DNA from: an uncultured Bacteroidia bacterium
GTDB taxonomy: Bacteria > Bacteroidota > Bacteroidia > NS11-12g > UBA9320
Assembly: GCA_943787465.1 (NCBI GenBank)
Contig: CALSMN010000004.1
Coordinates: 248,001-312,000, forward strand
DNA length: 64,000 nucleotides
Direction: 5' to 3'
Shown here: in pieces, positions 1-64,000 of the stretch
How the letters are laid out: each line of letters begins with the position of its first letter
Numbering within the stretch: the stretch's first letter is position 1
Notes under the pieces: model-generated
Databases searched by the model: none
What the model saw: the letters and a program-made list of their open reading frames with translations, nothing else
Told to the model about the DNA's origin: nothing
Translations under genes and position numbers: made by a program

Positions 1-2
1 TA

Positions 3-326
3 CCCTATTCATTAACTCAGAATCGTGATTTGGGATTATTCCCAATGGTATCATTTAATCACCAAAAAGTAACCGTGTATCTAGATACTTTAACTGCATT
101 TGAAGATATAAACTATTTTCATGCAAAGAATCTTCCTTTCTATGAGGCAAAACACATAAGAGGAGTCTTTTTTGATTGGGACCCTATTCTTAATCTAATT
201 CGTAAAAATCCGAAACATCAACTTATCATTAAAAAAGAGGACAACTATTTTGCCATACGTGCCCTTACCCTCGAAGGAAAAGACTTTGATAATTTGTCTA
301 TAGAGCTAGAAATTAAAAAACTTTAA
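3..326 (+). CDS. Partial hypothetical protein (5' end outside window)
   Basis: The reading frame is open from the window edge (codons from position 3: P-Y-S-L-T-Q-N-R-D) to the TAA at 324-326, so this is most likely the C-terminal part of a longer gene. The visible part has about 107 residues, mixes charged and hydrophobic residues, and shows no signal peptide or membrane segment. A TTG at 30 could serve as a start but nothing supports it as the true one. I do not recognise the family. Its stop overlaps the stop of the convergent mpl gene inside the four bases TTAA (323-326). Confidence 0.5.
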   Translation, partial: PYSLTQNRDLGLFPMVSFNHQKVTVYLDTLTAFEDINYFHAKNLPFYEAKHIRGVFFDWDPILNLIRKNPKHQLIIKKEDNYFAIRALTLEGKDFDNLSIELEIKKL

Positions 327-1723
327 CTAAAGGAAAAGTCCGCCTTTTCAAAAGTACCTGAACTCATGAGTAATATGTTATTCCCTGCTCGGAACGAAGC
401 ATTCACTTTGGCTTGCAACTGAGCTACATCATGAATAATCCTTACATCACCGAAACAAGTTTGCACATAAGATGCATCCAAATATTCCATTTTTTTGTGC
501 GTAAAAATGGTGTCATTATAAAAAATAATTGCCTCATCTGCAGCCTTCATTGTGTTTTTATATAGCGGAATAAAATCCTTGGTTAAACTACTAAATGTAT
601 GCAATTCAAAAACGGCTAAAAGCCTACCCGAATGCGTTTCTTTAATAGCCTCAGTGGTTGCTTTTAACTTACTTGGAGAATGAGCAAAATCTCGATAAAC
701 AACCTGTCCATTAAGATCTATAATTTTTTCCATTCGACGACCAGCGCCAGTAAAATCAAAAGCAGCAGTATAAAAATCATGGCCTGAAATTCCTATCTTT
801 CCACAGACTTTTTGAGCAGCACACAAATTTTCTAAATTGTGTTTTCCTACAATTGAAAGAGGATACCATTGACCCTCAAAGTATAAATTGGTCCCAGTTG
901 GGGTATTTTTAAACATAGGAGTATTATAGGTTTGGTTTGATGTACCCGTTTTTATACTTAACTGCGAAATATGTTCATCTTTTTCAAACCAAAAAAAATG
1001 TCCGTCTTCAGTATGACTATCCATATACCTTAAAAAAGTGTCCAGATATAAATCAAATGTTGGAAAAACATTTATATGGTCGTAGGCAATTCCTGTAATT
1101 ATTGAAATATGAGGATTGTACCAAAGAAATTTAGATTTCATATCTAATGGTGAACTCAAATATTCATCCCCTTCGATAATGATCAGTGGGGCATCTGAAA
1201 TCCTTACAGAAAGATCAAAACCATCAATAGAGGATCCTACAAGATAATCAAAATCGAGATTATGTTTCGATAACACATGCATGATCATGGCTGTTGTTGT
1301 TGTTTTACCATGGCTACCTGCAATAACAATTCGTTTTTTATCACGACTTTCTGATGCGATAAATTCTGGGAATGATTGTATCAATATACCCAATTCTCTT
1401 GCCTTTAATAACTCCGGATTATCTTCTTTTGCATGCATCCCCAATATGATTATATCTATATCTGAGGTTATAACATCTGTATTCCAACCCATAGATGGAA
1501 GCAAGTTGTGGTTATCCAAATTGGTCTTGGCTGGATCATAGATAATGTCATCAGATCCCGAAACCTGAAAACCTTTTTGTTTAAGCGCTATAGCAAGATT
1601 GTGCATTATCGCACCTCCAATTGCTATCAAATGAATACGTTTCAATTCTCTATCATTTACAGGTTTATGATTAGCGAATTTATTGAGAAATCCGTTTAAA
1701 AGATAAACTTGAACACGTAACAT
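323..1723 (-). CDS. mpl: UDP-N-acetylmuramate:tripeptide ligase (Mpl-like Mur ligase)
   Basis: Mpl enzymes are cytoplasmic ligases that reattach recycled murein peptide (L-Ala-gamma-D-Glu-meso-Dap) to UDP-MurNAc using ATP. The protein has the N-terminal nucleotide-binding motif HLIAIGG (about residues 31-37), the Mur-ligase P-loop GSHGKTTTT (136-144) and the middle-domain motif IIEGDEY. Its length of 466 fits the family. The Mpl assignment rather than MurC rests on the Ala-Ile-Gly-Gly start and the overall similarity to Bacteroidota homologues I remember. The ATG at 1723 adds about 27 unusual residues. A TTG at 1642 would give M-K-R-I-H-L-I-A-I-G-G, the usual family beginning, so the start is uncertain. 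The gene is convergent with the partial gene before it. Confidence 0.88.
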   Translation of the reverse strand: MLRVQVYLLNGFLNKFANHKPVNDRELKRIHLIAIGGAIMHNLAIALKQKGFQVSGSDDIIYDPAKTNLDNHNLLPSMGWNTDVITSDIDIIILGMHAKEDNPELLKARELGILIQSFPEFIASESRDKKRIVIAGSHGKTTTTAMIMHVLSKHNLDFDYLVGSSIDGFDLSVRISDAPLIIIEGDEYLSSPLDMKSKFLWYNPHISIITGIAYDHINVFPTFDLYLDTFLRYMDSHTEDGHFFWFEKDEHISQLSIKTGTSNQTYNTPMFKNTPTGTNLYFEGQWYPLSIVGKHNLENLCAAQKVCGKIGISGHDFYTAAFDFTGAGRRMEKIIDLNGQVVYRDFAHSPSKLKATTEAIKETHSGRLLAVFELHTFSSLTKDFIPLYKNTMKAADEAIIFYNDTIFTHKKMEYLDASYVQTCFGDVRIIHDVAQLQAKVNASFRAGNNILLMSSGTFEKADFSFS

Positions 1724-1784
1724 TTGATTAGTGGCTCTTTTTGTTTACATACAATTAAATTAATTAATGGCTTAATTTGCATTT

Positions 1785-2714
1785 ATGGTATCCATCATTT
1801 TACCCATTTTCAATGAAGAGAAAGGATTAGAATCTTTCGTGAAAGTATTATATGATGTCATCAAAGACAAAGTAAATAAATTTGAAATACTATTGGTGAA
1901 TGACGGCAGTTCTGATGAATCGTTGACTATAATTAAATCTCTAAGTACTGATTATAGTGAAATAAAATATATAAATCTAAGTAGAAATTTTGGACATCAA
2001 ATAGCCGTATCAGCTGGATTAGATTTTGCAAAAGGAGAATACGTAATATTAATGGATTCCGATGGGCAAGATCCCCCAGAATTGATTCCTGACATGATAA
2101 ATAAAATAAATGAGGGCTATGATGTAATTTATGCAAAACGTATAAAACGTGCTGATGAATCATTCTTAAAAAAACAAACGGCAACGATGTTTTATAAGTT
2201 GCTGAATTATATAACCAATATTGAAATTCCAGTAGACACTGGTGATTTTAGAATTATAAATCGAAAAGTAGTTAATGCTTTGAAGCAAATGCCAGAAAAA
2301 CAGCGCTATTTAAGAGGTCAGATTGCTTGGCTTGGCTTCAAACAAGCACCCATCGAATATGAACGTAAGGGTCGCAATGCAGGCAAAAGTAATTATACCT
2401 ATAAAAAAATGATTCGACTGGCATTGGATGCAATTACATCTTTCTCTAATTGGCCACTCCGTTTAGCCACTATATCTGGATTTATTTGTGCATTTATTGG
2501 ATTATTACTTATCATTTACACCCTTTATGCTAAATTTATTCTCAAAGTATATGAGCCTGGCTGGCCATCACTTATGATCAGTATTGTTTTTTTAGGAGGA
2601 ATCCAATTACTTGGTATTGGAATGATTGGTGAATATGTTGCCCGTATTAATGACAATGTAAAACAACGACCCTTATATCTTGTTGATGAATCAAATGTAG
2701 ACATCAATGCATAA
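1785..2714 (+). CDS. GT2 glycosyltransferase, GtrB/DPM1-like, with two C-terminal membrane helices
   Basis: This is a family 2 glycosyltransferase of the type that moves a sugar from a nucleotide donor to polyprenyl phosphate at the inner membrane. The catalytic domain covers roughly residues 1-220 and shows VNDGSSDES near residue 39, the DxD-type MDSDGQDPPEL near 90, and the family motif GDFR near 150. Two membrane helices follow (about 226-250 and 263-286), as in GtrB, ArnC and YkcC. A -7-like box (TTAATTTGC, 1772-1780) lies four bases before the ATG. The downstream gene overlaps by 8 bp. The sugar and the final glycan cannot be told from the sequence. Confidence 0.85.
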   Translation: MVSIILPIFNEEKGLESFVKVLYDVIKDKVNKFEILLVNDGSSDESLTIIKSLSTDYSEIKYINLSRNFGHQIAVSAGLDFAKGEYVILMDSDGQDPPELIPDMINKINEGYDVIYAKRIKRADESFLKKQTATMFYKLLNYITNIEIPVDTGDFRIINRKVVNALKQMPEKQRYLRGQIAWLGFKQAPIEYERKGRNAGKSNYTYKKMIRLALDAITSFSNWPLRLATISGFICAFIGLLLIIYTLYAKFILKVYEPGWPSLMISIVFLGGIQLLGIGMIGEYVARINDNVKQRPLYLVDESNVDINA

Positions 2715-3264
2715 TATAGAGCCCTATTACTTGTGGAGAGATTTGTATATTTCTGAGCAGGATCCCAATGCCTTAAATTACAAAAATCAATATTCTGAAT
2801 TTCATTATACAAACCAAGTATACAACTACCTTTTACACCCGCAATGGGACAGCTTTGGTAGCGATACCTTGTTATACAAAATGCTATATACAGACTATGA
2901 AGAACAATTTTGTATCATAGAATTAATAGGCGAATGGAATGATGCAATCAATAATGACATCATGTTTCTCAAAACCGAACTCATTAACCCAATGATTGAA
3001 TGTGGGATTCAAAATTTTGTTCTCATCATGGAGAATGTATTAAACTTTCACGCAGATAATGATGAGTATTATCAAGAATGGAAAGAAGAAATTGAAGGTG
3101 AAATATTTTTAATCAACGCCCTACCTCAAGTAATTGACGAACTTAATACATATCATCTCAATTATCAGCTTTCATTCGGTGGTAGACTCAATGACATTTC
3201 ATGGAGAAACCAAAAACCCGATCAAATTTTAGAGTTGTTAGAAACCAAGTATTTAGAGGATTAA
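2707..3264 (+). CDS. Conserved hypothetical protein coupled to GT2 gene
   Basis: This 185-residue acidic, soluble protein has no signal peptide and no membrane segment. It is rich in Tyr, Trp and Asn-Glu clusters. I do not recognise a domain. Its ATG lies inside the end of the glycosyltransferase gene (8-bp overlap), so the two are probably translated from one message and may act in the same pathway. No catalytic motif is visible, and a function would be a guess. Confidence 0.7.
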   Translation: MHNIEPYYLWRDLYISEQDPNALNYKNQYSEFHYTNQVYNYLLHPQWDSFGSDTLLYKMLYTDYEEQFCIIELIGEWNDAINNDIMFLKTELINPMIECGIQNFVLIMENVLNFHADNDEYYQEWKEEIEGEIFLINALPQVIDELNTYHLNYQLSFGGRLNDISWRNQKPDQILELLETKYLED

Positions 3265-3300
3265 ACACTAAATTTTATTAGCTGAAAATCTAACCGTATA

Positions 3301-6180
3301 TTGCTCAGTTTTATCAGAGCAATTAAGTCATTGAAAGTTCAAAACGACTCCCAATATAAACTGGTATTCAGTATACACAAACATCCGCAACTTGGGGTTA
3401 TGATTCACCCTTATATTGTTGCATATACAAGTACCCATACATTATCGCTCACCTATCAAAAAGTATTCTCTGGGAACGCATCCTATTATCATAAATTAAC
3501 CAAAAATGAACTTGATCTGATTTCTAAATTAGATCCGCTAATGCTTGAGAACATCGTCCGGAAATTTTCACCACAGAAAAAAATAAGGCCCAAGGAGTAC
3601 TTTTATAAATATTTTGATAAAACTAATTTTAAAGAAAAAATAAGACCCTACATCGATCAGGCGATTTCATCATTCTTTGAAGATATTGACCCAAATACCA
3701 ATCAAATCTACGAAGCAGATGAAATTAATCCCGCTGCAAATCTTATTCAAGTTCAATCAGAATTTACCAAAGTTTTATTTCACTTTCGTAAAAATGAAAA
3801 TGGCACATCTTATTTTATTACGCTAAAACATGGTGAGGAACGTATCCCTTTTATGAAACAAAATGGACTGCTTCTCTCCTCAAAACCAGCTAGAATTTTA
3901 GTACATCAAAAAATATATAAATTCTATGATTTTGTAGATGGTAGCAAAATTGGTGTTTTCTTAAACAAAAAATTTGTTCATATCAAACCTGAGAATCAAA
4001 AAACGTATTATACGAAATTTATACGACCATTATTAGAAACAGCACCTGTTCAAGCTCAAGGATTTACAATAAATACCATAAAAGAAAATGCAAAATCTCA
4101 ACTTTCACTTACAAAGCATAATGAAATTTATGGTTTTAATATGAGTATTATTTATGACTCTCATACCTTTTTATACCAACCCAATAAACTATTTCATGTC
4201 CATTTAAAATGGGAAAAGAATGAACCTATTTTTACGAAATTCAAGCGATCTGTGATATGGGAATCCAATAAAGCTAACACCCTGGAAACCTTTGGTTTAA
4301 TACACCAACAGGATGCGTTTTTTAGAGGAGCTGAAACAACCATAACTTCATGCATATCTTGGCTCAGAGATCACTATACAGAATTAACAAAAAATAACTT
4401 TATCATATCCAAAGAATTATCAGAAGAATACAACTTTGATAAACCCCAATTAAACTACACGATTGCAGACCAAATAGATTGGTTTGATTTAAAAATAATG
4501 GTGATTATTGGAAATTTTGAAGTGCCTTTTAGCAAAATTGTAGCTGAAATGAAAAAAGGAAACCATGAACTTCGATTAGCTAATGGGCAAATTTTTATTT
4601 TCCCAAGTGAATGGTTTGCCATAGGAAAATCACTATTCTCATCCTCCTCAAAAAATAATCAATACCAGATTAGGAAATATGAATTATCTGTTCTAAATCA
4701 TATCCAATCAGATGAAATAAAGAATCACCTCAACAGCCTCGTTGAAATTAAAGCTGAAAAACCCCACAAAGCATTCAAAGGAATGCTTAGACCATACCAA
4801 GTGGATGGATTGAGCTGGTTAATGTTTTTAAAAAATAACCGATTTGGTGGCATATTGGCTGACGACATGGGTCTAGGTAAAACCATTCAAACATTAGCTT
4901 TCATTCAGAAAATAAAACATAGTTTAACAGCATCCTCGCCGCACCCATTCTTATTAATTACTCCAACATCATTGCTTTATAATTGGACCAACGAATGCGC
5001 CAAATTCACCCCAGACGTTAAAGTCCATATTCATGCTGGAAACAAACGACACCAGACCCTGGATGCATATAAAAATACCGATTTAATCATCACATCTTAT
5101 GGTTTAATTCGTAATGACTCATCACTTTTTCAAGAAGTTCATTTTGAAGTAGTCATCCTAGACGAAAGCCAAAACATAAAAAATTACTCTGCTAAAACCA
5201 CACAATGTATCAATATACTTCAAGCTAAATGTAGAATAGCATTAACAGGTACCCCAATAGAAAATACTATAAAAGATTTATGGAGTCAAATGAATTTTTT
5301 AAATAAAGGCTTACTAGGTTCTTTAACTCATTTTACAAACACCTTTGCAAAACCCATTGAAAAAGAGGATGATCAGCAACAAGTTAATAAGCTGAAACAG
5401 ATGATAAAACCTTTTTTGTTACGAAGAACTAAAGATGAAGTAGCTAAAGATTTACCCAATCTACAAGAAAAAATACTCTACTGTGAAATGTCTGAGGAAC
5501 AAGAAAAACACTATGAAAAAATAAAATCAATGTACCGAAATCAATTACTTGACATAGTGAAAAAAGAAGGAATTAAATCCTCAAAACTATCGATCCTTCA
5601 GGGTTTATCTAAATTGCGTCAAATTTCAAATCATCCCATTTTATCAGACACTTCTTACGCTCATAATAGCGGCAAACATGATATATTACTTGACAAAATA
5701 CGGACAGGCATTCAAGATGGTCACAAGATCCTAGTCTTTTCGCAATTTGTTTCCTACCTCGAATTAATTGAAAAAACAATTAAAAAAGAATCGTTGACCT
5801 ATTATAAACTTACTGGGGCAACTTCTAAAGAAAAACGAGAGCAATACGTACAAGCATTTCAAAAACAATCTGATTCTTGTGTCTTCTTAATTTCATTAAA
5901 AGCTGGAGGAGTTGGGATCAATCTAACAGCTGCCGACTATGTGTTTATCGCTGATCCATGGTGGAACCCCGCAGCAGAAGCTCAAGCCAGAGATAGAAGT
6001 CACCGAATCGGTCAAACAAAGACCGTTTTTAGCTACAAATTCATTTCTAGAGGTACCATTGAAGAAAAAATTATCAAACTCCAAAACCAAAAAAATAAAT
6101 TTTCAAAAGATTTGATACACGTTGATAATAATATTTTAACCAACCTTAAAATTAAAGACCTACACTTTTTATTAGAGTAA
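3301..6180 (+). CDS. SNF2-family DEAD/DEAH-box helicase
   Basis: SNF2 (Swi2/HepA type) ATPases translocate on double-stranded DNA and remodel protein-DNA complexes. The 959-residue protein has a roughly 480-residue N-terminal part resembling the bacterial SNF2-associated region. The ATPase core follows: motif I DDMGLGKT (about 521-528), motif II DESQ (about 621; usually DEAH or DEGQ), motif III LTGTPIEN (about 647). The C-terminal lobe has KILVFSQF near 810 and the RSHRIGQ arginine-finger motif near 899. The start used is TTG 3301, because the first in-frame ATG is 33 residues in. No restriction or defence partner sits beside it, so a housekeeping role in transcription or repair is the simplest inference. 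Confidence 0.9.
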   Translation: MLSFIRAIKSLKVQNDSQYKLVFSIHKHPQLGVMIHPYIVAYTSTHTLSLTYQKVFSGNASYYHKLTKNELDLISKLDPLMLENIVRKFSPQKKIRPKEYFYKYFDKTNFKEKIRPYIDQAISSFFEDIDPNTNQIYEADEINPAANLIQVQSEFTKVLFHFRKNENGTSYFITLKHGEERIPFMKQNGLLLSSKPARILVHQKIYKFYDFVDGSKIGVFLNKKFVHIKPENQKTYYTKFIRPLLETAPVQAQGFTINTIKENAKSQLSLTKHNEIYGFNMSIIYDSHTFLYQPNKLFHVHLKWEKNEPIFTKFKRSVIWESNKANTLETFGLIHQQDAFFRGAETTITSCISWLRDHYTELTKNNFIISKELSEEYNFDKPQLNYTIADQIDWFDLKIMVIIGNFEVPFSKIVAEMKKGNHELRLANGQIFIFPSEWFAIGKSLFSSSSKNNQYQIRKYELSVLNHIQSDEIKNHLNSLVEIKAEKPHKAFKGMLRPYQVDGLSWLMFLKNNRFGGILADDMGLGKTIQTLAFIQKIKHSLTASSPHPFLLITPTSLLYNWTNECAKFTPDVKVHIHAGNKRHQTLDAYKNTDLIITSYGLIRNDSSLFQEVHFEVVILDESQNIKNYSAKTTQCINILQAKCRIALTGTPIENTIKDLWSQMNFLNKGLLGSLTHFTNTFAKPIEKEDDQQQVNKLKQMIKPFLLRRTKDEVAKDLPNLQEKILYCEMSEEQEKHYEKIKSMYRNQLLDIVKKEGIKSSKLSILQGLSKLRQISNHPILSDTSYAHNSGKHDILLDKIRTGIQDGHKILVFSQFVSYLELIEKTIKKESLTYYKLTGATSKEKREQYVQAFQKQSDSCVFLISLKAGGVGINLTAADYVFIADPWWNPAAEAQARDRSHRIGQTKTVFSYKFISRGTIEEKIIKLQNQKNKFSKDLIHVDNNILTNLKIKDLHFLLE

Positions 6181-6195
6181 AAATGTATAATTACT

Positions 6196-6203
6196 TAAAT
6201 TTG
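6196..6203 (+). promoter_or_regulatory. Putative Bacteroidota -7 promoter box
   Basis: TAAATTTG matches the Bacteroidota -7 consensus TAnnTTTG exactly and ends 22 bases before the ATG of the secreted protein at 6226. A convincing -33 TTG element is not visible. Confidence 0.4.
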
Positions 6204-6225
6204 AAATAAATAATATCAAACACAC

Positions 6226-6954
6226 ATGAAAAAAACACTTACTTTATTACTCGTTGCTCTAACTAGTATATCTATCGCACAAGTAGAACTAGAGATGAAA
6301 TCTATTGATAAACCTGCAGATTTCATTATGGATGGAGAAGGATCTACTAAGCTCCAATTACAATTTACTTTGCAAAATAATGGAAGTGAATTAAAGGCTG
6401 CTGATACGATCATCTACACATGGGGTATTATCAATAAAAACCCAGTACAATACATTGTTCAAGGTAATCCAGGGGCATTTATTTTACCTCAAAATATTCC
6501 TACTGGAGGCACGTACCAATCTCAAGTGTATGATATCACCATCAATGGAACACTTAATCAAAAAACACCTGTTTATGTTCTTGCTGAAGCATACGTTATT
6601 AACCGATCAACACCCGCAATCGACTCCGATTCTACCAACAATGGAAAGCTGAAAGAAATGGATTGGGTAACATTATCCACAAAAGATATAACCTACAACC
6701 ATGATAACATTGCCGTATATCCCAACCCAGCTAATGACCAACTGAACGTTGAACTCTTGTTTGCGGAAAGCAATGCGGTAAGCATCGAACTATTTGACCT
6801 CACTGGAAAATCTGTGAATATCATCGATCGTACCCGAGCTATATCTCCCAATCAATATTCTTTTGATGTCGCTGATCTCAATCAAGGCATCTACATCCTT
6901 AAAGTGACTAATGGCGAAAAAGTAAGCACCACTAAGGTGACTATTGCTCATTAA
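6226..6954 (+). CDS. Secreted protein with T9SS type A sorting domain
   Basis: The protein starts with a clear signal peptide (MKKTLTLLLVALTSISIAQ, cleavage about residue 19). A 130-residue domain follows that looks like an extracellular beta-sandwich. The last 75 or so residues form a type A T9SS sorting domain, with VYPNPANDQLNV, then ELFDLTGK, then GIYILKV and a short basic end. Such domains are recognised by the outer-membrane T9SS, and the cargo is released or lipid-anchored at the surface. The N-terminal domain is not one I recognise. The gene is single, with its own -7 box upstream and a strong hairpin behind it. Confidence 0.87.
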   Translation: MKKTLTLLLVALTSISIAQVELEMKSIDKPADFIMDGEGSTKLQLQFTLQNNGSELKAADTIIYTWGIINKNPVQYIVQGNPGAFILPQNIPTGGTYQSQVYDITINGTLNQKTPVYVLAEAYVINRSTPAIDSDSTNNGKLKEMDWVTLSTKDITYNHDNIAVYPNPANDQLNVELLFAESNAVSIELFDLTGKSVNIIDRTRAISPNQYSFDVADLNQGIYILKVTNGEKVSTTKVTIAH

Positions 6955-6966
6955 TTCACATACAGA

Positions 6967-7010
6967 CCCATAAAAAAACCGCTCCATAAATAGAGCGGTT
7001 TTTTTATGGG
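6967..7010. terminator. Bidirectional-looking intrinsic terminator hairpin
   Basis: Two perfectly complementary 18-base arms (6967-6984 and 6993-7010) flank an 8-base loop. The stem core is ACCGCTC/GAGCGGT with seven A before and seven T after it, so either strand gives a GC hairpin followed by a U-run. It sits directly behind the secreted protein and just before the yebC promoter. Confidence 0.85.
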
Positions 7011-7017
7011 TTTACAT

Positions 7018-7026
7018 TAAGTTTGC
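7018..7026 (+). promoter_or_regulatory. Putative -7 promoter box for yebC
   Basis: TAAGTTTGC is a full match to TAnnTTTGC. It lies 23 bases before the yebC ATG and directly behind the upstream terminator, which fits a fresh transcription start. Confidence 0.5.
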
Positions 7027-7049
7027 TACACTAAAATCGGTAATATCTA

Positions 7050-7817
7050 ATGGCAGGACATAGTAAATGGGCAAATATCAAACACCGAAAGGCTGCACAA
7101 GATAAAAAAAGAGCCAAGATTTGGACACGTATTATCAAGGAAATTACGATTGCCGCTAGAGATGGGGGGCCAGATATTGATAGCAATCCAGCACTGCGAC
7201 TTGCCGTGCAAAATGGTAAAGGGGCTAACCTTCCCAAAGACACCATCGAACGAGCTATAAAAAAAGGTTCGGGTGCAGAAGCTGCCAACCTACAATCGTA
7301 TACTTATGAGGGCTATGGACCCCATGGCATTGCTATTTTTATATATGCAACTACGGATAACTTAAACCGAACAGTGGCAAGCGTTCGATCAATTTTTACA
7401 AAAAATAATGGCTCATTGGGAACCAACGGTTCCTTGAGTTTCATATTCGAAACCAAAGGAGTATTCACCATTGTCCGAGAATCTATTCTAGATTGGGATA
7501 CTGAAGAATTAGAATTAGAACTCATAGATGGAGGTGCAGATGAATTGGTTTTTGAGGAAGATGTATTAATCGTATACACCACCTTTGAACATTATGGGGA
7601 TATGCAAGCTACGTTACAAAAACTTGATATTGAAGCGATGTCAACTGAGATTCAACAATTACCTACCACCACAAAAAAACTTGAATTAACTGAGGCACAA
7701 GAAGTGTTAAAAATTATAGATAAGTTTGAAGAAGATGATGATATACAAAATGTATTTCACAATCTAGAACTAACTGATGAAATTATAGCTCAACTAGAAA
7801 ATAGCCAATATGAATAA
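7050..7817 (+). CDS. yebC: YebC/TACO1-family protein, canonical copy
   Basis: YebC/TACO1 proteins were long annotated as transcription regulators and have more recently been tied to translation of difficult (for example proline-rich) stretches. The start [14 protein letters not shown] is the family signature. It is followed by the conserved [10 protein letters not shown] and [12 protein letters not shown] segment (about 50-75) and YEGYGPHG-A (about 88-95). Length is 255. It overlaps the next gene by 8 bp. A second, divergent paralogue lies at 46167, so one of the two may have a special role. Confidence 0.93.
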
Positions 7818-9348
7818 AAGAGAGATCTTAGACCAAAAAATGAAAGAAGCCCAAATGGGTGGTGGGCAAAAAAGAATAGATGCACAACATGCTAAAAACA
7901 AACTGACCGCCAGAGAGCGATTGGATCTTCTGCTTGATAAAAATTCATTTGAAGAAATTGGGGCATTGGTTAAACACCGTAGTACAGACTTTGGTATGGA
8001 TAAATTACATTATCCTGGAGACGGAGTTGTTACGGGTTATGGAACAATAAATGGCCGATTAATTTATGTTTTTTCTCAAGATTTTACTGTTTTTGGAGGA
8101 TCGTTATCCGAAACACATGCCGAAAAAATTTGTAAAATTATGGACATGGCTCTCCAGAACGGAGCTCCCGTAATTGGATTGAATGATAGTGGAGGTGCGC
8201 GTATTCAAGAAGGCGTTGTATCATTAGGTGGATATGCCGATATTTTCTACAGAAATACAAGAGCTAGTGGTGTTATCCCCCAGTTAAGCCTGATAATGGG
8301 GCCGTGCGCAGGAGGAGCGGTATACTCTCCTGCCATTACTGATTTTATTCTTATGGTTGAAGATACCAGCTATATGTTTGTAACTGGACCTAATGTTGTA
8401 AAAACAGTAACCAATGAAGAAGTTTCTTCTGAAGATTTGGGTGGGGCATCTGTACATTCCGAAAAAAGTGGGGTAGCTCACTTGACAGCTGCAAATGATT
8501 TGGAGGCTATCGAAGATATTAAAAAACTATTGAGTTATATCCCTCAAAATTGCGAGGAAGATGTTCCGAGTCTACCCTATACTATCAATCAAGAGATTCG
8601 TGAAGAATTAGCTACCATTGTTCCTGAAAATCCTAACCTTCCCTATGATATTAGAGATGTGGTTTTTGGAATCATTGATCATGACACCTTTTATGAAATC
8701 CATAAAAACTTTGCCCCCAATATTGTTGTCGGATTTGCTAGACTTGCAGGAAGAAGTATTGGAATAGTTGCAAATCAACCGGCCTATCTAGCTGGAGTTC
8801 TAGATGTTCAATCCTCTCAAAAGGCGGCTCGTTTTGTTCGATTTTGTGATAGTTTTAACATCCCTTTATTGGTTTTAGAAGACGTCCCTGGATTTTTACC
8901 TGGGACAGATCAAGAATGGAATGCGATTATTACTAATGGAGCAAAATTATTGTACGCGTTTTGTGAAGCAACTGTACCTCGTATCACTGTAATTACACGA
9001 AAAGCATACGGTGGAGCATATGATGTTATGAATAGTAAGCATATTGGAGCTGACATGAATTTTGCATGGCCTAGCGCAGAAATTGCAGTTATGGGTGCAA
9101 AGGGTGCGGCTGAAATCATTTTTAAAAATGAAATCAAATCAGCAAAAAATCCGGAACAAGCTCTAATTAATAAAGAAAAAGAATATGCTGATATCTTTGC
9201 AAATCCATACCGAGCAGCAGAACGAGGATTTATAGATGATGTTATCCAGCCTGAACAAACCCGAGTTAAACTGATCAAGGCATTTGCCATGCTAGAAAAC
9301 AAGGTAAATACCCTTCCAAAGAAAAAGCATGGTAACATACCACTTTAA
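7810..9348 (+). CDS. Acyl-CoA carboxylase carboxyltransferase (beta) subunit
   Basis: This is the carboxyltransferase of a biotin-dependent propionyl-CoA carboxylase or methylmalonyl-CoA decarboxylase, moving CO2 between biotin and an acyl-CoA. The 512-residue length is typical of PccB/MmdA. The two crotonase-like halves are visible: GGARIQEGV (about 128) and [12 protein letters not shown] (about 164) form the acyl-CoA oxyanion site, and [14 protein letters not shown] (about 397) belongs to the carboxybiotin half. The partner subunits are not in the window, so carboxylase and decarboxylase cannot be separated. It overlaps yebC by 8 bp, so both are probably read from the yebC promoter. Confidence 0.92.
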
Positions 9349-9423
9349 AGTTATTACTTAATATTTACAATCAAAAAATAAGTATCCAACGTTTAAGTTG
9401 TAAACTTGTAATACATTCGTTAT

Positions 9424-9798
9424 ATGCATTGTCACCTGAAGAAATTTGCCATTATTGTTTGCTCTACCCTACTTTTTTTGAGTAGCTGCACTTATGATAA
9501 TGAAGTAGATTTATATAAAAGTAATGCCTGTGATATCTCTGATGTAAGTTACATGAACGACGTTCAAGCTATATTTAATAATTATGGTTGTACCAGCTGT
9601 CATAATAACTTAAATACGCAAGGTGGCGTAAATATGGAAGGATACGATCAAACTAAAATATGGATAGATAACGGTCGCCTCTTAAGAAGCATAAAGCACT
9701 TAGACGCTTCACCCATGCCTAAAGATCAACCGAAAATGGATAGTTGTAGTATCAACAAAATTGAAGCCTGGATCACAAACGGAGCCCCTAACAATTAA
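9424..9798 (+). CDS. Mono-haem c-type cytochrome lipoprotein
   Basis: A 124-residue protein with a lipoprotein signal peptide (FLSSC, Cys22) and a single haem-attachment motif CTSCH at residues 56-60. A possible distal ligand is Met98 in SPMPKDQPKM. It resembles the small periplasmic cytochromes that open Bacteroidota YceI/DUF5777 clusters. The expected location is the periplasmic face of the inner or outer membrane, carrying electrons. It is followed after 5 bp by the OB-fold gene, so the four genes to 11718 look like one operon. The electron donor and acceptor are unknown. Confidence 0.88.
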   Translation: MHCHLKKFAIIVCSTLLFLSSCTYDNEVDLYKSNACDISDVSYMNDVQAIFNNYGCTSCHNNLNTQGGVNMEGYDQTKIWIDNGRLLRSIKHLDASPMPKDQPKMDSCSINKIEAWITNGAPNN

Positions 9799-9803
9799 AA
9801 AAT

Positions 9804-10250
9804 ATGAGAAAAATTACCATCTTATCGATCAGTTTTATTGTATTAGGTATATTACTTTTTGTATACAGAATGTTTAATAAACCACACACAGATGTTTTAA
9901 ATACAAAGGCCAATGTTGAAATGACAGCAATCGAATTATTTACCTATTTCGATACCAACGAAGATTCCGCAACCATCAAATATTCTGATCAAATAATTGT
10001 TGTAAGTGGTGTCTTACATTCTAAAGATCTAAGCAATGAATTAGAGCCACAAATACTGATAAAAACCAATGAAGATGACGGATTTATTCGCTGTGGATTC
10101 AAACCTGAATATTTGAACAATATTAATTCGCTAAAAGAATCTTCAACTATCAAGGTTAAAGGAATTTGCAAAGGGCTAAATGGAGATGACGATTTAGAAC
10201 TTTTAAGTGATAAAGACGTTGTGTTATCATCTAGCATACTTATTGAATAA
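9804..10250 (+). CDS. Membrane-anchored OB-fold protein (tRNA_anti-like)
   Basis: A 148-residue protein with an uncleaved-looking N-terminal helix (about 4-23) followed by a small beta domain. The segment from VVVSGVL to KVKGICKG (about 65-125) has the spacing of the tRNA_anti-like OB fold found in many Bacteroidota periplasmic proteins. Despite its name, that family has no known tRNA role. The gene sits between the cytochrome c and YceI genes with 5- and 8-bp gaps. Its job there is not known. Confidence 0.72.
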   Translation: MRKITILSISFIVLGILLFVYRMFNKPHTDVLNTKANVEMTAIELFTYFDTNEDSATIKYSDQIIVVSGVLHSKDLSNELEPQILIKTNEDDGFIRCGFKPEYLNNINSLKESSTIKVKGICKGLNGDDDLELLSDKDVVLSSSILIE

Positions 10251-10258
10251 CAGATATT

Positions 10259-10816
10259 ATGAAAAAAACAATCATTTATAGCCTACTATTTACAATAGCT
10301 ACAGCATTCACCACGCATAGTGGAGGAATCTACAAAACCAACACAGGAAATATCAATTTTTACAGCCATACACCCGTAGAAGATATAACTGCAGATAATC
10401 ACAAAGTGAAAACAGCATTTTCAGCCGAAAATGGAAAAATTCAGTTTAGTTGTTTGATTAAAGATTTTGAATTTAAAAAAGCACTAATGCAAGAACATTT
10501 CAATGAAAATTACATGGAAAGCACAACCTATCCCAAAGCTACTTTTGATGGGACTATTTCTTCCATATCAACTATTGATCTTGGCAAAGATGGGACATAT
10601 ACCTCACCAGTTGTAGGAAAACTTACTATAAAAGATGTAACTAAGGATGTAACTACACTAGGTACATTTACAGTAAAAAATGGCTTAGTAAATGCAAAAG
10701 CCACATTTAACCTAAACCCCTATGACTATAATGTTTCTATCCCCAAAATGGTTGCTCCAAAAATATCTGATAGTATTAAAATCTCTATAGATATTGATTA
10801 TACTCACCAACATTAG
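10259..10816 (+). CDS. YceI-family lipid-binding periplasmic protein
   Basis: YceI proteins are lipocalin-like barrels that bind isoprenoids such as polyprenyl chains or quinones. This one has a signal peptide (about 1-20). The family pattern is clear: TGNINFYSHTPVEDITA near the mature N terminus, SCLIKDFEF, MQEHFNENYMES-TYPKATF near 80-95, and a C-terminal KLTIKDVTK-V. Length 185 fits. With a cytochrome c next to it, binding of a quinone-like lipid is an attractive but untested idea. Confidence 0.92.
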   Translation: MKKTIIYSLLFTIATAFTTHSGGIYKTNTGNINFYSHTPVEDITADNHKVKTAFSAENGKIQFSCLIKDFEFKKALMQEHFNENYMESTTYPKATFDGTISSISTIDLGKDGTYTSPVVGKLTIKDVTKDVTTLGTFTVKNGLVNAKATFNLNPYDYNVSIPKMVAPKISDSIKISIDIDYTHQH

Positions 10817-10833
10817 AAATTGAACATGGTAAA

Positions 10834-11718
10834 GTGAAAATCCGTTCAATCATACTTTTTTATCTACTATCTGTTGTCTTTCTTCTATCTTGGCCCAGTC
10901 TATTATATGCTCAAGAACTTAGCTTACTAGAAGAAGATGAGTCATCAACTTCAGATCGAGTAATTGCTACATTCAAGACCAATAGAATTGTCAATGGTCA
11001 CAGCATAGAAACGGTTGCTAAGAATGAATTTGATTTCAAAATTTCCCATCGATTTGGTGTTCTTAATCAAGGATTTTACGATTTATTTGGTCTGGACCAA
11101 GCTACGATGAGAATGGGTGGAGACTTCGGTATCACCGATAATCTCAATATTGGTATAGGCAGAAGCACCGTAGAAAAAACATATGATGGATTTATTAAAT
11201 ATAAATTTTTAAAACAAACTCAAAATACTGAGTCTGTACCTATTTCTGCTGTCCTCATAAGCCATATAGGCATTAATACACTTAAATGGGCGCAACCTGA
11301 ACGAGATAATAAATTTACGAGTCGATTACATTATACCCACCAATTGCTAGTCGCTCGTAAATTTTCAACTAATTTTAGTGCTCAATTAAGCCCAACACTC
11401 GTACATAAAAACTTGGTGGAATCCAATGAGAAACCCAATGACATTTTTGCGCTTGGTTTCGGGGCAAGACATAAAATTACACCAAGAACCACGGTAAATA
11501 TTGAATACTTCCATGTTTTTCCAAATCAACTGGATATCAACGCTGCGAACGCATTATCAGTAGGGTTTGATATTGAGACAGGGGGGCATGTATTTCAACT
11601 CTTTTTTACTAATTCGACTGCTCCTTTTGAGAAGGGATTTATAACAGATACCAAGGGAAAATGGAATGATGGAAACATCCGTTTTGGATTTAACATTGCT
11701 CGAGTCTTTAATTTTTAA
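10834..11718 (+). CDS. DUF5777-family outer-membrane beta-barrel protein
   Basis: The 294-residue protein begins with a signal peptide ending LLYAQ-E (about residue 27). It continues as alternating beta strands typical of an outer-membrane barrel, with FKTNRIVNGHSIETV and ISHRFGVLNQGF-DLFGLD near the mature N terminus, which I associate with DUF5777. The chosen start is GTG 10834, which gives a normal K-rich signal peptide. It closes the cytochrome/OB/YceI cluster and is 17 bp behind the YceI gene. The family is of unknown function. Confidence 0.8.
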   Translation: MKIRSIILFYLLSVVFLLSWPSLLYAQELSLLEEDESSTSDRVIATFKTNRIVNGHSIETVAKNEFDFKISHRFGVLNQGFYDLFGLDQATMRMGGDFGITDNLNIGIGRSTVEKTYDGFIKYKFLKQTQNTESVPISAVLISHIGINTLKWAQPERDNKFTSRLHYTHQLLVARKFSTNFSAQLSPTLVHKNLVESNEKPNDIFALGFGARHKITPRTTVNIEYFHVFPNQLDINAANALSVGFDIETGGHVFQLFFTNSTAPFEKGFITDTKGKWNDGNIRFGFNIARVFNF

Positions 11719-11734
11719 TAACTTTGAAGATTAG

Positions 11735-14275
11735 GTGGATCCTCTAAACACATATCGAAAATTTTTTAAATCTATCAGAATACTTTTAATAACACCATTA
11801 CTCTTGATGGGAGTTTTCTTATCCGAAGCTTCGCATGTTGTGGGTGGAGAGTTGTTTTACAATAGGGTTGGAAATGCCCGATATGAAATTGTCTTCAAAA
11901 TTTATTTTGATTGTCAAAATGCAAATCCAGGTGTAATAGACCGAGATGGAAGCAATGCATATATCGGAATATTCAACGCCAAAACAAATGCAAGAATTCA
12001 AACTATCACACTCAGTAATGGAATACGAAAAATTGTAAATTCAGTCAATTATGAATGTGTTAAAGAACCCTCAGGAGTATGTGTCGTGGAATATACTTTC
12101 AGAAGGACTATAAATATTAATCCTGGTACGGATGGTTTAATTTTATCTCACCAATTATGTTGTAGAAATGCCATAACTGATAATGTAAATGATGCTGGAA
12201 ATACAGGCTCAACCTATTGGTGCTATATTCCCCCTTTAAATATTATTAATTCAAGTCCTAGATTCAAAAATACCCCTCCTACCTATGTATGTTTAAATGC
12301 ACCCTTATCATTAGATTATAGTGCAGAGGATCCAGATGGAGACTCATTGGTCTATGAATTTTATACTCCCTTCTTAGGAGGCTCTGCAACAGATCCAAAG
12401 CCAGACAACCCAAGCTCCCCCCCTTACTCACGAATAACGTGGGAACCCTCATTTTCGGCTAACAACCAGATAACTGGGAACCCGGCTAGTTTTATTGATA
12501 GAAAAACTGGCCAATACACGCTCACTCCAACTGTTAAAGGAACTTATGCCGTTGGAGTTCGCGTGCTAGAGTACCGAAATGGTGCCTTCTTAAGTGCCAC
12601 ACTCAGTGATTATCAATTTACGGTTATTGAATGTGAATTTGATGTGATCGCTAATTTTAATATCCCAGGAGGAACCGCTGTTGGAGGATCTTACGCTTTT
12701 GAATGCGGTGACACAGCTCGATTTAGAAATATTAGTTCTTGGAACATCAATAAAACCCCAAAAGTCAAATTTTTCTGGGATTTTGGAGACCCAACAACTA
12801 CACGTGATACACTTACAACCTTTGATTTAAATACACCCGTTGAATATATTTATCCGGGTAATGGCAATTATACCGTTACGCTAACCATTATTTCATCGAT
12901 TTGTAACGATACTTATAAATATGGTGTTCGAATTCGATCTACAAAAGGATTTAACCTGGGTCCAGACCAAATCTATTGCGAAGACTTCTCCCTTCTCTTA
13001 GATACCAGAGCCGCTGATGCTGTCTCTGTAGATTGGAATACTGGTGACAAGGGAAGTCAAATTACAGTCTCAGATACAGGCACTTATATTGCTACCGTAT
13101 CGTATGGTAACTGCAAATACAAAGATACTATCCAGTTATTTTATGACAAAGTCCCTCCATTAAAATTGCCTGAAGACACTCTAGAATGTGACACTCTTGT
13201 AAATATATTATTGGATGCAGGTGTCGATGGTCTTCAATATTCATGGAATACCGCTCCCCCTACCTTTTCACAAACCTTAAACGTAACAAGCATCGGCGAA
13301 TATATAGTTACCGCAAGCAACCTCAATTGTACGGTTAAAGATACTACCCGAGTATGGCAAGCTAGTCATCCTGAAGTAGATGATGCATTTTATTGTGATG
13401 AATTTAACCATAGTGTTGATCTTTCTGGCATACCAGAAGCAATCTATTTATGGAGTAATGGAAGTACCGCTCCTGTAAATACGTTTGATGAAAAAGGCGA
13501 GCACTGGGTCCAAATAAAACAACGTCATTGCATTCACACAGACACCTTCATAATAGATAATTCGATTATTCGTTTGGAACTTGGGGATGATCAACATTTT
13601 TGCGACGTAGTCGATTTACAGTTAGACGCAGGACCTGATGGAGTTAAATATACATGGAGTAACGGAGAATCAACTCAAATTATTAATATCAACAAGGCCG
13701 ATAAGTACCTGGTAATTGTCGAAAATAGTGACGGTTGTTTAAAGTCTGATTCCATTATCATTAGTGTATCGCAATCACCTGAAATCAGTATTGGAAATGA
13801 CACAACTATTTGTCTAAATTCTCCAACACTCATAGCTGCTCCAGCAGGATTTATTGCTTATCAATGGAATACTGGGAGTACCGAACCCAGCATATCAACA
13901 ATTCTTGAAGGATCATATGTTGTTGAGGTTACTGATGGTTTTGGCTGTACTGGAAGTGATAGTTTATATGTTACCGTAGATCCCAATGCGCTACCTAACG
14001 AATTGTTTTTTCCTAACGCATTTACGCCTAACGGAGATAATTTAAATGAGCTTTTCCCTTACCAATTAGATGTACTTCAACCTGCATACTACATTATAAT
14101 CTACTCCCGATGGGGAGAAAAAATATTTGACTCCCGCACGAGTGTATCTAAAAACTGGGATGGGACCTATAAAGGTAAACCTGTACCCCCTGAAACATAC
14201 ATATTTTATGTGAATTATCGAGGATGCGATGGAAATACCCGCAATGCTCGCGGCACTGTCAATCCCATTTATTGA
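11735..14275 (+). CDS. Gliding-motility-type surface protein with T9SS type B domain
   Basis: An 846-residue secreted protein. A signal segment (about 16-33) precedes the mature start SHVVGGELFYN, which I have seen at the N terminus of many Bacteroidota surface proteins. A PKD-like module appears near 345-400 (FFWDFGDP). Repeated beta modules then follow with the pattern LDAG-DG-YTW-NG (about 490-680). The last 90 or so residues are a type B T9SS domain: FPNAFTPNGDNLNE, YSRWGEKIF, WDGTYKGKPVPPETYIFYV. Such proteins are exported by T9SS and act as adhesins. Start GTG 11735. Its 3' end overlaps the convergent NUDIX gene by 17 bp. Confidence 0.85.
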   Translation: MDPLNTYRKFFKSIRILLITPLLLMGVFLSEASHVVGGELFYNRVGNARYEIVFKIYFDCQNANPGVIDRDGSNAYIGIFNAKTNARIQTITLSNGIRKIVNSVNYECVKEPSGVCVVEYTFRRTININPGTDGLILSHQLCCRNAITDNVNDAGNTGSTYWCYIPPLNIINSSPRFKNTPPTYVCLNAPLSLDYSAEDPDGDSLVYEFYTPFLGGSATDPKPDNPSSPPYSRITWEPSFSANNQITGNPASFIDRKTGQYTLTPTVKGTYAVGVRVLEYRNGAFLSATLSDYQFTVIECEFDVIANFNIPGGTAVGGSYAFECGDTARFRNISSWNINKTPKVKFFWDFGDPTTTRDTLTTFDLNTPVEYIYPGNGNYTVTLTIISSICNDTYKYGVRIRSTKGFNLGPDQIYCEDFSLLLDTRAADAVSVDWNTGDKGSQITVSDTGTYIATVSYGNCKYKDTIQLFYDKVPPLKLPEDTLECDTLVNILLDAGVDGLQYSWNTAPPTFSQTLNVTSIGEYIVTASNLNCTVKDTTRVWQASHPEVDDAFYCDEFNHSVDLSGIPEAIYLWSNGSTAPVNTFDEKGEHWVQIKQRHCIHTDTFIIDNSIIRLELGDDQHFCDVVDLQLDAGPDGVKYTWSNGESTQIININKADKYLVIVENSDGCLKSDSIIISVSQSPEISIGNDTTICLNSPTLIAAPAGFIAYQWNTGSTEPSISTILEGSYVVEVTDGFGCTGSDSLYVTVDPNALPNELFFPNAFTPNGDNLNELFPYQLDVLQPAYYIIIYSRWGEKIFDSRTSVSKNWDGTYKGKPVPPETYIFYVNYRGCDGNTRNARGTVNPIY

Positions 14276-14693
14276 AAGAATCTAAAGCCTCTTTATCCAT
14301 CTCAAAAGTTAATGAATCGTGCAATTCCTTATTAATGTCAGACCAAACAAATTGAATACTATTTAACTTACCAACACCCGTAGGATGAACAATATTATAA
14401 TTTGAAATTTCTTGATTACTTTGAACTAAATAGTGAACCGCAACGACCTGTTCATTATTTTTAAAAGAACTTTTTATAAATCTATTGGACACATGAAGTA
14501 ATGATAATTTAACAAGTTCAACACCCAATTCTTCTCTGAATTCTCTTTTTAGACAATCAACAACACCTTCACCGAACTCAAGACCACCACCCGGAAACTT
14601 AGTCATCTTGAACCCATCTATATTTTCATGACTAATCAAAACTTTCTGATTTTTAATCCATAAACCATAAACGCGTATATTAAATTTGCCCAT
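14259..14693 (-). CDS. NUDIX hydrolase
   Basis: A 144-residue NUDIX pyrophosphohydrolase. The full Nudix box G-x5-E-x7-R-E-F-x-E-E-L-G-V is present at residues 36-58 (Gly36, Glu42, Arg50, Glu51, Glu54, Glu55), so metal binding and catalysis should be intact. The substrate cannot be read from the sequence. Its ATG (14693-14691) is only four bases from the ATG of the divergent dihydroorotase, and the likely promoter of that gene lies inside this coding region. Its 3' end overlaps the surface-protein gene. Confidence 0.88.
   Translation of the reverse strand: MGKFNIRVYGLWIKNQKVLISHENIDGFKMTKFPGGGLEFGEGVVDCLKREFREELGVELVKLSLLHVSNRFIKSSFKNNEQVVAVHYLVQSNQEISNYNIVHPTGVGKLNSIQFVWSDINKELHDSLTFEMDKEALDSFNKWD
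14681..14689 (+). promoter_or_regulatory. Putative -7 box for pyrC, inside the NUDIX gene start
   Basis: TAAATTTGC is a full match to TAnnTTTGC and ends eight bases before the pyrC ATG (14698). Transcripts starting just after it would have almost no leader. It overlaps the first codons of the divergent NUDIX gene. Confidence 0.5.
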
Positions 14694-14697
14694 AATT

Positions 14698-16036
14698 ATG
14701 ACATCAATTTTAATTAAAAATGGGCTAATAATTAATGAAAATCAACAATTTCATGCAGACATTTTCATTCAAGGGCACTACATTGAAGAAATTGCAATGC
14801 AAGGGATTGATCGAAAAGCGGATCATATCATTGATGCAGCTGGGAAATGGGTGCTCCCAGGCATTATTGACGACCAAGTTCATTTTAGAGAACCCGGCTT
14901 GATACATAAAGCAGAAATATATACTGAAGCAAAGGCTGCCGTAGCAGGAGGAACTACCTCTTTTATGGAAATGCCAAATACTATTCCGCAAGCTGTAACA
15001 CAAGAAGAATTAGAAAAAAAATATACACGAGCAAGCCAATGTTCTCTTGCAAATTATTCTTTTTTTATGGGTGGAACGAACGACAACTTGGACGAAGTTT
15101 TGAAGACAAATCCAGTTCAAGTTTGCGGAATCAAGTTATTCATGGGAAGCAGTACTGGGAATATGCTTGTGGATAATCAAGACACTTTACGAAGCATCTT
15201 TTCACAAACACCACTACTTATTGCAACCCACTGTGAAGATGAGACGACCATTCGAAAAAATACTGCATTATTTAAAGATAAATACGGAGAGGATATTCCC
15301 TTCGATGCTCATCCTTTAATTAGAAATGATGAAGCCTGCTATTTATCAAGCAAAATGGCCACAGATTTAGCCAAAGAATATCAAGCAAGACTCCATATTC
15401 TTCATATTTCTACCGAACGTGAGATTGAACTTTTTACCAATGAAATACCCCTTACCGAAAAGAAAATTACGGCTGAAGTATGTGTTCATCATCTTACATT
15501 TAATAGTTCGGATTATTCATCAAAACAAAGCCTCATAAAATGCAATCCAGCCATTAAATCGGCTAAAGATCAAGCAGCACTTTGGCAAGCACTAAATCAA
15601 GATAAATTTGATATTATAGCCACCGATCATGCTCCACACACTTGGCAGGAAAAAATGAATAAATACGCTCAATCACCAAGTGGATTGCCTTTGGTACAGC
15701 ATAGCCTTCAACTGATGATAGACCATGCTAAAGATGGCAAAATTACCCCTGAAAAACTTGTAGAAAAAATGTGTCATGCCCCGGCCACCTTATTTCGAAT
15801 TGAAAAAAGAGGTTATCTAAGAGCTGGATATTTTGCAGATTTAGTTATTGTTGACCCAGAAAAAGAGGAGGTAGTATCAAAAGAAAACATTCATTACAAG
15901 TGTGGATGGAGCCCCTTGGAGAGGTAGACGGTTTACCTCAACAGTTGAGCACACTATTGTATCCGGTCACTTGGCATATTCTCATGGTCAATTTGACGAA
16001 AATAAATTTGGACATCGATTATCCTTTAGTTCTTAA
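14698..16036 (+). CDS. pyrC: Dihydroorotase (type I), frameshifted near the 3' end
   Basis: Dihydroorotase closes carbamoyl-aspartate to dihydroorotate in pyrimidine synthesis. Seen: the metal-site segment IDDQVHFREPG (about 57-67), GTTSFMEMPNT, GIKLFMGSSTGNM, THCEDE, and ATDHAPHT. The usual HxH is QxH here (Gln60, His62). ATG 14698 is preferred over TTG 14686. The first frame stops at TAG 15925-15927 straight after CGWSPLER. Skipping one base at about 15919-15922 gives G-R-R-F-T-S-T-V-E-H-T and continues to TAA 16034-16036, restoring the normal family ending and about 445 residues. The extra base is either a sequencing error, a real mutation or, less likely, recoding. Confidence 0.88.
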
Positions 16037-16050
16037 CAATGCATAATCTG

Positions 16051-16058
16051 TATCTTTG
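16051..16058 (+). promoter_or_regulatory. Putative -7 promoter box
   Basis: TATCTTTG fits TAnnTTTG exactly and ends 10 bases before the ATG of the YbjN-like gene at 16069. No clear -33 element is seen. Confidence 0.45.
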
Positions 16059-16068
16059 ACGCATCATT

Positions 16069-16533
16069 ATGCAAGTCAAAGAAGCAATTACTCTTTTTGA
16101 ACAAACCATTCAAAAACATCTCAATCTAAAATCTGAAGAAATTAGATGTGAAAATGAAGGCGAATATGTTATTCTTAGGGGAGAAAAAACCGAACTTTAT
16201 GTAGATATATGGCAACCTGAACAAAGTAGTCAATGGCAATATTTTGATCGAAATCAAATTGCTGCCATTTTTCAAATAGTATCCCCAATCTGTGAATATC
16301 CCCCAGAAGAATATTTGGGACAGTTTATGGAAGAACTTGCTCACTTAAACTTTCATCTTTTCACCGCTAAATTTGTGGCTAATGCCGAACAAAGAATAGT
16401 CAGTATTCAATTTAAAAGGGTACTTGAGGGACTGAACGAAATAGAAATTATTGAGCCCATGGAGGCAATCGGTTATTATGCAGAAAATCTGAAAGAATAT
16501 CTAGCTGAAAAATACCACGTAAAAAAAATATAA
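16069..16533 (+). CDS. YbjN-like / secretion-chaperone-fold small protein
   Basis: A 154-residue acidic, cytoplasmic protein with no signal peptide. The order helix, three strands (about 27-50), helix with EEYLGQFMEELAHLNFHLFTAKFV (about 80-105), strand IVSIQFKRVLEG and a closing helix resembles the YbjN and type III chaperone fold. That is a fold-level impression only. It has its own -7 box and sits between pyrC and the sigma-factor unit. No function is assigned. Confidence 0.6.
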   Translation: MQVKEAITLFEQTIQKHLNLKSEEIRCENEGEYVILRGEKTELYVDIWQPEQSSQWQYFDRNQIAAIFQIVSPICEYPPEEYLGQFMEELAHLNFHLFTAKFVANAEQRIVSIQFKRVLEGLNEIEIIEPMEAIGYYAENLKEYLAEKYHVKKI

Positions 16534-16586
16534 TCATCAGGCAACCCTTTTCTTCTTCTTATCATCTTGAATAAAGTAAACCTACT

Positions 16587-17129
16587 ATGAGCCACAAACT
16601 AAGTGATGAAATATCATTAATCAAAGCTTGTAGCCAAGGAGACCACACTGCATTTAAAAAGATATATAATCATTACAAAGGAAAAATGTTTAGCATATGT
16701 TTACGATATATGAACACGCATGACGAGGCCCAAGATGTCTTACAAGATGGCTTTATCAAAGTATATCATAAAATTTCTACCTTTTCCTTTGCAGGTAGTT
16801 TCGAGGGTTGGATGAAACGAATCTTTGTTCACACCTGTATCGAGTTCATCCGAAAACAAAAGCAGCATAAGGATATCAATGAACTAACCGAAATGGACAA
16901 CATAACCGTTTCAGAAATGACCGTTAGCTCAATGGATGCCGATAAATTAATTGAGCTCATCAAGGAATTGCCAAAAGGATATCGAACTGTATTCAATATG
17001 TATGTAATAGATGGTTACTCACACAAACAAATAAGTGCCGCACTTCAAATTTCAGAAAGTACCAGCAAAACGCAGCTCTTTAAAGCAAGAAAACAACTTC
17101 AAATTTGGTTAAAAGGATGGTTTGAATAA
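16587..17129 (+). CDS. ECF-type RNA polymerase sigma factor
   Basis: A 180-residue group 4 sigma factor. Region 2 covers about residues 8-75 (HTAFKKIYNHYKGKMF, then AQDVLQDGFIKVYHKISTF). Region 4 covers about 118-172 (LPKGYRTVFNMYVIDGYSHKQISAALQISESTSKTQLFKARKQL), a helix-turn-helix for the -35 region. There is no extra C-terminal domain. Its stop shares one base with the ATG of the next gene (TAATG), so the two are translationally coupled, as sigma/anti-sigma pairs usually are. The likely targets include the downstream surface-protein gene, but no promoter motif for it could be shown. Confidence 0.93.
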   Translation: MSHKLSDEISLIKACSQGDHTAFKKIYNHYKGKMFSICLRYMNTHDEAQDVLQDGFIKVYHKISTFSFAGSFEGWMKRIFVHTCIEFIRKQKQHKDINELTEMDNITVSEMTVSSMDADKLIELIKELPKGYRTVFNMYVIDGYSHKQISAALQISESTSKTQLFKARKQLQIWLKGWFE

Positions 17130-18337
17130 TGAAAAAGTTCAAAAACATAGCAGAATTTGAATCAGCGTTAAAGAAACAGCTAGAACAGCATAGTGTGCAA
17201 CCTCCTGAACATCTCTTTGATAAACTAAATTTAGATGTCAAACCTCAAAATATCGCACATGGAAATAAATTCATCAAGCTAATTACTCATCCATTAACTG
17301 TAATAAAAATGGCTATACTAGCAGCTAGCATTATTAGTGTGGTCTATTTTGCAACAAGAACAGATACTCAAATACATGAAGTAAATAAGGAAAAAATCCT
17401 CGTTGACACTTTGGTTGAGGATATAAAAATAATACCAATTAGTCCGTCAGATGATATAGATCAATCTAAAGATGAACCCGATCTAGATAAAAACACGCCA
17501 AACTTAAAGACCAATCGTTCAGAAGAAACAGCAAAGTCTCTTCTTGAAAATACCATTCAAAACCACTCGATTATTGAAGAAGAAAAACCGCCTACAAATA
17601 ATTTGTTCAACTCAAATCAGGCTAAGCTCACCGTTTCAAACATATCGCCATGCATTGGTGAAACAGTAACGTTACAGGCTAACATGACTGGTGACTGGTT
17701 GATAAATAATATATTGATTGATACAAACAAAAAAGAAATTTCACTCACACCTGAGAGTAACAAACCTATTCATGTGAAGTTTCATAATAAACAAGAGGTT
17801 ATTTCTCAAACCATACAACCTTCTATCACGAGTACATCCATTATCACCCAAAAATTAGATAATTTCAACTATCAATTCAAGTTAAATGACACGAACATTC
17901 AGGCCAATTGGTTTGCAGATAATGAATTAATAGCTTCGCGTTCAAGTGATGTTACCTTCTCTACGAGAACAGTAGGTGAACATACCATAAAAGCTGTTCC
18001 CTTGCAGTCATGTGCTACAGAACAAAACATAACAATTCGTGTCAAAGGGAAAGGCTCTATTGCATTTTTTAATGTCTTTACACCTAATGGAGATGGTACA
18101 AATGATGAATATACCGTTGATATAAAACATTATACACTATTTGACATTCAGATTTTTAATCAATTGAATAATCAATTAATTTTCACATCGAGTAATCCTG
18201 AAATTAAATGGAATGGTCAAATAAACAATGACGGTCAGGAGTGCTCTCCTGGAGAATATGTTGCTAAGGTTAAATATCAATTGGAAGGAGAAAAACCTGA
18301 AATAAAAAACATTAAATTCACGCTATTACGCCCATAA
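17129..18337 (+). CDS. Single-pass membrane protein at anti-sigma position with T9SS type B-like domain
   Basis: The 402-residue protein has a short cytoplasmic N terminus (F-E-S-A-L-K-K-Q-L and PPEHLFDKL, about 8-35) like that of Bacteroidota anti-sigma-like proteins. One membrane helix follows (about 57-76), then a low-complexity linker (80-170) and two Ig-like modules. The final 90 or so residues are homologous to type B T9SS domains (VFTPNGDGTNDEY near 315, WNGQINNDGQECSPGEYVAKV). The usual RWG(E) motif after the second strand is replaced by N-Q-L-N. An inner-membrane helix plus an export tail is an unusual combination. Anti-sigma activity is inferred from position and N terminus only. 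It is coupled to the sigma gene before it and is 2 bp from the next. Confidence 0.8.
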   Translation: MKKFKNIAEFESALKKQLEQHSVQPPEHLFDKLNLDVKPQNIAHGNKFIKLITHPLTVIKMAILAASIISVVYFATRTDTQIHEVNKEKILVDTLVEDIKIIPISPSDDIDQSKDEPDLDKNTPNLKTNRSEETAKSLLENTIQNHSIIEEEKPPTNNLFNSNQAKLTVSNISPCIGETVTLQANMTGDWLINNILIDTNKKEISLTPESNKPIHVKFHNKQEVISQTIQPSITSTSIITQKLDNFNYQFKLNDTNIQANWFADNELIASRSSDVTFSTRTVGEHTIKAVPLQSCATEQNITIRVKGKGSIAFFNVFTPNGDGTNDEYTVDIKHYTLFDIQIFNQLNNQLIFTSSNPEIKWNGQINNDGQECSPGEYVAKVKYQLEGEKPEIKNIKFTLLRP

Positions 18338-18351
18338 ATTTGAATATTATC

Positions 18352-21300
18352 ATGAAGCAGACTAAATTTACAAACTTTTTAAACCGAAAATATACACCAT
18401 CTATGTATCAAACAATCCACAAATCACTCGCATTTAAGTATATATTTACCTTTGTACTTGTAACTAGCAGCCTATTTAGTTTTGCTCAGTGTAGCCCTAA
18501 AGTTGTTCGTACTGACGGAACTTTAAGTACTTCTGGCACTTTTTGTGAAGGTCAAATTATTGCATTTGAAGCCAATTCTCCCGGGTATACCACTACCATC
18601 GAATGGGACTTTGGATACAATAGCAATAAGAGTAGTGCAGAAAAACCTACATTCAATTATCCATTGGCAGGAAATTATACCGTGACCTTCAAGGGAGATG
18701 GATTTGCTGGTCAGTGTACAGAAACTATTGCCATCACTATCAAACCCTCTCCGGATATTCACTTTAGACGGTTGAACGATTCTGCTCAATGTTTCAAAAA
18801 CAATTCTTTTTGTTTTAAAGATAGCTCACAAGCCCCTAGTGGTCTAATTGTGCGTCAAACATATGTATTTAGTAACGGTCTTCGTATAGATTCTATCAAT
18901 CCAACCTTTCCGTATAGTTTTTGTGTAGATATTACAGACCCCAGCGGTGGTTACTTTGATTTAGTAATCGAGTCGGAAGATTCAAGTGGCTGTGTAAGTA
19001 AATTGATTTTCCAGGATTATTTATACGTCTATCCCAAACTAGGTATCGAATTTCAAAACATCACCCCAAATCCTAACCCCAATTGTGACTCAACACTGGG
19101 TCGATTCAAAAATGTTTCTTTGGTTCCCCTTGCCGACGTTGACTCTTTTATGTGGGTATTTGGAGACGGAGATTCTGTAAAAGGAGACGCATCAACCAAT
19201 ACTGAATGGTGGAATGGTCCAGCTAATGACGGTATTATCGAACATATGTACCGAAAAAATGGCACATTTGATGGTACTTTAATAGCCTCTGCATACGGAT
19301 GTACCGATACATTTACATTCCGGGCCGCGGTTAGTAATATCTTATTAGAACCCAAGATCCTGTCCACACCTAACCCAGCGTGTACACCAGATAATCCTAT
19401 TTCATTTTCTGTACAAGGATTGAATGGAGCCAATGTAAGTTCCTTCCTCTGGAATTTTGGTAATCCACCAGCAGGCCCCCCTAACCTCAACGATAAAACA
19501 TTAACCCCTGAATTCTCCTATGGACCAGGACCATGGATGATTAGTTTGAGACTCCGATCTGGACCTTGTGATATTACAGTTTATGATACTGTCCAAGTCA
19601 TTGGACCTGGATCTACGATCGAAGTGCCATTCGATCGAGTTGCCGAAGATCAAGCGTTTCAATGTGTGATTGAAGATACCGTTTGTTTCCCCAATAATTC
19701 CTCATTTTACCAAAATGACTTTAACCGATTAGACGAAGATTCTATCGTTTTTTATTACGATTATACATTTGAACGTGTATTTGACATCACATCGGGGCAA
19801 TACACCTTTAGATACCGAACATGGGAAGAACGACCTAGAGGTAATTTCTTATTAACCGATAGCGTATATGCCAATACCGATACCATAAAACAAAACGGTT
19901 ATCGCGTTTATTATGATGCCACTAAAGATTCCATTGCTGCAATTCAAGGTAATGATACAACGTGGCACAAAGACTTTTATGCAACAGCACCTAACTTAAG
20001 CTATCGTTTTGGAGTTAATGGCAGAAAACGTTTTATTTTTAATTATATCCCACCTACAGGTAGAGGTGGTGTAGGAACGGGTGATCAAACCGCTATTCCT
20101 CCTGCAGTTCAATTTAAAGATTTCAGACCTAATGTATGGAGAGTGTGGGATATGGGAGATCAATATGCTCCTCAATGTACTACAGACTCTAGACCATGGG
20201 TCAATAAGAATGTCGGCATTAACTGTAATTGGGTCATAGATAGTGCACCATGTCATTGGTACACGCCTTGGGATGAGGTATACCGAACCTTCCAAGAGGG
20301 TAGAAACTACACGCAACCTTATCGTGAAACACGTATCTATAAACCACTTCGAGAATGTTATCAAGTTAATATTTACGCAGCAGACACCATGATTGTGCCT
20401 GGAGATACCATTCTAACGATACCCATTGATTCTTCTTATACCTATCGAGGTGTAACTATTCCTGCTGGAGTGCGGTACCCCAAAAATAAACTAGGCAATT
20501 GGATTGTCAGACGACCACCCTCCATATTTTATGGAACAAAATTTTATTGGGATGCAGCGCTTGATACGTTTGTAGCAATCAATAACATTGTAGATACCAC
20601 CTACCATGACGAAGATTCATTAGGAAGAAATAATCCACTCAATGGGAAAGGAACTACCCAATGGACTGTCACCTATCATGATATGGAATTTACGATACCA
20701 ACAGGGGTGACCATTGATATTGTTAAACTCCAAGGTCCAGGTGGCGGTGGAGCTGGAGCAGGAGGTACCAGAACGTTAACTGGTCCACAAACTGTAATCA
20801 TTGAAGCTGATGAACAATTTACACTTTATTCATTGGATTCAATAATACCAACTATTTATATAGAAGAAAATGGGCCTGACACATCTTATGCTCAACCGTC
20901 CAACTATGTTACTGAAGAATTAAAGTTTGGCATACTGGTAAGAACAGTCAAACAAGCTGTATTTGTAGATTCTGCTGCTCATCGAGAAAAATGGTTTACC
21001 GATAGAGCAACCTGTTTTAATGTTTCATTATGGCAAAAAGATACCATTCACCCCCTATTGTGTGAGGCAACTGGCACAAAATCATTAGCGCTTATTCCAC
21101 CTAATGCCAAAGGTTTAGAATGGGTAAGTGGTACGCCCTGTCCATTTGATGGGAATAACCTAAATTATATTTTAACCTTTGATATTTCAGAGACTAAACC
21201 GGGTTGTACTCAACAGTGGTTTGCTGTTAATTTAGATACATTCGCTGATCCTAATGCATTTATACCATTCAATAATGGATTACTAGCTCCCCCTCCTCCA

Positions 21301-24192
21301 GGACTTCCTATACCGTTTGTATTACCTTACGCTATTCGAGGAAATCTAGGCACTCGTTTTGTTAAGGGATACTCTCCAGGTGAAATTGGTAATCCGTATG
21401 CTCGAAATCCAATCGGATCTTTTGCTCTTGGACTAATTGTTGGAAATGGAAAACCTGATCCAAATGGTGGACCTCCAGCATGTTTAGATACATTTTATTA
21501 CCCCGATTTATTTAGAATTTTGCCATTAGATGCATCATTCGAAATTGTATATCCTCTTCCTATCAGCACAACTCCTTTACAATACTATATGTGTCCTGGT
21601 GATACCGCATACTATAGAATCATAAACCCTATCCAAGATAGTATCAAAACTCTTCGTTGGGCTTGGGGTTACCAAGGACTTGGGAAAGGACCCAATCTCT
21701 CTATTTATGTAGAAGAATTCCAATATTACCAACCGTACAAGGGTCCACGACCAAATCGAAATGATAAAGATATTGTTTACAACGGTGAGGATTGGCTATA
21801 TAACTATGTAGTTAGGAGAAATATTGACGATATATTGGGTGAAGAATTGCTTGATACTATAGTTACATCTATCATCAAAGATTGGAAAATAGTTGCCATA
21901 AAAACCAATACTGATCAACTGATAAAAGATGCCTTTGAACAATTACTTGGTTTAAACTACAGTGAAATTCCTGCAGAAGATGTTCCCTATTACCTTGGTG
22001 ATGGCACTTTTGGTTGTCTGGACACAACTGGAATTAGCGACTTGTTCCAATTTGGTATTCAAGTTTATTCTGACAAAACCAAAGATTGGGGCGTAACTCG
22101 GGTAGGTGATAAAATTTACCGATTAGATACCACTGTAAGACCATTCCAAAATATTGAAACACAACATATCCTCCACTTTAGAGATTCGTCCATGCAAGGA
22201 TTTGATACTTTAATGCTCGATACCAATTTTGATGGAAGAAAAGATAGACTCACCGGTTTATACCGTCACATTTATAAATACCCAGTGATAACTAATCCAG
22301 ATGAATGTAATCCATCGGTAAAAGATACCATCTATAGAAATGGAAGCGGACCTATGGCTCCATCCTTATTCTTAAATAGCACGCCTGGTTGTGAGGCCAG
22401 ATCTACGCAGCTTCTGAATGTTGGCTTCTATAATGATTTCTGGGTTAGAAATGAGAATTTATGTCAGGGATTAAACTTGGTAATTGAAGATTCACTGCGT
22501 TATTACCAATATGGAGAACAGGATCCATTTACTTATCCTATCCACGATTTCCCACTATGGCAAACACGATATATTACAAATGAAGAGACCTATCGAGCAG
22601 ATTGGGATATCAATGATGGTCAGTTTGATAGTACGCGATCTATTATTCTGAATCATACGTATACCGATCCTGGAGAATATACCATTACGGTTGTTGCTGA
22701 GGATAGTATTGGATGTACAGACACTACCTTCTTGAAGGCATACGTTTCTAAAGTTATCCCTGGATTTGATTTCGGAAGTGCTATTGTAAATTGTGCATCT
22801 ATCATAAACTTCAAGGATACATCTACATACATAGACCCATGTGCTGCCAAGGATACGTGTTCGAATGGTACTGATTTATCCTGCGAGAAAATCATTGCTT
22901 GGGAATGGGATTTTGGCGATGGCACACGAAAAAGTATTCTTCAAAATCCATCACACAACTATACCTCTGGCGGATATTATGATGTACGACTGATTGTAAC
23001 AACAGAACTTGGATGTGTAGACAGCATTATTCAAACGATATATATCCCCGGACCACAACCTGAATTTGAATTTGATAACGCTGTTTGGAACATAAATGAC
23101 ACCGCTGTTATCTGTGTTGGTGATTTAGTTAACCTTAAAAATACAAGTAAAGGAGATGTAAACACTCCTAAATTCCAAATCATTTGGGGTGACGGAAGCA
23201 ACGACCCTCCTGCAGGCATCGATTCTATTTTTGGTCACGTTTACAACACACCTGGAACGTACGAGTTATTCCTTATACAGGAAGATGAAATCCCAGGTAC
23301 TGGAAATCGTTGTTCGAGAATATTCCCAGATACCAATCCAGATCTATTGATTCAACACCGAATTGTAGTTATTGTAAATCCTCGACCTGATGTTTTAATT
23401 ACAGCATCAGACACCGTAGTTTGTCCAGATGATCCAATTGTATTCACTGGTACATTGGATGACCGATATCTCCGATTGAAATGGTTAATGGGCTACAACA
23501 ATGATGAAATCAATGAAGTAGTACCAGACACTACTGTAACCTACGCATACCCCGTGTCCGGAACATACCAAGTCATTCTTGCACCAGAATATGATGAATT
23601 GCCCAGATGTTGGGATAGAGACACAATCACTGTTCGGGTTGTCGATGTAAAAGCTAGTTTTGATATAGATAGTTCTGCTAGACCGGAATTCTGCTTTACC
23701 AATACCTCCACAGGCGCTACAAGCTACCGATGGACTTTTGAAGAAACACCCCCATTGATTGATGGTGCCAGTGAAGAAACAGATCCATGTTACAACTGGG
23801 ACGAACGAAAAGGAACATACAAAGTATGTCTAACGGCTATCAGTTCTGAAGGATGTGAAGATGATACCTGTCAGATTGTATCTAATACATTCTTGAGACG
23901 ACTCGTTCCATATAACGTATTTACGCCTAATGGATCAGATGATTTTAATAATGAATTTGTAATTGAAGGGGAAAGCCTTGATGAATATGAAATTAAAATC
24001 TTCAACCGATGGGGAGAATCCGTGTTTGAATCTTCAGACATCAACAAATCATGGAACGGTAAAGTAAATAATACGGGGGTAGAATGTCCTGAAGGAACCT
24101 ACTTCTATATTATTAACTATACCTTCAAATTTGGTGAGAAAAATGAAGGTTTAGGTCCTATTGAAGGATCTGTAGAATTGATTCGACAATAA
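18352..24192 (+). CDS. Giant PKD-type surface protein with T9SS type B domain
   Basis: At about 1946 residues (from ATG 18352), this is the largest gene here and probably a cell-surface adhesin exported by T9SS. A signal helix (KYIFTFVLVTSSLFSFAQ) comes after about 25 extra residues, so ATG 18403 is an alternative start. PKD-like modules appear near the N terminus (WDFGYN, WVFGDGDS, WNFGNPP; about residues 85-390) and again near the C terminus (WDFGDGTRKS about 1524, WGDGSNDPP about 1610). About 1000 residues between them show no repeat I can place, apart from a Gly-rich GPGGGGAGAGG. The type B domain (VFTPNGSDD, FNRWGE, WNGKVNNTGVECPEGTYFY) closes it. It is third in the sigma-factor unit and is followed by a terminator. 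Confidence 0.88.
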   Translation: MKQTKFTNFLNRKYTPSMYQTIHKSLAFKYIFTFVLVTSSLFSFAQCSPKVVRTDGTLSTSGTFCEGQIIAFEANSPGYTTTIEWDFGYNSNKSSAEKPTFNYPLAGNYTVTFKGDGFAGQCTETIAITIKPSPDIHFRRLNDSAQCFKNNSFCFKDSSQAPSGLIVRQTYVFSNGLRIDSINPTFPYSFCVDITDPSGGYFDLVIESEDSSGCVSKLIFQDYLYVYPKLGIEFQNITPNPNPNCDSTLGRFKNVSLVPLADVDSFMWVFGDGDSVKGDASTNTEWWNGPANDGIIEHMYRKNGTFDGTLIASAYGCTDTFTFRAAVSNILLEPKILSTPNPACTPDNPISFSVQGLNGANVSSFLWNFGNPPAGPPNLNDKTLTPEFSYGPGPWMISLRLRSGPCDITVYDTVQVIGPGSTIEVPFDRVAEDQAFQCVIEDTVCFPNNSSFYQNDFNRLDEDSIVFYYDYTFERVFDITSGQYTFRYRTWEERPRGNFLLTDSVYANTDTIKQNGYRVYYDATKDSIAAIQGNDTTWHKDFYATAPNLSYRFGVNGRKRFIFNYIPPTGRGGVGTGDQTAIPPAVQFKDFRPNVWRVWDMGDQYAPQCTTDSRPWVNKNVGINCNWVIDSAPCHWYTPWDEVYRTFQEGRNYTQPYRETRIYKPLRECYQVNIYAADTMIVPGDTILTIPIDSSYTYRGVTIPAGVRYPKNKLGNWIVRRPPSIFYGTKFYWDAALDTFVAINNIVDTTYHDEDSLGRNNPLNGKGTTQWTVTYHDMEFTIPTGVTIDIVKLQGPGGGGAGAGGTRTLTGPQTVIIEADEQFTLYSLDSIIPTIYIEENGPDTSYAQPSNYVTEELKFGILVRTVKQAVFVDSAAHREKWFTDRATCFNVSLWQKDTIHPLLCEATGTKSLALIPPNAKGLEWVSGTPCPFDGNNLNYILTFDISETKPGCTQQWFAVNLDTFADPNAFIPFNNGLLAPPPPGLPIPFVLPYAIRGNLGTRFVKGYSPGEIGNPYARNPIGSFALGLIVGNGKPDPNGGPPACLDTFYYPDLFRILPLDASFEIVYPLPISTTPLQYYMCPGDTAYYRIINPIQDSIKTLRWAWGYQGLGKGPNLSIYVEEFQYYQPYKGPRPNRNDKDIVYNGEDWLYNYVVRRNIDDILGEELLDTIVTSIIKDWKIVAIKTNTDQLIKDAFEQLLGLNYSEIPAEDVPYYLGDGTFGCLDTTGISDLFQFGIQVYSDKTKDWGVTRVGDKIYRLDTTVRPFQNIETQHILHFRDSSMQGFDTLMLDTNFDGRKDRLTGLYRHIYKYPVITNPDECNPSVKDTIYRNGSGPMAPSLFLNSTPGCEARSTQLLNVGFYNDFWVRNENLCQGLNLVIEDSLRYYQYGEQDPFTYPIHDFPLWQTRYITNEETYRADWDINDGQFDSTRSIILNHTYTDPGEYTITVVAEDSIGCTDTTFLKAYVSKVIPGFDFGSAIVNCASIINFKDTSTYIDPCAAKDTCSNGTDLSCEKIIAWEWDFGDGTRKSILQNPSHNYTSGGYYDVRLIVTTELGCVDSIIQTIYIPGPQPEFEFDNAVWNINDTAVICVGDLVNLKNTSKGDVNTPKFQIIWGDGSNDPPAGIDSIFGHVYNTPGTYELFLIQEDEIPGTGNRCSRIFPDTNPDLLIQHRIVVIVNPRPDVLITASDTVVCPDDPIVFTGTLDDRYLRLKWLMGYNNDEINEVVPDTTVTYAYPVSGTYQVILAPEYDELPRCWDRDTITVRVVDVKASFDIDSSARPEFCFTNTSTGATSYRWTFEETPPLIDGASEETDPCYNWDERKGTYKVCLTAISSEGCEDDTCQIVSNTFLRRLVPYNVFTPNGSDDFNNEFVIEGESLDEYEIKIFNRWGESVFESSDINKSWNGKVNNTGVECPEGTYFYIINYTFKFGEKNEGLGPIEGSVELIRQ

Positions 24193-24209
24193 TTCTGTGA
24201 CGTGCGTTT

Positions 24210-24244
24210 AAAAAAAACCATCCGCCAAGGCGGATGGTTTTTTT
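24210..24244 (+). terminator. Intrinsic terminator after the giant surface protein
   Basis: The stem ACCATCCGCC/GGCGGATGGT with a two-base AA loop is flanked by eight A before and seven T after. It ends the sigma-factor/surface-protein unit and separates it from the SAM riboswitch. Confidence 0.9.
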
Positions 24245-24275
24245 ATTTATACGAACATTTATAAGATATTTTATG

Positions 24276-24284
24276 TTGATTTGC
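24276..24284 (+). promoter_or_regulatory. Putative -7 box for the riboswitch-metH transcript
   Basis: TTGATTTGC matches TAnnTTTGC at eight of nine positions and ends four bases before the first stem of the SAM riboswitch, where a transcript should begin. Confidence 0.45.
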
Positions 24285-24288
24285 AGTG

Positions 24289-24389
24289 CTTATTAAGAAA
24301 GACTGAGGGATTAGGCCCATAGAAGTCTTGGCAACCTGAATTTTACCTCGTCAAGGTGCCACATCCTATCCCACGAAGGGAAAGATAAG
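24289..24389 (+). promoter_or_regulatory. SAM-I (S-box) riboswitch
   Basis: The block has the S-box core in order: the P1 stem CTTAT (24289-24293) pairing with ATAAG (24385-24389), then GACTGAGGGATTAGGCCC, a GAAGTCTTGGCAACC segment, AAGGTGCCACATCC, and GGGAAAGATAAG at the end. It binds S-adenosylmethionine and turns off methionine genes. No clear terminator hairpin lies between it and metH (37 bases), so control of translation start is more likely than termination. Confidence 0.93.
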
Positions 24390-24425
24390 TTTTCTATACC
24401 CCTAGCCACCCCTCAACCTATAGTT

Positions 24426-27084
24426 ATGAATAAAAAAATAGCCAATTATTTGCGCTTGAGTGGTCTAGAACCCCTAGTTAAGTCCCCCAATATAAATTTT
24501 ATGAATATTGGGGAACGAACCAATATTACAGGATCCAAAAAATTTGCTAAACTTATATTAAATAATCAATTTGATGAAGCGGTTGACGTCGCAAGACAAC
24601 AAGTTGAAAATGGAGCACAAATCATTGATGTAAACATGGATGAAGGTATGCTCGATGGGAAGGCAGCAATGATTCAATTTTTAAACCTCATTGCTGCAGA
24701 ACCGGATATTTCTCGGGTACCTGTTATGGTAGACTCCAGTAAATGGGAAATCATAGAAGCAGGTCTTAAAGTCATTCAAGGAAAGGGAATTGTCAACTCC
24801 ATTAGTCTCAAGGACGGAGAAGCAGAGTTTATTCGACGTGCTAAAAAAATCAAGTGGTATGGAGCAGCTACCGTAGTAATGGCATTTGACGAAAATGGTC
24901 AGGCTGATACTTATCAAAAAAGGATAAACATCTGTAAACGGAGTTACGACATTTTAGTAGATATCGTAAAATTCCCTGCCGAAGATATCATTTTTGACCC
25001 TAACATTCTTACCGTAGCCACTGGAATTGAGGAACATAATAATTATGCCGTAGACTTCATTAATGCGACTCGTTGGATTAAAGAAAATCTTCCTTTTGCT
25101 AAAGTAAGTGGCGGGGTAAGCAACATATCCTTCAGTTTTAGAGGAAATAATATCATTCGAGAAGCCATGCATTCGGCCTTTCTTTATCATGCTATCAAAG
25201 CAGGATTAGATATGGGAATTGTAAATGCAGGAATGATTGAAGTATATGAAGAACTTCCCAAAAATATTCTTGAAGCTGTCGAAGATGTATTGTTAAATCG
25301 GCATGATGCAGCCACAGAAAATCTCATCATTTTGGCAGAGAGTGTAAAAGGGGATGGGAAAAAAATAGTTCAAGATTTAAGCTGGCGAGAAGAAAATGTA
25401 TATGAACGATTAAAACACTCCTTGGTCAAAGGAATAACCGAATATATTGAAGCAGATACCGAAGAAGTCAGACAACAATTGGATAAGCCCATTGAAGTTA
25501 TCGAAGGCCCATTGATGGCAGGCATGAGTGTCGTCGGCGATTTGTTTGGTAGTGGGAAAATGTTTTTACCTCAGGTTGTTAAAAGTGCTCGCGTAATGAA
25601 AAAATCCGTAGCTTACTCTACAGCCCTACCTTGAAGCAGAAAAAAGTGGAGGAAATACTCAGGGGAAAATTCTCATGGCAACGGTAAAAGGCGATGTCCA
25701 CGATATTGGAAAAAACATCGTGGGTGTTGTACTGGCGTGTAACAATTACGAAATTATCGACTTAGGAGTAATGGTGCCTACCAATACCATCATAGATGCT
25801 GCGATTGAACATCAGGTAGATATCATCGGTTTGAGTGGCTTAATCACACCCAGTCTCGATGAGATGGTAAACATCGCTGCTGAAATGGAACGAAGATCAT
25901 TATCCATCCCAATACTTATTGGAGGAGCAACCACATCGAGAATGCATACGGCTGTGAAAGTGGCACCCGAATATTCAGGACCAGTGGTACACGTTCTAGA
26001 TGCCTCCAGATCTGTTCCCGTTGCTGGTCAGTTAATTGGTCTGAAAACAAAAGATACCTTCACAGCACAAATCCGAAAAGAATACACCGAACTAGCTATT
26101 CAACATGCGGCAAGGCAATCTGAAAAAACGATACTCTCCTATATGGATGCCAAAGCAAATCGTATTTCAATAGATTGGGAAAATTACACCCCACCACAGC
26201 CCAAGAAGCAAGGCATTGAAGTTCTTGCTGATTTTGATCTTGGAACGTTACGTGATTATATTGATTGGACCCCTTTCTTTTCTACGTGGCAACTTAAGGG
26301 TAAATACCCACTCATTTTTGAAGATGCTTACGTAGGTAATGAAGCCAAAAAATTATTTAAGGATGCCCAACACATGTTAGACCAGCTAATTACCAAAAAG
26401 CTGCTAACAGCCAACGGGATAGTTGGAATATTTGAGGCCTATGAGGAAAATGGAGACATTACGTTGCCCCAAGAAAATTTTACATTTCACTGTCTTCGTC
26501 AACAGCGCAAAATGGGTACTCATATTCCGAATTTATCATTGGCTGACTTTATTGCTCCTAAAACCATTTCCCAAAAAGACTATTTGGGAGCTTTTGCTGT
26601 GACAACTGGTGTCGGTATAGAAAAAATAGTAGCAGAATACGAAAAAGACCACGATGATTACAACGCCATTTTAGTAAAAGCTATTGCCGACCGATTGGCA
26701 GAAGCATTTGCAGAATATTTACACCAGTATGTTCGAAAAAAAATGTGGGGATATTCCCCCAACGAAGTACTAAACAATGATTTACTCATTCGAGAAAAGT
26801 ACCGTGGTATTCGCCCTGCTCCTGGGTATCCTGCATGTCCTGATCATTCCGAAAAAGCAAAACTATGGAAGCTTTTAGATATCGAAAATCAAACAGGGAT
26901 TAGCCTCACGGAGAGTTATGCCATGTACCCCACTGCAGCCGTCTCGGGATTTTATTTTTCTCATCCCGAAAGTAGATATTTTGCCGTAGGAAAAATAGGA
27001 GAAGATCAGCTAATAGACTATGCAAAACGAAAATCAGTAGATTATACTATCGCAAAAAAATGGTTGGGACCTAATTTATTCTAA
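24426..27084 (+). CDS. metH: Cobalamin-dependent methionine synthase lacking Hcy domain, frameshifted
   Basis: MetH moves a methyl group from methyl-tetrahydrofolate to cobalamin and on to homocysteine. This gene starts at the pterin domain ([16 protein letters not shown], about 20-35) and lacks the homocysteine/zinc domain, as in split MetH systems of Bacteroidota where a separate protein supplies it. Later come the cap helix [30 protein letters not shown], the cobalamin motif DVHDIG, and the activation domain ([28 protein letters not shown]). The frame breaks: the first part ends at TGA 25632-25634, while skipping one base at about 25616-25617 restores [18 protein letters not shown] and runs to 27084 (about 885 residues). 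The gene is under SAM riboswitch control. Confidence 0.92.
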
Positions 27085-27126
27085 GGTTAAATTACCTATA
27101 CATTAGGTAGTTAGTTCGCATACTTG

Positions 27127-27135
27127 CATCTTTGC
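27127..27135 (+). promoter_or_regulatory. Putative -7 box for bshA
   Basis: CATCTTTGC differs from TAnnTTTGC only in its first base and lies 10 bases before the bshA ATG, the same short spacing seen at several genes in this window. Confidence 0.38.
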
Positions 27136-27145
27136 ACTGCAAGTC

Positions 27146-28267
27146 ATGAATATTGGAATTCTTTGTTACCCGACATACGGAGGAAGTGGTTTAATTGCCA
27201 CGGAATTAGGAAAATCATTGGCAGATATTGGGCATCAAATCCATTTTATATCCTACAATCAACCTGTTCGATTAGACACATTCAAAGAAAATCTGTTTTT
27301 TCATGAAGTTAGTTTTAATAATTATCCGCTTTTTAAATACGCCCCCTATGAAAGTGCATTAACAAGTAAAATAGTAGAAGTCGTAAAAGTATATCAGATT
27401 GACGTTTTACATGTTCATTACGCCATTCCTCATGCGGCAGCTGCAGTCATGGCCAAAAAAATTCTTGAAAAAAAGAATATACAAGTGAAAGTAGTGACTA
27501 CGCTTCATGGAACCGATATTACGTTAGTTGGAAAAGATAAAAGCTTTGAGCCCGTAGTCAGTTATTCTCTTTTTGAGAGTGATGTTGTAACAGCAGTTTC
27601 AAATAGTTTAAAAATAGATACTTACAAGAATTTTACGTATGATGGAGACATTAAAGTCGTACCCAACTTTATTGACTCCCAACGATTTAATAGAAAACCC
27701 AACGAACATTTCAGAAAAACAATAGCTCCTAATAATGAAAAAGTAATTGTTCATACCTCTAATTTTCGAAAAGTTAAACGAGTCCCTGATGTACTTCAAA
27801 TATTTAGGAAAATTGCTAAACACTTGCCAGCAAAATTACTTTTTGTGGGTGACGGTCCCGAACGCAATAGTATTGAAGAAGCTTGTTTGGCCTGCGAAGT
27901 GTGTAAAGATGTCACTTTTTTGGGAAAACAAGATGCTGTAGAAGAAATTCTGAGTATTGCAGACTTATTTATTATACCCTCTCAAACAGAAAGTTTTGGA
28001 CTAGCTGCTTTGGAGGCAATGGCCTGCGAAGTACCCGTTATCAGTACAAACTCCGGAGGATTGCCCGAACTAAATATAACTGGTGTAACCGGCTTTACTA
28101 GTGATGTTGGAGATATTGACAAAATGGCTAATGATGCACTTCATATCCTCCAGGATGAGCATCTAAATCAATTTAAATCGCTTGCTAAAATACAATCGTT
28201 GAAATACAAATTAGACACTATTCTCCCCATTTATGAGAGGTTATACGATAGTGTAATTGAGAGATAA
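27146..28267 (+). CDS. bshA: N-acetyl-alpha-D-glucosaminyl L-malate synthase
   Basis: BshA, a GT4 enzyme, joins UDP-GlcNAc and L-malate, the first step of bacillithiol synthesis. The start MNIGILCYPTYGGSGLIATELG is characteristic of BshA. TTLHGTDITLVG (about 115), ESDVVTAVSNSLK (about 143), and the C-terminal donor-site PSQTESFGLAALEAMACEVPVISTN (about 274-298) are all present. Length 373 fits. bshB and bshC are not in the window. Its stop directly abuts the stop of the convergent lipoprotein gene. Confidence 0.93.
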   Translation: MNIGILCYPTYGGSGLIATELGKSLADIGHQIHFISYNQPVRLDTFKENLFFHEVSFNNYPLFKYAPYESALTSKIVEVVKVYQIDVLHVHYAIPHAAAAVMAKKILEKKNIQVKVVTTLHGTDITLVGKDKSFEPVVSYSLFESDVVTAVSNSLKIDTYKNFTYDGDIKVVPNFIDSQRFNRKPNEHFRKTIAPNNEKVIVHTSNFRKVKRVPDVLQIFRKIAKHLPAKLLFVGDGPERNSIEEACLACEVCKDVTFLGKQDAVEEILSIADLFIIPSQTESFGLAALEAMACEVPVISTNSGGLPELNITGVTGFTSDVGDIDKMANDALHILQDEHLNQFKSLAKIQSLKYKLDTILPIYERLYDSVIER

Positions 28268-28834
28268 TTATTTGGTAATCGTAAAAATCACATCTGAATT
28301 TGCATCCAATGTGATAAACTGATTTACTTCAACTTGATTTGTAAAGTTTCCCGTAAAAACAATTTTCGAAGTAGTACTTGAAATAATTTGAATATCCTTC
28401 CCTTTGTCATCGGTTAATGTAATCGTACCATTACTTTCAGACCAAGTTCCTTTTGTTTGAATACGATCTACTGGTACAGACTGTGCTTGATTTTGACCCG
28501 CAAATGTTGCGTCAATATCTGCAGTAAATACAAGATCAGTCGTATATTCCTTAGGATTCTCTGTTAGAATTACATCACCGGAAATTTTTGAACCTGTACC
28601 TGTAAATGACCCCGCATCCTGACCCATATACTTTAATGTTCCATTCGTTAAATCAATTTTGGTGTAATTCCATGTTCCTACCCAAGGATTTACTTGAGTT
28701 CCTCCCCCATTATTATTGCCACTAGAATCAGTCGCACTAGTATTTTCCTCTATAACAGGTAATGGAGGCTTTTTACAACCATAGAAGGAAGAAAATAAAA
28801 AACAAGCGACACCGATTAAAATTATTTTTTTCAT
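28268..28834 (-). CDS. Lipocalin-like lipoprotein
   Basis: A 188-residue lipoprotein (signal ending FSSFYGC, Cys20) with a Ser/Gly/Asn-rich linker (about 30-46) and a beta-barrel-like domain starting WVGTWNYTK. The W-x-GTW start followed by alternating strands, including TKGTWSESNGTITLTDDKG, recalls the lipocalin-like domains of Bacteroidota lipoproteins. The ligand is unknown. It is the last gene of the minus-strand group below DUF368 and aroE, after a 28-bp gap. Confidence 0.78.
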   Translation of the reverse strand: MKKIILIGVACFLFSSFYGCKKPPLPVIEENTSATDSSGNNNGGGTQVNPWVGTWNYTKIDLTNGTLKYMGQDAGSFTGTGSKISGDVILTENPKEYTTDLVFTADIDATFAGQNQAQSVPVDRIQTKGTWSESNGTITLTDDKGKDIQIISSTTSKIVFTGNFTNQVEVNQFITLDANSDVIFTITK

Positions 28835-28862
28835 GGAATTAAGTCTGCAAGATACTAAAAAA

Positions 28863-29588
28863 TCACATATTCCAAATATCCCAAGACTTATCCGCCTGAA
28901 TAGTTAACATCTCTAATCCTGAAATAACCGTTGCTTGTTGAGCTTTAGCGTTTTTTAAAAATTGGGTTTCTGCAGGATTATAAATTAAATCATAACAGAT
29001 ATGCTTTGCTGAAAGTGCATCAAAAGGCAACGCAATACAATCGTCCACATGAGGGTACATCCCTCTAGGAGTAGCATTCACTATTATCGTATGTTCCTCA
29101 ATTAATTGGGGAGTGAGCTGATCATAGGTGAAATCTCCTTGAGATGATCTAGAAACCAAAATATACTGGATGCCCCATGATTTTAATACAAACTTGATAG
29201 CTTTACTGGAACCTCCTGTACCAAATATAAGAGCATTTTTATGATGGGATGTTAGGTGCTTTGATAGGCTGTTTGCAAAGCCCATATAATCCGTATTGGT
29301 CCCATGCAATTGGCCTGCTTTTACAATCACCGTATTCACAGCATTTATAGCTGCCGCTTCTGGGCTTATTGAATCTAAATAGGGTATGATGGATTGTTTA
29401 AATGGTATAGTAACATTAAATCCGTTCAGCTTATTCGTTTCTACAACACGTTGAATTGAATGGATAGATTCCATTTCCAAAGGAAGATAAGTACAATCAT
29501 TCAAACCCAGTTGTTTGAACTTGTATGCAAAATAATCTGGCGAGAAAGAATGAGTCAAATGAGCCCCTATAACACCAAAATTTCTCAT
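28863..29588 (-). CDS. aroE: Shikimate dehydrogenase
   Basis: AroE reduces 3-dehydroshikimate to shikimate with NADPH in aromatic amino acid synthesis. The substrate-site serines are seen in THSFSPDYF (about 12-20), the catalytic Lys in NGFNVTIPFK (about 56-65), the NADP-binding loop GTGGSSKAI (about 121-129), and VNATPRGMYP near the C-terminal half. Length 241 is slightly short but normal for this phylum. Its first codon overlaps the stop of the DUF368 gene by 4 bp. Confidence 0.93.
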   Translation of the reverse strand: MRNFGVIGAHLTHSFSPDYFAYKFKQLGLNDCTYLPLEMESIHSIQRVVETNKLNGFNVTIPFKQSIIPYLDSISPEAAAINAVNTVIVKAGQLHGTNTDYMGFANSLSKHLTSHHKNALIFGTGGSSKAIKFVLKSWGIQYILVSRSSQGDFTYDQLTPQLIEEHTIIVNATPRGMYPHVDDCIALPFDALSAKHICYDLIYNPAETQFLKNAKAQQATVISGLEMLTIQADKSWDIWNM

Positions 29589-30538
29589 GAACTAGGACTA
29601 AACTTATCTAAAATAAAAATGAGCACAACCGCAAGAACCATAAGACCCATACTTTCAAACAAGTACGGATTAGTTCCATAGATCGGATTGGATGATAAAT
29701 TATCAAATGTTTGAGGCAATACACTTTGGCTAAACTGGATTACCTCCTCCCCTTTGCTGTTAATACGCATACTTAAAACCTGTTGCCAAGGCCATACTTT
29801 ATTAAGAGACCCCAGTAAAAAACCAGTTAACAAAGCTAATGTGGGATTGGGGTATTTCTTGAATGTATAACCCAACACTTTTGAAAAGGTAAATAATCCT
29901 ACAATCATGCCCAATCCAAAAATAAGAACAATCCATAATTCTGGACCAAAAGGATGCTGCGTGAATCGTTGAATCGCCGGCATTATTATAGTATACATCC
30001 CTAACAATAAAAGAACAAAACTTCCCGATAAGCCAGGAAGTAAAAGTGCAGAAACACCCAAGATACCTGAAAAGAAAACTATAACTAAATGATCACTTCC
30101 TTGTGAAGGGGCAGCTATCGTAATCCAATATACCAAAACAAATCCAACAAGTAAACAAAAAACTTCTAACCATCTCCACTTATTTACTTGCCTTGCAATC
30201 AGCGGAGCTGATGCAATGATTAGACCGAAGAAAAAACTCCAAATATGTACAGGATGTGAAGCTAAAAGGCCAACGATAATCTTTAGCCCAATCAAAAAAC
30301 CAATTGCCATCCCTAGCAATAATTTTATTAAAAAAAACCCATCAACTTGAGTCCAAACTCCCTTGAAACCCTCTTTTTTATAGGTGACAATCAAACTAGG
30401 ATTAAATGCATTAATGCAGGACAATAGTCGCTCATAAATGCCTGTAATAAAGGCTAAAGTGCCTCCAGAAACTCCGGGTATAACCTCTGCTACCCCCATA
30501 CTCATCCCTTTCAAAATCAGTTGTATTGTTTCTTTCAT
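29585..30538 (-). CDS. DUF368 / PopT-family polyprenyl-phosphate transporter
   Basis: A 317-residue integral membrane protein with about eight helices and the DUF368 signature KGMSMGVAEVIPGVSGGTLAFITGIYERLL at its N terminus, plus the paired motif LLLPGLSGSFVLLLLGMYTII (about 165-185). Recent work identifies DUF368 proteins as undecaprenyl-phosphate recycling transporters of the inner membrane. It has its own -7 box (30549-30556, minus strand) and overlaps aroE by 4 bp. The link to aroE is probably only transcriptional. Confidence 0.9.
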   Translation of the reverse strand: MKETIQLILKGMSMGVAEVIPGVSGGTLAFITGIYERLLSCINAFNPSLIVTYKKEGFKGVWTQVDGFFLIKLLLGMAIGFLIGLKIIVGLLASHPVHIWSFFFGLIIASAPLIARQVNKWRWLEVFCLLVGFVLVYWITIAAPSQGSDHLVIVFFSGILGVSALLLPGLSGSFVLLLLGMYTIIMPAIQRFTQHPFGPELWIVLIFGLGMIVGLFTFSKVLGYTFKKYPNPTLALLTGFLLGSLNKVWPWQQVLSMRINSKGEEVIQFSQSVLPQTFDNLSSNPIYGTNPYLFESMGLMVLAVVLIFILDKFSPSS

Positions 30539-30548
30539 TGATTTTGGA

Positions 30549-30556
30549 CAAATTTA
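30549..30556 (-). promoter_or_regulatory. Putative -7 box for the DUF368 gene
   Basis: On the minus strand this reads TAAATTTG, an exact TAnnTTTG match, and lies 10 bases before the ATG at 30538. Confidence 0.42.
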
Positions 30557-30596
30557 GTAACTCCATGGAATAACCTTTTATGTTTGCAGTATAGTT

Positions 30597-30722
30597 ATGA
30601 AAAAAATATTTTTAGCATTACTACTTTCCATTTGTATTATGACCCTTTTTGATAGTTGTAAATCAAAACGTCACTATAAATATAAAGGACCCAACAAAAA
30701 TTGTGATTGTCCAAATCGGTAG
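30597..30722 (+). CDS. 41-residue mini-lipoprotein
   Basis: A short frame (ATG 30597, TAG 30720-30722) encodes MKKIFLALLLSICIMTLFDSC, a good lipoprotein signal with Cys at 21, followed by a 20-residue tail K-S-K-R-H-Y-K-Y-K-G-P-N-K-N-C-D-C-P-N-R. The tail is strongly basic, with a CDC pair. It lies in the 197-bp gap between two minus-strand genes. Small basic lipoproteins of this form occur in Bacteroidota, but I know no function. Confidence 0.6.
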   Translation: MKKIFLALLLSICIMTLFDSCKSKRHYKYKGPNKNCDCPNR

Positions 30723-30735
30723 ATCACGCCTAAAA

Positions 30736-31860
30736 TTAAAGCCATTTTACCTTTTTAGGAAGTGTTTTAATATGCCATCTCAAATAATTCTCCATGGTAA
30801 CATCCAGTTTATTTGGATGAACATTATAATTAAAACCTAGTCGATTTAGGAACACCAGATTCTTACCAATGTTTACCTCATAACCTACACGAGCTCCAAT
30901 CATTTTTCTGTAGTCATGAGCAATCGGAAAATTTTTATTACCCATCGAATGATATAATTGCTCCCCCCATGGGCCTTGAAATTGATACCCATCAAAATAG
31001 TTTAATACAAATTGGTAATCGTGATGTGTGAACCTGAGTACACCTAAATGTCCTACTCCATCCAACCATCCATTCACTTTTACATCGCTTCTATCTTCAT
31101 AATAAGCTACATGACCACTCATAAATAAGGACGTATTTTTATTGAAAGTTAGCTTATATTCAATTCCCGAAGCAAAATTATACTCTACCGAATTAGGAGA
31201 ACTGTTTTTATCAATCTCACCAGCACTATGAACTGTAATAGCTTGCGTATTGAGTGATAATTTATGCTTTTCATTTTGAATTGGATTTAAATATGCATTA
31301 TAACCCGCTACAAAAACCTCATTTTTTGGATCGTCATAATAAATCATATCATGCCAGTCAATCCATATATCATATGATAAATATTTGCCTGGTTTTATGA
31401 TCTGAACGCCCTGCTCAAAGCGATCTGTGATCACTTTTTCGTAATCATACAAGGGTTCGATCAATTTATGCTGAAGAGTCCCATCTAGGTTTCCAAAAAT
31501 GATATTATGCTTTAAAACATCACGATAAGTGAATTTAAAATAGGGTTCTATCGTTTTTATTTCAGGATTACCAAAATCATATCTCACCAACATTCCGCCA
31601 TATATTTGAGCTTTATCATTGATAGAATATTGCACATATGGTAGTAGGTTTACCCCTATATAGGTCGAACCCTTATCCACTCGAGAGAGGTATTCTGCAT
31701 TTCTAAAGTAACTTAAGTTATCAAAGTGGATCTGTAAGTATCCTGAATCAATAGCAGATTCATATCTATCATTATCAAAAAATGAATTTTCGTACTGACT
31801 GTATAGATTATTGCACATTCCAAAGGAAAGGAATACAATAAGAAATTGCTTTTCAAACAT
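30736..31860 (-). CDS. Outer-membrane beta-barrel protein of unknown function
   Basis: A 374-residue protein with an N-terminal signal (about 1-21, ending NLYSQ) followed by regularly alternating aromatic-rich strands (YIGVNLLPYVQYSIND, YGGMLVRYDF, YEVNIGKNLVFLNRLGFNYN). This is the pattern of an outer-membrane barrel. It has no plug or carboxypeptidase-like domain, so it is not a TonB receptor. I do not recognise the family. It is divergent from the DUF3108 gene, which suggests a shared control region near 31861-31956. Confidence 0.65.
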   Translation of the reverse strand: MFEKQFLIVFLSFGMCNNLYSQYENSFFDNDRYESAIDSGYLQIHFDNLSYFRNAEYLSRVDKGSTYIGVNLLPYVQYSINDKAQIYGGMLVRYDFGNPEIKTIEPYFKFTYRDVLKHNIIFGNLDGTLQHKLIEPLYDYEKVITDRFEQGVQIIKPGKYLSYDIWIDWHDMIYYDDPKNEVFVAGYNAYLNPIQNEKHKLSLNTQAITVHSAGEIDKNSSPNSVEYNFASGIEYKLTFNKNTSLFMSGHVAYYEDRSDVKVNGWLDGVGHLGVLRFTHHDYQFVLNYFDGYQFQGPWGEQLYHSMGNKNFPIAHDYRKMIGARVGYEVNIGKNLVFLNRLGFNYNVHPNKLDVTMENYLRWHIKTLPKKVKWL

Positions 31861-31943
31861 GATAAATCAATGATTTTCTTTGCAAATAAGCAACATTGCG
31901 TTGGAATTCTATGCATCTATACGAATAAGGCATATAATTTGAG

Positions 31944-31952
31944 TATCTTTAC
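31944..31952 (+). promoter_or_regulatory. Putative -7 box for the DUF3108 gene
   Basis: TATCTTTAC matches TAnnTTTGC except for one base and lies four bases before the preferred ATG at 31957. This placement also argues against the longer reading frame that begins at 31846. Confidence 0.35.
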
Positions 31953-31956
31953 TATT

Positions 31957-32733
31957 ATGAGAGGAATTATAGCATCCATAATCCTAATCTTCATTGGTAC
32001 AGGATTTACCCATCGTGAAGCGGAAATTTCAACCCCGAATCAAGCATTCACTTTTGGAGAAAAACTCAATTACAGAGTTCATTATGGATGGATAAATGCT
32101 GCATCAATTGAAATTTCGGTTGAAAATGAAGCTAAAAAAATAAATGGTAGGGCAACATATAATATCAAAGCAATTGGAAGAACATATCGATCATTTGATT
32201 GGGCCTACAAAGTACGAGATCATTTCGAAACCTATATGGATATCGAAAATCTTTTACCGTTAAAATATTATAAAAATGTTCGTGAAGATAATTATAGGGA
32301 TGAGGATTTAGTATACTATAATCACGATTTTAATCGACTTGTCGGTAAAAAGAAAAATATGGATATCCCGGCACAAATTCAAGACATCGTGAGCGGTATT
32401 TATTATGCTCGGACCATTGATTTTGAACATACTAAACCGGGCACCTCCTTTCCAATAAATATTTATTTAGATCAGGAAATCTATCACTTAAAATTCAAAT
32501 ATTTAGGGAAAGAAACCATTAAAACAGACTTGGGTAAAATCAAGTGCTATAAATTAAGACCTCAGCTTGTGGTAGATCGAGTATTTAAAGATGAAGATGA
32601 TATGACCTTATGGATAAGTGCCGATAAAAATAAAATTCCTGTTCGAGTTCAAGCTAATATCTATGTAGGTTCTGTGAAAATAGATTTGACTAGTGCTACT
32701 GGTTTACGGAATCCGTTTTCTTCTCGATTGTAA
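31957..32733 (+). CDS. DUF3108 domain secreted protein
   Basis: From ATG 31957 the protein has 258 residues: a signal helix (MRGIIASIILIFIGTGFTH) and then the DUF3108 pattern FTFGEKLNYRVHYGWINAASIEISVE, followed by Y-IKAIGRTYRSFDWAYKVRDHFETYMD and the C-terminal TLWISADKNKIPVRVQANIYVGSVKIDL. The frame is open further up to 31846, but that stretch would place 37 unlikely residues before the signal peptide and overlap the divergent gene. The family is periplasmic and poorly understood. Confidence 0.85.
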   Translation: MRGIIASIILIFIGTGFTHREAEISTPNQAFTFGEKLNYRVHYGWINAASIEISVENEAKKINGRATYNIKAIGRTYRSFDWAYKVRDHFETYMDIENLLPLKYYKNVREDNYRDEDLVYYNHDFNRLVGKKKNMDIPAQIQDIVSGIYYARTIDFEHTKPGTSFPINIYLDQEIYHLKFKYLGKETIKTDLGKIKCYKLRPQLVVDRVFKDEDDMTLWISADKNKIPVRVQANIYVGSVKIDLTSATGLRNPFSSRL

Positions 32734-32805
32734 ATTTACAAGAAAATAAGAACGCAATTATTACACGAGAAATAGTCAAGATTTATCTACTTTTACCCCA
32801 TTATC

Positions 32806-34686
32806 ATGAATTATCTTAGTGGTGAAAGTATTGCAAAAAACCTAGGAGAAAGAATCCTTTTTGAGGGCTTAGATATAAGTATTAATCAAGGAGATAAAAT
32901 GGCCTTGGTGGCTAACAATGGAACAGGGAAAAGCTCTTTACTCAAGATACTTGCAAAAATAGACGAACCTGATACTGGGACAGTTCGTTGGGGTAAGAAT
33001 ATACGCATTGCATACTTAAGCCAGGAATCAACATTTGATGAAAATCAAACGATTCAGGAGTTAATTGATCATAGCAGCACGGATGTCATTTCCATTATTC
33101 GATCCTATGAAGATGCTCTAGAGGCTCAAACCAATGATTTCAATGAAGAAACCCAACGTGCATTTGAATATGCAACTACGATGATGGATCAATACAATGC
33201 CTGGGATTTTGAGCGTAAGCTCAAAGAGTTACTCCATAAATTTAATGTCTTTCAATATGATCAACCTATTTCGGTGCTGAGTGGAGGACAGAAAAAAAGA
33301 CTTGCCATTTCACTTACTCTTTTAAGTAATCCTGATTTAATTTTATTGGATGAACCCACCAATCATTTGGATTTAGAAATGATTGAATGGTTGGAAAAAT
33401 ACCTGACCAGATCAACTATTAGTATATTAATGGTCAGCCATGATCGTTATTTCATTGATGCTATTTGCAATCAAATCATAGAATTAGAAAGTGGAATTTT
33501 AAGCTCATATAAAGGAAATTATGCCTACTACTTAGAAAAAAAAGCACTTCAAGAAATGACCGAACTTTCTGAGATTAATAAAGCCCAACAGCTATTAAAA
33601 AAAGAATTGGAATGGATGCGCAGAAGTCCTAAAGCGAGGACAACAAAAAGTAAATCAAGAATATCATCCTTTTATCATACAGAAGCTAAAGCTAAAAGCG
33701 GAAAGCATGAAAAAGAGTTGGACTTGTCCGTAAAAATGAGCCGAATAGGGGGAAAAGTGTTAGAACTTAAAAAGGTATATAAATCTTACGATCAGCTTAA
33801 AATTATTCAAGGGTTTGACTATACGTTTAAAAAGGGTGAACGAATCGGTATTGTTGGGAAAAATGGCACAGGTAAATCAACCTTACTGAACATGATTATG
33901 GGATTGGAGCTCCCAGATAGTGGTAAAATAAATCGGGGAGAAACTATTGTATTTGGTTATTATAGTCAAGATGGTGCCAATTCACTAAAAAACAATAAAC
34001 GTGTTATTGAAATACTAAAAGATATCGCTGATGTCATCACTATTGCAAATGGAAGTGTTGTTTCAGCTAGTCAACTATTGAATCTATTTTTGTTTCCTCA
34101 ATCCATGCAAAATCAATTTGTAGAAAAATTAAGCGGTGGTGAAAAACGAAGATTATACCTATTAACCGTTCTAATGAAAAATCCTAATTTCTTGATTTTA
34201 GATGAGCCAACTAATGATTTAGATATTCTCACTCTGAACAAATTAGAATCTTTTTTAGAGGATTTTGGTGGTTGTATATTGATGGTAAGTCACGATCGCT
34301 ATTTTTTGGATAAAATTGTTGATCATCTTTTTATTTTTGAAGGAGAAGGAGTGATTAATAATTTCAATGGAAGCTATACGGAGTACCGACAAAAAAAAGA
34401 TGAGCCGTTTATTAATTTGAATCAGAAACCCACAGAAATCTCTTCCATTAAAGAGAAAAAAAAGGATCCTAGAACGACCCTAAGTTTTAAAGAAAAATAC
34501 GAATACGAGTCTTTGGAAAAAGAGATTGCACATTTAGAAAAAGAAAAAGATACCCTAGAAAAACTCCTTGCTAAAAAATCTAGCGATTATACTTTTGTAT
34601 CAGAAAATGCAAGTATACTTAATGAGATCATTGGAGCTATCAATCAAAAAACAGACCGTTGGATTACCTTGAGTGAACGTATTTAA
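32806..34686 (+). CDS. ABC-F family ATPase (Uup-like)
   Basis: A soluble ABC-F protein with two nucleotide-binding domains and no membrane domain. These act on the ribosome. Domain 1 has Walker A NNGTGKSS, signature LSGGQKKR and Walker B LILLDEPTNHLD. Domain 2 has GKNGTGKST, LSGGEKRR and LILDEPTNDLD. The interdomain linker (about 235-300) is basic, with WMRRSPKARTTKSKSRI, as in Uup and EttA-type factors. A coiled-coil tail (about 565-600) suggests Uup rather than EttA. A TACTTTTAC box lies 9 bases before the ATG. Both ATP sites look intact. Confidence 0.93.
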   Translation: MNYLSGESIAKNLGERILFEGLDISINQGDKMALVANNGTGKSSLLKILAKIDEPDTGTVRWGKNIRIAYLSQESTFDENQTIQELIDHSSTDVISIIRSYEDALEAQTNDFNEETQRAFEYATTMMDQYNAWDFERKLKELLHKFNVFQYDQPISVLSGGQKKRLAISLTLLSNPDLILLDEPTNHLDLEMIEWLEKYLTRSTISILMVSHDRYFIDAICNQIIELESGILSSYKGNYAYYLEKKALQEMTELSEINKAQQLLKKELEWMRRSPKARTTKSKSRISSFYHTEAKAKSGKHEKELDLSVKMSRIGGKVLELKKVYKSYDQLKIIQGFDYTFKKGERIGIVGKNGTGKSTLLNMIMGLELPDSGKINRGETIVFGYYSQDGANSLKNNKRVIEILKDIADVITIANGSVVSASQLLNLFLFPQSMQNQFVEKLSGGEKRRLYLLTVLMKNPNFLILDEPTNDLDILTLNKLESFLEDFGGCILMVSHDRYFLDKIVDHLFIFEGEGVINNFNGSYTEYRQKKDEPFINLNQKPTEISSIKEKKKDPRTTLSFKEKYEYESLEKEIAHLEKEKDTLEKLLAKKSSDYTFVSENASILNEIIGAINQKTDRWITLSERI

Positions 34687-34782
34687 TTTGGAAGAGAAGA
34701 ACGACACGAAAGTTCTACTTTTTCAGCATCAAAGGTTGGGCTTAAATAAGGAACTCCTAAACCCATAGAACGGCATTTACGA

Positions 34783-37593
34783 TCATAACTTAAAAACTAT
34801 CCCAAATAATAACTGTCGAAGAGGTTGATAGCGTGCAGGATTATCTGGCGATATGCCATTTTCTTCTGGACCCAAATAGCGTTCATCTCTCCAATTATTT
34901 GGCACATCATCGCCTGGCTCCCATGCTCTACCCGTTATCGGATTAATGATTTGTGATCGTTTGTTATTTAACACATTTCGAATCTCTATACTCAAGGTGA
35001 CTCCTTTATTTTTTTTACTCGCAAATGTTTTTGTGAATTTAAAATCTGCATTCACCCATGGAGAGGCTCTCTTTGCTAAAAATGCGCTTAAATCTGTTGC
35101 ATATTCTGGTCTTCCAAGTGCATTATATCCTTCTAAAAGCATCGGCGTATATCTAAATCCACTTTGATAGGAAAAACTAGTATATAATTGAATACCTTTC
35201 ATCCACTTAGAATAGTAATAAGCTGTTGTATCTACTGAAAAAATATTCCCCAAATTGATATTCCAAGGTCTATCCCAGGCAAGATAATTTTCCGTACTAA
35301 GAGGAACTTCGCCGTTTTGAGCTATTTGCAAACTACTTTCTCTCGCACTATTACTTTTGCCTTTAGCTAATTGATAAGCTACATTGCCAAAAAGTCTAAC
35401 TTGACGTGTAATTTTCCAGATGACGTTAACCTCTGCCCCTTGAACTTTAGCATAATCCTGATTGATATACATGGTTTTACTCACAGGTCTTCCTGTTTGG
35501 TCATTAACGATGACCTTTCTGCTGACGATATAATCAAACCGATTGTTATTATAGGCTGCTAATGTCAGACCGATATTTTTACCTAATTGAGATTTTAAAC
35601 CAATTTCATAAGAAATATTTACCTCAGGGTTCAAATCTGGATTTCCTAGAAATGATAAAAAACTTCTATCTTGATACACAGGATCTAAACCTGCATACAA
35701 AAATCTTGGATGAGGTAATCGCATACTGTGGGTGTAATTAAAATACAGTACGTTATTACTTGTCACAGGAAATGAAACATTGACTTTAGGCAGCACCCTT
35801 GCTTTGTAGCGAAGCCCAAATAACTGCATTGTATTATTCAAATAATCCTCTCTTACCTGGTTTATGACAGGAGCCGTTGGATTATTAACAGCATCATCTG
35901 CAAATTTACCTGGTGCCCAGTAATTAAAACGTAAACCAAGATTTGCTATGATTCCTTTGTACGCTATTTTATCGCTAAAGAATATTCCCCCGTTATTTGG
36001 TTTTGCCCGCCAAATATCATTACTGGATCCAATACTAATACTGGGTGTTGTCACACTATCACTAATTACAATTGGTGCTCCAACCCAGGGTCTAGTCACA
36101 TCTACCCATTGGTACTGATTAAGCTTTTGTTCCCAGCCAAAGTTAATTTGATGGATGTCATTAGATGGATAATATTTGGCATTGACTTTTAGGGTATATT
36201 CTTGTGCGTAATGATCATGCCAAATCGGACTAATCCCCCCATTATTAATAAATCCAGGCCCAGGAAGTACAAATTGAATATCATCCCTAGGATTAAATAC
36301 TTGAACGGGATTTGTTACAATACTGTACTCATCATATACCTGATCTACCGATTGATTTCTAAAGGGCCTACCGTTGGCATCTGCTCTTAAATTGGTAAAT
36401 AAACGACCAATTGAAAAAGTAGCTACTAAATGCTTGTTTATACTTCTACGGATATTTAAAGCTGTGAGATTTGAATGATGCGTATACGTTGTTGCATTAT
36501 CTAATTTTAAACTTCTTTCAAACTGGAAACCAGGACTTAGTATAGCATCAAATCCAACAATTTGAAGAGTACGAGTATTTTGATTTATGGTTAAACTATG
36601 TTGATTTGTGATAGAAATCTTAGTCTTTGGGTTGATTTCATGACTTATTTTAAGAGTATGGGTAAATTGATTTGACTGACGAGGCGACCATATACTATCA
36701 TTATTCCCCAGGATAGAGCTATGTAATTGATCTGCGGTAGGTCCAAAATAATCATCACTTAAATTGAATGTTGCGTTATTAAAAAAATAAAATGATTTGT
36801 TTTTTATTTTGAATTTACCTCCCAAGGAAATTTCACCTAAATCAGTATTCCAACCCATAATGGAAGCATTACTAAAATTATCGCGTTGATAACTACCTGA
36901 GAGTTGCAACTTATCTGAACCCTCTTTGATTGTAGTACTAATGACTCCAGCTGTGCCTCCATCATGCTCTGCACCCGCACCTCCAGTAATTAGTTGTAAT
37001 TCCCCAATCGAACCACTAGATACTTGCACCCCAAAACCCGTGCCAGCTAAGGGATCTTGAGCGCTGATATTATCAATATTAAATGAGGTCTCATACACTC
37101 TTGCTCCTCTTATTTGTATACCATCTGAGGATTTTGAAACTCCAGCTTGAAGGGCAACTACTTCTTGAACGTCTCTAACATTCATCTCAGAAATATCCTT
37201 TTTATTTAATGTGATGGAACTTTTAGCGTCGTCAAGTTCTATTATTTTCTTTTCTCCTATGACTTTAACCGTTTCAAAGGTATTTGTCTGAGGAATCATC
37301 CTCACATTTAATAGGGTATTTATACCCCTTTTAATATCAATATCATTGTAAATTTTTTGTTGATACCCTATAAAGGATATGTTTATTGAATACCTGCCTG
37401 GTTTGATGTTTTTAATGACAAAAGATCCATTCTCATCCGAAATTGCAGCTCCGTATGTTCCTACCACTCTTACATAGGCCCCCACTAAATTTTCATTTGA
37501 ATTTTCATCAGTGAGCTTACCGCTTAAACTCCCAACTTGAGCTTGAGTTAATATGGCAATGAATAAAAATATGCTACCAATTAAATACCTCAT
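34783..37593 (-). CDS. TonB-dependent receptor with CarboxypepD-like domain
   Basis: A 936-residue outer-membrane receptor. After the signal peptide (ending LTQAQ) comes a carboxypeptidase-like regulatory domain (about 22-105: GSLSGKLTDENSNENLVGAYVRV, GRYSINISFIGYQ). The plug follows (about 120-240: VQEVVALQAGVSKSSDGIQIRGARVYE), then a 22-strand-type barrel with the TonB-receptor C terminus. It lacks the long SusC signature and has no SusD neighbour. It is the last gene of the four-gene operon from 43371 and overlaps the lipoprotein gene by 20 bp. The substrate is unknown, and the two secreted partners argue for surface assembly or binding rather than simple uptake. Confidence 0.9.
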   Translation of the reverse strand: MRYLIGSIFLFIAILTQAQVGSLSGKLTDENSNENLVGAYVRVVGTYGAAISDENGSFVIKNIKPGRYSINISFIGYQQKIYNDIDIKRGINTLLNVRMIPQTNTFETVKVIGEKKIIELDDAKSSITLNKKDISEMNVRDVQEVVALQAGVSKSSDGIQIRGARVYETSFNIDNISAQDPLAGTGFGVQVSSGSIGELQLITGGAGAEHDGGTAGVISTTIKEGSDKLQLSGSYQRDNFSNASIMGWNTDLGEISLGGKFKIKNKSFYFFNNATFNLSDDYFGPTADQLHSSILGNNDSIWSPRQSNQFTHTLKISHEINPKTKISITNQHSLTINQNTRTLQIVGFDAILSPGFQFERSLKLDNATTYTHHSNLTALNIRRSINKHLVATFSIGRLFTNLRADANGRPFRNQSVDQVYDEYSIVTNPVQVFNPRDDIQFVLPGPGFINNGGISPIWHDHYAQEYTLKVNAKYYPSNDIHQINFGWEQKLNQYQWVDVTRPWVGAPIVISDSVTTPSISIGSSNDIWRAKPNNGGIFFSDKIAYKGIIANLGLRFNYWAPGKFADDAVNNPTAPVINQVREDYLNNTMQLFGLRYKARVLPKVNVSFPVTSNNVLYFNYTHSMRLPHPRFLYAGLDPVYQDRSFLSFLGNPDLNPEVNISYEIGLKSQLGKNIGLTLAAYNNNRFDYIVSRKVIVNDQTGRPVSKTMYINQDYAKVQGAEVNVIWKITRQVRLFGNVAYQLAKGKSNSARESSLQIAQNGEVPLSTENYLAWDRPWNINLGNIFSVDTTAYYYSKWMKGIQLYTSFSYQSGFRYTPMLLEGYNALGRPEYATDLSAFLAKRASPWVNADFKFTKTFASKKNKGVTLSIEIRNVLNNKRSQIINPITGRAWEPGDDVPNNWRDERYLGPEENGISPDNPARYQPLRQLLFGIVFKL

Positions 37594-39028
37594 TCAATAT
37601 TTTAGATACTACTCGGTTTAAATTATCAGGTAGCTTATCCAATTTATGCAATTCTACGGTAAATAAAACCATATTTACTTGCCCTGAAGACGATTTCCTT
37701 TGGATAGCTATAGTTTTGGGGCCACTCCATCCTCCATTTGGAGTTAGTTGAGCTTCATATAATACTTCTGCTTCTTGTGAATGATAAAAAGGATCAATGG
37801 CTAACAGAAAATTAGTGGGTTGTAAATCAGGATACCCTAATATTGGACTTTTAGCTAAACTGTCATTTACAAAAAATGCTTGACCTTTTGTGCTGGTAAA
37901 GCTATCTATAGACATGACATCACCTATGATATCTAGACTGGCTCCCGTAGAAAAAGCTGTTGATATTAAAACTTTTTTATTTTGGTCAATTAATTTTTGA
38001 ATAATTGGAGCAGCAAAATCTAAGAGTTTACCATCAGCTCCCGTTAAGGGATTACTAAAATTACCCTCGTCAGTATGAAAAAATACTTTGTCATACTGAC
38101 TGGCTAGCAACTTAAAACTAGGATCCCAAAACTTAGGTTGATTTAATCCTTTATTACCAGCAAAATTTACGTAGTCTGCATGAATATAATTCTCGTTCAC
38201 AAGATTTTTATACAATTGTTGGATTTTTTCATTGTGACCTCCTACAACCAATAAATCTGAAGTTTGGGGACGAACATAAAGCACAGGAGTACTATCTATA
38301 TTACTTGTAGCATCCGCAATATCTTGTACTTTAAGTTGGAGGATGTTTTCTCCACCGTTATTGAAATCATCCAATGTTATTGATGATACGTTATTCAACC
38401 CATAGTATATTTTGGCTTTACCTGATCCTATTTGAGCTGGATTTTCGGATATCACAGTGATTAGTTTTTGATTCAAATCTATTGGAGTCCAATTGCCTGC
38501 ATTAGCTCTAATAAAGCACTTTTTTAGTGTTTCATCTCCATCTGGATCAGAAGCCATATATCTAAAAGTAATTACAAGATTAGTGGTATCTAATGGTAAA
38601 GAGGCCTGCTCAAAAGAGACTTTTGGTATACTATTTTTAAGTGGAATTTTAAGGTAAGCTGGAGATGGATCTACAAGTCCTTCATTATCCACGGAGCGAA
38701 CATAGAATTCGATATCTGTTGAATCTTGATTGGCATCAATCTGAAATAAAAAAGTGCTGTCTTGTACTTTTGTTTTGATCCAATCACTATTACCAATACG
38801 AATTTCATAATGTTCAACAAATCCGTCTAAATCAGTTCCATACCACGTTAAATATACCGTGCTGTTTAACCGATTTTCTCCAAAAAGATTTATTCGTTCA
38901 AGAGATATCTGAGTTTCTGGAGGTACATTAGGCAAAAGCTCCCCCTCCTTACAATGAGAAAAAAAAAGGGGCAAGGCTACAAATAAGATAACCTTGCTTA
39001 AATTTTGATATGCTTGTTTAAAAATCAA
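37574..39028 (-). CDS. Lipoprotein with Fn3-like repeats and a possible Rossmann/GATase-like domain
   Basis: A 484-residue lipoprotein (signal ending FSHC, Cys26). Two Fn3/Ig-like beta modules (about 38-230) contain TVYLTWYGTDLDGFVEHYEIRI and a YMASDPDGDE motif. The next 230 residues look alpha/beta: DLLVVGGHNEKIQQLYKNLV, then YDKVFFHTDEGN, then NKKVLISTAFSTG. That order resembles class I glutamine-amidotransferase-like or flavodoxin-like folds, but no catalytic triad is apparent. It is placed between the T9SS protein and the TonB receptor with overlaps on both sides (4 and 20 bp). No known function. Confidence 0.7.
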   Translation of the reverse strand: MIFKQAYQNLSKVILFVALPLFFSHCKEGELLPNVPPETQISLERINLFGENRLNSTVYLTWYGTDLDGFVEHYEIRIGNSDWIKTKVQDSTFLFQIDANQDSTDIEFYVRSVDNEGLVDPSPAYLKIPLKNSIPKVSFEQASLPLDTTNLVITFRYMASDPDGDETLKKCFIRANAGNWTPIDLNQKLITVISENPAQIGSGKAKIYYGLNNVSSITLDDFNNGGENILQLKVQDIADATSNIDSTPVLYVRPQTSDLLVVGGHNEKIQQLYKNLVNENYIHADYVNFAGNKGLNQPKFWDPSFKLLASQYDKVFFHTDEGNFSNPLTGADGKLLDFAAPIIQKLIDQNKKVLISTAFSTGASLDIIGDVMSIDSFTSTKGQAFFVNDSLAKSPILGYPDLQPTNFLLAIDPFYHSQEAEVLYEAQLTPNGGWSGPKTIAIQRKSSSGQVNMVLFTVELHKLDKLPDNLNRVVSKILNEVFNW

Positions 39029-41241
39029 ATTTTAACAAACTTAGTTGATCGTTTTATCCCAGCATGATCCATGTATTCAAATACATACATGCCAGGATCA
39101 AGTGATGATATATTGATAATGGCTTCCTTTACAATTGACTCATTCCTCATTGTTTTCCCTTCAATACTTTTAATAGATATGATTCCATTTGTAGCATTGT
39201 TTAATTTCACATGTAATATATTTTGAGCAGGGTTTGGATATAAGCTAAAGCCTATTTTTTGGATATCGTGAATGTTATTAGTCGCTGTGTCTTTTGCATA
39301 GTCTGTAGTTTCTAATGCCAAACTAAATCCGACAATATCATCATTATTTCTAGGTTTTAAAGCATACTGACCAAAGCCATAATAGAGAACTCCAATAATG
39401 GCATCCATATCCATGTCTTTGGTTGCTTCTATCGCTGGTACTTCCATAATTCCATCTATAGTTGCAAAGGTGTCATTAGAAACAACTGAAACCCAAAGAG
39501 ATGAGTTATTATTACCATTTTTTACTCCCGTTTGAACCTTGGTGCTGTTGTTAAAATTTGCACCCGTATCATTGGCTACCAACCATTCTCCAAATGGATT
39601 TAATCGAGGGTTTGATATTTTCACTTTACCATCAGCATTTACTAGTTTAACAAGCATGCCCTCATACTTTTCTAACCCTCTATTGATTCTTCCTGCACTA
39701 TCGCTTACCGGCAATTCAATAGGCATAATTTCAGTGGTATTCCCTGTTTTGGATACTGTATTTACAATCATTTGAGTAAACCCATAGCTCTCCTCAATCG
39801 TTCCAGTCACCTCCACTTCCTCAGTTCTCCATAATTCTAGTAAATCTGAACTTCCAGACAATCTCAATCCACCCCAAGCTGTTGCATCTTTATCTTGAAT
39901 GTATACATCCTCTAGATCATACGGTTTTGCACTTGCCGTTACATAACCCTTGACTGTTACGATTTGATCTCTATAAGGACTTGCATCTGAGGATGGGTCT
40001 AGAACATATTGTATATCTTGAATCGTTAGGCCAGCATCTCTTATCGTATAAAATGCAGTAGATCCGTCTGCTTTACTTGCAGAAAATGGCTCATAACTAA
40101 TATTGCCATCATTATCCGTAGCCTGAATATAGTATCTAACAATAGTTCCATCTGAAAATGCTGGAATCATTGCTTCGTATTCGTCAGTAGTCCCTGATTT
40201 AAGAGACAAAGCTACTGATGTAAAATCAGCATTCGATTTATTTAAATCACTAGTGTAAAATAACTTTTGGTTGGCCACTGTACCATTAAAATCGATAATC
40301 TTAGCTGATATTGTAGCAGAAGTTGAACTATTGGGAACTAAAGGATTTCTTTTCACTTCAGTTATACTCGGTGGAGTATCGCCTACTTTATAATGGCTTG
40401 TATCAAAAGGGTGCAACTCATATCCTCTACCTACACCTCCTGAACAACCATTTTCAGAGTGCATGATGATACCGCTAAGAGATTCATATTGGGTACCTAC
40501 AATGGGCGCAACAAATTCGCCAGCATTTTTAGGGCTTGATGGATTTACCAAAGTTCTAGCTGGTAATTTTTGGACTAAAAAGCGATCTGAAACATTAATT
40601 AGATTACCATTTTCATCTGATACATCGAAACTTACTCTATTCCCTTGAAATATATTTACTGCGACTACAGTTACATTAGAAAATTTCACGAAAGAGCCTT
40701 CCCATTCTTCACCAGTTACATAATTATTTGTTCGTGTATTATCATTAAGTTTTCCCAAATCTAAAGTCTCAGCAGATGGAGCGGTAACCGAGCCAATCAC
40801 CTTTACAGATGAATTATCCGTTGGGAATAATTGTGTTTCACCTTGATAATTAGAAACCGTACCGGTTACTTCAATAACCATTCCTCTTACTAAATTATTG
40901 AGTGTTGTAACAGGTTGTGATTGCCCCCCTCCATCGGTATATACGCCGTGGATTTGAAGCCCTCTGAAACTACCCATACCATTGGAGGCCGTATCCAAAA
41001 TATGAACACCAGGTCTATATCCTCCATTCACCGACCCAGAAGATAGCTCTGTTAAATTACCATCATGCATGACAATACCTACAGTGGTTACTTCTTTGCC
41101 ATCATATGAACTTAAATCATTGCAATTTGCTAAATCAGTTGCATTAACAAATTGTATGTCGCTGACAGAGACAAAATTTTGAGCTAGTGATATATGTCCA
41201 ATCAATAATCCAAATAATAAAATTGTAAGTTGTTTTTTCAT
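39025..41241 (-). CDS. Large secreted protein with two OB-like modules and T9SS type A domain
   Basis: A 738-residue protein with a signal peptide (ending ISLAQ, about residue 20). Two related segments start VSDIQFVNATDLANCNDLSSYDG (about 26) and IQDIQYVLDPSSDASPYRDQIVT (about 404). Each is followed by the G-x-V-x-EVTGT-x-YG-TQ pattern of DUF5689-like OB folds. Between them lies an Fn3-like domain (about 290-395, YYIQATDNDGNISYEP). The C terminus is a type A T9SS domain (LYPNPAQNILHVKL, GMYVFEY). Such OB-containing T9SS proteins are common in Bacteroidota, but their ligands are not known. It overlaps the lipoprotein gene by 4 bp. Confidence 0.8.
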   Translation of the reverse strand: MKKQLTILLFGLLIGHISLAQNFVSVSDIQFVNATDLANCNDLSSYDGKEVTTVGIVMHDGNLTELSSGSVNGGYRPGVHILDTASNGMGSFRGLQIHGVYTDGGGQSQPVTTLNNLVRGMVIEVTGTVSNYQGETQLFPTDNSSVKVIGSVTAPSAETLDLGKLNDNTRTNNYVTGEEWEGSFVKFSNVTVVAVNIFQGNRVSFDVSDENGNLINVSDRFLVQKLPARTLVNPSSPKNAGEFVAPIVGTQYESLSGIIMHSENGCSGGVGRGYELHPFDTSHYKVGDTPPSITEVKRNPLVPNSSTSATISAKIIDFNGTVANQKLFYTSDLNKSNADFTSVALSLKSGTTDEYEAMIPAFSDGTIVRYYIQATDNDGNISYEPFSASKADGSTAFYTIRDAGLTIQDIQYVLDPSSDASPYRDQIVTVKGYVTASAKPYDLEDVYIQDKDATAWGGLRLSGSSDLLELWRTEEVEVTGTIEESYGFTQMIVNTVSKTGNTTEIMPIELPVSDSAGRINRGLEKYEGMLVKLVNADGKVKISNPRLNPFGEWLVANDTGANFNNSTKVQTGVKNGNNNSSLWVSVVSNDTFATIDGIMEVPAIEATKDMDMDAIIGVLYYGFGQYALKPRNNDDIVGFSLALETTDYAKDTATNNIHDIQKIGFSLYPNPAQNILHVKLNNATNGIISIKSIEGKTMRNESIVKEAIINISSLDPGMYVFEYMDHAGIKRSTKFVKI

Positions 41242-41250
41242 TTCGTATGT

Positions 41251-43371
41251 TTATTTAATAATTGCAAATTTTCCTTTAAATAGTTCTCCTGTATACAAAT
41301 CTTTAACGGTAAAAAGATAGATACCTCTGGCAATAATTTGGGTGTTCTCTGTCAAGAGATCCCAGGCATGTTCTCCTCCGCTAAAGACATTATCATCGTC
41401 ATTTTCAGAGCCAAATGTTTGATTCCATCGAATATCATTGCCATTATAATTTTGATCATGTGTTATCTTATCTAAAAAATCACCGGCTAATGTGTAAATG
41501 TAAATTTCACAGTGTTTGGGTAAATTAGCAAAATATAATTTTCTGCTTTGCTCTTGAAAACTACTTTTACCCTCCCAACTTGCACCAGCATAATACGGGT
41601 TTGGATAGGCAAATGGTTCATTTTTAGTTAGATTTTCATTGACAGGCTTTCCTGCAAATGCTCTGAAATTATTTGAAATTGCACTACTTTCAAGGCTTTC
41701 AAGGTTATTTTCATCATTTCCTTGGTCAAATGCTGTTAAAGAAACAGCATATTGCCACCCATTCAAAACTTGATCTATCGTATATTTATAGTAATATGTT
41801 ACTCCGTCTATTATAACAGGCTTATCTAATAAAACAGAAGCAAAACCAGTCTCATGGCCATAGCCATTATCAGGCAAATCATATTCCGCAATTTTGACCA
41901 AATCTCGCTGTAGATTTGGAACATCCGTCACATCAAAACCTAATCTGGTCAAATAAATACGATACCCCTCGAAATCCATTTTTTGACTAATAGGATCTAT
42001 ACTATACTCCGCATTCTTGGTCCAATAAATCTCGATTTTATTCTCTGAGGTTACCATTTTTGTCTCAGGGATTTCGGGTGGAGACGGAAGAACAAAACGG
42101 GTTAATTTCCCATCACCATTATTATCTTCTCCAGCATCTAGTATCCCATTAAAATTTTTATCTTCTCCATTATATGCCGTTTGAGCCCATTTAGCATTGG
42201 CTAAAAATGTACTTTTTTGAATAGCATTATTTTCTGCATTTGGATTCCCATCTTCTTTCTTTTTTGCAAAAATATAGGCATAACTTACCTTGATATGATC
42301 ACCTGGGGCAACGTTTAAAAAAGGTCCAACGGCGACTAAGTCTGAACGATTTCCTAATCCATTCAATTGTTCTTGATAACTCTTGGATCCACAACTAGGA
42401 TTGGTCGTGTTATTTTCATCCCAACAGGGATGATCATTTAGCCCCTTTGTTAATTTTTGATATCGTGTATTATCATTGGTTGGTTGAAAATAAATAGGAT
42501 CCGAGGTACTATTAAACTGCCAAGCATTGTAATGAACATTAAATCGAGGGTTGGATCGAGGATGTTGAAACCCATTCTTATCTTGTGCTCCCAAAAATTT
42601 CTGTCCCACATAACTATTTGTAAATCCTTCATCACCTGAATGATCATAACAATAAGCCATTTGTAGTGAGTCTATAAATCCATTTCCCCCTTTATTATAG
42701 AAAGCAGCACCTCCACTTCCTGCAGGCGTAATATTAATATTTCTAACAACTGTATTAGCCCAAAGCCCAAAATAGGCACTATCCAAGATATAATCACCTA
42801 TATTCTCAATATCAAAATCGAGAATCACAAAAAAATCACTAAAACCGTAATTCCAATTCAATGAGCGAGATGTAACTTTTACTTTCAATGGATCAAGGTG
42901 ACCGCCTATCTGTATTTGAGTACCTGGCACTTGTACATTAACATCGGAATAACTACTTAAAAAATCTTGATGAGATAAAGCATCTGGACTATAGTAAGGA
43001 CTATTTCTAAGAGAGGACAATTCAACTAGAACATCCCCAATCTCAGGATAAAATTCAAAACCAGCAGCACCTGTACTATATCCTTGAGGTGCATCAACAG
43101 CAGCAGTACTTACGCCGACATTAGAACCATTAATCAATCCTCCAAACCAAATACCACTCTCAAATAGATGTTCCACGCCACTTCCAGCAGGATATTCTCC
43201 AGATGGGTTACCTGTACCGTTTTTGTATCCTCTAAACGCATTACCAAAAGTTCCAGAATTAGTAATATTCATCCTGATGTTTGATGCTGTTGTCGTTTTT
43301 TCATCAAAAGTTTGACCAAAAACCGGATTGGTTAGCAAAAAACAAATTATAATTATTAGAATGTGTTTCAT
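41251..43371 (-). CDS. Large secreted protein with FlgD-like/T9SS-like C terminus
   Basis: From ATG 43371 the protein has 706 residues and a clean signal peptide MKHILIIIICFLLTNPVFGQ. A start at 43389 would overlap the likely -7 box. The N-terminal part (SGVEHLFESGIWFGGLINGSNVGVS) and LDSAYFGLWANTVVRN are features I link to large uncharacterised secreted proteins of Bacteroidota and Ignavibacteria. A calcium-loop-like stretch, DKNFNGILDAGEDNNGDGKL, lies near 405. The C terminus (NPYYAGASWEG ... IIARGIYLFTVKDLYTGELFKGKFAIIK) resembles an FlgD-like Ig domain acting as a T9SS tail. It is first in the four-gene operon. Function unknown. Confidence 0.78.
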   Translation of the reverse strand: MKHILIIIICFLLTNPVFGQTFDEKTTTASNIRMNITNSGTFGNAFRGYKNGTGNPSGEYPAGSGVEHLFESGIWFGGLINGSNVGVSTAAVDAPQGYSTGAAGFEFYPEIGDVLVELSSLRNSPYYSPDALSHQDFLSSYSDVNVQVPGTQIQIGGHLDPLKVKVTSRSLNWNYGFSDFFVILDFDIENIGDYILDSAYFGLWANTVVRNINITPAGSGGAAFYNKGGNGFIDSLQMAYCYDHSGDEGFTNSYVGQKFLGAQDKNGFQHPRSNPRFNVHYNAWQFNSTSDPIYFQPTNDNTRYQKLTKGLNDHPCWDENNTTNPSCGSKSYQEQLNGLGNRSDLVAVGPFLNVAPGDHIKVSYAYIFAKKKEDGNPNAENNAIQKSTFLANAKWAQTAYNGEDKNFNGILDAGEDNNGDGKLTRFVLPSPPEIPETKMVTSENKIEIYWTKNAEYSIDPISQKMDFEGYRIYLTRLGFDVTDVPNLQRDLVKIAEYDLPDNGYGHETGFASVLLDKPVIIDGVTYYYKYTIDQVLNGWQYAVSLTAFDQGNDENNLESLESSAISNNFRAFAGKPVNENLTKNEPFAYPNPYYAGASWEGKSSFQEQSRKLYFANLPKHCEIYIYTLAGDFLDKITHDQNYNGNDIRWNQTFGSENDDDNVFSGGEHAWDLLTENTQIIARGIYLFTVKDLYTGELFKGKFAIIK

Positions 43372-43386
43372 TCCGCTTAAGAAAAA

Positions 43387-43394
43387 CAAATATA
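43387..43394 (-). promoter_or_regulatory. Putative -7 box for the four-gene surface operon
   Basis: On the minus strand this reads TATATTTG, an exact TAnnTTTG match, 15 bases before the preferred ATG at 43371. Confidence 0.42.
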
Positions 43395-43427
43395 AGATAC
43401 TAAGTCCCTTTTATATTGTCAAAGTCA

Positions 43428-44105
43428 CTAAAATTTTGACTTTGGTTTAGTTACATATACGGTCTTAATATAGTTGGGTTCATAGGATTCTAAATCAACA
43501 AATGTTTGGCTTTCCCAAAGATCATTAGCTTCAATTAGCATGTGTCGGGCATACAAACTAGATTGAACATGATTATAATCTGATTTATCTAATTTTAATT
43601 CTGCCATAAATTTAGCTGCACCTGAACCAACAACTGCTACATGTTTATTGGGTAATTTTATATCTGAATTGATGGTAACAAAAGTTTCATCTTGATGTAT
43701 ACGAAGTGCTTCATCATATTGGCCCATGTATGCATCCATTCTGCGTGCATCTATGAGAGAAATAATATGTTTTGCACTAGGATATTCTATTCGAGCCAAT
43801 TGGGCTAGAGCTTTGAGTGTAGAAACAGCAATTAGTGGTATACCCGCTCCAAAACACAACCCTTTGGCAAGACTACATCCTATACGAAGCCCCGTGTAAG
43901 AACCAGGACCTGCACTGATAGCAACAGCATCTAGTTGACTTGCCGTCAAACCATTAGATTTAAGTACATCCGCTACAAATGGAGCCAAATACAAGGAATG
44001 AGCATTAGGCTCAAGTATAGCCTTTTCTTGAATAATTTTACCTGACTGTGTTAAAGCTACCGAACAAATTTCACCAGATGATTCTAAGAGAAGTAAGGAA
44101 GACAT
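43428..44105 (-). CDS. tsaB: tRNA threonylcarbamoyladenosine synthesis protein TsaB
   Basis: TsaB is the inactive Kae1-like partner of TsaD/TsaE in making t6A at position 37 of ANN-decoding tRNAs. The 225-residue protein shows LLLESSGEICSVAL at the start, NAHSLYLAPFVADVL (about 34-48), and the family signature AISAGPGSYTGLRIGCSLAKGLCFG (about 63-87). Its start shares one base with the stop of the upstream hypothetical gene (44105), so lpd, that gene and tsaB probably form an operon. Confidence 0.93.
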   Translation of the reverse strand: MSSLLLLESSGEICSVALTQSGKIIQEKAILEPNAHSLYLAPFVADVLKSNGLTASQLDAVAISAGPGSYTGLRIGCSLAKGLCFGAGIPLIAVSTLKALAQLARIEYPSAKHIISLIDARRMDAYMGQYDEALRIHQDETFVTINSDIKLPNKHVAVVGSGAAKFMAELKLDKSDYNHVQSSLYARHMLIEANDLWESQTFVDLESYEPNYIKTVYVTKPKSKF

Positions 44106-44608
44106 TAGGATTTTATTTTAGTGGCTAGCCAGCTTTCACTTAATGGCACTTCCCATCGTGTTCTAAAATCATGTAGTGAATTAATGGAATTATCAAAAAA
44201 AATAGTACTGTCAGAAATTAATTTCTTCTGGTAAGCATCCATTAATTGATGCATTGGAATCATTATCCACTCTTCACCATTTTTAAAAAATAAATTTAAA
44301 CGGTTAAATAAATCAAGATGTAGCTCTTGTTCGATGGCTTGAAAGATTGCCGTTGATCGATCAATAGCACAACCACTTGCCGGCTCAACATCTTCATCTG
44401 CACCCAAAACTAGTAGTTGATCAAATAAAATTTCAAATTGCGCTTTCAACATGCTCCCATGAGCAGACCAGTCTCTGCAAAACACATCAAATTTTGCTCG
44501 AACATATAATTGTTCTTCTGGATTTAATTTCCGATTGGCTGTAAAAATCCATACCCTTCCATTTCCTGTTAGGTTAGAAAAAATGGGATGAATCACGGAA
44601 GAATGCAT
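44105..44608 (-). CDS. Conserved Bacteroidota hypothetical (often called 'ABC transporter ATPase')
   Basis: A 167-residue soluble protein without Walker motifs. Homologues with GRVWIFTANRKLNPEEQ, FCRDWSAHGSMLKAQFEILFDQLLVLGADEDV and ASGCAIDRSTAIFQAIE are widespread in Bacteroidota and are sometimes labelled ABC transporter ATPase, a label the sequence does not support. The conserved W-x-AHG and SGCSIDxS-like motifs (here SGCAIDRS) suggest a real small domain of unknown function. It is fused by one base to tsaB and lies 24 bp behind lpd. Confidence 0.82.
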   Translation of the reverse strand: MHSSVIHPIFSNLTGNGRVWIFTANRKLNPEEQLYVRAKFDVFCRDWSAHGSMLKAQFEILFDQLLVLGADEDVEPASGCAIDRSTAIFQAIEQELHLDLFNRLNLFFKNGEEWIMIPMHQLMDAYQKKLISDSTIFFDNSINSLHDFRTRWEVPLSESWLATKIKS

Positions 44609-44632
44609 AAAATAATCAGTTTTACCCCTTAA

Positions 44633-46018
44633 TTACAAATGAATCACTTCATCATAAGCTGCTGCACACGCTTCCATAATAGCTTCACTCATAGTTGGAT
44701 GAGGATGAACCGTTTTTATCATTTCATGACCGGTGGTTTCTAGTTTTCGGGCAGAAACTACACCAGCAATCATTTCCGTAACATTAGCACCAATCATGTG
44801 ACAGCCCAAAAATTCACCATACTTGGCATCAAAAATAACTTTCACAAATCCCTCTTTAGATCCACTGGCACTTGCTTTGCCACTTGCACTAAAAGGAAAT
44901 TTCCCAACTTTGATATCGTATCCTGCTTCTTTAGCTTTAGCCTCGGTATATCCTACCGATGCAATTTCTGGCCAGGTATATGTACAACCTGGGATGTTGC
45001 CATAATCTAACGTTGATGTATGCTGACCACTCAATTTTTCTACACAAATAATGCCCTCAGCACTTGCTACATGAGCTAAAGCTGGACCATGAACTATATC
45101 CCCAATTGCATATACTCCTGGCACATTCGTTTGATAATAATCATCAACCATAACTTTCCCTTTTTCCGTTTTAACACCGAGAGTTTCTAGACCTAAATTT
45201 TCTAAATTGGTTTGAATACCTACTGCTGATAATACAACATCACATGGGATGGTTTCCTCTCCTTTTGATGTTTTCACTTTTACCACACAACCAGCACCTG
45301 AAGTATCTACAGACTGCACAGAACTATTGGTCATGATGGTCATCCCTTTCTTTTTGTATAATTTCTCTAATTCTTTGGATACATCTAAATCCTCATTAGG
45401 GACAATGGTTGGCATAAACTCCACCACTGTCACTTCTGTACCCATAGCTGTGTAAAAATAAGCAAACTCCATCCCGATAGCACCACTGCCAATCACCACC
45501 ATTTTTTTAGGTTGTTTGTCTAAAACCATGGCTTCATGATATCCAACAACTTTTTTGCCATCTATAGGGATATTGGGTAATTGACGTTCTCTAGCCCCAG
45601 TTGCTAATATGATATGTTTTGCACTATGCGTTTCTTTTTTGCCATTATTATCTACACTCACTTGTCCTTTAGCAATCAAAGTACCAAACCCAGTGATCAC
45701 TTCAATTTTATTTTTTTTCATTAAAAATTGAATCCCCTTACTCATTCCTTCAGCAACGCCTCTACTTCGTTTAATTACTTTTGAAAAATCATGCTTTGCA
45801 TTTTCTACAGTAATTCCATAATCACTAGCATGGTTAATGTACTCAAAAACTTGAGCTGATTTTAAAAGTGCTTTGGTTGGGATGCAACCCCAATTCAAAC
45901 AAACTCCTCCCAGTTCAGCTTTTTCTACAACAGCCACCTTATGTCCAAGCTGAGAGGCTCTAATTGCAGCAACATAGCCACCAGGACCACTTCCGATTAC
46001 AATAACATCAAAATTCAT
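44633..46018 (-). CDS. lpdA: Dihydrolipoyl dehydrogenase (E3)
   Basis: E3 reoxidises dihydrolipoamide for the 2-oxoacid dehydrogenase and glycine cleavage complexes. The 461-residue protein has the FAD motif GSGPGGYVAAIRASQLG (about 8-24), the redox disulphide GGVCLNWGCIPTKAL (about 37-51), the NAD motif VIGSGAIGMEFAYFYTAMGTEVTVVE (about 176-200), GVYAIGDI (about 304), and the dimer-site HPHPTMSEAIMEA with the catalytic His near 440. The start is well supported by the glycine motif. A minus-strand -7-like box (TTTCTTTGC) lies about 24 bases upstream. Confidence 0.95.
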   Translation of the reverse strand: MNFDVIVIGSGPGGYVAAIRASQLGHKVAVVEKAELGGVCLNWGCIPTKALLKSAQVFEYINHASDYGITVENAKHDFSKVIKRSRGVAEGMSKGIQFLMKKNKIEVITGFGTLIAKGQVSVDNNGKKETHSAKHIILATGARERQLPNIPIDGKKVVGYHEAMVLDKQPKKMVVIGSGAIGMEFAYFYTAMGTEVTVVEFMPTIVPNEDLDVSKELEKLYKKKGMTIMTNSSVQSVDTSGAGCVVKVKTSKGEETIPCDVVLSAVGIQTNLENLGLETLGVKTEKGKVMVDDYYQTNVPGVYAIGDIVHGPALAHVASAEGIICVEKLSGQHTSTLDYGNIPGCTYTWPEIASVGYTEAKAKEAGYDIKVGKFPFSASGKASASGSKEGFVKVIFDAKYGEFLGCHMIGANVTEMIAGVVSARKLETTGHEMIKTVHPHPTMSEAIMEACAAAYDEVIHL

Positions 46019-46166
46019 TTTTCGCTTAATTTATTTGAGCTGCAAAGAAAAGCAATATTTTGATATGCTTATCTCATTCCCAAGGATAAAAGATAGCGTT
46101 TAATAGTAATTTCACTTTCATATTTTCAAAAAAGAAAGACATTTGTCTTAACATAATCTAAAAAAT

Positions 46167-46877
46167 ATGGGAAGAGCATTTGAATTCAGAAAAGCCCGAA
46201 AAATGAAACGCTGGGGTAAGATGGCTGTTACTTTTACTCGAATTGGCAAAGAAATCTCCATGGCTGTCAAGGAAGGCGGACCAGATCCTGAAAATAATTC
46301 TAGACTGAGGATGGCTATTAAAAATGCCAAGTCAGAGAATATGCCTAAAGATAGAGTCGATGCGGCAATCAAAAAAGCATCTGATAAAGACAGCAGCAAT
46401 TATGAAGAAATTTTGTATGAAGGTAAAGGCCCTTTTGGATTGAGTCTAATGATTGAAACAGCAACCGACAATATCAATAGAACTGTAGCCAATATTCGAG
46501 CTATCTTCAATCGAAATAATGGAGAATTGGGTACCAGTGGCTCTCAAGAATTTAACTTTGATCGGAAATGTATTTTCAAGATAAATTTAGAAGATAGAGA
46601 CCTTGAAGAACTTGAATTGGAACTGATCGATTTTGGTCTAGAAGAAATTGAATTTATCGAGGGAGAAACATTGATATATACCCCTTTCGTAGATTTTGGT
46701 AATATGCAAAAAGGCCTTGAAGAATTAGGTGTAGATATTATTGCTGTAGATATAGAACGCATTCCTCACCATACTATAGAATTAAATGATTCTCAAAAAG
46801 AAGAAGTAAATATTCTGATTGAAAAATTGGAAGAAGATGAGGACGTTCAAAATGTATTTCATAACGCAATTCTATAG
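46167..46877 (+). CDS. Second YebC/TACO1-family paralogue
   Basis: A 236-residue divergent copy. It begins M-G-R-A-F-E-F-R-K-A-R-K in place of the usual M-A-G-H-S-K-W, but keeps FTRIGKEISMAVKEGGPDPENN, LRMAIKNAKSENMPKDRVDAAIKKA (about 50-75) and the YEGKGPFG motif (about 90). Both copies end with a conserved acidic tail (EDED-QNVFHN). The MGRAFEFRKARK start is the typical Bacteroidota/plant-like YebC type, and the copy at 7050 is the classical type. It is followed after 10 bp by a glycosyltransferase gene. Confidence 0.92.
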   Translation: MGRAFEFRKARKMKRWGKMAVTFTRIGKEISMAVKEGGPDPENNSRLRMAIKNAKSENMPKDRVDAAIKKASDKDSSNYEEILYEGKGPFGLSLMIETATDNINRTVANIRAIFNRNNGELGTSGSQEFNFDRKCIFKINLEDRDLEELELELIDFGLEEIEFIEGETLIYTPFVDFGNMQKGLEELGVDIIAVDIERIPHHTIELNDSQKEEVNILIEKLEEDEDVQNVFHNAIL

Positions 46878-46887
46878 GTAATATCAC

Positions 46888-47976
46888 ATGAAAAATATCT
46901 GCTTTTTAAATAGTTCTAACTTTTGGGGAGGAGGCGAAAAACTCCATATGGATAACGCCCTTGAATTTCGTAAAAATGGATATACCGTTACCCTAGCCGC
47001 ACATCCTAACAGTGAATTATGGAAGCGCGCTCAAGAAGAAAACTTTAAAACAATAGCTGTTCGTATTTCGAATTTATCTTTCCTCCATATTTTTAAACTT
47101 TTTTTGGTTCATAGACAGTTTAAAAAACACCAAATTGATACCCTTATTTTTACTACTTCGCAAGATTTTAAATTTGGGAGTATCGCTGGATACTTAGCCC
47201 GATTGCCACGAATCGTATATTTAAGAGGTTTAGCTGTTCCTATAAAAAATAGTTTTGTCAATCGATATTGTTTAACCCGTGCTTGTACACACGTCATTGC
47301 AAATTCTAATGAAACTAAAAAAACCATCCTTCAGCATTTTCAAGGCATCATTCCTTCCGAAAATGTCAAAACGATTTACCATGGTATACCGCCTGAACTT
47401 CTCGAAATAAAAAAAGAAAAAGGTGATTTTTTTGCTAAAAAACCCAAAGGCATCATTCTCGGTAATGCAGGGAGACTAACCAAACAAAAAGGGCAGCACC
47501 ATCTTATAGAGGTAGCTCGCTACTTAAAAAAAGAAAACATAGATTTTACCCTGTTCATCGCGGGTACTGGAGAACTTGAGGAAGAGCTAGCTGAATCCAT
47601 CAAAGAGTTCCACTTACAGGAAGACGTCATTCTATTAGGGTTCATCAAAAACATGGAACATTTCATGCAAGAAATAGATATTTTTTTACTACCCAGCTCC
47701 TGGGAAGGTTTCGGATTTGCTATTGTAGAAGCCATGGCTCAAGGTAAACCCATTATCGCATTCAACACCACCAGTAACCCTGAAATCATCGATGATCAAA
47801 AAACAGGTTTATTAGCTGACTACCCCAATACCCAAGATTTTGCTATCAAAACAAAACAACTCATTCAAGATGATGCACTCCGTAAAAAAATGGGTCTTGC
47901 TGCAAAACAACAAGTCATCGATCGATTTATCATAAATGATCGGGCAAAAGAAATTGAAGCTTATATCCGCTCATAA
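46888..47976 (+). CDS. GT4-family glycosyltransferase
   Basis: A 362-residue GT-B fold enzyme with the acceptor-side start NSSNFWGGGEKLHMDNALEF (about 8-27). It has the donor-binding half GNAGRLTKQKGQHHLIEVA (about 192-210) and the E-x7-E-like motif PSSWEGFGFAIVEAMAQGKPIIAFN (about 270-294). Such enzymes build lipopolysaccharide core or surface glycans. No neighbouring glycan genes pin down the substrate. It sits 10 bp after the yebC paralogue and 54 bp before serS. Confidence 0.88.
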   Translation: MKNICFLNSSNFWGGGEKLHMDNALEFRKNGYTVTLAAHPNSELWKRAQEENFKTIAVRISNLSFLHIFKLFLVHRQFKKHQIDTLIFTTSQDFKFGSIAGYLARLPRIVYLRGLAVPIKNSFVNRYCLTRACTHVIANSNETKKTILQHFQGIIPSENVKTIYHGIPPELLEIKKEKGDFFAKKPKGIILGNAGRLTKQKGQHHLIEVARYLKKENIDFTLFIAGTGELEEELAESIKEFHLQEDVILLGFIKNMEHFMQEIDIFLLPSSWEGFGFAIVEAMAQGKPIIAFNTTSNPEIIDDQKTGLLADYPNTQDFAIKTKQLIQDDALRKKMGLAAKQQVIDRFIINDRAKEIEAYIRS

Positions 47977-48030
47977 ATAGTCCTTTTTCTGTTCCACAAA
48001 AAAAGTAAACTTTGTAACCTCAAATTACTG

Positions 48031-49299
48031 ATGTTACTAATTCAAAATTTACATACCGATAAAGAGGCCATCAAGCTCCGATTGGCTAAACGTGGAACCG
48101 ATTTTTCAGCACTCATTGATCATGCTATAGCTCTGGATAATCAGCGAAAAGAAATTCAAACCCAGTTAGATGACATCTTAGCTCAAAGTAATCAATTAGC
48201 AAAATCAATTGGTCAACTTTTTGCTCAAAAAAAAATAGAGGAAGCTACCCTTCTCAAATCAGAAACAGGAAATTTAAAGGAACAAAGTTCTGCCCTGAAT
48301 GAAGCCCTAAAATCCAAAGAAAAAGAATTGTTAGAAGTCTTATACCAAATTCCAAATTCCCCTAATAGTCGAGTACCTGAAGGGAAAAGTGAAGCGGATA
48401 ACACGACGGTTTCAAACCACGGAGAAAAACCAATCCTTTCTCAAAAATTACCGCATTGGGAACTCTGCGAAAAGTATAATTTAATTGATTTTGAACTGGG
48501 CGTAAAAATCACAGGAGCCGGTTTCCCCGTATATCGGGGCAAGGGTGCTCGTCTTCAGCGTGCCTTAATCAATTGGTTTTTGGACAAAGCCAGAGATGCT
48601 GGATACGAGGAAATACAACCCCCCATTTTGGTCAATGAAGCTAGTGGTCATGGAACCGGTCAGCTTCCCGACAAGGAAGGTCAGATGTATCACATGCCTA
48701 TAGATAATTTGTATGCTATCCCGACCGCCGAAGTCCCTATTACTAATATGTATCGAGATGTGATTTTAAAAGAAGAAGACTTCCCCATCAAAAACTGCGG
48801 ATACACTCCCTGTTTTAGAAGAGAAGCTGGAAGCTATGGTAAAGATGTTCGGGGACTCAATCGATTGCACCAATTTGATAAGGTAGAAATTGTCCAAATA
48901 CAGCATCCTGAAAAATCTTATGAGGCTTTAGAAGAGATGAGCACTTATGTTCAAGGGCTACTTCAGGAACTTGGATTGCCTTACCGTGTTTTGCTTCTTT
49001 GTGGAGGAGATACTGGTTTTGCCAGTGCAATGACCTATGACATGGAGGTGTGGAGTGCTGCTCAAGAACGTTGGTTGGAGGTAAGCTCGGTGTCCAATTT
49101 TGAAACGTTCCAAGCCAATCGTCTCAAACTTCGTTACAAATCTTCATCAGGGAAAAACCAACTTGCACACACCCTCAACGGAAGTGCTTTGGCCCTCCCC
49201 CGAATCGTGGCCAGCATCCTAGAAAACAATCAAACCGCAGAAGGCATTATTATCCCCCAAGTGTTGAGGCCGTATTGTGGGTTTGATATTATAAACTAG
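48031..49299 (+). CDS. serS: Seryl-tRNA synthetase
   Basis: SerRS charges tRNA-Ser (and tRNA-Sec). The 422-residue protein has the N-terminal coiled-coil tRNA arm (about 28-100). The class II motifs are motif 2 in PCFRREAGSYGKDVRGLNRLHQFDKVE (about 266-292) and motif 3 in LNGSALALPRIVASILENNQ (about 384-403). Its last 17 codons and their stop region lie inside a 52-bp repeat whose second copy is at 50392-50443, so the 3' end appears to be the integration site of a small element. The coding frame itself is complete. Confidence 0.96.
   Translation: MLLIQNLHTDKEAIKLRLAKRGTDFSALIDHAIALDNQRKEIQTQLDDILAQSNQLAKSIGQLFAQKKIEEATLLKSETGNLKEQSSALNEALKSKEKELLEVLYQIPNSPNSRVPEGKSEADNTTVSNHGEKPILSQKLPHWELCEKYNLIDFELGVKITGAGFPVYRGKGARLQRALINWFLDKARDAGYEEIQPPILVNEASGHGTGQLPDKEGQMYHMPIDNLYAIPTAEVPITNMYRDVILKEEDFPIKNCGYTPCFRREAGSYGKDVRGLNRLHQFDKVEIVQIQHPEKSYEALEEMSTYVQGLLQELGLPYRVLLLCGGDTGFASAMTYDMEVWSAAQERWLEVSSVSNFETFQANRLKLRYKSSSGKNQLAHTLNGSALALPRIVASILENNQTAEGIIIPQVLRPYCGFDIIN
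49247..49298 (+). repeat. Direct repeat, left copy (serS 3' end; possible att site)
   Basis: This 52-bp stretch covers the last 17 codons of serS and the first two bases of its stop. It matches 50392-50443 at 50 of 52 bases. The two differences (49257 and 49290) fall at third codon positions and are silent in the serS frame. Confidence 0.92.
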
Positions 49300-49354
49300 A
49301 AATATGGGACATTACATTTAAAGTAGTATATTCCTTACCAACTTAAGTTAAAAT

Positions 49355-49804
49355 TTGAAAAAAAGAGATATAATCACAATTTTTCTTAATGTTTTTCTTT
49401 TATTAATTGGGCTCTGGATTTACATAAGCTTTCGTCCAAGATCATTATTAATATTTAATTGGTTAAGGCCATTAAATTTTGATGACTTTTTTAACTCAAT
49501 CAGAGTTATCTCTCTTCCAATAGAGAGTAAAATTCCCAAATGGATAATTTTTTCAGCTCCAGATGGTTTATGGTTGTTCTCTTCCATATCATTCACTTTA
49601 ATTCTATGGGATTTTAATATATCATACAGAAATATTTTTTGGATTATTATATTACCCCTATGCGCAATATTGAGTGAATTTGCTCAGTTCTTTGGAATAA
49701 TCAAAGGTACATACGATATAAATGACCTCATTGCTTACTTGGTTGCCTGCTGTTTAATTTTTATTTATATTTGTTTACAAAAATTTTTTTTAAATCATGA
49801 TTAA
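49355..49804 (+). CDS. Small membrane protein, VanZ-like
   Basis: A 149-residue protein with about four membrane helices (about 5-27, 65-82, 89-108, 121-142). The segment SEFAQFFGIIKGTYDINDLIAYLVA keeps the E-x2-Q and D-x2-D-x3-Y spacing of VanZ-like proteins, a weak but fair match. The start is TTG 49355. The DNA is noticeably richer in A/T than serS or the receptor gene behind it. It overlaps the next gene by 8 bp. Both lie between the two copies of the serS 3' end, which suggests recent acquisition. Confidence 0.62.
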   Translation: MKKRDIITIFLNVFLLLIGLWIYISFRPRSLLIFNWLRPLNFDDFFNSIRVISLPIESKIPKWIIFSAPDGLWLFSSISFTLILWDFNISYRNIFWIIILPLCAILSEFAQFFGIIKGTYDINDLIAYLVACCLIFIYICLQKFFLNHD

Positions 49805-50384
49805 TAAACAAATATTTTCTTTCATTATAATTTCAGTATTCTTGATATTAGCACTAGGGAGTGGGGATGATAGTGATGCTACGCAAGCAAAAAAATCTAA
49901 CCAACCATATTTAGATTCAATGCCTAAAACTCAAATTTTATTTTTAGATATCATAGAAAAATACGATTCTATTTATGGAACATCAGAAAATGAAATTCAA
50001 TTCCAAAAGATATGTGACAATAAATCCAATGAAATACGATCCTTTTTTAAAAACACTAACCCTGATTCAAAGAAAGTAGAAAATTGGTATGGGAAAGTAG
50101 AAGAACTAGAAAGTTACGCCCTAGGTGGAGGGTTAATTGTCAGTTCTGAATCTAAATCTGGCACAACTTTTAAATTAACCTCAGATGAAGATGAAGCCTA
50201 CATCAGGAAAAGTTCTGAGCTTTATGATAAAATATCAAATTTTAAAAAAGGTGATATTGTAAAATTTACAGGAAAATTTGTACGGTCGCCATATAATAAT
50301 AGATATCTTTGGAGCATTACTGAATATTCTAATTCAAAACAGGAGTATCTATTTAAATTCGAGTCTATAGAGGTTATTAAATAA
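49797..50384 (+). CDS. Hypothetical protein with N-terminal membrane helix and OB-like tail
   Basis: A 195-residue protein: one N-terminal hydrophobic helix (about 5-21, ending LALGSGDDSD, where a lipoprotein would have Cys), then a helical region. The C-terminal beta segment FKKGDIVKFTGKFVRSPYNNRYLWSITEYS-LFKFESIEV (about 150-195) has the look of an OB-type domain. I do not recognise a family. It overlaps the VanZ-like gene by 8 bp and has the same A/T-rich composition, so the two probably arrived together. Confidence 0.6.
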   Translation: MINKQIFSFIIISVFLILALGSGDDSDATQAKKSNQPYLDSMPKTQILFLDIIEKYDSIYGTSENEIQFQKICDNKSNEIRSFFKNTNPDSKKVENWYGKVEELESYALGGGLIVSSESKSGTTFKLTSDEDEAYIRKSSELYDKISNFKKGDIVKFTGKFVRSPYNNRYLWSITEYSNSKQEYLFKFESIEVIK

Positions 50385-50391
50385 AATACAT

Positions 50392-50443
50392 TTATTATCC
50401 CTCAAGTGTTGAGGCCGTATTGTGGGTTTGATATCATAAACTA
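50392..50443 (+). repeat. Direct repeat, right copy (detached serS 3' end)
   Basis: A 52-bp copy of the serS 3' end that is not attached to any reading frame here. It would still encode P-Q-V-L-R-P-Y-C-G-F-D-I-I-N followed by TAA. Two silent differences from the left copy suggest that the copies diverged as functional serS ends before coming together. Confidence 0.92.
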
Positions 50444-50505
50444 AACCTATTGAAATCATTTTTTAGCAAAAAGTAGGTATAATTGCCCCATAATTATATT
50501 AAACT

Positions 50506-52493
50506 ATGCTAAATTTAAGAAACGTATTCGTTCTATTTTTATGGTCTATTTTTTTAGGTGTTCAAGGACAAACTCCCTTGGACGAAATTCTAGTTTCGGC
50601 ATCCAGAATTCAGTCTAAAAAGTATGAGTCGGGAAAAAACATCACAGTCATCTCTCAACAAGAAATTGCCCAGCTTCCTGTCAACTCCGTGGATGAACTG
50701 CTCCAATATGTGGGTGGTGTCAACATCAATAATCGAGGTGGATTTGGCGTCCAATCCGACATCGGAATGCGCGGTTCCACGTTTTCTCAAGTCTTGGTAT
50801 TGGTGGACAACCAACGCATCAATGACCCACTGACTGCTCACTTCAATAACTATGTACCCATTCCTTTGAGTGAGGTGCACCACATCGAAATTGTTCGTGG
50901 GTCGGCTAGTGCCTCTTTTGGTGCAGACGCTGTGGGAGGGATTATCCATATTAAAACCAAAACCTATCAAAATCTATGGGAAAAGCATGAACATTCGAAT
51001 GTCAATGGGAATTTGGCACTTGGCAAACATAACCTCTCTATGATGGATGCAGGCCTATTACATCAACGGAGAAAATTTGGTTTTTCTGCTGCCGTAAAAT
51101 CTACCGAATCTGATGGGGAGCAATTAGTCAATCCCAATTTGCTATTGCTAAACAAGATACTAGCAGATCAACCTTACCCGACAGCCTTTACCGCAATTTC
51201 TTTGACCTTAAAACATACACGGCTGCCGTAACCTACCGTGGAAATAAACTCAAATTTTATGCTCGAGCAGGGGCTGATTACCGAGACTTTGCCGCCAAGT
51301 ATTTTTATACCACGAGTACATACGATGAGTCTATTGAAAAGGTATCTTCCTACTGGACACAGACCGCATTGATTTTCGACCAAGAAAATAGCCGTACTGA
51401 ACTGAATGCCAGCTACAGAAATGGCAAAGATAGCTTTGCCTTCAGCCCATCATCAATAAACAAACACACCACTCAACGCATCAACGCTACCCTTTCACAA
51501 AATCGTAAAATGGGAAGCGTGGATGTTAGTTTTGGTTTTCAAACAGATTGGCAAGACATTGTGAGTACCGATAGAGGTGATCATCAAACCATATCCAATG
51601 CCGCTTTTATTTTAGCTCAAAAGGAAATCAACCACCTCCACTTAAATGGGGGTATTCGAATCGAGAATTCCAAAAAAATTGGAACACAATTGGTACCTCA
51701 ATTGAATGCTTCCTATAAAATGAACAAATTGGTTCTTCGTTCCTCCCTTGGACGATCGATTCGACAAGCTGATTTTACAGAACGATTTTCCTCCTATAAA
51801 TTAAGTGATCTAACCCCTGGTCGAAATGTGGGAAATCCAGACTTAGAGGCAGAATCATCCTACAACTTCGATATAGGAGCAGATGTGTATTTGAGTAAAA
51901 ACCTGCAGTATTCAAATACCCTTTTCTTCCGACAATCCTCCAATTTGATCGACTATACCCTTACCAATTCAGATGCCATTGGTAATTTAACTAACCTTCA
52001 GGCAAACTCAGATTATTTGTATGCAAAAAACATTAGTAACTCTACCACCTGGGGGAATGAATTTGGTCTGAAATACACCCAAAATATTCAAAACGGACGA
52101 ATCGGTGCTTCTTTGAATTATACCTATCTCAATACCTCTACTCCAGACAGTGTGGTGTCAAAGTATATTGCCAACCACCCCATTCATAACCTCAATGGGA
52201 GCCTAAATATTCGATACGCTGGATTAGGTCTCAACGTTGGTGGTGCATTAATTACCCGAAATGCCGAAGCAGTAGAAGCTATCAACGCTGAAATTAGAAA
52301 TCAATATGCAATTGTTAACCTAAAACTAAGCTATACCGTTTCCGATTTCCCAGCCAGTGTTTATATAGATATTCGCAATGCTTTGGATACCCGATATCAA
52401 GAAATATTGGGTGCTCAAATGCCCGGCAGATGGATTATGGGAGGTATTCGTTGGAGATTCAATCACTACAAAATCCAACCTATCATCTATTAA
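50506..52493 (+). CDS. TonB-dependent receptor (BtuB/CirA-like), frameshifted
   Basis: A vitamin/siderophore-type outer-membrane receptor of about 662 residues. The signal peptide ends GVQGQ. The plug shows LDEILVSASRI, NSVDELLQYVGGVNINNRG, MRGSTFSQVLVLVDNQRIND and HHIEIVRGSASASFGADAVGGII. The barrel ends with a family-typical C-terminal strand (WIMGGIRWRFN). The first frame runs to TAA 51229-51231. The frame resumes if one base is added at the C run 51177-51179, giving Y-P-D-S-L-Y-R-N-F-F-D-L-K, and then stays open through 51369 to 52493. There is no CarboxypepD-like domain, unlike the receptor at 34783. The substrate is unknown. Confidence 0.88.
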
Positions 52494-53006
52494 GTGACAA
52501 AATTGAAACCAGTCATATGGGCTATTGGTCTATTTTTATCAACGAATGCATCTGCCCAAACATGGATTCAATGCATAGACTCCAATCGGATTAACCCCAA
52601 CTACCGCTGCAACGACCCTACTTTTGATCCGGTATGTGGATGCGATAATGTGACTTACCGAAATGGCTGTGAGATGTATAATGTTGGTGGCGTAAATTAT
52701 CCTTCCAATACATCCAATGGAGTATGCAGCAATGACTATTTCTACTCCTTTTTCTATCCAAACCCTTGTACCGATAGAATTCAATTTAACATGCAGTTTA
52801 GTGATCAGTCATCGGCTCCTGTAACCCTTCAAATCTTCTCTGTATATGGAAACCTCTTATTTTCGAGAACCTTCACGAATATTACTTCTAGCCCATTACC
52901 CCCCATTCCCATACCCCTTACCGATCTAAAAACAGGGATGTATACCTTGGTTGTTCAAGCAGGGGGTATCTATAAAATATCTAAATTTGTAAAACACACC
53001 TTATAA
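52494..53006 (+). CDS. Secreted Kazal-type domain protein with T9SS type A tail
   Basis: A 170-residue protein with a signal peptide (ending NASAQ). A Kazal-like module follows (about 38-80: DPTFDPVCGCDNVTYRNGCEMYNVGG, closing with NGVC), giving the C-x-DPVCGC-x2-TY-x-N-x-C signature. The rest is a type A T9SS domain (FYPNPCTDRIQF, LTDLKTGMYTLVV). Kazal domains inhibit serine proteases in animals, and bacterial copies are often of unproven activity. The start GTG 52494 follows the receptor stop directly and its stop overlaps the next gene by one base, so it may be co-transcribed. Confidence 0.82.
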   Translation: MTKLKPVIWAIGLFLSTNASAQTWIQCIDSNRINPNYRCNDPTFDPVCGCDNVTYRNGCEMYNVGGVNYPSNTSNGVCSNDYFYSFFYPNPCTDRIQFNMQFSDQSSAPVTLQIFSVYGNLLFSRTFTNITSSPLPPIPIPLTDLKTGMYTLVVQAGGIYKISKFVKHTL

Positions 53007-53851
53007 TGCGATTAGAAACCATACATACCGGAAATTTTATGCTTGATGGTGGAGCAATGTTTGGAACCGTCCCAAAGAGTATTTGGCAAAAAATAAACCC
53101 GGCTAATGACCATAATATGTGCAATTGGGCCATGCGATGTTTGTTAGTAGAAGACGGAAATCGATTGGTATTAATTGATAACGGAATGGGAGAAAAACAA
53201 AGTGAAAAATTCTTTGGTTATTATTATCTAAATGGTAATCATAGTTTACAAAAATCCCTACATGCGGTGGGTGTAGATTTTAAAGATATAACCGATGTAG
53301 TGCTTACCCACCTTCACTTTGATCATTGTGGAGGCAGTATACAATGGAACACTAAAAAAGATAAGTATGTACTCACTTTTCCAAATGCGAATTATTGGGT
53401 GCATCCTTCTCATTGGAATCACGCTATCAATCCTAATCCACGAGAAAAAGCCTCATTTTTAACTGAAAATATCCTTCCCATTCAAGAACTGGGTCACTTA
53501 AATTTTATACCTGAAAACCTAAAAATTACTAAAAATATAAGTGGAATTCTTGCTCAAGGACACACCGAGTCTATGTTTTGCCCCAAAATAAACATAGGTA
53601 ATCAAACGCTGGTATTTATGGCTGACATGATTCCAAGCACTGGACATATCAAACCCAATTATGTGATGGGTTATGATATACGACCACTCGAAACCATGAA
53701 AGAACGTGAAGTTTTTCTTAAAGAAGCCGTCGCAAATCAATACATATTATTCTTTGAACACGATTTATCCATAGAGTGCGGAACGGTCACACGAGGCGAA
53801 AGGGGGTATCAATTGTTAGCATCTGGAAGATTAAATGAACTCATCAAATGA
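53006..53851 (+). CDS. Metallo-beta-lactamase-fold hydrolase
   Basis: A 281-residue MBL-fold enzyme with the zinc motif THLHFDHCGG (His97, His99, Asp101, His102 region), the third His near 190 in AQGHTESM, the metal-bridging Asp in FMADMIPS (about 211) and a last His in FFEHD (about 250). It looks like the lactonase/quorum-quenching or glyoxalase-like branch, but the substrate cannot be named. No signal peptide, so cytoplasmic. Its ATG overlaps the stop of the Kazal protein by one base. Confidence 0.88.
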   Translation: MRLETIHTGNFMLDGGAMFGTVPKSIWQKINPANDHNMCNWAMRCLLVEDGNRLVLIDNGMGEKQSEKFFGYYYLNGNHSLQKSLHAVGVDFKDITDVVLTHLHFDHCGGSIQWNTKKDKYVLTFPNANYWVHPSHWNHAINPNPREKASFLTENILPIQELGHLNFIPENLKITKNISGILAQGHTESMFCPKINIGNQTLVFMADMIPSTGHIKPNYVMGYDIRPLETMKEREVFLKEAVANQYILFFEHDLSIECGTVTRGERGYQLLASGRLNELIK

Positions 53852-53873
53852 GTAAATAATTCAATTCAAAAAA

Positions 53874-53881
53874 TACCTTTG
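53874..53881 (+). promoter_or_regulatory. Putative -7 box for maeB
   Basis: TACCTTTG is an exact TAnnTTTG match, 34 bases before the maeB ATG. A -33 TTG is not obvious. Confidence 0.4.
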
Positions 53882-53915
53882 TTTTTCTAGCAAAAAATCA
53901 AAAGCAATCTACATC

Positions 53916-56183
53916 ATGGAAAATCAATATGATAACGCACTGGATTACCATTCAGAAGGAAGGCCGGGCAAAATAGAAGTTGTCCCAACAAAACCCACGC
54001 AAACAAAACGAGATCTGAGCTTAGCTTACTCTCCGGGTGTAGCTGAACCGTGCGAAAAAATCTTTGAAAATCCTCAAGATGCCTATAAATATACTGCCAA
54101 AGGAAATCTAGTTGCGGTGATTAGTAACGGAAGTGCTATTCTAGGATTAGGAAACTTAGGCCCTCTTGCTTCAAAACCGGTCATGGAAGGCAAAGGGGTA
54201 CTATTTAAAATTTTTGCAGATATAGATGTATTTGATATTGAAGTAGATGCATCTGATCCACAAAAATTCATAGAGGTTGTCAAAGCATTAGAACCCACAT
54301 TTGGAGGAATCAATTTAGAGGATATTAAAGCTCCCGAAAGTTTTCTCATTGAAGAAACACTCAAGCGTGAAATGAAAATTCCATTGATGCACGATGATCA
54401 ACACGGAACAGCGATTATCAGCACCGCTGGTTTATTGAATGCATTAGAACTAACCCAAAAAAAAATAGAAGACCTAAAAGTAATCGTTAATGGTGCTGGA
54501 GCAGCTGGAATATCCTGTGTTAAACTATGGATATCTGTTGGTGTTAAAAAAGAAAATATTTATATGTTTGATCGTGAAGGTCAAGTAAGTGATTGTAGAG
54601 ATGATTTAGATCCATGGAAAGAGCTATTTAAAACACCTAAAAAGTATAATACACTGGCAGAAGCAATGGTTGGAGCTGATGTTTTTTTAGGACTATCCGT
54701 TGGTAATATTGTAACTCCAGACATGATTCGTTCCATGGCTAAAGATCCAATCGTATTTGCTCTTGCTAATCCAAATCCCGAGATTGCCTATGATGAAGCC
54801 ATGGCATCTCGTGACGATATTATTATGGCAACTGGACGATCTGACCATCCAAACCAGGTTAATAATGTCTTAGGATTCCCTTTTATTTTCAGAGGGGCAT
54901 TGGATGTAAGAGCTACATCGATAAATGAAGAAATGAAACTTGCTGCCGTTCGAGCTTTAGCAGAACTAGCTAAGGAGCCTGTACCTGATGGCGTACTCAT
55001 AGCCTACAATCAACCCGACATGAGTTTTGGTAGAGACTATATTATTCCAAAACCACTAGATCCACGACTGATTACCTCTGTTTCTCCAGCAGTAGCCAAA
55101 GCGGCTATGGATAGTGGTGTTGCTCAATTTCATATTAATGATTGGGATGCATATAAAACAGAACTTCGTAAACGACTCGGATTAGATAATCGATTTTTAC
55201 GTAGCTTAACGCTCCGAGCAAAACAAAATCCACAACGCGTAGTCTTTGCTGAAGCTGATAATCCAAAAATTCTTAAAGCAGCTCACAATGCAAATGAAGA
55301 AGGCAGTTGTATCCCTATATTACTTGGTTTTGAGGATTATATAAAAACTCAAATTGAAGAACTTGGACTCAACTTAGAAGATTGCACCATTATTGATCCT
55401 AGTAGATCTCCAGAAATTACCAACCGATATGGGCAGATTTATTACGAAAAAAGAGCCCGAAAAGGAATGACTTTACACGAAGCTACTCGCAAAATGAGGC
55501 AACGAACTTATTTTGGCACCATGATGGTAGAATTGGGAGAAGCCGATGCATTCATCTCAGGTCAAAATAGAAACTATCCGGATACTATTCGTCCTGCACT
55601 AGAAATAATTGGCAAAGAAGAAGGTACTAATAAAGTAGCTGGGATGTATATAATCATGAGTAAGCAAGGGCCTTTATTCTTTGCGGATACCACCGTAAAT
55701 ATTGATCCGTCTGCTGAGGATTTAGTAGACATTGTGAAACTCATTCATAAAACCGTTACTAAACTTCAAATCAAACCGCGAATAGCGATGCTTAGTTACA
55801 GTAATTTTGGGTCTGCCAAAGGACCCTCTGTAAGCAAGATTCAAGCTGCTCTTCGTAAACTAAATACTGAAAATCCTGAAATATTGGTTGATGGAGAAAT
55901 GCAAGCAAACACTGCTTTGAATTCTGATTTACGACAAGAACTTTTCCCATTCTGTAAACTCGGAAATGAAAATGCGAATGTTTTTATATTCCCAGCCCTA
56001 TCTTCTGGAAATATTGCCTATAAAATGGTGCAAAGTTTAGGAATTTCTGAGGCTATTGGACCTGTTTTAGTGGGCTTTAGAAAATCTGTTCATGTTTTGC
56101 AGTTAGGAAGTTCTGTGCGTGAAATTGTAAACATGATTAATATCGCTGTAGTTGATGCTCAAAGTAAAAAAGGTTTATTTTAG
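53916..56183 (+). CDS. maeB: NADP-dependent malic enzyme fused to a phosphotransacetylase-like domain
   Basis: This enzyme converts malate to pyruvate and CO2 with NADP. The 755-residue length matches the MaeB type, with an N-terminal malic-enzyme half (about 1-425: [45 protein letters not shown]) and a C-terminal half (about 430-755: [39 protein letters not shown]) like phosphate acetyltransferase. In this family the second half is thought to be regulatory rather than catalytic. It supplies NADPH and pyruvate. It is followed by a GNAT gene after 9 bp. Confidence 0.95.
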
Positions 56184-56192
56184 TCATGAGGC

Positions 56193-56627
56193 ATGGATGT
56201 AAAACAAATTGACACTTCAAGCCCATTTTACCTTCAAGCATTATCACTACGTGATGCTATTTTAAGAAAACCACTGAATCTCAGTATTTATGAAGAAAAT
56301 TTAAGTCTAGAAAAACTTGAAATTCATTTTGTGCTGACCCAAGAAAAAAAAGTTTTAGGAACAGTATCGCTTGTGCCCATATATAGAGAGAATAAAGGTA
56401 ATTTACGCCAAATGGCAACTCATGAGACCATTAGGGGTATGGGATTTGGAAAATTATTAGTAAAAAAACTAGAAGAATATGCTATGAATCATTCCATCCA
56501 TTCGATTCGATTACATGCACGTTACCATGCTATAGGCTTTTATAAAAAAATAGGATATAAAATAGTTTCCAAACCATTTGAAGAAGTGGGTATTCCACAC
56601 GTTGCTATGGAAAAAGCATTGATTTAA
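56193..56627 (+). CDS. GNAT-family N-acetyltransferase
   Basis: A 144-residue acetyltransferase. The acetyl-CoA loop is MATHETIRGMGFGKLLVKKLEEYA (about 73-96, R-G-x-G-x-G-K as R-G-M-G-F-G-K), followed by IRLHARYHAIGFYKKIGY (about 104-121). The overall pattern suggests the ElaA/YjcF-like GNAT type acting on a small molecule or peptide. It begins 9 bp behind maeB and lies 39 bp before the VIT gene. Confidence 0.88.
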   Translation: MDVKQIDTSSPFYLQALSLRDAILRKPLNLSIYEENLSLEKLEIHFVLTQEKKVLGTVSLVPIYRENKGNLRQMATHETIRGMGFGKLLVKKLEEYAMNHSIHSIRLHARYHAIGFYKKIGYKIVSKPFEEVGIPHVAMEKALI

Positions 56628-56666
56628 TTCAACTTTAGCTCCCAAAATCTACTTATTTTTACCCCC

Positions 56667-57362
56667 ATGAATTTTGAAGCAGAAGACCATTTTGTAAATA
56701 GAAGTAATTGGCTCAGAGCTGCCATTCTAGGAGCAAATGATGGTATTCTTTCTACCGCCAGTATTGTAATAGGAGTAGCTGCTGCTACATCTACACGAGA
56801 ACCTATCGTATTAGCAGGAATTGCCGGATTAGTGGCTGGAGCACTATCCATGGCCGCTGGTGAATATGTATCCGTAAGTTCACAATCGGATATTGAAACT
56901 GCAGATTTAATTCGGGAACAAAAAGAATTGGATGAATTTCCCGAAGAAGAACTTCAAGAGCTAGCTAAAATATACGTAAAAAGAGGACTTTCAAAGGAGC
57001 TTTCCATTGAAGTTGCCAAACAACTTACGGCACACAATGCTTTGGAAGCGCACGCAAGGGATGAATTGGGTCTTAATGAGATATCTCAAGCCAAACCATT
57101 TCAAGCAGCATTAGCCTCCGGTGCTGCTTTTATTCTAGGTGGGAGCCTTCCTATACTTGTAGCTTACTATACTGGACTACCAAATATGATTTATGCTCAA
57201 TACATATTCGCCATTCTATTTCTGATAGCACTAGGTGCCGTTGCAGCCAAAACAGGAGGATCTTCAGTCTGGAAGGCTGTTATTCGTATTTCCTTTTGGG
57301 GAACGATTGCTATGGCTGGCACCGCACTCATTGGATATATCTTTGGTGTATCTATAGCCTAA
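56667..57362 (+). CDS. VIT/CCC1-family iron or manganese transporter
   Basis: A 231-residue membrane protein of the VIT1/CCC1 family, which moves Fe2+ or Mn2+ out of the cytoplasm with proton exchange in plants and yeast. The start EDHFVNRSNWLRAAILGANDGILSTASIVIGVAAA, the helix-2 AGLVAGALSMAAGEYVSVSSQSD, and the Glu-rich cytosolic metal-binding loop between helices 2 and 3 (about 80-140, ending in AHARDEL) are all present. Five helices are expected. A TATTTTTAC box ends 4 bases before the ATG. Confidence 0.92.
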   Translation: MNFEAEDHFVNRSNWLRAAILGANDGILSTASIVIGVAAATSTREPIVLAGIAGLVAGALSMAAGEYVSVSSQSDIETADLIREQKELDEFPEEELQELAKIYVKRGLSKELSIEVAKQLTAHNALEAHARDELGLNEISQAKPFQAALASGAAFILGGSLPILVAYYTGLPNMIYAQYIFAILFLIALGAVAAKTGGSSVWKAVIRISFWGTIAMAGTALIGYIFGVSIA

Positions 57363-57381
57363 TTTATTCAAGTTAAAACAT

Positions 57382-57390
57382 CATCTTTGC
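57382..57390 (+). promoter_or_regulatory. Putative -7 box for dxs
   Basis: CATCTTTGC differs from TAnnTTTGC at the first base only, and lies three bases before the TTG start of dxs. A transcript from it would be leaderless or nearly so. Confidence 0.35.
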
Positions 57391-57393
57391 CCT

Positions 57394-59145
57394 TTGAATT
57401 TACTGAATAACATAAATTATCCAAGTGATTTGAAACAATTGGATGCTAAACAGCTACCTCAATTATGCGAAGAAATAAGAACCTATTTTATTGCTAAAAT
57501 ATTAAAAAATGGGGGACATTTTAGCGCTAATCTAGGTGTAGTTGAACTAACGGTTGCCCTTCATTATATCTTTGACTTTACCAGAGATAAAATAGTATGG
57601 GATGTTGGCCATCAAGCTTATATTCATAAATTACTCACAGGGAGGAAAGATGCGTTTGATTCCATTCGTAAAATGGGTGGCATCTCCGGCTTTCCAAAAA
57701 TGGATGAAAGTGACTTTGATCATTTTGGGACAGGTCATTCTTCTACATCTATTTCAGCCATCCTAGGAATGGCTGAAGCAGCCAAATTGAATTCGGAATC
57801 ACACAAACATATCGCTGTTATTGGTGATGGCTCTTTAACTGGTGGGATGGCATTTGAAGCACTTAATAACCTTGGTGTTTCTGATGCTAATGTATTAGTG
57901 ATTATTAATGATAACCAAATAGGAATAGATCCCAATTCAGGTGCTATGCATCATCATTTAAACGGAATAGATGCCCATATCAATATATTTAAAACACTTG
58001 GGCTCAATTATCATGGACCTATAGATGGGCATGATTTGAATCAAGTCGTCGATGCATTACGAGAATCACAAAAGATGACTCGCCCAAGTATACTTCATAT
58101 TCGAACGCTAAAAGGCAAAGGATATCTCTTGGCCGAACAAGAACAAACGGATTGGCACAGTGTAAGCTATGTAAAAATTGACCCTTTACTAACCTCATCC
58201 GTAGAGCCTAAACCACTAAAATTTCAAGATGTATTTGGAAAAACCCTCTTGGAGCTTGCTCAACAGGATGAACGTATTGTTGGCATAACCCCTGCTATGC
58301 CGAGCGGAAGTTCAATGAAAATTCTCATGGATGAAATGCCTGATCGCGTTTTTGATGTGGGTATTGCTGAGCAACATGCCGTAACATTTTCAGCTGGATT
58401 GGCTGTCGCTGGGAAACGGCCATTTTGTTCCATTTATTCATCATTTGCACAACGTGCATACGATCAAATTATTCATGATGTTGCATTACAAAAAATACCT
58501 GTGGTTTTTTGCATAGATCGAGCTGGATTAGTGGGTGGCGATGGCCCAACTCATCATGGCACATTTGATATCGCGTTCTTAAATGCCATACCCAATCTCA
58601 TTATACTATCTCCAATGGATGAACATGAACTCAGAAATGCGATGTACTGGGCCAAAGATTATCTTGATGGACCCGTCGTAATTCGTTACCCAAGGGGAAA
58701 AGGCAGCAAAACTCACTACAAAAATATCATTGATCCCATCTCATTGGGATCAAGCAGAATTCTTCAACAAGGAAAAAAAATAGCGATTATTTCTGTTGGC
58801 CAAATTGGGATAGAAATTCAAAATATAATTCATCAGGAGTCATTGGAGGATACTGTTTTTCAAATGGATGTACGATTTATTAAACCTCTAGATATAACAC
58901 AAATCCATCATATTTTCAGTCATTTTAATAGCATTATTACTGTAGAAGAAGGCAGCATTATTGGGGGCTTTGGTCAACAAATAAAATCATTAGCAATGGA
59001 CGCCTCTTACCACGGGAGAATTCTTGCATTGGGTCTACCTGATCAATTCATAGAACATGGAACAAAAGAAGAACTCCAGCAAAAGTATGGTATAGATGGT
59101 CCTGGTATTTTGAAATCTATTCAATTAATTCTTCATGAGAAATAA
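57394..59145 (+). CDS. dxs: 1-deoxy-D-xylulose-5-phosphate synthase
   Basis: Dxs makes DXP from pyruvate and glyceraldehyde 3-phosphate with thiamine diphosphate, the first step of the MEP isoprenoid pathway. The 583-residue protein starts from TTG 57394. The N-terminal GGHFSANLGVVELTVALHY (about 43-61), the ThDP-binding GDGSLTGGMAFEALNN (about 147-162), and the C-terminal RYPRGKG (about 430) and EQHAVTFSAGLA (about 325) segments are seen. It is about 35 residues shorter than E. coli Dxs. It is followed by lpxK after 42 bp. Confidence 0.95.
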   Translation: MNLLNNINYPSDLKQLDAKQLPQLCEEIRTYFIAKILKNGGHFSANLGVVELTVALHYIFDFTRDKIVWDVGHQAYIHKLLTGRKDAFDSIRKMGGISGFPKMDESDFDHFGTGHSSTSISAILGMAEAAKLNSESHKHIAVIGDGSLTGGMAFEALNNLGVSDANVLVIINDNQIGIDPNSGAMHHHLNGIDAHINIFKTLGLNYHGPIDGHDLNQVVDALRESQKMTRPSILHIRTLKGKGYLLAEQEQTDWHSVSYVKIDPLLTSSVEPKPLKFQDVFGKTLLELAQQDERIVGITPAMPSGSSMKILMDEMPDRVFDVGIAEQHAVTFSAGLAVAGKRPFCSIYSSFAQRAYDQIIHDVALQKIPVVFCIDRAGLVGGDGPTHHGTFDIAFLNAIPNLIILSPMDEHELRNAMYWAKDYLDGPVVIRYPRGKGSKTHYKNIIDPISLGSSRILQQGKKIAIISVGQIGIEIQNIIHQESLEDTVFQMDVRFIKPLDITQIHHIFSHFNSIITVEEGSIIGGFGQQIKSLAMDASYHGRILALGLPDQFIEHGTKEELQQKYGIDGPGILKSIQLILHEK

Positions 59146-59187
59146 GCCAAATATATTGGTCATTCATTTTTCCTTTTCTTTGTAATT

Positions 59188-60138
59188 GTGTTCAGCCTAC
59201 GACAAATTTTACTTTCACCATTTGCACTGATATATGGGATAATTACGGGAATACGTAATTTTTGTTATGATCACGATATTTTTAAAAGTACAGCATTTGA
59301 TACTCCCATTATCAGTATTGGCAATCTCTCTACAGGAGGAACAGGTAAAACGCCTATGGTAGAATATCTTATTCAATCCTTAGGCCATAAATATTCAATA
59401 GCTGTATTAAGTAGGGGGTATCGAAGAAAAACGTCTGGATTTCTATGGGTTGAAAAAACAGAGTCTCCATCAAAAGTTGGAGACGAGCCTTTACAATTAA
59501 AAACAAAATTTAACGAGGTTATCGTTGCTGTATCTGAAGATCGAGTTGATGGAGTACAAAAAATTTGTAAAAAATATCCTCAAATCAACCTTATTTTACT
59601 AGATGATGCATTTCAACACCGAAAGATTAAACCCAAGGTCACCCTACTTTTGACGACTTACAACAAACCATTCGTTACTGATTATTTACTGCCTGCTGGT
59701 AACCTTCGGGAATCACGATTAGGTATGCAACGATCCGATGCTATAATAGTAACCAAATGCCCACAAAACTTTGAACAAATTCCAATACGCCACAAACCCA
59801 TTTTTTATGCAATATCTTCCTACCAAAACCCTACTGTAAATCAAACTGTATTTGGATTTAGTGGATTAGCAAATAATGATATTTTCAAAGCGCATTTAAA
59901 AGAATCATATTCATTGGTTGGGTTTAAATCGTATACAGATCATCATCATTTTACGCAAAAGGATATAGATACCCTCATTAATCTAGCTCAAAATTCAGTT
60001 TTAATTTGTACAGAAAAAGACTGGATAAAAGTGCAACACTTAACTATCAAACATCCCATTGAGAAGGTAGGTATATCACACCAGATTCAAGAAGAACAAA
60101 AATTTAACCATTGGCTATTAAAACAAATTGAAAGCTAA
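59188..60138 (+). CDS. lpxK: Tetraacyldisaccharide 4'-kinase
   Basis: LpxK phosphorylates the lipid A disaccharide at the 4' position on the inner membrane, so this organism makes lipid A. The 316-residue protein has an N-terminal membrane-near helix (LSPFALIYGIITGIRNFCYD), the P-loop IGNLSTGGTGKTPMVEYL (about 45-62) and the LLDDAFQHRKIK motif (about 137-148), which carries the catalytic Asp-His region. Start GTG 59188. The downstream rsmA overlaps by 11 bp. Confidence 0.94.
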   Translation: MFSLRQILLSPFALIYGIITGIRNFCYDHDIFKSTAFDTPIISIGNLSTGGTGKTPMVEYLIQSLGHKYSIAVLSRGYRRKTSGFLWVEKTESPSKVGDEPLQLKTKFNEVIVAVSEDRVDGVQKICKKYPQINLILLDDAFQHRKIKPKVTLLLTTYNKPFVTDYLLPAGNLRESRLGMQRSDAIIVTKCPQNFEQIPIRHKPIFYAISSYQNPTVNQTVFGFSGLANNDIFKAHLKESYSLVGFKSYTDHHHFTQKDIDTLINLAQNSVLICTEKDWIKVQHLTIKHPIEKVGISHQIQEEQKFNHWLLKQIES

Positions 60139-60892
60139 AAAACATTTAGGACAACACTTCCTGACAAGTCAAGATACTGCAGAAATGATTGTAAACAGTC
60201 TAGGTGAAATTTTAGAGGAGGATGTATTGGAAATTGGACCAGGGATGGGAATATTAACGCAATTTTTACTTCAACGATCCAAAAATTTCTGTGCTGTAGA
60301 AATTGATCCTGATGCCATTCATTATTTGAAAAATCATTTTATACCTTTCCAAATCATACAAGCAGATTTTCTTAAAATAAACTTAAATGATTACTTTCAA
60401 AAACCCATACGGTTGATTGGAAATTTCCCCTATAATATTTCGTCTCAAATTGTATTTAAAATCATTGAAAATCGTGATTTGATTAAAAAATGGGTGGGAA
60501 TGTTCCAGCTTGAGATGGGCATCCGATTATTTGCAAAGCCTGAAGATAAAAAAAACTATGGAATTTTAAGTGTACTTGTCCCATTTTATTATGATGTCGA
60601 AGAAGTCATGCAACTGCCTCCCAACGCTTTTAACCCACCGCCAAAAGTGAACAGTATTGTTCTTACAGCAACGCTGAAAAATCATGAGTTTAAGGCAAAT
60701 CCGCAATTTATAAAGCGAGTAGTCAAGACTGCCTTTGGACAGCGAAGGAAAACACTGAGTAATAGTCTTGCTTCAATTATTCCAAAAGAGCTTTTAATTC
60801 GCCACCAATTTGCTACCTTGCGACCAGAGAATTTAACCTATCTTCAATTTGAAGAATTATGTGTTTTCATAGAATCCCATGTCAGCCATTGA
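60128..60892 (+). CDS. rsmA: 16S rRNA dimethyladenosine transferase
   Basis: RsmA (KsgA) dimethylates two adjacent adenines near the 3' end of 16S rRNA during 30S maturation. The 254-residue protein shows AKKHLGQHFLTSQD at the start, the SAM-binding EIGPGMGILTQFLL (about 36-49), the NxPY catalytic motif in GNFPYNISSQIVFK (about 98-111), and the C-terminal FGQRRKTLSNSL (about 201-212). The start is TTG 60128 inside the end of lpxK. The end overlaps mgtE by 14 bp. Confidence 0.95.
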   Translation: MKAKKHLGQHFLTSQDTAEMIVNSLGEILEEDVLEIGPGMGILTQFLLQRSKNFCAVEIDPDAIHYLKNHFIPFQIIQADFLKINLNDYFQKPIRLIGNFPYNISSQIVFKIIENRDLIKKWVGMFQLEMGIRLFAKPEDKKNYGILSVLVPFYYDVEEVMQLPPNAFNPPPKVNSIVLTATLKNHEFKANPQFIKRVVKTAFGQRRKTLSNSLASIIPKELLIRHQFATLRPENLTYLQFEELCVFIESHVSH

Positions 60893-62234
60893 AATAACAA
60901 AAGAATCATTAGACGAGATTAAAGGATTTATTGAGTTACAACATAAAGATAAACTCAATCCTATACTTGAAAAGTTATATCCAGCGGATATTGCTGAACT
61001 CTTCAATGATATTAATTTAGATCACGCCGTTTATATCTCAACCCTCCTTGATCCTCAGAAAAAAGTAGATGTATTGACAGAATTAGATTCTGACACTAAA
61101 TTGTCTTTCTTAAAAGGATATTCCAATTCAGAAATTGCAAAAGAATTTTTTAATTATTTGGATTCTGATGATGCGGCCGATATTCTCAATGCAATGGGTC
61201 CAGAGCAAAGTAAAGAAATACTTCAACTCATCGAGGATAGAGATCATAGTAAAAATATTTCCTCCCTCCTCAAGTTTCCTGAAAATACAGCTGGGGCATT
61301 GATGGCCAAAGAACTAATTAAAGTGAAACGAAATTGGACCGTAAAACAATGTACCGAAGAAATAAGACAACAGGCTGAGGATGTTTCAAAAGTATATACG
61401 GCATACGTTGTAGATGAATATGATGAACTTGTCGGATGGGTGTCGTTAAAAGCTATTTTATTGAATAAAGAAAGCTCCAAAGTTGATCAAATTTTTAATG
61501 ACAATATCATCTTTGAAAATACACATACATCGGGGGAGGAAGTAGCGAACACCATGCAAAAATATAATTTAGTGGCATTGCCTATTGTTGATACCTTTAA
61601 TCGATTAGTAGGTCGTGTGACCTTTGATGATGTCCTGGATTATGTGAAAGACGAAGCTGAAAAAGACTACCAAATGCTTTCAGGAATAACTGAAAGTGTA
61701 GAAAGTTCAGATTCTGTTTGGCTTAATACAAGAGCCAGAATACCATGGCTGATTATTGGTTTGTTTGGAGGAATAGCGAGTTCTCTGGTAATTGGAAACT
61801 TTGAAAAAGAATTAGTGGACAATGTTCAATTGGCCTTATTCATGCCTCTAATCATGGCTATGGCCGGGAATGTGGGTGTTCAATCGAGTTCTATTGTTGT
61901 TCAAGGATTAGCCAATAATAGCATATCAAACGCTGGTTTATGGAAAGCATTAGGGAAAGAACTTGCTGTAGCCTTTATCAACGGACTAGTTTGTTCCGCA
62001 CTTTTAATGGGGTATGGATATATTTTTGGAAACAGTTCTGTTATCATGATCACCGTTAGTATCGCCTTGTTTTCTGTAATATTATTAGCTGCTATTATTG
62101 GCACTACTGTCCCGTTGACTCTAGATAAATTGAAAATTGATCCAGCATTAGCAACCGGACCTTTCATTACGACTAGTAACGATTTGATTGGTCTATTTCT
62201 TTACTTTCTTATTGGAAATGCTATATTGGGATGA
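60879..62234 (+). CDS. mgtE: Magnesium transporter MgtE
   Basis: MgtE is a Mg2+-gated channel of the inner membrane. The 451-residue protein follows the family layout: cytosolic N domain (about 20-130, LYPADIAELFNDINLDHAV, DDAADILNAMGPEQ), two CBS domains (about 135-255, with NTAGALMAKELIKV), a plug helix, and five membrane helices (about 285-451). The selectivity region PLIMAMAGNVGVQSSSIVVQGLA (about 318-340) and the last loop TTVPLTLDKLKIDPALATGPFITTSNDL are both present. It overlaps rsmA by 14 bp. Confidence 0.95.
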   Translation: MSAIEITKESLDEIKGFIELQHKDKLNPILEKLYPADIAELFNDINLDHAVYISTLLDPQKKVDVLTELDSDTKLSFLKGYSNSEIAKEFFNYLDSDDAADILNAMGPEQSKEILQLIEDRDHSKNISSLLKFPENTAGALMAKELIKVKRNWTVKQCTEEIRQQAEDVSKVYTAYVVDEYDELVGWVSLKAILLNKESSKVDQIFNDNIIFENTHTSGEEVANTMQKYNLVALPIVDTFNRLVGRVTFDDVLDYVKDEAEKDYQMLSGITESVESSDSVWLNTRARIPWLIIGLFGGIASSLVIGNFEKELVDNVQLALFMPLIMAMAGNVGVQSSSIVVQGLANNSISNAGLWKALGKELAVAFINGLVCSALLMGYGYIFGNSSVIMITVSIALFSVILLAAIIGTTVPLTLDKLKIDPALATGPFITTSNDLIGLFLYFLIGNAILG

Positions 62235-62276
62235 GGCTAAACCTCTTCCCATTCTATTATTAATTATCAATATAAC

Positions 62277-63302
62277 GTGAAAAAAACAATCGCCCTTGCC
62301 CTATGGATCTTCATATATACCCATTCTCAGGCTCAGTATACCAACCTTGTTCTGGAAGGTGGAGGAATGAAGGGGCTAGCTTATTCTGGAGCAATTGAAG
62401 TTTTGGATAGCTTAAGTATAACCCCTCAAATTCAACGTATAGCAGGTACAAGTTCTGGGGCTATGAATGGACTTTTGCTTGCTATTGGTTATACTGGAAA
62501 AGAAATCACTTATCTCAATATTAAAACAAACTTCGGAAAATACAATCAAGTAGGGATACCTGTTATCTCAGGTATATTTCGTTTGCGTAATCATTACGGC
62601 TACTATAAAACCGACCGATTTATGGAGGACTTAGCAATAGCTATGCAAGCCAAAGGTTTCGATTCAGAAACAACATTTATGGATCTTCATCAAAAGCGAT
62701 TAAGCCATTCTAATTTGAAAGATTTATTTATCACAGGAACCAATCTCACTGATCAGAAATTGGAGGTATTTAGTTATTTAACTTACCCTTCCATGAAGAT
62801 TATTGATGCTGTGAAGATTAGTATTAGTATACCCTTCTATTTCGAAGCTATTTTTATGCAACCCGATGGCAGTATCATTCAAAAAAAAGAAGCTACGGAC
62901 GAGACCAAAATCATGACCGATGGGGGTGTCGTTGATAATTATCCTTTCCATATTTTTGATAGTTTGGCTTATGTAAACAACCAAGAATATAGTTACTATG
63001 TATGTAATGATAAAACATTGGGACTTAAATTAGAAATAGATTCCAGTCAACAGCAGTTATCACCCCAAAAAATAACACGTCAAAACCAGTTTATGTCTTC
63101 TTTCTCCCATTTAAGCTCTGAAACAAGAAACCGTAGATTCTTGGGGAAACAACAGTTAGAACAAACGATATTCATCAACACCCAAGGATTTAATCCAAAG
63201 ATTAGAAGAATATCAAAAAGCGAAAAGGTAAAAATTATTAAGTGCGGATATAGTGCAACTTTAAAGTATTTTGAAACTAAAAATTTACTTCTTGACCGTT
63301 AG
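62277..63302 (+). CDS. Patatin-like phospholipase, secreted
   Basis: A 341-residue patatin-family lipase. A signal peptide (ending HSQAQ) is followed by the oxyanion motif GGGMKG (about 28-33), the nucleophile motif GTSSG (Ser about 61) and the catalytic Asp in DGG (about 220), so the Ser-Asp dyad is complete. The expected substrate is membrane phospholipid, in the periplasm or at the surface. Start GTG 62277. The end overlaps the convergent CTD-only gene by 18 bp. It differs from the larger PlpD-type by having no barrel domain. Confidence 0.9.
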   Translation: MKKTIALALWIFIYTHSQAQYTNLVLEGGGMKGLAYSGAIEVLDSLSITPQIQRIAGTSSGAMNGLLLAIGYTGKEITYLNIKTNFGKYNQVGIPVISGIFRLRNHYGYYKTDRFMEDLAIAMQAKGFDSETTFMDLHQKRLSHSNLKDLFITGTNLTDQKLEVFSYLTYPSMKIIDAVKISISIPFYFEAIFMQPDGSIIQKKEATDETKIMTDGGVVDNYPFHIFDSLAYVNNQEYSYYVCNDKTLGLKLEIDSSQQQLSPQKITRQNQFMSSFSHLSSETRNRRFLGKQQLEQTIFINTQGFNPKIRRISKSEKVKIIKCGYSATLKYFETKNLLLDR

Positions 63303-63596
63303 TTTTCTTGTGATTTTATCATTACCTGCCTCAAGAGTATAAAAATATACTCCTTCAGGAATGTCCGTTACGTCAATCACATAGGTACCCGAAGAACTTA
63401 CTTTTTGTGAAGAAATTACTTCCCCAAGAATATTAGATAACACGATTTCAGCCTCAGAAGACGAAAATTCCACATCGACATATGTTAATCCCTTTGCAGG
63501 GTTAGGATAATTACCACTCAGTTTGGGCAAGCCCCCTGCTATAGATTGTATATATCCGATAATGGTTAAAAGTGATATGAAAAATATTCTATTCAA
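63285..63596 (-). CDS. Mini-protein consisting of a signal peptide and a T9SS type A domain
   Basis: Only 103 residues: a signal peptide (about 1-20, ending SIAG), a 10-residue linker, and then a complete type A sorting domain (NYPNPAKGLTYVDVEF, IVLSNILGEVISSQKV, GVYFYTLEAGNDKITRKLTVKK). There is no cargo domain. Short CTD-only proteins do occur in Bacteroidota and may be real secretion partners, decoys or remains of larger genes. It is convergent with the patatin gene and shares 18 bp with it. Confidence 0.82.
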   Translation of the reverse strand: MNRIFFISLLTIIGYIQSIAGGLPKLSGNYPNPAKGLTYVDVEFSSSEAEIVLSNILGEVISSQKVSSSGTYVIDVTDIPEGVYFYTLEAGNDKITRKLTVKK

Positions 63597-63702
63597 AATT
63601 ATCTACAAAATTATAGAAAAAATAATGCCAAAGTACATTTCTGCTAAATGATCGCTTACTCTTATTCAAATGTGTATTATTTATAATACATGTTGCCCAT
63701 TA

Positions 63703-64000
63703 TTAAACAAAGGAAATTAAGCCTTGGTCCATTTTTAAACGGGTATTGAAATTATTGGAAAATAATGAACCTGTTCCTAATCCTTGATGAAGTGGATTAT
63801 TATAAGTACTGACCCACTGAGCTATGGCATTGAGACCTACATTACTCTCTAAAGCAGAAGTAGCCCACCACTGTATATGGTGCTTGTTTGCCAGATTTAT
63901 CCAAGTGTCTGCAACTGAAAGGCCTCCTATTAAATTTGGTTTTAAAATCAAATACTGAGGTTGTATATAACGAAGTAATGCATCCCCTTTTTCTTTTGGC
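63703..64000 (-). CDS. menC: o-Succinylbenzoate synthase, C-terminal part (gene continues past window)
   Basis: The open frame runs from the window edge to TAA 63703-63705 and encodes the end of an enolase-superfamily enzyme. It contains YLILKPNLIGGLSVADTWINLA and WWATSALESNVGLNAIAQW, the C-terminal MenC motif (SALESNxGLNAIAQ). MenC dehydrates SHCHC to o-succinylbenzoate in menaquinone synthesis, the usual respiratory quinone of this phylum. The TTG at 63951 is internal and should not be taken as a start. The catalytic residues lie outside the window. Confidence 0.88.
   Translation of the reverse strand, partial: PKEKGDALLRYIQPQYLILKPNLIGGLSVADTWINLANKHHIQWWATSALESNVGLNAIAQWVSTYNNPLHQGLGTGSLFSNNFNTRLKMDQGLISFV

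Follow-up and report, generated by a model that had tools for sequence, protein, structure and literature searches.

An anti-sigma-like protein on the Dma plan bears a T9SS type B domain and may read export capacity for a giant cargo protein

ECF sigma factors are usually held by a neighboring anti-sigma factor with one membrane helix. Type B domains are signals for export by the T9SS, and a known link between this machine and an ECF sigma factor is PorXY-SigP, which controls the machine's own components. In the Dma anti-sigma factors, an anti-sigma domain is followed by a helix, a disordered tether, and an outer-membrane barrel (PMC13088901), and for one of them, Dma2, a sensing role at the surface of the outer membrane has been proposed (PMC13088901). 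The work on Dma1, Das1, and NigD1 (PMC13088901) connects the same set of genes that we find consecutively in a Parabacteroides relative: sigma factor, barrel protein, and NigD. The initial annotation of the locus analyzed here knew of no described system built in the same way; this does not stand, since proteins of the Dma family are laid out in the same way, except that a barrel takes the place of the type B domain (PMC13088901). For the type B variant of the Dma plan, we found no description in the literature surveyed, a body of work to which the founding Dma and EcfO papers did not belong.

The window is the whole stretch of DNA analyzed (64,000 nt); all coordinates are positions in it, and all features lie on its + strand. 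It contains an operon in which the gene for an ECF sigma factor is followed by that for a one-helix protein with a type B domain (the middle protein) and by that for a giant PKD/type B protein, ending at 24192:

16539..16568, +, predicted autoregulatory ECF promoter AGGCAACC-N16-CATCTT, 18 nt 5' of the sigma start codon
16587..17129, +, ECF sigma factor, 180 aa (Pfam Sigma70_r2, 54.5 bits; Sigma70_r4_2, 59.9 bits)
17129..18337, +, one-helix anti-sigma-like protein with a C-terminal T9SS type B domain, 402 aa
18403..24192, +, giant exported PKD protein (PKD_4 and PKD matches; start at the conserved Met before the signal peptide)
23911..24189, +, type B T9SS domain of the giant protein with canonical NRWGE (PF13585, 69.6 bits; TIGR04131, 39.7 bits)

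The initial annotation treated these three genes as one unit, which agrees with both the conserved gene order and the probable sigma-dependent promoter. When the order sigma / TM-CTD / PKD-CTD was sought in relatives, it proved complete in all 44 loci uncut by a contig end, from two families, and chance is thereby ruled out as the origin of the unit. In UKL13-3 the operon is present with an orthologous giant, and the three-gene unit is conserved throughout the whole bacterial order and further. The TAATG coupling described earlier is visible in the open reading frames, the sigma frame overlapping the ATG of the 402-aa frame by one base. The 2-bp gap reported before the giant gene holds only for a start at TTG 18340, where the frame opens (an ATG follows at 18352); to this TTG we prefer the Met at 18403, which is conserved directly before the signal peptide in relatives and leaves a gap of 65 bp. 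Calling the giant an adhesin is no more than a guess: among close relatives it is 86–88% identical, nearly as conserved as MetH. A fold search with its middle part returned nothing meaningful, with TM-scores of at most 0.12 (query length) and 0.21 (target length) among the matches listed.

The consensus promoter in front of the sigma gene is RGCAACY-N16-CATCTW. Of 52 loci from relatives, 44 have its strict form 5' of this gene, as against 0.4% of random 130-bp windows. We used the strict form only, because a regulon search with a looser pattern did no better than its control (50 matches vs. 71, no excess). The strict form has a single match in this genome, and several members of the genus have a second site 5' of a gene for a MORN-repeat exoprotein. 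The pattern suggests that the sigma gene probably activates itself through this conserved promoter and that the three genes are probably transcribed from a promoter dependent on it.

Within the middle protein, we distinguish five parts:

17129..17263, +, putative sigma-binding cytoplasmic segment, residues 1–45 (N-terminal homology to barrel-type, Dma-like proteins)
17294..17353, +, transmembrane helix, residues 56–75 (hydropathy; AlphaFold2 helix 56–75)
17354..17608, +, disordered periplasmic tether, residues ~76–160 (low pLDDT and composition)
17609..18043, +, two Ig-like modules, residues 161–305 (pLDDT >90)
18044..18334, +, type B T9SS domain without the Trp of NRWG(E), residues 306–402 (PF13585, TIGR04131)

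Hydropathy, AlphaFold2, and domain profiles agree on the layout first proposed for this protein, namely a short cytoplasmic end, one helix, Ig-like modules, and a type B domain. The cytoplasmic segment carries the family motif xxFDxLFKxxLxxxxxxPPxxVWxxV, and the anti-sigma-like nature ascribed to this end is corroborated by its homology to the N termini of barrel-type proteins (hhalign 98.4%, E = 5e-15; controls 0.3–0.6%), which persists when the helix is removed from the comparison (98.1%, E = 1e-13). The sigma factor belongs to a group that precedes Dma-like anti-sigma proteins, and its Bacteroidota relatives adjoin one-helix proteins that share this N-terminal motif; by comparison among these relatives, it is of the same family as the sigma factors beside barrel-type proteins. 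In Dma systems the adjacent sigma factor is of the ECF21 group. These relationships point to an inner-membrane anti-sigma-like protein that probably holds the sigma factor. Trees of the sigma factors and of the type B domains are both compatible with the type B form having arisen once or several times.

No cleavable signal peptide is evident in the middle protein, which begins with a 55-residue cytoplasmic end bearing the conserved motif, followed by the anchor helix. AlphaFold2 gives pLDDT <50 at residues 34–153 and 155–159, and the share of disorder-promoting residues is 0.72 in the tether vs. 0.57 in the domain. Across 48 orthologs, 109–272 residues, Ig modules included, separate the helix from the terminal domain. 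Fold searches with the 402-aa model return generic Ig and FnIII matches. The protein can do without its Ig modules, since ~10 orthologs have none (short orthologs measure 282–304 aa); its constant ends are therefore the type B domain and the putative sigma-binding segment.

As the initial annotation had it, the C-terminal part of the frame opening at 17129 is a genuine type B domain and not an unrelated Ig fold, with matches to PF13585 (46.6 bits, cut-off 27) and, barely above the threshold, to TIGR04131 (36.4 bits, cut-off 35). No part of the protein is better conserved: among close relatives the domain is 62–68% identical, compared with 36–41% for the whole protein and 26–32% for the central part, and it is under purifying selection. 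The same design of cytoplasmic segment, helix, and type B domain occurs in at least 10 families of the class, and the sigma gene neighbors the type B-bearing protein in every family examined. Across at least 10 families the anti-sigma type B domains retain FTPNGDG-ND, W[ND]G, and GxY, and the Trp of the NRWG(E) turn is found in 0/79 of them vs. 59/65 cargo domains. Because it is missing in all 79, the domain is probably a docking or sensing version rather than a working export signal. In the SprB study (PMC12618676), each of the five motifs tested is required for secretion and type B cargo depends on a limiting shuttle; we infer that NRWG(E) corresponds to a motif so required. This genome encodes SprA and three PorP/SprF-family proteins above the cut-off, a T9SS with few shuttles, and no shuttle gene adjoins the gene for the middle protein. 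We also considered whether likeness would assign the operon's two type B domains to a shared shuttle and found no support for this, their identity of 32% not exceeding the background (a mean of 31% over all pairs in the genome).

We therefore weigh several readings, of which the leading one, with a probability of roughly 0.5, is an anti-sigma factor on the Dma plan that reads whether the T9SS or its shuttle is occupied and licenses synthesis of the giant cargo. By homology, the ~40-residue cytoplasmic domain would hold the sigma factor, and the single helix would anchor the protein in the inner membrane, with a disordered tether probably long enough to reach the outer membrane. Where Dma has its outer-membrane barrel, the terminal type B domain would stand, its predicted fold and most signature residues kept and the NRWG(E) turn lost. 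It would dock on a presumed partner, either the T9SS itself or a PorP/SprF-type shuttle, without being exported, and docking would report whether cargo occupies that machinery or leaves it free. Altered docking would free the sigma factor, which would then act on the conserved promoter of its own operon and so transcribe the last gene, that of the giant, as the likely output. Like the initial annotation, we infer sensing of T9SS traffic with release of the sigma factor when export is free or blocked; the cell may thus take a reading of its export machine before making a giant surface protein. Control of a giant is not universal, because the sigma/type B pair has no type B cargo gene behind it in Crocinitomicaceae and certain further families. 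Fluviicola and Crocinitomix are relatives that have the pair and no adjacent giant. More tentative than the reading of this locus is its extension to a widespread anti-sigma class of Bacteroidota, in which a nonexported type B mimic would read the occupancy of the T9SS or limiting shuttle and license giant cargo synthesis by export capacity.

The strongest competing explanation, in our view unlikely though deserving serious weight, is that the type B domain merely replaces the Dma barrel as an outer-membrane attachment, so that a protein spanning both membranes senses the state of the outer membrane or envelope and not T9SS traffic. The retention of the Dma layout and tether with the terminal domain swapped within one sigma family fits this, as does the role proposed for Dma2 (PMC13088901), and the Ig modules of many orthologs could face a ligand; however, the ~10 orthologs without them leave no constant ligand-binding part besides the type B domain, and the lost Trp speaks against ordinary surface export. 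Distinctly less probable is a logic like that of FlgM, in which the T9SS would pull or export the ectodomain and the protein would be cut, freeing the sigma factor when the machine works. FlgM and sigma-28 provide the precedent, and an anti-sigma-like protein does bear a domain belonging to the very machine by which the operon's other product is exported, yet the Trp is gone in 79/79 domains while all five SprB motifs tested are needed for secretion (PMC12618676), and the cleavage is hypothetical. We give little credence to the idea that this is an ordinary anti-sigma factor with one helix whose type B domain has degenerated and lost its function: the low TIGR04131 score and missing Trp would be expected, but not a domain that is the most conserved of the protein and keeps its other signatures across families. 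Least credible of all is that the middle protein is T9SS cargo, its helix a signal peptide with a long n-region and its sigma neighbor incidental, since this draws on a TIGR04131 match slightly over the cut-off, against an N terminus homologous to Dma-like proteins, sigma adjacency throughout all families examined, and absence of the cargo signature Trp.

This locus bears on how Bacteroidota match the synthesis of very large T9SS cargo to export capacity. Here, one conserved protein unites a putative sigma-binding segment with a domain of the export-signal family, and the missing Trp predicts that this domain docks without being exported. Proteins of this kind, present in at least 10 families of the class, broaden the recently described Dma plan to take in secretion domains as well as barrels, from which a general, modular regulatory design would follow. 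An occupancy-reading mimic, if true, would give the T9SS its first known secretion-status checkpoint.

The middle protein shares with the Dma anti-sigma factors a homologous cytoplasmic N-terminal domain, one helix, a long disordered tether, and a neighboring sigma gene, but lies outside Dma in the strict sense because its C terminus is PF13585/TIGR04131 and not a barrel; the type B domain, often after Ig modules, stands in place of the outer-membrane beta-barrel, and in the window's gene order the operon ends in a giant T9SS cargo gene. With T9SS type B cargo (SprB and others, with PorP/SprF shuttles), it has the C-terminal domain family in common (PF13585, TIGR04131), but it has no evident cleavable signal peptide, no NRWG(E) Trp, and no adjacent shuttle gene. 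In the PorA/PorXY-SigP system of Porphyromonas gingivalis, a protein with a T9SS C-terminal domain likewise influences a T9SS-tied ECF sigma factor whose gene, sigP, is autoregulated; however, PorA is a surface protein working via a two-component system, and anti-sigma and secretion domains are not joined in one protein there. The FlgM/sigma-28 checkpoint may follow a similar logic, in which a sigma factor is governed by the condition of a secretion machine, whereas FlgM itself is small, soluble, and exported through the flagellar machine, with no homology to the middle protein.

We favor the reading that the middle gene of a three-gene unit encodes an anti-sigma factor resembling Dma, the Bacteroidota family whose members end in an outer-membrane barrel, but with a T9SS type B domain in place of the barrel. 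The unit consists of:

16587-17129, forward strand, ECF sigma factor gene
17129-18337, forward strand, 402-aa middle protein, putative anti-sigma factor; its ORF overlaps the sigma ORF at TAATG
18340-24192, forward strand, giant PKD/type B protein, ORF taken from its first candidate start

The order of these genes, described by the initial annotation as one unit, is complete in 43 of 52 relative loci with the sigma gene according to the ORF picker, and in one further locus (L097) where the picker missed an intact middle gene; the remaining eight are cut by contig ends. Represented among the 52 loci are the window's genus and family and another family of that order; the unit, with an orthologous giant, is also found in Bacteroidetes bacterium UKL13-3, whose chromosome is complete, and in one more MAG (central-region HMM E values of 1e-39 and 9e-30). 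In a 149-genome sample of the class, eight further families have a full-length type B anti-sigma-like protein with a sigma gene upstream, giving ten families in all.

Across Bacteroidota, the gene after a relative of this sigma factor mostly encodes a one-helix protein that shares the N-terminal motif (sigma-alignment scan of named genomes and neighbor map); its C terminus is a barrel, a type B domain, or nothing large. The barrel form fits the published description of Dma, in which an anti-sigma domain, helix, disordered tether, and barrel adjoin an ECF21 sigma factor (PMC13088901). Profile comparison matches type B N termini to barrel-form N termini at 98.4% (E 5e-15), or 98.1% (E 1e-13) without the helix, vs. 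0.3-0.6% for controls (giants' N termini and reversed sequences). In a Parabacteroides relative, the sigma gene is followed by those for a barrel protein (PF13568, 39.9 bits) and then NigD, the gene set linked in the Dma1/Das1/NigD1 work (PMC13088901). The link to Dma1-3 rests on layout, neighbors, and barrel-type relatives. The window's genome holds three more sigma and one-helix pairs with barrel-like C termini, two with weak barrel matches and one without any. In six loci (L201, L227, L155, L177, L163, and L197), the first gene after sigma carries at least two tandem copies of the 40-residue N-terminal motif ahead of the helix; the anti-sigma segment can thus be present more than once. At another locus of this genome (L145:2060-2635; contig C3, ~72560-73135), a sigma gene cut down to region 4 follows, in frame, PKD-like sequence from an exported protein and lies immediately 5' of a one-helix, barrel-like gene, through recombination, decay, or assembly error. 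Two MAG contigs that bear Bacteroidota sigma loci but are labeled Sphingomonadales and Treponema (L154 and L173) are probably mislabeled or misbinned.

Both Pfam and NCBIfam match the type B domain of the 402-aa protein (exceeding the TIGR04131 cut-off by just 1.4 bits), so it is genuine, as first annotated, and not an unrelated Ig domain. It nevertheless belongs to a modified class. The Trp of the NRWG(E) turn, a feature of cargo type B domains, is present in 39/44 giants (the other five have Tyr or Phe), in 12 of the 13 other type B domains of the window's genome (the exception has Tyr), and in all eight further cargo domains, whereas none of 61 anti-sigma type B domains has it; it is also missing from 17 anti-sigma domains of other families, inspected by eye, and from L097. 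FTPNGDG-ND, W[ND]G, and GxY are retained. As the compared domains share ancestry, the Fisher value calculated for this contrast does not stand for a probability, and the contrast counts as one loss, or a few, maintained in at least 10 families. In Flavobacterium johnsoniae, type B domains have five conserved motifs, every one of which is required for secretion or shuttle recognition, and shuttles are limiting and form cognate pairs with cargo (PMC12618676); we infer NRWG(E) to be one of the five.

An AlphaFold2 model of the middle protein, built with 48 orthologs, places helices at residues 7-20, 28-33, and 56-75, has low confidence at 34-153 and 155-159, and is confident after ~165, in the Ig-like modules and type B domain. 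About 10 orthologs (282-304 aa) have no Ig modules, and the helix-to-domain tether spans 109-272 residues with the modules counted in (48 orthologs), leaving the N-terminal motif, helix, tether, and type B domain as the constant parts. Among the four closest relatives, overall identity is 36-41% (type B domain, 62-68%; N terminus, 38-46%; mid part, 26-32%), and that of the sigma factor is 67-70%.

In the same four relatives the giant is 86-88% identical, nearly as conserved as the neighboring MetH (90-91%), and most orthologs have ~43 cysteines. Judged by this identity, it appears to be a conserved, structural-type surface protein and not a fast-changing adhesin, a label that is unproven. Its candidate starts are TTG 18340, from which the ORF directly follows the middle gene, as annotated, ATG 18352, and Met 18403; in relatives, the counterpart of this Met sits immediately before the signal peptide. 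MetH itself (24426-27084) is split into two adjacent ORFs (24426-25634 and 25675-27084); because the first continues to the locus's cut end in several relatives, a frameshift in the window is possible. At 9804-14275, genes for DUF5777 barrel, YceI-like, and tRNA_anti-like proteins precede that of a second PKD/type B protein (846 aa, 11735-14275).

An RGCAACY-N16-CATCTW-like site lies just upstream of the sigma gene in 44/52 loci (vs. 0.4% of random windows) and in 12/12 genus members searched, with similar GCAACY-N16 sites in part of the wider sigma family; the strict form occurs nowhere else in the window's genome. With this conserved site as predicted promoter, the operon is probably self-activated. 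A second site, partly in relaxed form, lies ahead of the gene for a MORN-repeat exported protein in seven of the nine ortholog-bearing loci that were examined; several genus members have this promoter type ~80-150 bp upstream of that gene (L288:1500-2752, L287, L268, and L291-L294). The window's genome gives only weak repeat matches and no ortholog.

On the favored reading, the type B domain would be a docking version through which T9SS or shuttle occupancy is read, coupled to putative sigma binding. For ~16 type B domains, the window's genome encodes SprA (2434 bits) and three members of the PorP/SprF family that score above cut-off. The main rival holds that the type B domain only replaces the barrel as outer-membrane anchor. 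A simple shared shuttle for the operon's two type B domains is not supported, as they resemble each other no more than average. Speaking against control of the giant as the general purpose, in several families no adjacent giant follows the sigma/type B pair (neighbor map); some of the further-family proteins have a different large type B protein nearby, and others have none. A literature search, with the founding Dma paper outside its scope, found no paper in which an anti-sigma factor is combined with a T9SS C-terminal domain; PorA, itself a surface protein, which acts via PorXY-SigP, comes closest.

What the first reader, a model, noticed from the sequence alone, without database searches (positions are those of the whole stretch)
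34783..43394. Four-gene surface operon: two large secreted proteins, lipoprotein, TonB receptor
The genes overlap or are 9 bp apart and share one -7 box. All four products leave the cytoplasm: a 706-residue protein with an FlgD-like tail, a 738-residue OB-module T9SS protein, a lipoprotein with an alpha/beta domain, and a receptor with a CarboxypepD-like domain. This is not a SusCD locus (no SusD, no glycanase). It may assemble a surface complex or handle an unknown ligand.
Basis: partly seen in the sequence, partly recalled or inferred. Interest (0 to 1): 0.68.

Follow-up and report, generated by a model that had tools for sequence, protein, structure and literature searches.

The report
Bacteroidota surface machine linked to nucleases
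The four genes are part of an undescribed six-part outer-membrane machine that bacteria across the phylum Bacteroidota keep or lose as a whole, and its repeated genetic link to secreted nucleases suggests that it captures and imports pieces of DNA or RNA from outside the cell.

Summary
In detail: A (706 aa), B (738), C (lipoprotein, ~484) and D (TonB-dependent receptor, 936) form one overlapping operon, with a -7 box conserved in 8 of 8 genus loci. In relatives A-B-C-D is followed by E (PorV/PorQ family) and F (NHL beta-propeller lipoprotein). In this genome E-F sits about 107 kb from D on the same contig.

The parts are inherited all-or-none. In 346 genomes of the class, A occurs in 81, C in 79, D in 79, F in 80, never outside the A set, even where the genes are scattered. 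In other classes 40 of 40 A-positive genomes hold D (at least 986 bits); 40 A-negatives peak at 413 bits.

Secreted T9SS-tailed nucleases of two unrelated folds (EEP and PLD) sit directly beside the system, upstream of A or downstream of F. B carries nuclease-type OB regions without a catalytic domain. This genome keeps the EEP protein at a third site.

Best reading: a lipoprotein-assisted TonB-dependent importer, working like XusAB/BtuBG, for products of extracellular nucleic acids. The conserved unit is shown; complex, cargo and direction are inferred. My searches found no description in print.

The parts
43387..43394 (-). -7 promoter box TATATTTG of the operon
   Evidence: at -20 to -27 before A's ATG in 8 of 8 genus loci; sequence
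41251..43371 (-). A: 706-aa secreted protein of no Pfam or NCBIfam family; FN3-like segment (about 425-560, by eye) and a C-terminal tail (YPNPYY...KGKFAIIK) resembling FlgD-Ig and T9SS sorting tails
   Evidence: weak TIGR04183 (17.4 bits, cut-off 23) and PorZ C-terminus (26.2 bits, cut-off 260) matches of a distant A
39025..41241 (-). B: 738-aa T9SS cargo with OB-type regions, an Ig-like segment and a type A sorting tail; like the non-catalytic part of ExeM/NucH nucleases
   Evidence: ExeM/NucH 61 bits over 430-639, cut-off 300; EEP nuclease 9sf9 over model 403-542, E 1.1e-5; nucleic acid-binding lipoprotein 3f1z over 29-140, E 0.008
37574..39028 (-). C: lipoprotein, two FN3-like domains plus a class-I glutamine-amidotransferase/ThuA-like domain without a conserved cysteine
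   Evidence: model (pLDDT 78.4, pTM 0.71); 256-484, Z 13.6, 3.2 A over 177 residues; only the lipobox Cys is nearly invariant
34783..37593 (-). D: TonB-dependent receptor with N-terminal CarboxypepD-like domain; single copy
   Evidence: 1835 bits; next hit in the genome 84 bits; closest solved: XusA, 9gbc, 65.5 bits over 6-250

Best explanation
The window operon A-B-C-D encodes four of six core parts of one outer-membrane machine. The other two, E (PorV/PorQ-type barrel) and F (NHL beta-propeller lipoprotein), lie at contig C4:174046-176219 of the same genome. Shown: one overlapping operon with its own conserved promoter box; conserved A-B-C-D-E-F order across the phylum; all-or-none inheritance of A, C, D and F in the class; and a recurrent link to secreted T9SS-tailed nucleases of two unrelated folds. 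Inferred mechanism: nucleases (EEP or PLD type) cut extracellular nucleic acid. B, and perhaps A, are exported by the T9SS and held at the surface; A's tail docks on the PorV/PorQ-like E as PorZ docks on PorQ. B's OB domains hold the strands. F acts as a propeller lid on the receptor D, as XusB does on XusA and BtuG on BtuB. C (FN3 plus a non-catalytic GATase fold) is a further docking or capture lipoprotein. D, driven by TonB, imports oligonucleotides or nucleotides. Likelihoods: one functional unit about 0.96; TonB-dependent importer about 0.75; cargo = nucleic-acid products about 0.5.
For: Unit: synteny in the family and most other-class loci; A-D-E-F collinear in 55 of 55 loci holding all four; distance correlations 0.83-0.95; A 81, C 79, D 79, F 80 of 346 genomes; none outside A; all four in 76; log10 p about -76 to -78 under random draw, which ignores shared ancestry; 40/40 A-positive other-class genomes have D at 986 bits or more; 40 A-negatives at most 413. 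Own E and F: (PorV_fam 138.9 bits, cut-off 90). Scattered but retained. Nucleases: EEP protein directly upstream of A in 48 of 75 scorable named loci plus L073; EEP or PLD proteins with Por_Secre_tail; PLD replaces EEP in the same slot in L113 and L120; EEP or PLD follows F in other classes; N in 27 of 40 A-positive vs 3 of 40 A-negative genomes, p 2.8e-8; own copy 481 bits. B's nuclease-type OB regions. Importer analogy.
Against: No binding, uptake or complex data. The nuclease is not obligate: 13 of 40 A-positive genomes lack N, and many other-class loci have no nuclease beside them. The nuclease HMMs were seeded from the adjacent genes, so the 67-versus-3 proximity count is inflated. N from near lineages does not itself reach PF03372; its EEP identity rests on homology to distant members that do, conserved residues and a weak Nocturnin match. 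Mature A, B, C and F are acidic (pI 4.65-4.77), which argues against plain electrostatic nucleic-acid binding. No nucleotidase or nucleoside transporter was seen beside dispersed D or E-F (by eye). Strong conservation of a single copy is unusual for a nutrient receptor. A's fold is unknown (model pLDDT 49.6).
Confidence: 0.5

Rival explanations
1. The same machine imports a siderophore, metal complex or vitamin: D is a XusA/BtuB-type receptor and F a XusB/BtuG-type propeller lid; the nucleases are bystanders.
For: Closest solved relative of D is XusA (9gbc); XusB is a seven-bladed propeller lipoprotein lid (PMC13142918); partial TIGR01783 siderophore-receptor match, 50.7 bits against a 223.5 cut-off.
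Against: The XusA match covers only the generic N-terminal domain and plug (6-250). No cobalamin riboswitch in window, L211, L074, L172 or L161 (SAM riboswitch and tRNAs only). Does not explain the nuclease linkage or B's nuclease-type OB regions.
Confidence: 0.2
2. A surface-biogenesis or secretion device: the TonB receptor D powers assembly or export of A and B, like Oar in Myxococcus (listing and start of abstract only, PMC6434023) or an attachment complex like PorU-PorV-PorZ-PorQ.
For: E is PorV/PorQ family; a distant A has a weak PorZ-like tail match; A and D are highly conserved (77% mean column identity in the family); all-or-none inheritance suits a machine.
Against: Lost as a whole from many genomes of the class, including genus g4 of the window's own family. 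Not BAM: the BamG/BamH passages read describe other proteins. Does not predict nucleases.
Confidence: 0.2
3. Uptake of intact DNA for natural transformation rather than nutrition.
For: The nucleic-acid link; an outer-membrane DNA route for these bacteria is not known to me (recalled).
Against: No competence gene noticed beside the system (by eye); secreted nucleases would destroy donor DNA.
Confidence: 0.04
4. An ordinary nutrient operon with conservation by descent only; nuclease adjacency is coincidence.
For: Most nuclease-adjacent named loci belong to related families, so counts are not independent.
Against: EEP on opposite ends of the operon in different lineages, PLD replacing EEP in the same slot, and scattered genes still co-occurring.
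Confidence: 0.06

Closest known systems
XusABC xenosiderophore system (Bacteroides; PMC13142918, abstract and passages read)
   Same: TonB-dependent receptor with CarboxypepD-like N-domain plus beta-propeller surface lipoprotein; D's closest solved relative is XusA
   Different: No DUF4374 protein or PepSY reductase seen; adds two secreted proteins, a second lipoprotein, a PorV/PorQ barrel and nuclease linkage
BtuBG vitamin B12 importer (from passages of PMC13142918 and recall)
   Same: Receptor with propeller lipoprotein lid
   Different: No cobalamin riboswitch found in the five sources scanned; T9SS parts
SusCD polysaccharide importers
   Same: Surface lipoprotein plus TonB receptor with CarboxypepD domain
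   Different: No SusD, no glycanase
T9SS attachment complex PorU-PorV-PorQ-PorZ (recalled)
   Same: PorV/PorQ-family barrel together with a protein whose distant members have a PorZ-like C-terminus
   Different: E is far below the PorV and PorQ equivalog cut-offs; A is not PorZ (26.2 of 260 bits)
ExeM/NucH extracellular nucleases
   Same: OB region resembles B; lamin-tail and OB modules in linked genes
   Different: B has no catalytic domain; catalysis would be on separate proteins
Izemoplasmatales DNA-degradation loci (PMC8289736, abstract and passages read)
   Same: Secreted nucleases clustered with nucleic-acid-binding and lamin-tail proteins and importers
   Different: Those loci use ABC transporters; the paper's main text has no occurrence of TonB

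Membership tests
SusCD system | SusD-type lipoprotein encoded beside the SusC-type receptor | tested here: not met
   no SusD family among A, B, C and neighbours
Lipoprotein-assisted TonB-dependent importer (XusAB/BtuBG-like) | TonB-dependent receptor | tested here: met
   barrel 76.5 bits (cut-off 27); plug 23.3 (cut-off 23.9)
Lipoprotein-assisted TonB-dependent importer (XusAB/BtuBG-like) | partner beta-propeller surface lipoprotein | tested here: met
   F: NHL repeats above cut-off in relatives (34.7 and 33.3, cut-off 20) and just below in own F (19.2); own F starts ...LLISSCEGF (lipobox by eye). Surface exposure itself was not tested
Lipoprotein-assisted TonB-dependent importer (XusAB/BtuBG-like) | stable complex and ligand transfer | not testable with these tools
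   no complex prediction available
T9SS cargo (type A sorting tail) | Por_Secre_tail at the C-terminus of B | tested here: met
   34.3 bits (cut-off 27) and 37.8 (cut-off 23)
T9SS cargo (type A sorting tail) | Por_Secre_tail at the C-terminus of A | tested here: inconclusive
   none in own A; 16.1 and 17.4 bits in distant A (cut-off 23)
PorV/PorQ family (E) | NF033709 above cut-off | tested here: met
   own E 138.9 bits (cut-off 90)
T9SS PorV or PorQ proper (E) | equivalog cut-offs 250 / 220 | tested here: not met
   52.3 and 78.6 bits
ExeM/NucH nuclease (B) | NF033681 cut-off 300 bits with catalytic domain | tested here: not met
   61.2 bits, N-terminal OB part only
EEP nuclease (linked N) | PF03372 and catalytic residues | tested here: inconclusive
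   L251, L253, L237 pass PF03372; own and near N do not, but YN, E, DxN and SDH residues are invariant in the 15 aligned (catalytic roles recalled) and own N is 481 bits to that profile
Class-I glutamine amidotransferase (C) | fold | tested here: met
   best Z 13.6, 3.2 A over 177 residues
Class-I glutamine amidotransferase (C) | nucleophilic cysteine | tested here: not met
   no invariant or near-invariant Cys outside the lipobox
Bacteroidota BAM (BamG/BamH) | homology to BamG, BamH, BamM, BamP | not tested
   passages read only; described folds differ

The most novel reading that the evidence does not exclude
A dedicated nucleic-acid utilisome: a phylum-wide, obligately co-inherited outer-membrane machine in which T9SS-exported OB and nuclease proteins, docked through their own PorV/PorQ-type barrel, feed DNA- or RNA-derived oligonucleotides through a propeller-lidded TonB receptor. 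It would be the nucleic-acid counterpart of SusCD, present in early Bacteroidota and lost as a block in many later lineages.
Probability: 0.4. Interest if true: 0.9.

Novelty: new variant of a known kind. Interest (0 to 1): 0.77.

Why it matters
Extracellular DNA is a major phosphorus, nitrogen and carbon source, and Bacteroidota are named as prominent DNA degraders in sediments (PMC8289736), but I found no description of how the products cross their outer membrane. A six-part system that is kept or lost as a block, with no annotation for two of its parts, gives a concrete gene set to test. Named, apparently isolated carriers with the contiguous operon exist: Salibacter halophilus, Acidiluteibacter ferrifornacis, Thermaurantimonas aggregans and Schleiferia thermophila. 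Even if the cargo proves different, it is a widespread receptor architecture that joins T9SS export to TonB-dependent transport.

Tried and rejected
Considered and rejected or lowered: a BAM accessory complex (papers; different subunits); a B12 importer (no riboswitch); C as an active amidotransferase (no conserved Cys); a SusCD locus. The structure of A was uninformative (pLDDT 49.6: alignment too shallow), so it was not searched. Foldseek on C alone ranked FN3 chains; VIA-align gave the amidotransferase fold. PDB profile searches of A found nothing significant. E could not be profiled across the class because PorV/PorQ paralogues confuse it (one search shows five PorV-like genes in this genome). 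B was not profiled across the class: too diverged, and the genome cap was near. Literature: 10 searches gave no description of the operon; closed-access papers and preprints are not held. 9sf8/9sf9 have no paper in the library. T9SS genes of this genome were not searched.

Rows dropped before counts: one search left out 5 of 80 named loci with under 1.5 kb upstream of A; its script missed L073, which one search shows to have the EEP gene overlapping A's stop-to-stop frame. One search used only loci holding A, D, E and F at over 75% coverage. One search tested 40 of 81 A-positive and 40 A-negative genomes, chosen by me for spread; the A-negatives came from the listed no-match rows (absence of C only). 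One search tested 40 of the 88 genomes that match A at E <= 1e-100 and 40 with only weak matches.
Full report
THE OBSERVATION. The four genes are real and lie as described. All are on the minus strand: A 41251-43371, B 39025-41241, C 37574-39028, D 34783-37593, with a gap of 9 bp and overlaps of 4 and 20 bp. The TATATTTG -7 box stands 23 nt before A's ATG and is kept at 20-27 nt in 8 of 8 loci of the genus, in the short gap behind tsaB, so ABCD probably has its own promoter. D is a TonB-dependent receptor with a CarboxypepD-like domain; B has a T9SS tail; A and C match no Pfam family.

FOLDS. The model of C (pLDDT 78.4) has two FN3-like domains and a class-I glutamine-amidotransferase-like domain (Z 13.6) without a conserved cysteine, so it is probably a binding module. 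B's OB regions match the N-terminal part of an EEP nuclease (9sf9, E 1.1e-5) and a nucleic acid-binding lipoprotein (3f1z, E 0.008), and the ExeM/NucH family (61 bits), but B has no catalytic domain. A ends in a tail close to FlgD-Ig and T9SS tails, kept in all 28 aligned relatives, with sub-threshold T9SS and PorZ matches in a distant member. A's own model is too poor to use.

A LARGER UNIT. In the window's family the order A-B-C-D is kept in all 19 loci fetched, as far as contigs reach. I fetched 40 loci from other classes of the phylum, out of 88 of 296 phylum genomes that match A at E <= 1e-100 (the 88 include the window's own genome). In 36 of the 40, A, C, D and E lie in order on one strand. 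Of the other four, L157 and L167 are cut by the contig or region end; L185 and L186 show only A-B, and in the genome of L185 D lies on another contig. Directly behind D comes E, a PorV/PorQ-family barrel, then F, an NHL-propeller lipoprotein. In 55 of 55 loci holding A, D, E and F, they are collinear, and their pairwise distances correlate at 0.83-0.95. The same six genes stand together in Acidiluteibacter ferrifornacis (L074), Thermaurantimonas aggregans (L079), Salibacter halophilus (L089) and Schleiferia thermophila (L098) (names). In the window's genome E and F form a separate overlapping pair at C4:174046-176219, about 107 kb from the stop end of D at C4:282783.

ALL-OR-NONE INHERITANCE. 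The class sample of 346 genomes (at least 90% complete) gave A in 81, D in 79, F in 80 and C in 79. No genome outside the A set has C, D or F at the thresholds used; 76 have all four. In many families the genes are scattered over contigs (for example G401: A on C14, D on C7, F on C15, C on C16). Pairs E-F and often A-B survive. Genus g4 of the window's own family lacks A, C, D, F and N in the four genomes tested. In other classes, 40 of 40 A-positive genomes carry D at 986 bits or more and 40 A-negative genomes reach at most 413 bits. The gap was read after the search, and these counts do not correct for shared ancestry; but scattered genes that still occur together are strong evidence of joint function.

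NUCLEASES. Of 75 named loci with enough sequence upstream of A, 48 (plus L073) have directly upstream, on the same strand, a ~430-aa secreted protein N with EEP-type residues and a T9SS tail; 2 (L113, L120) have instead a PLD-type protein with a DUF5689 domain and T9SS tail; L084 and L088 have unrelated genes; the remaining 22 are loci of the window's family type, where tsaB stands there in the loci examined. In other classes the gene after F is an EEP protein in L251, L253 and L237 (PF03372 above cut-off) and by profile in L174, L236, L238 and L239, and an OB-plus-PLD nuclease in L252, L254 and L255: 9 of the 20 downstream stretches fetched, plus L174. Most of the remaining stretches show no nuclease. 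N occurs in 27 of 40 A-positive against 3 of 40 A-negative genomes (p 2.8e-8), including the window's genome (C4:207856-209130, 481 bits, a third site). Two unrelated nuclease folds in the same slots, and the same fold on opposite ends, speak for function rather than hitch-hiking. The linked nuclease is an accessory, not a core part.

MECHANISM. The nearest solved receptor to D is XusA, which works with a seven-bladed propeller lipoprotein lid, XusB; that paper places BtuBG in the same scheme (PMC13142918, abstract and passages). F is the natural lid for D. E would hold A by its tail, as PorQ holds PorZ (recalled). B would hold nucleic acid cut by N or the PLD protein. D would import the products with TonB energy. 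Shown: operon, synteny, co-inheritance, nuclease linkage, domain matches. Inferred: physical complex, docking, cargo, direction of transport.

LIMITS. All evidence is sequence-based. Acidic A, B, C and F, sub-threshold family matches of N, and the absence of nucleotidases beside the system (by eye) count against the nucleic-acid reading. A siderophore importer and a surface-biogenesis device remain open at about 0.2 each. In 10 searches of the held literature I found no paper describing this gene set (numbers in Tried and rejected).

Noticed in passing
window 24287-24391: SAM riboswitch (RF00162, 69.1 bits) directly upstream of the ORF at 24426.
   Followed up: no
other-class genomes G131:C16, G170:C5, G174:C7, G252:C75: Larger proteins with an A-like C-terminal part (model positions about 425-708; several frames are 1100-1300 aa) lie within about 2-4 kb of D-like receptors scoring 331-392 bits: possibly a wider family of A-plus-D pairs with other ligands.
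   Followed up: partly
L161, L163, L164, L184, L189 (B slot): The gene between A and C has the same OB-type layout and T9SS tail but is not found by the B profile; B evolves much faster than A or D.
   Followed up: partly
window 43428-44105 and L211 3617-4360, 5196-9038: ABCD stands behind tsaB, while the separated E-F pair lies next to a TamB-like gene and about 5 kb from a tsaD-like gene (identified by eye).
   Followed up: no
L062 12140-15599: Two tandem B copies inside the operon (317 and 770 bits).
   Followed up: no
L251:2016-5306, L253:1921-5178: A second large secreted protein (lamin-tail/ExeM-like, or DUF5689 plus PLD) follows the EEP nuclease in two other-class loci.
   Followed up: partly
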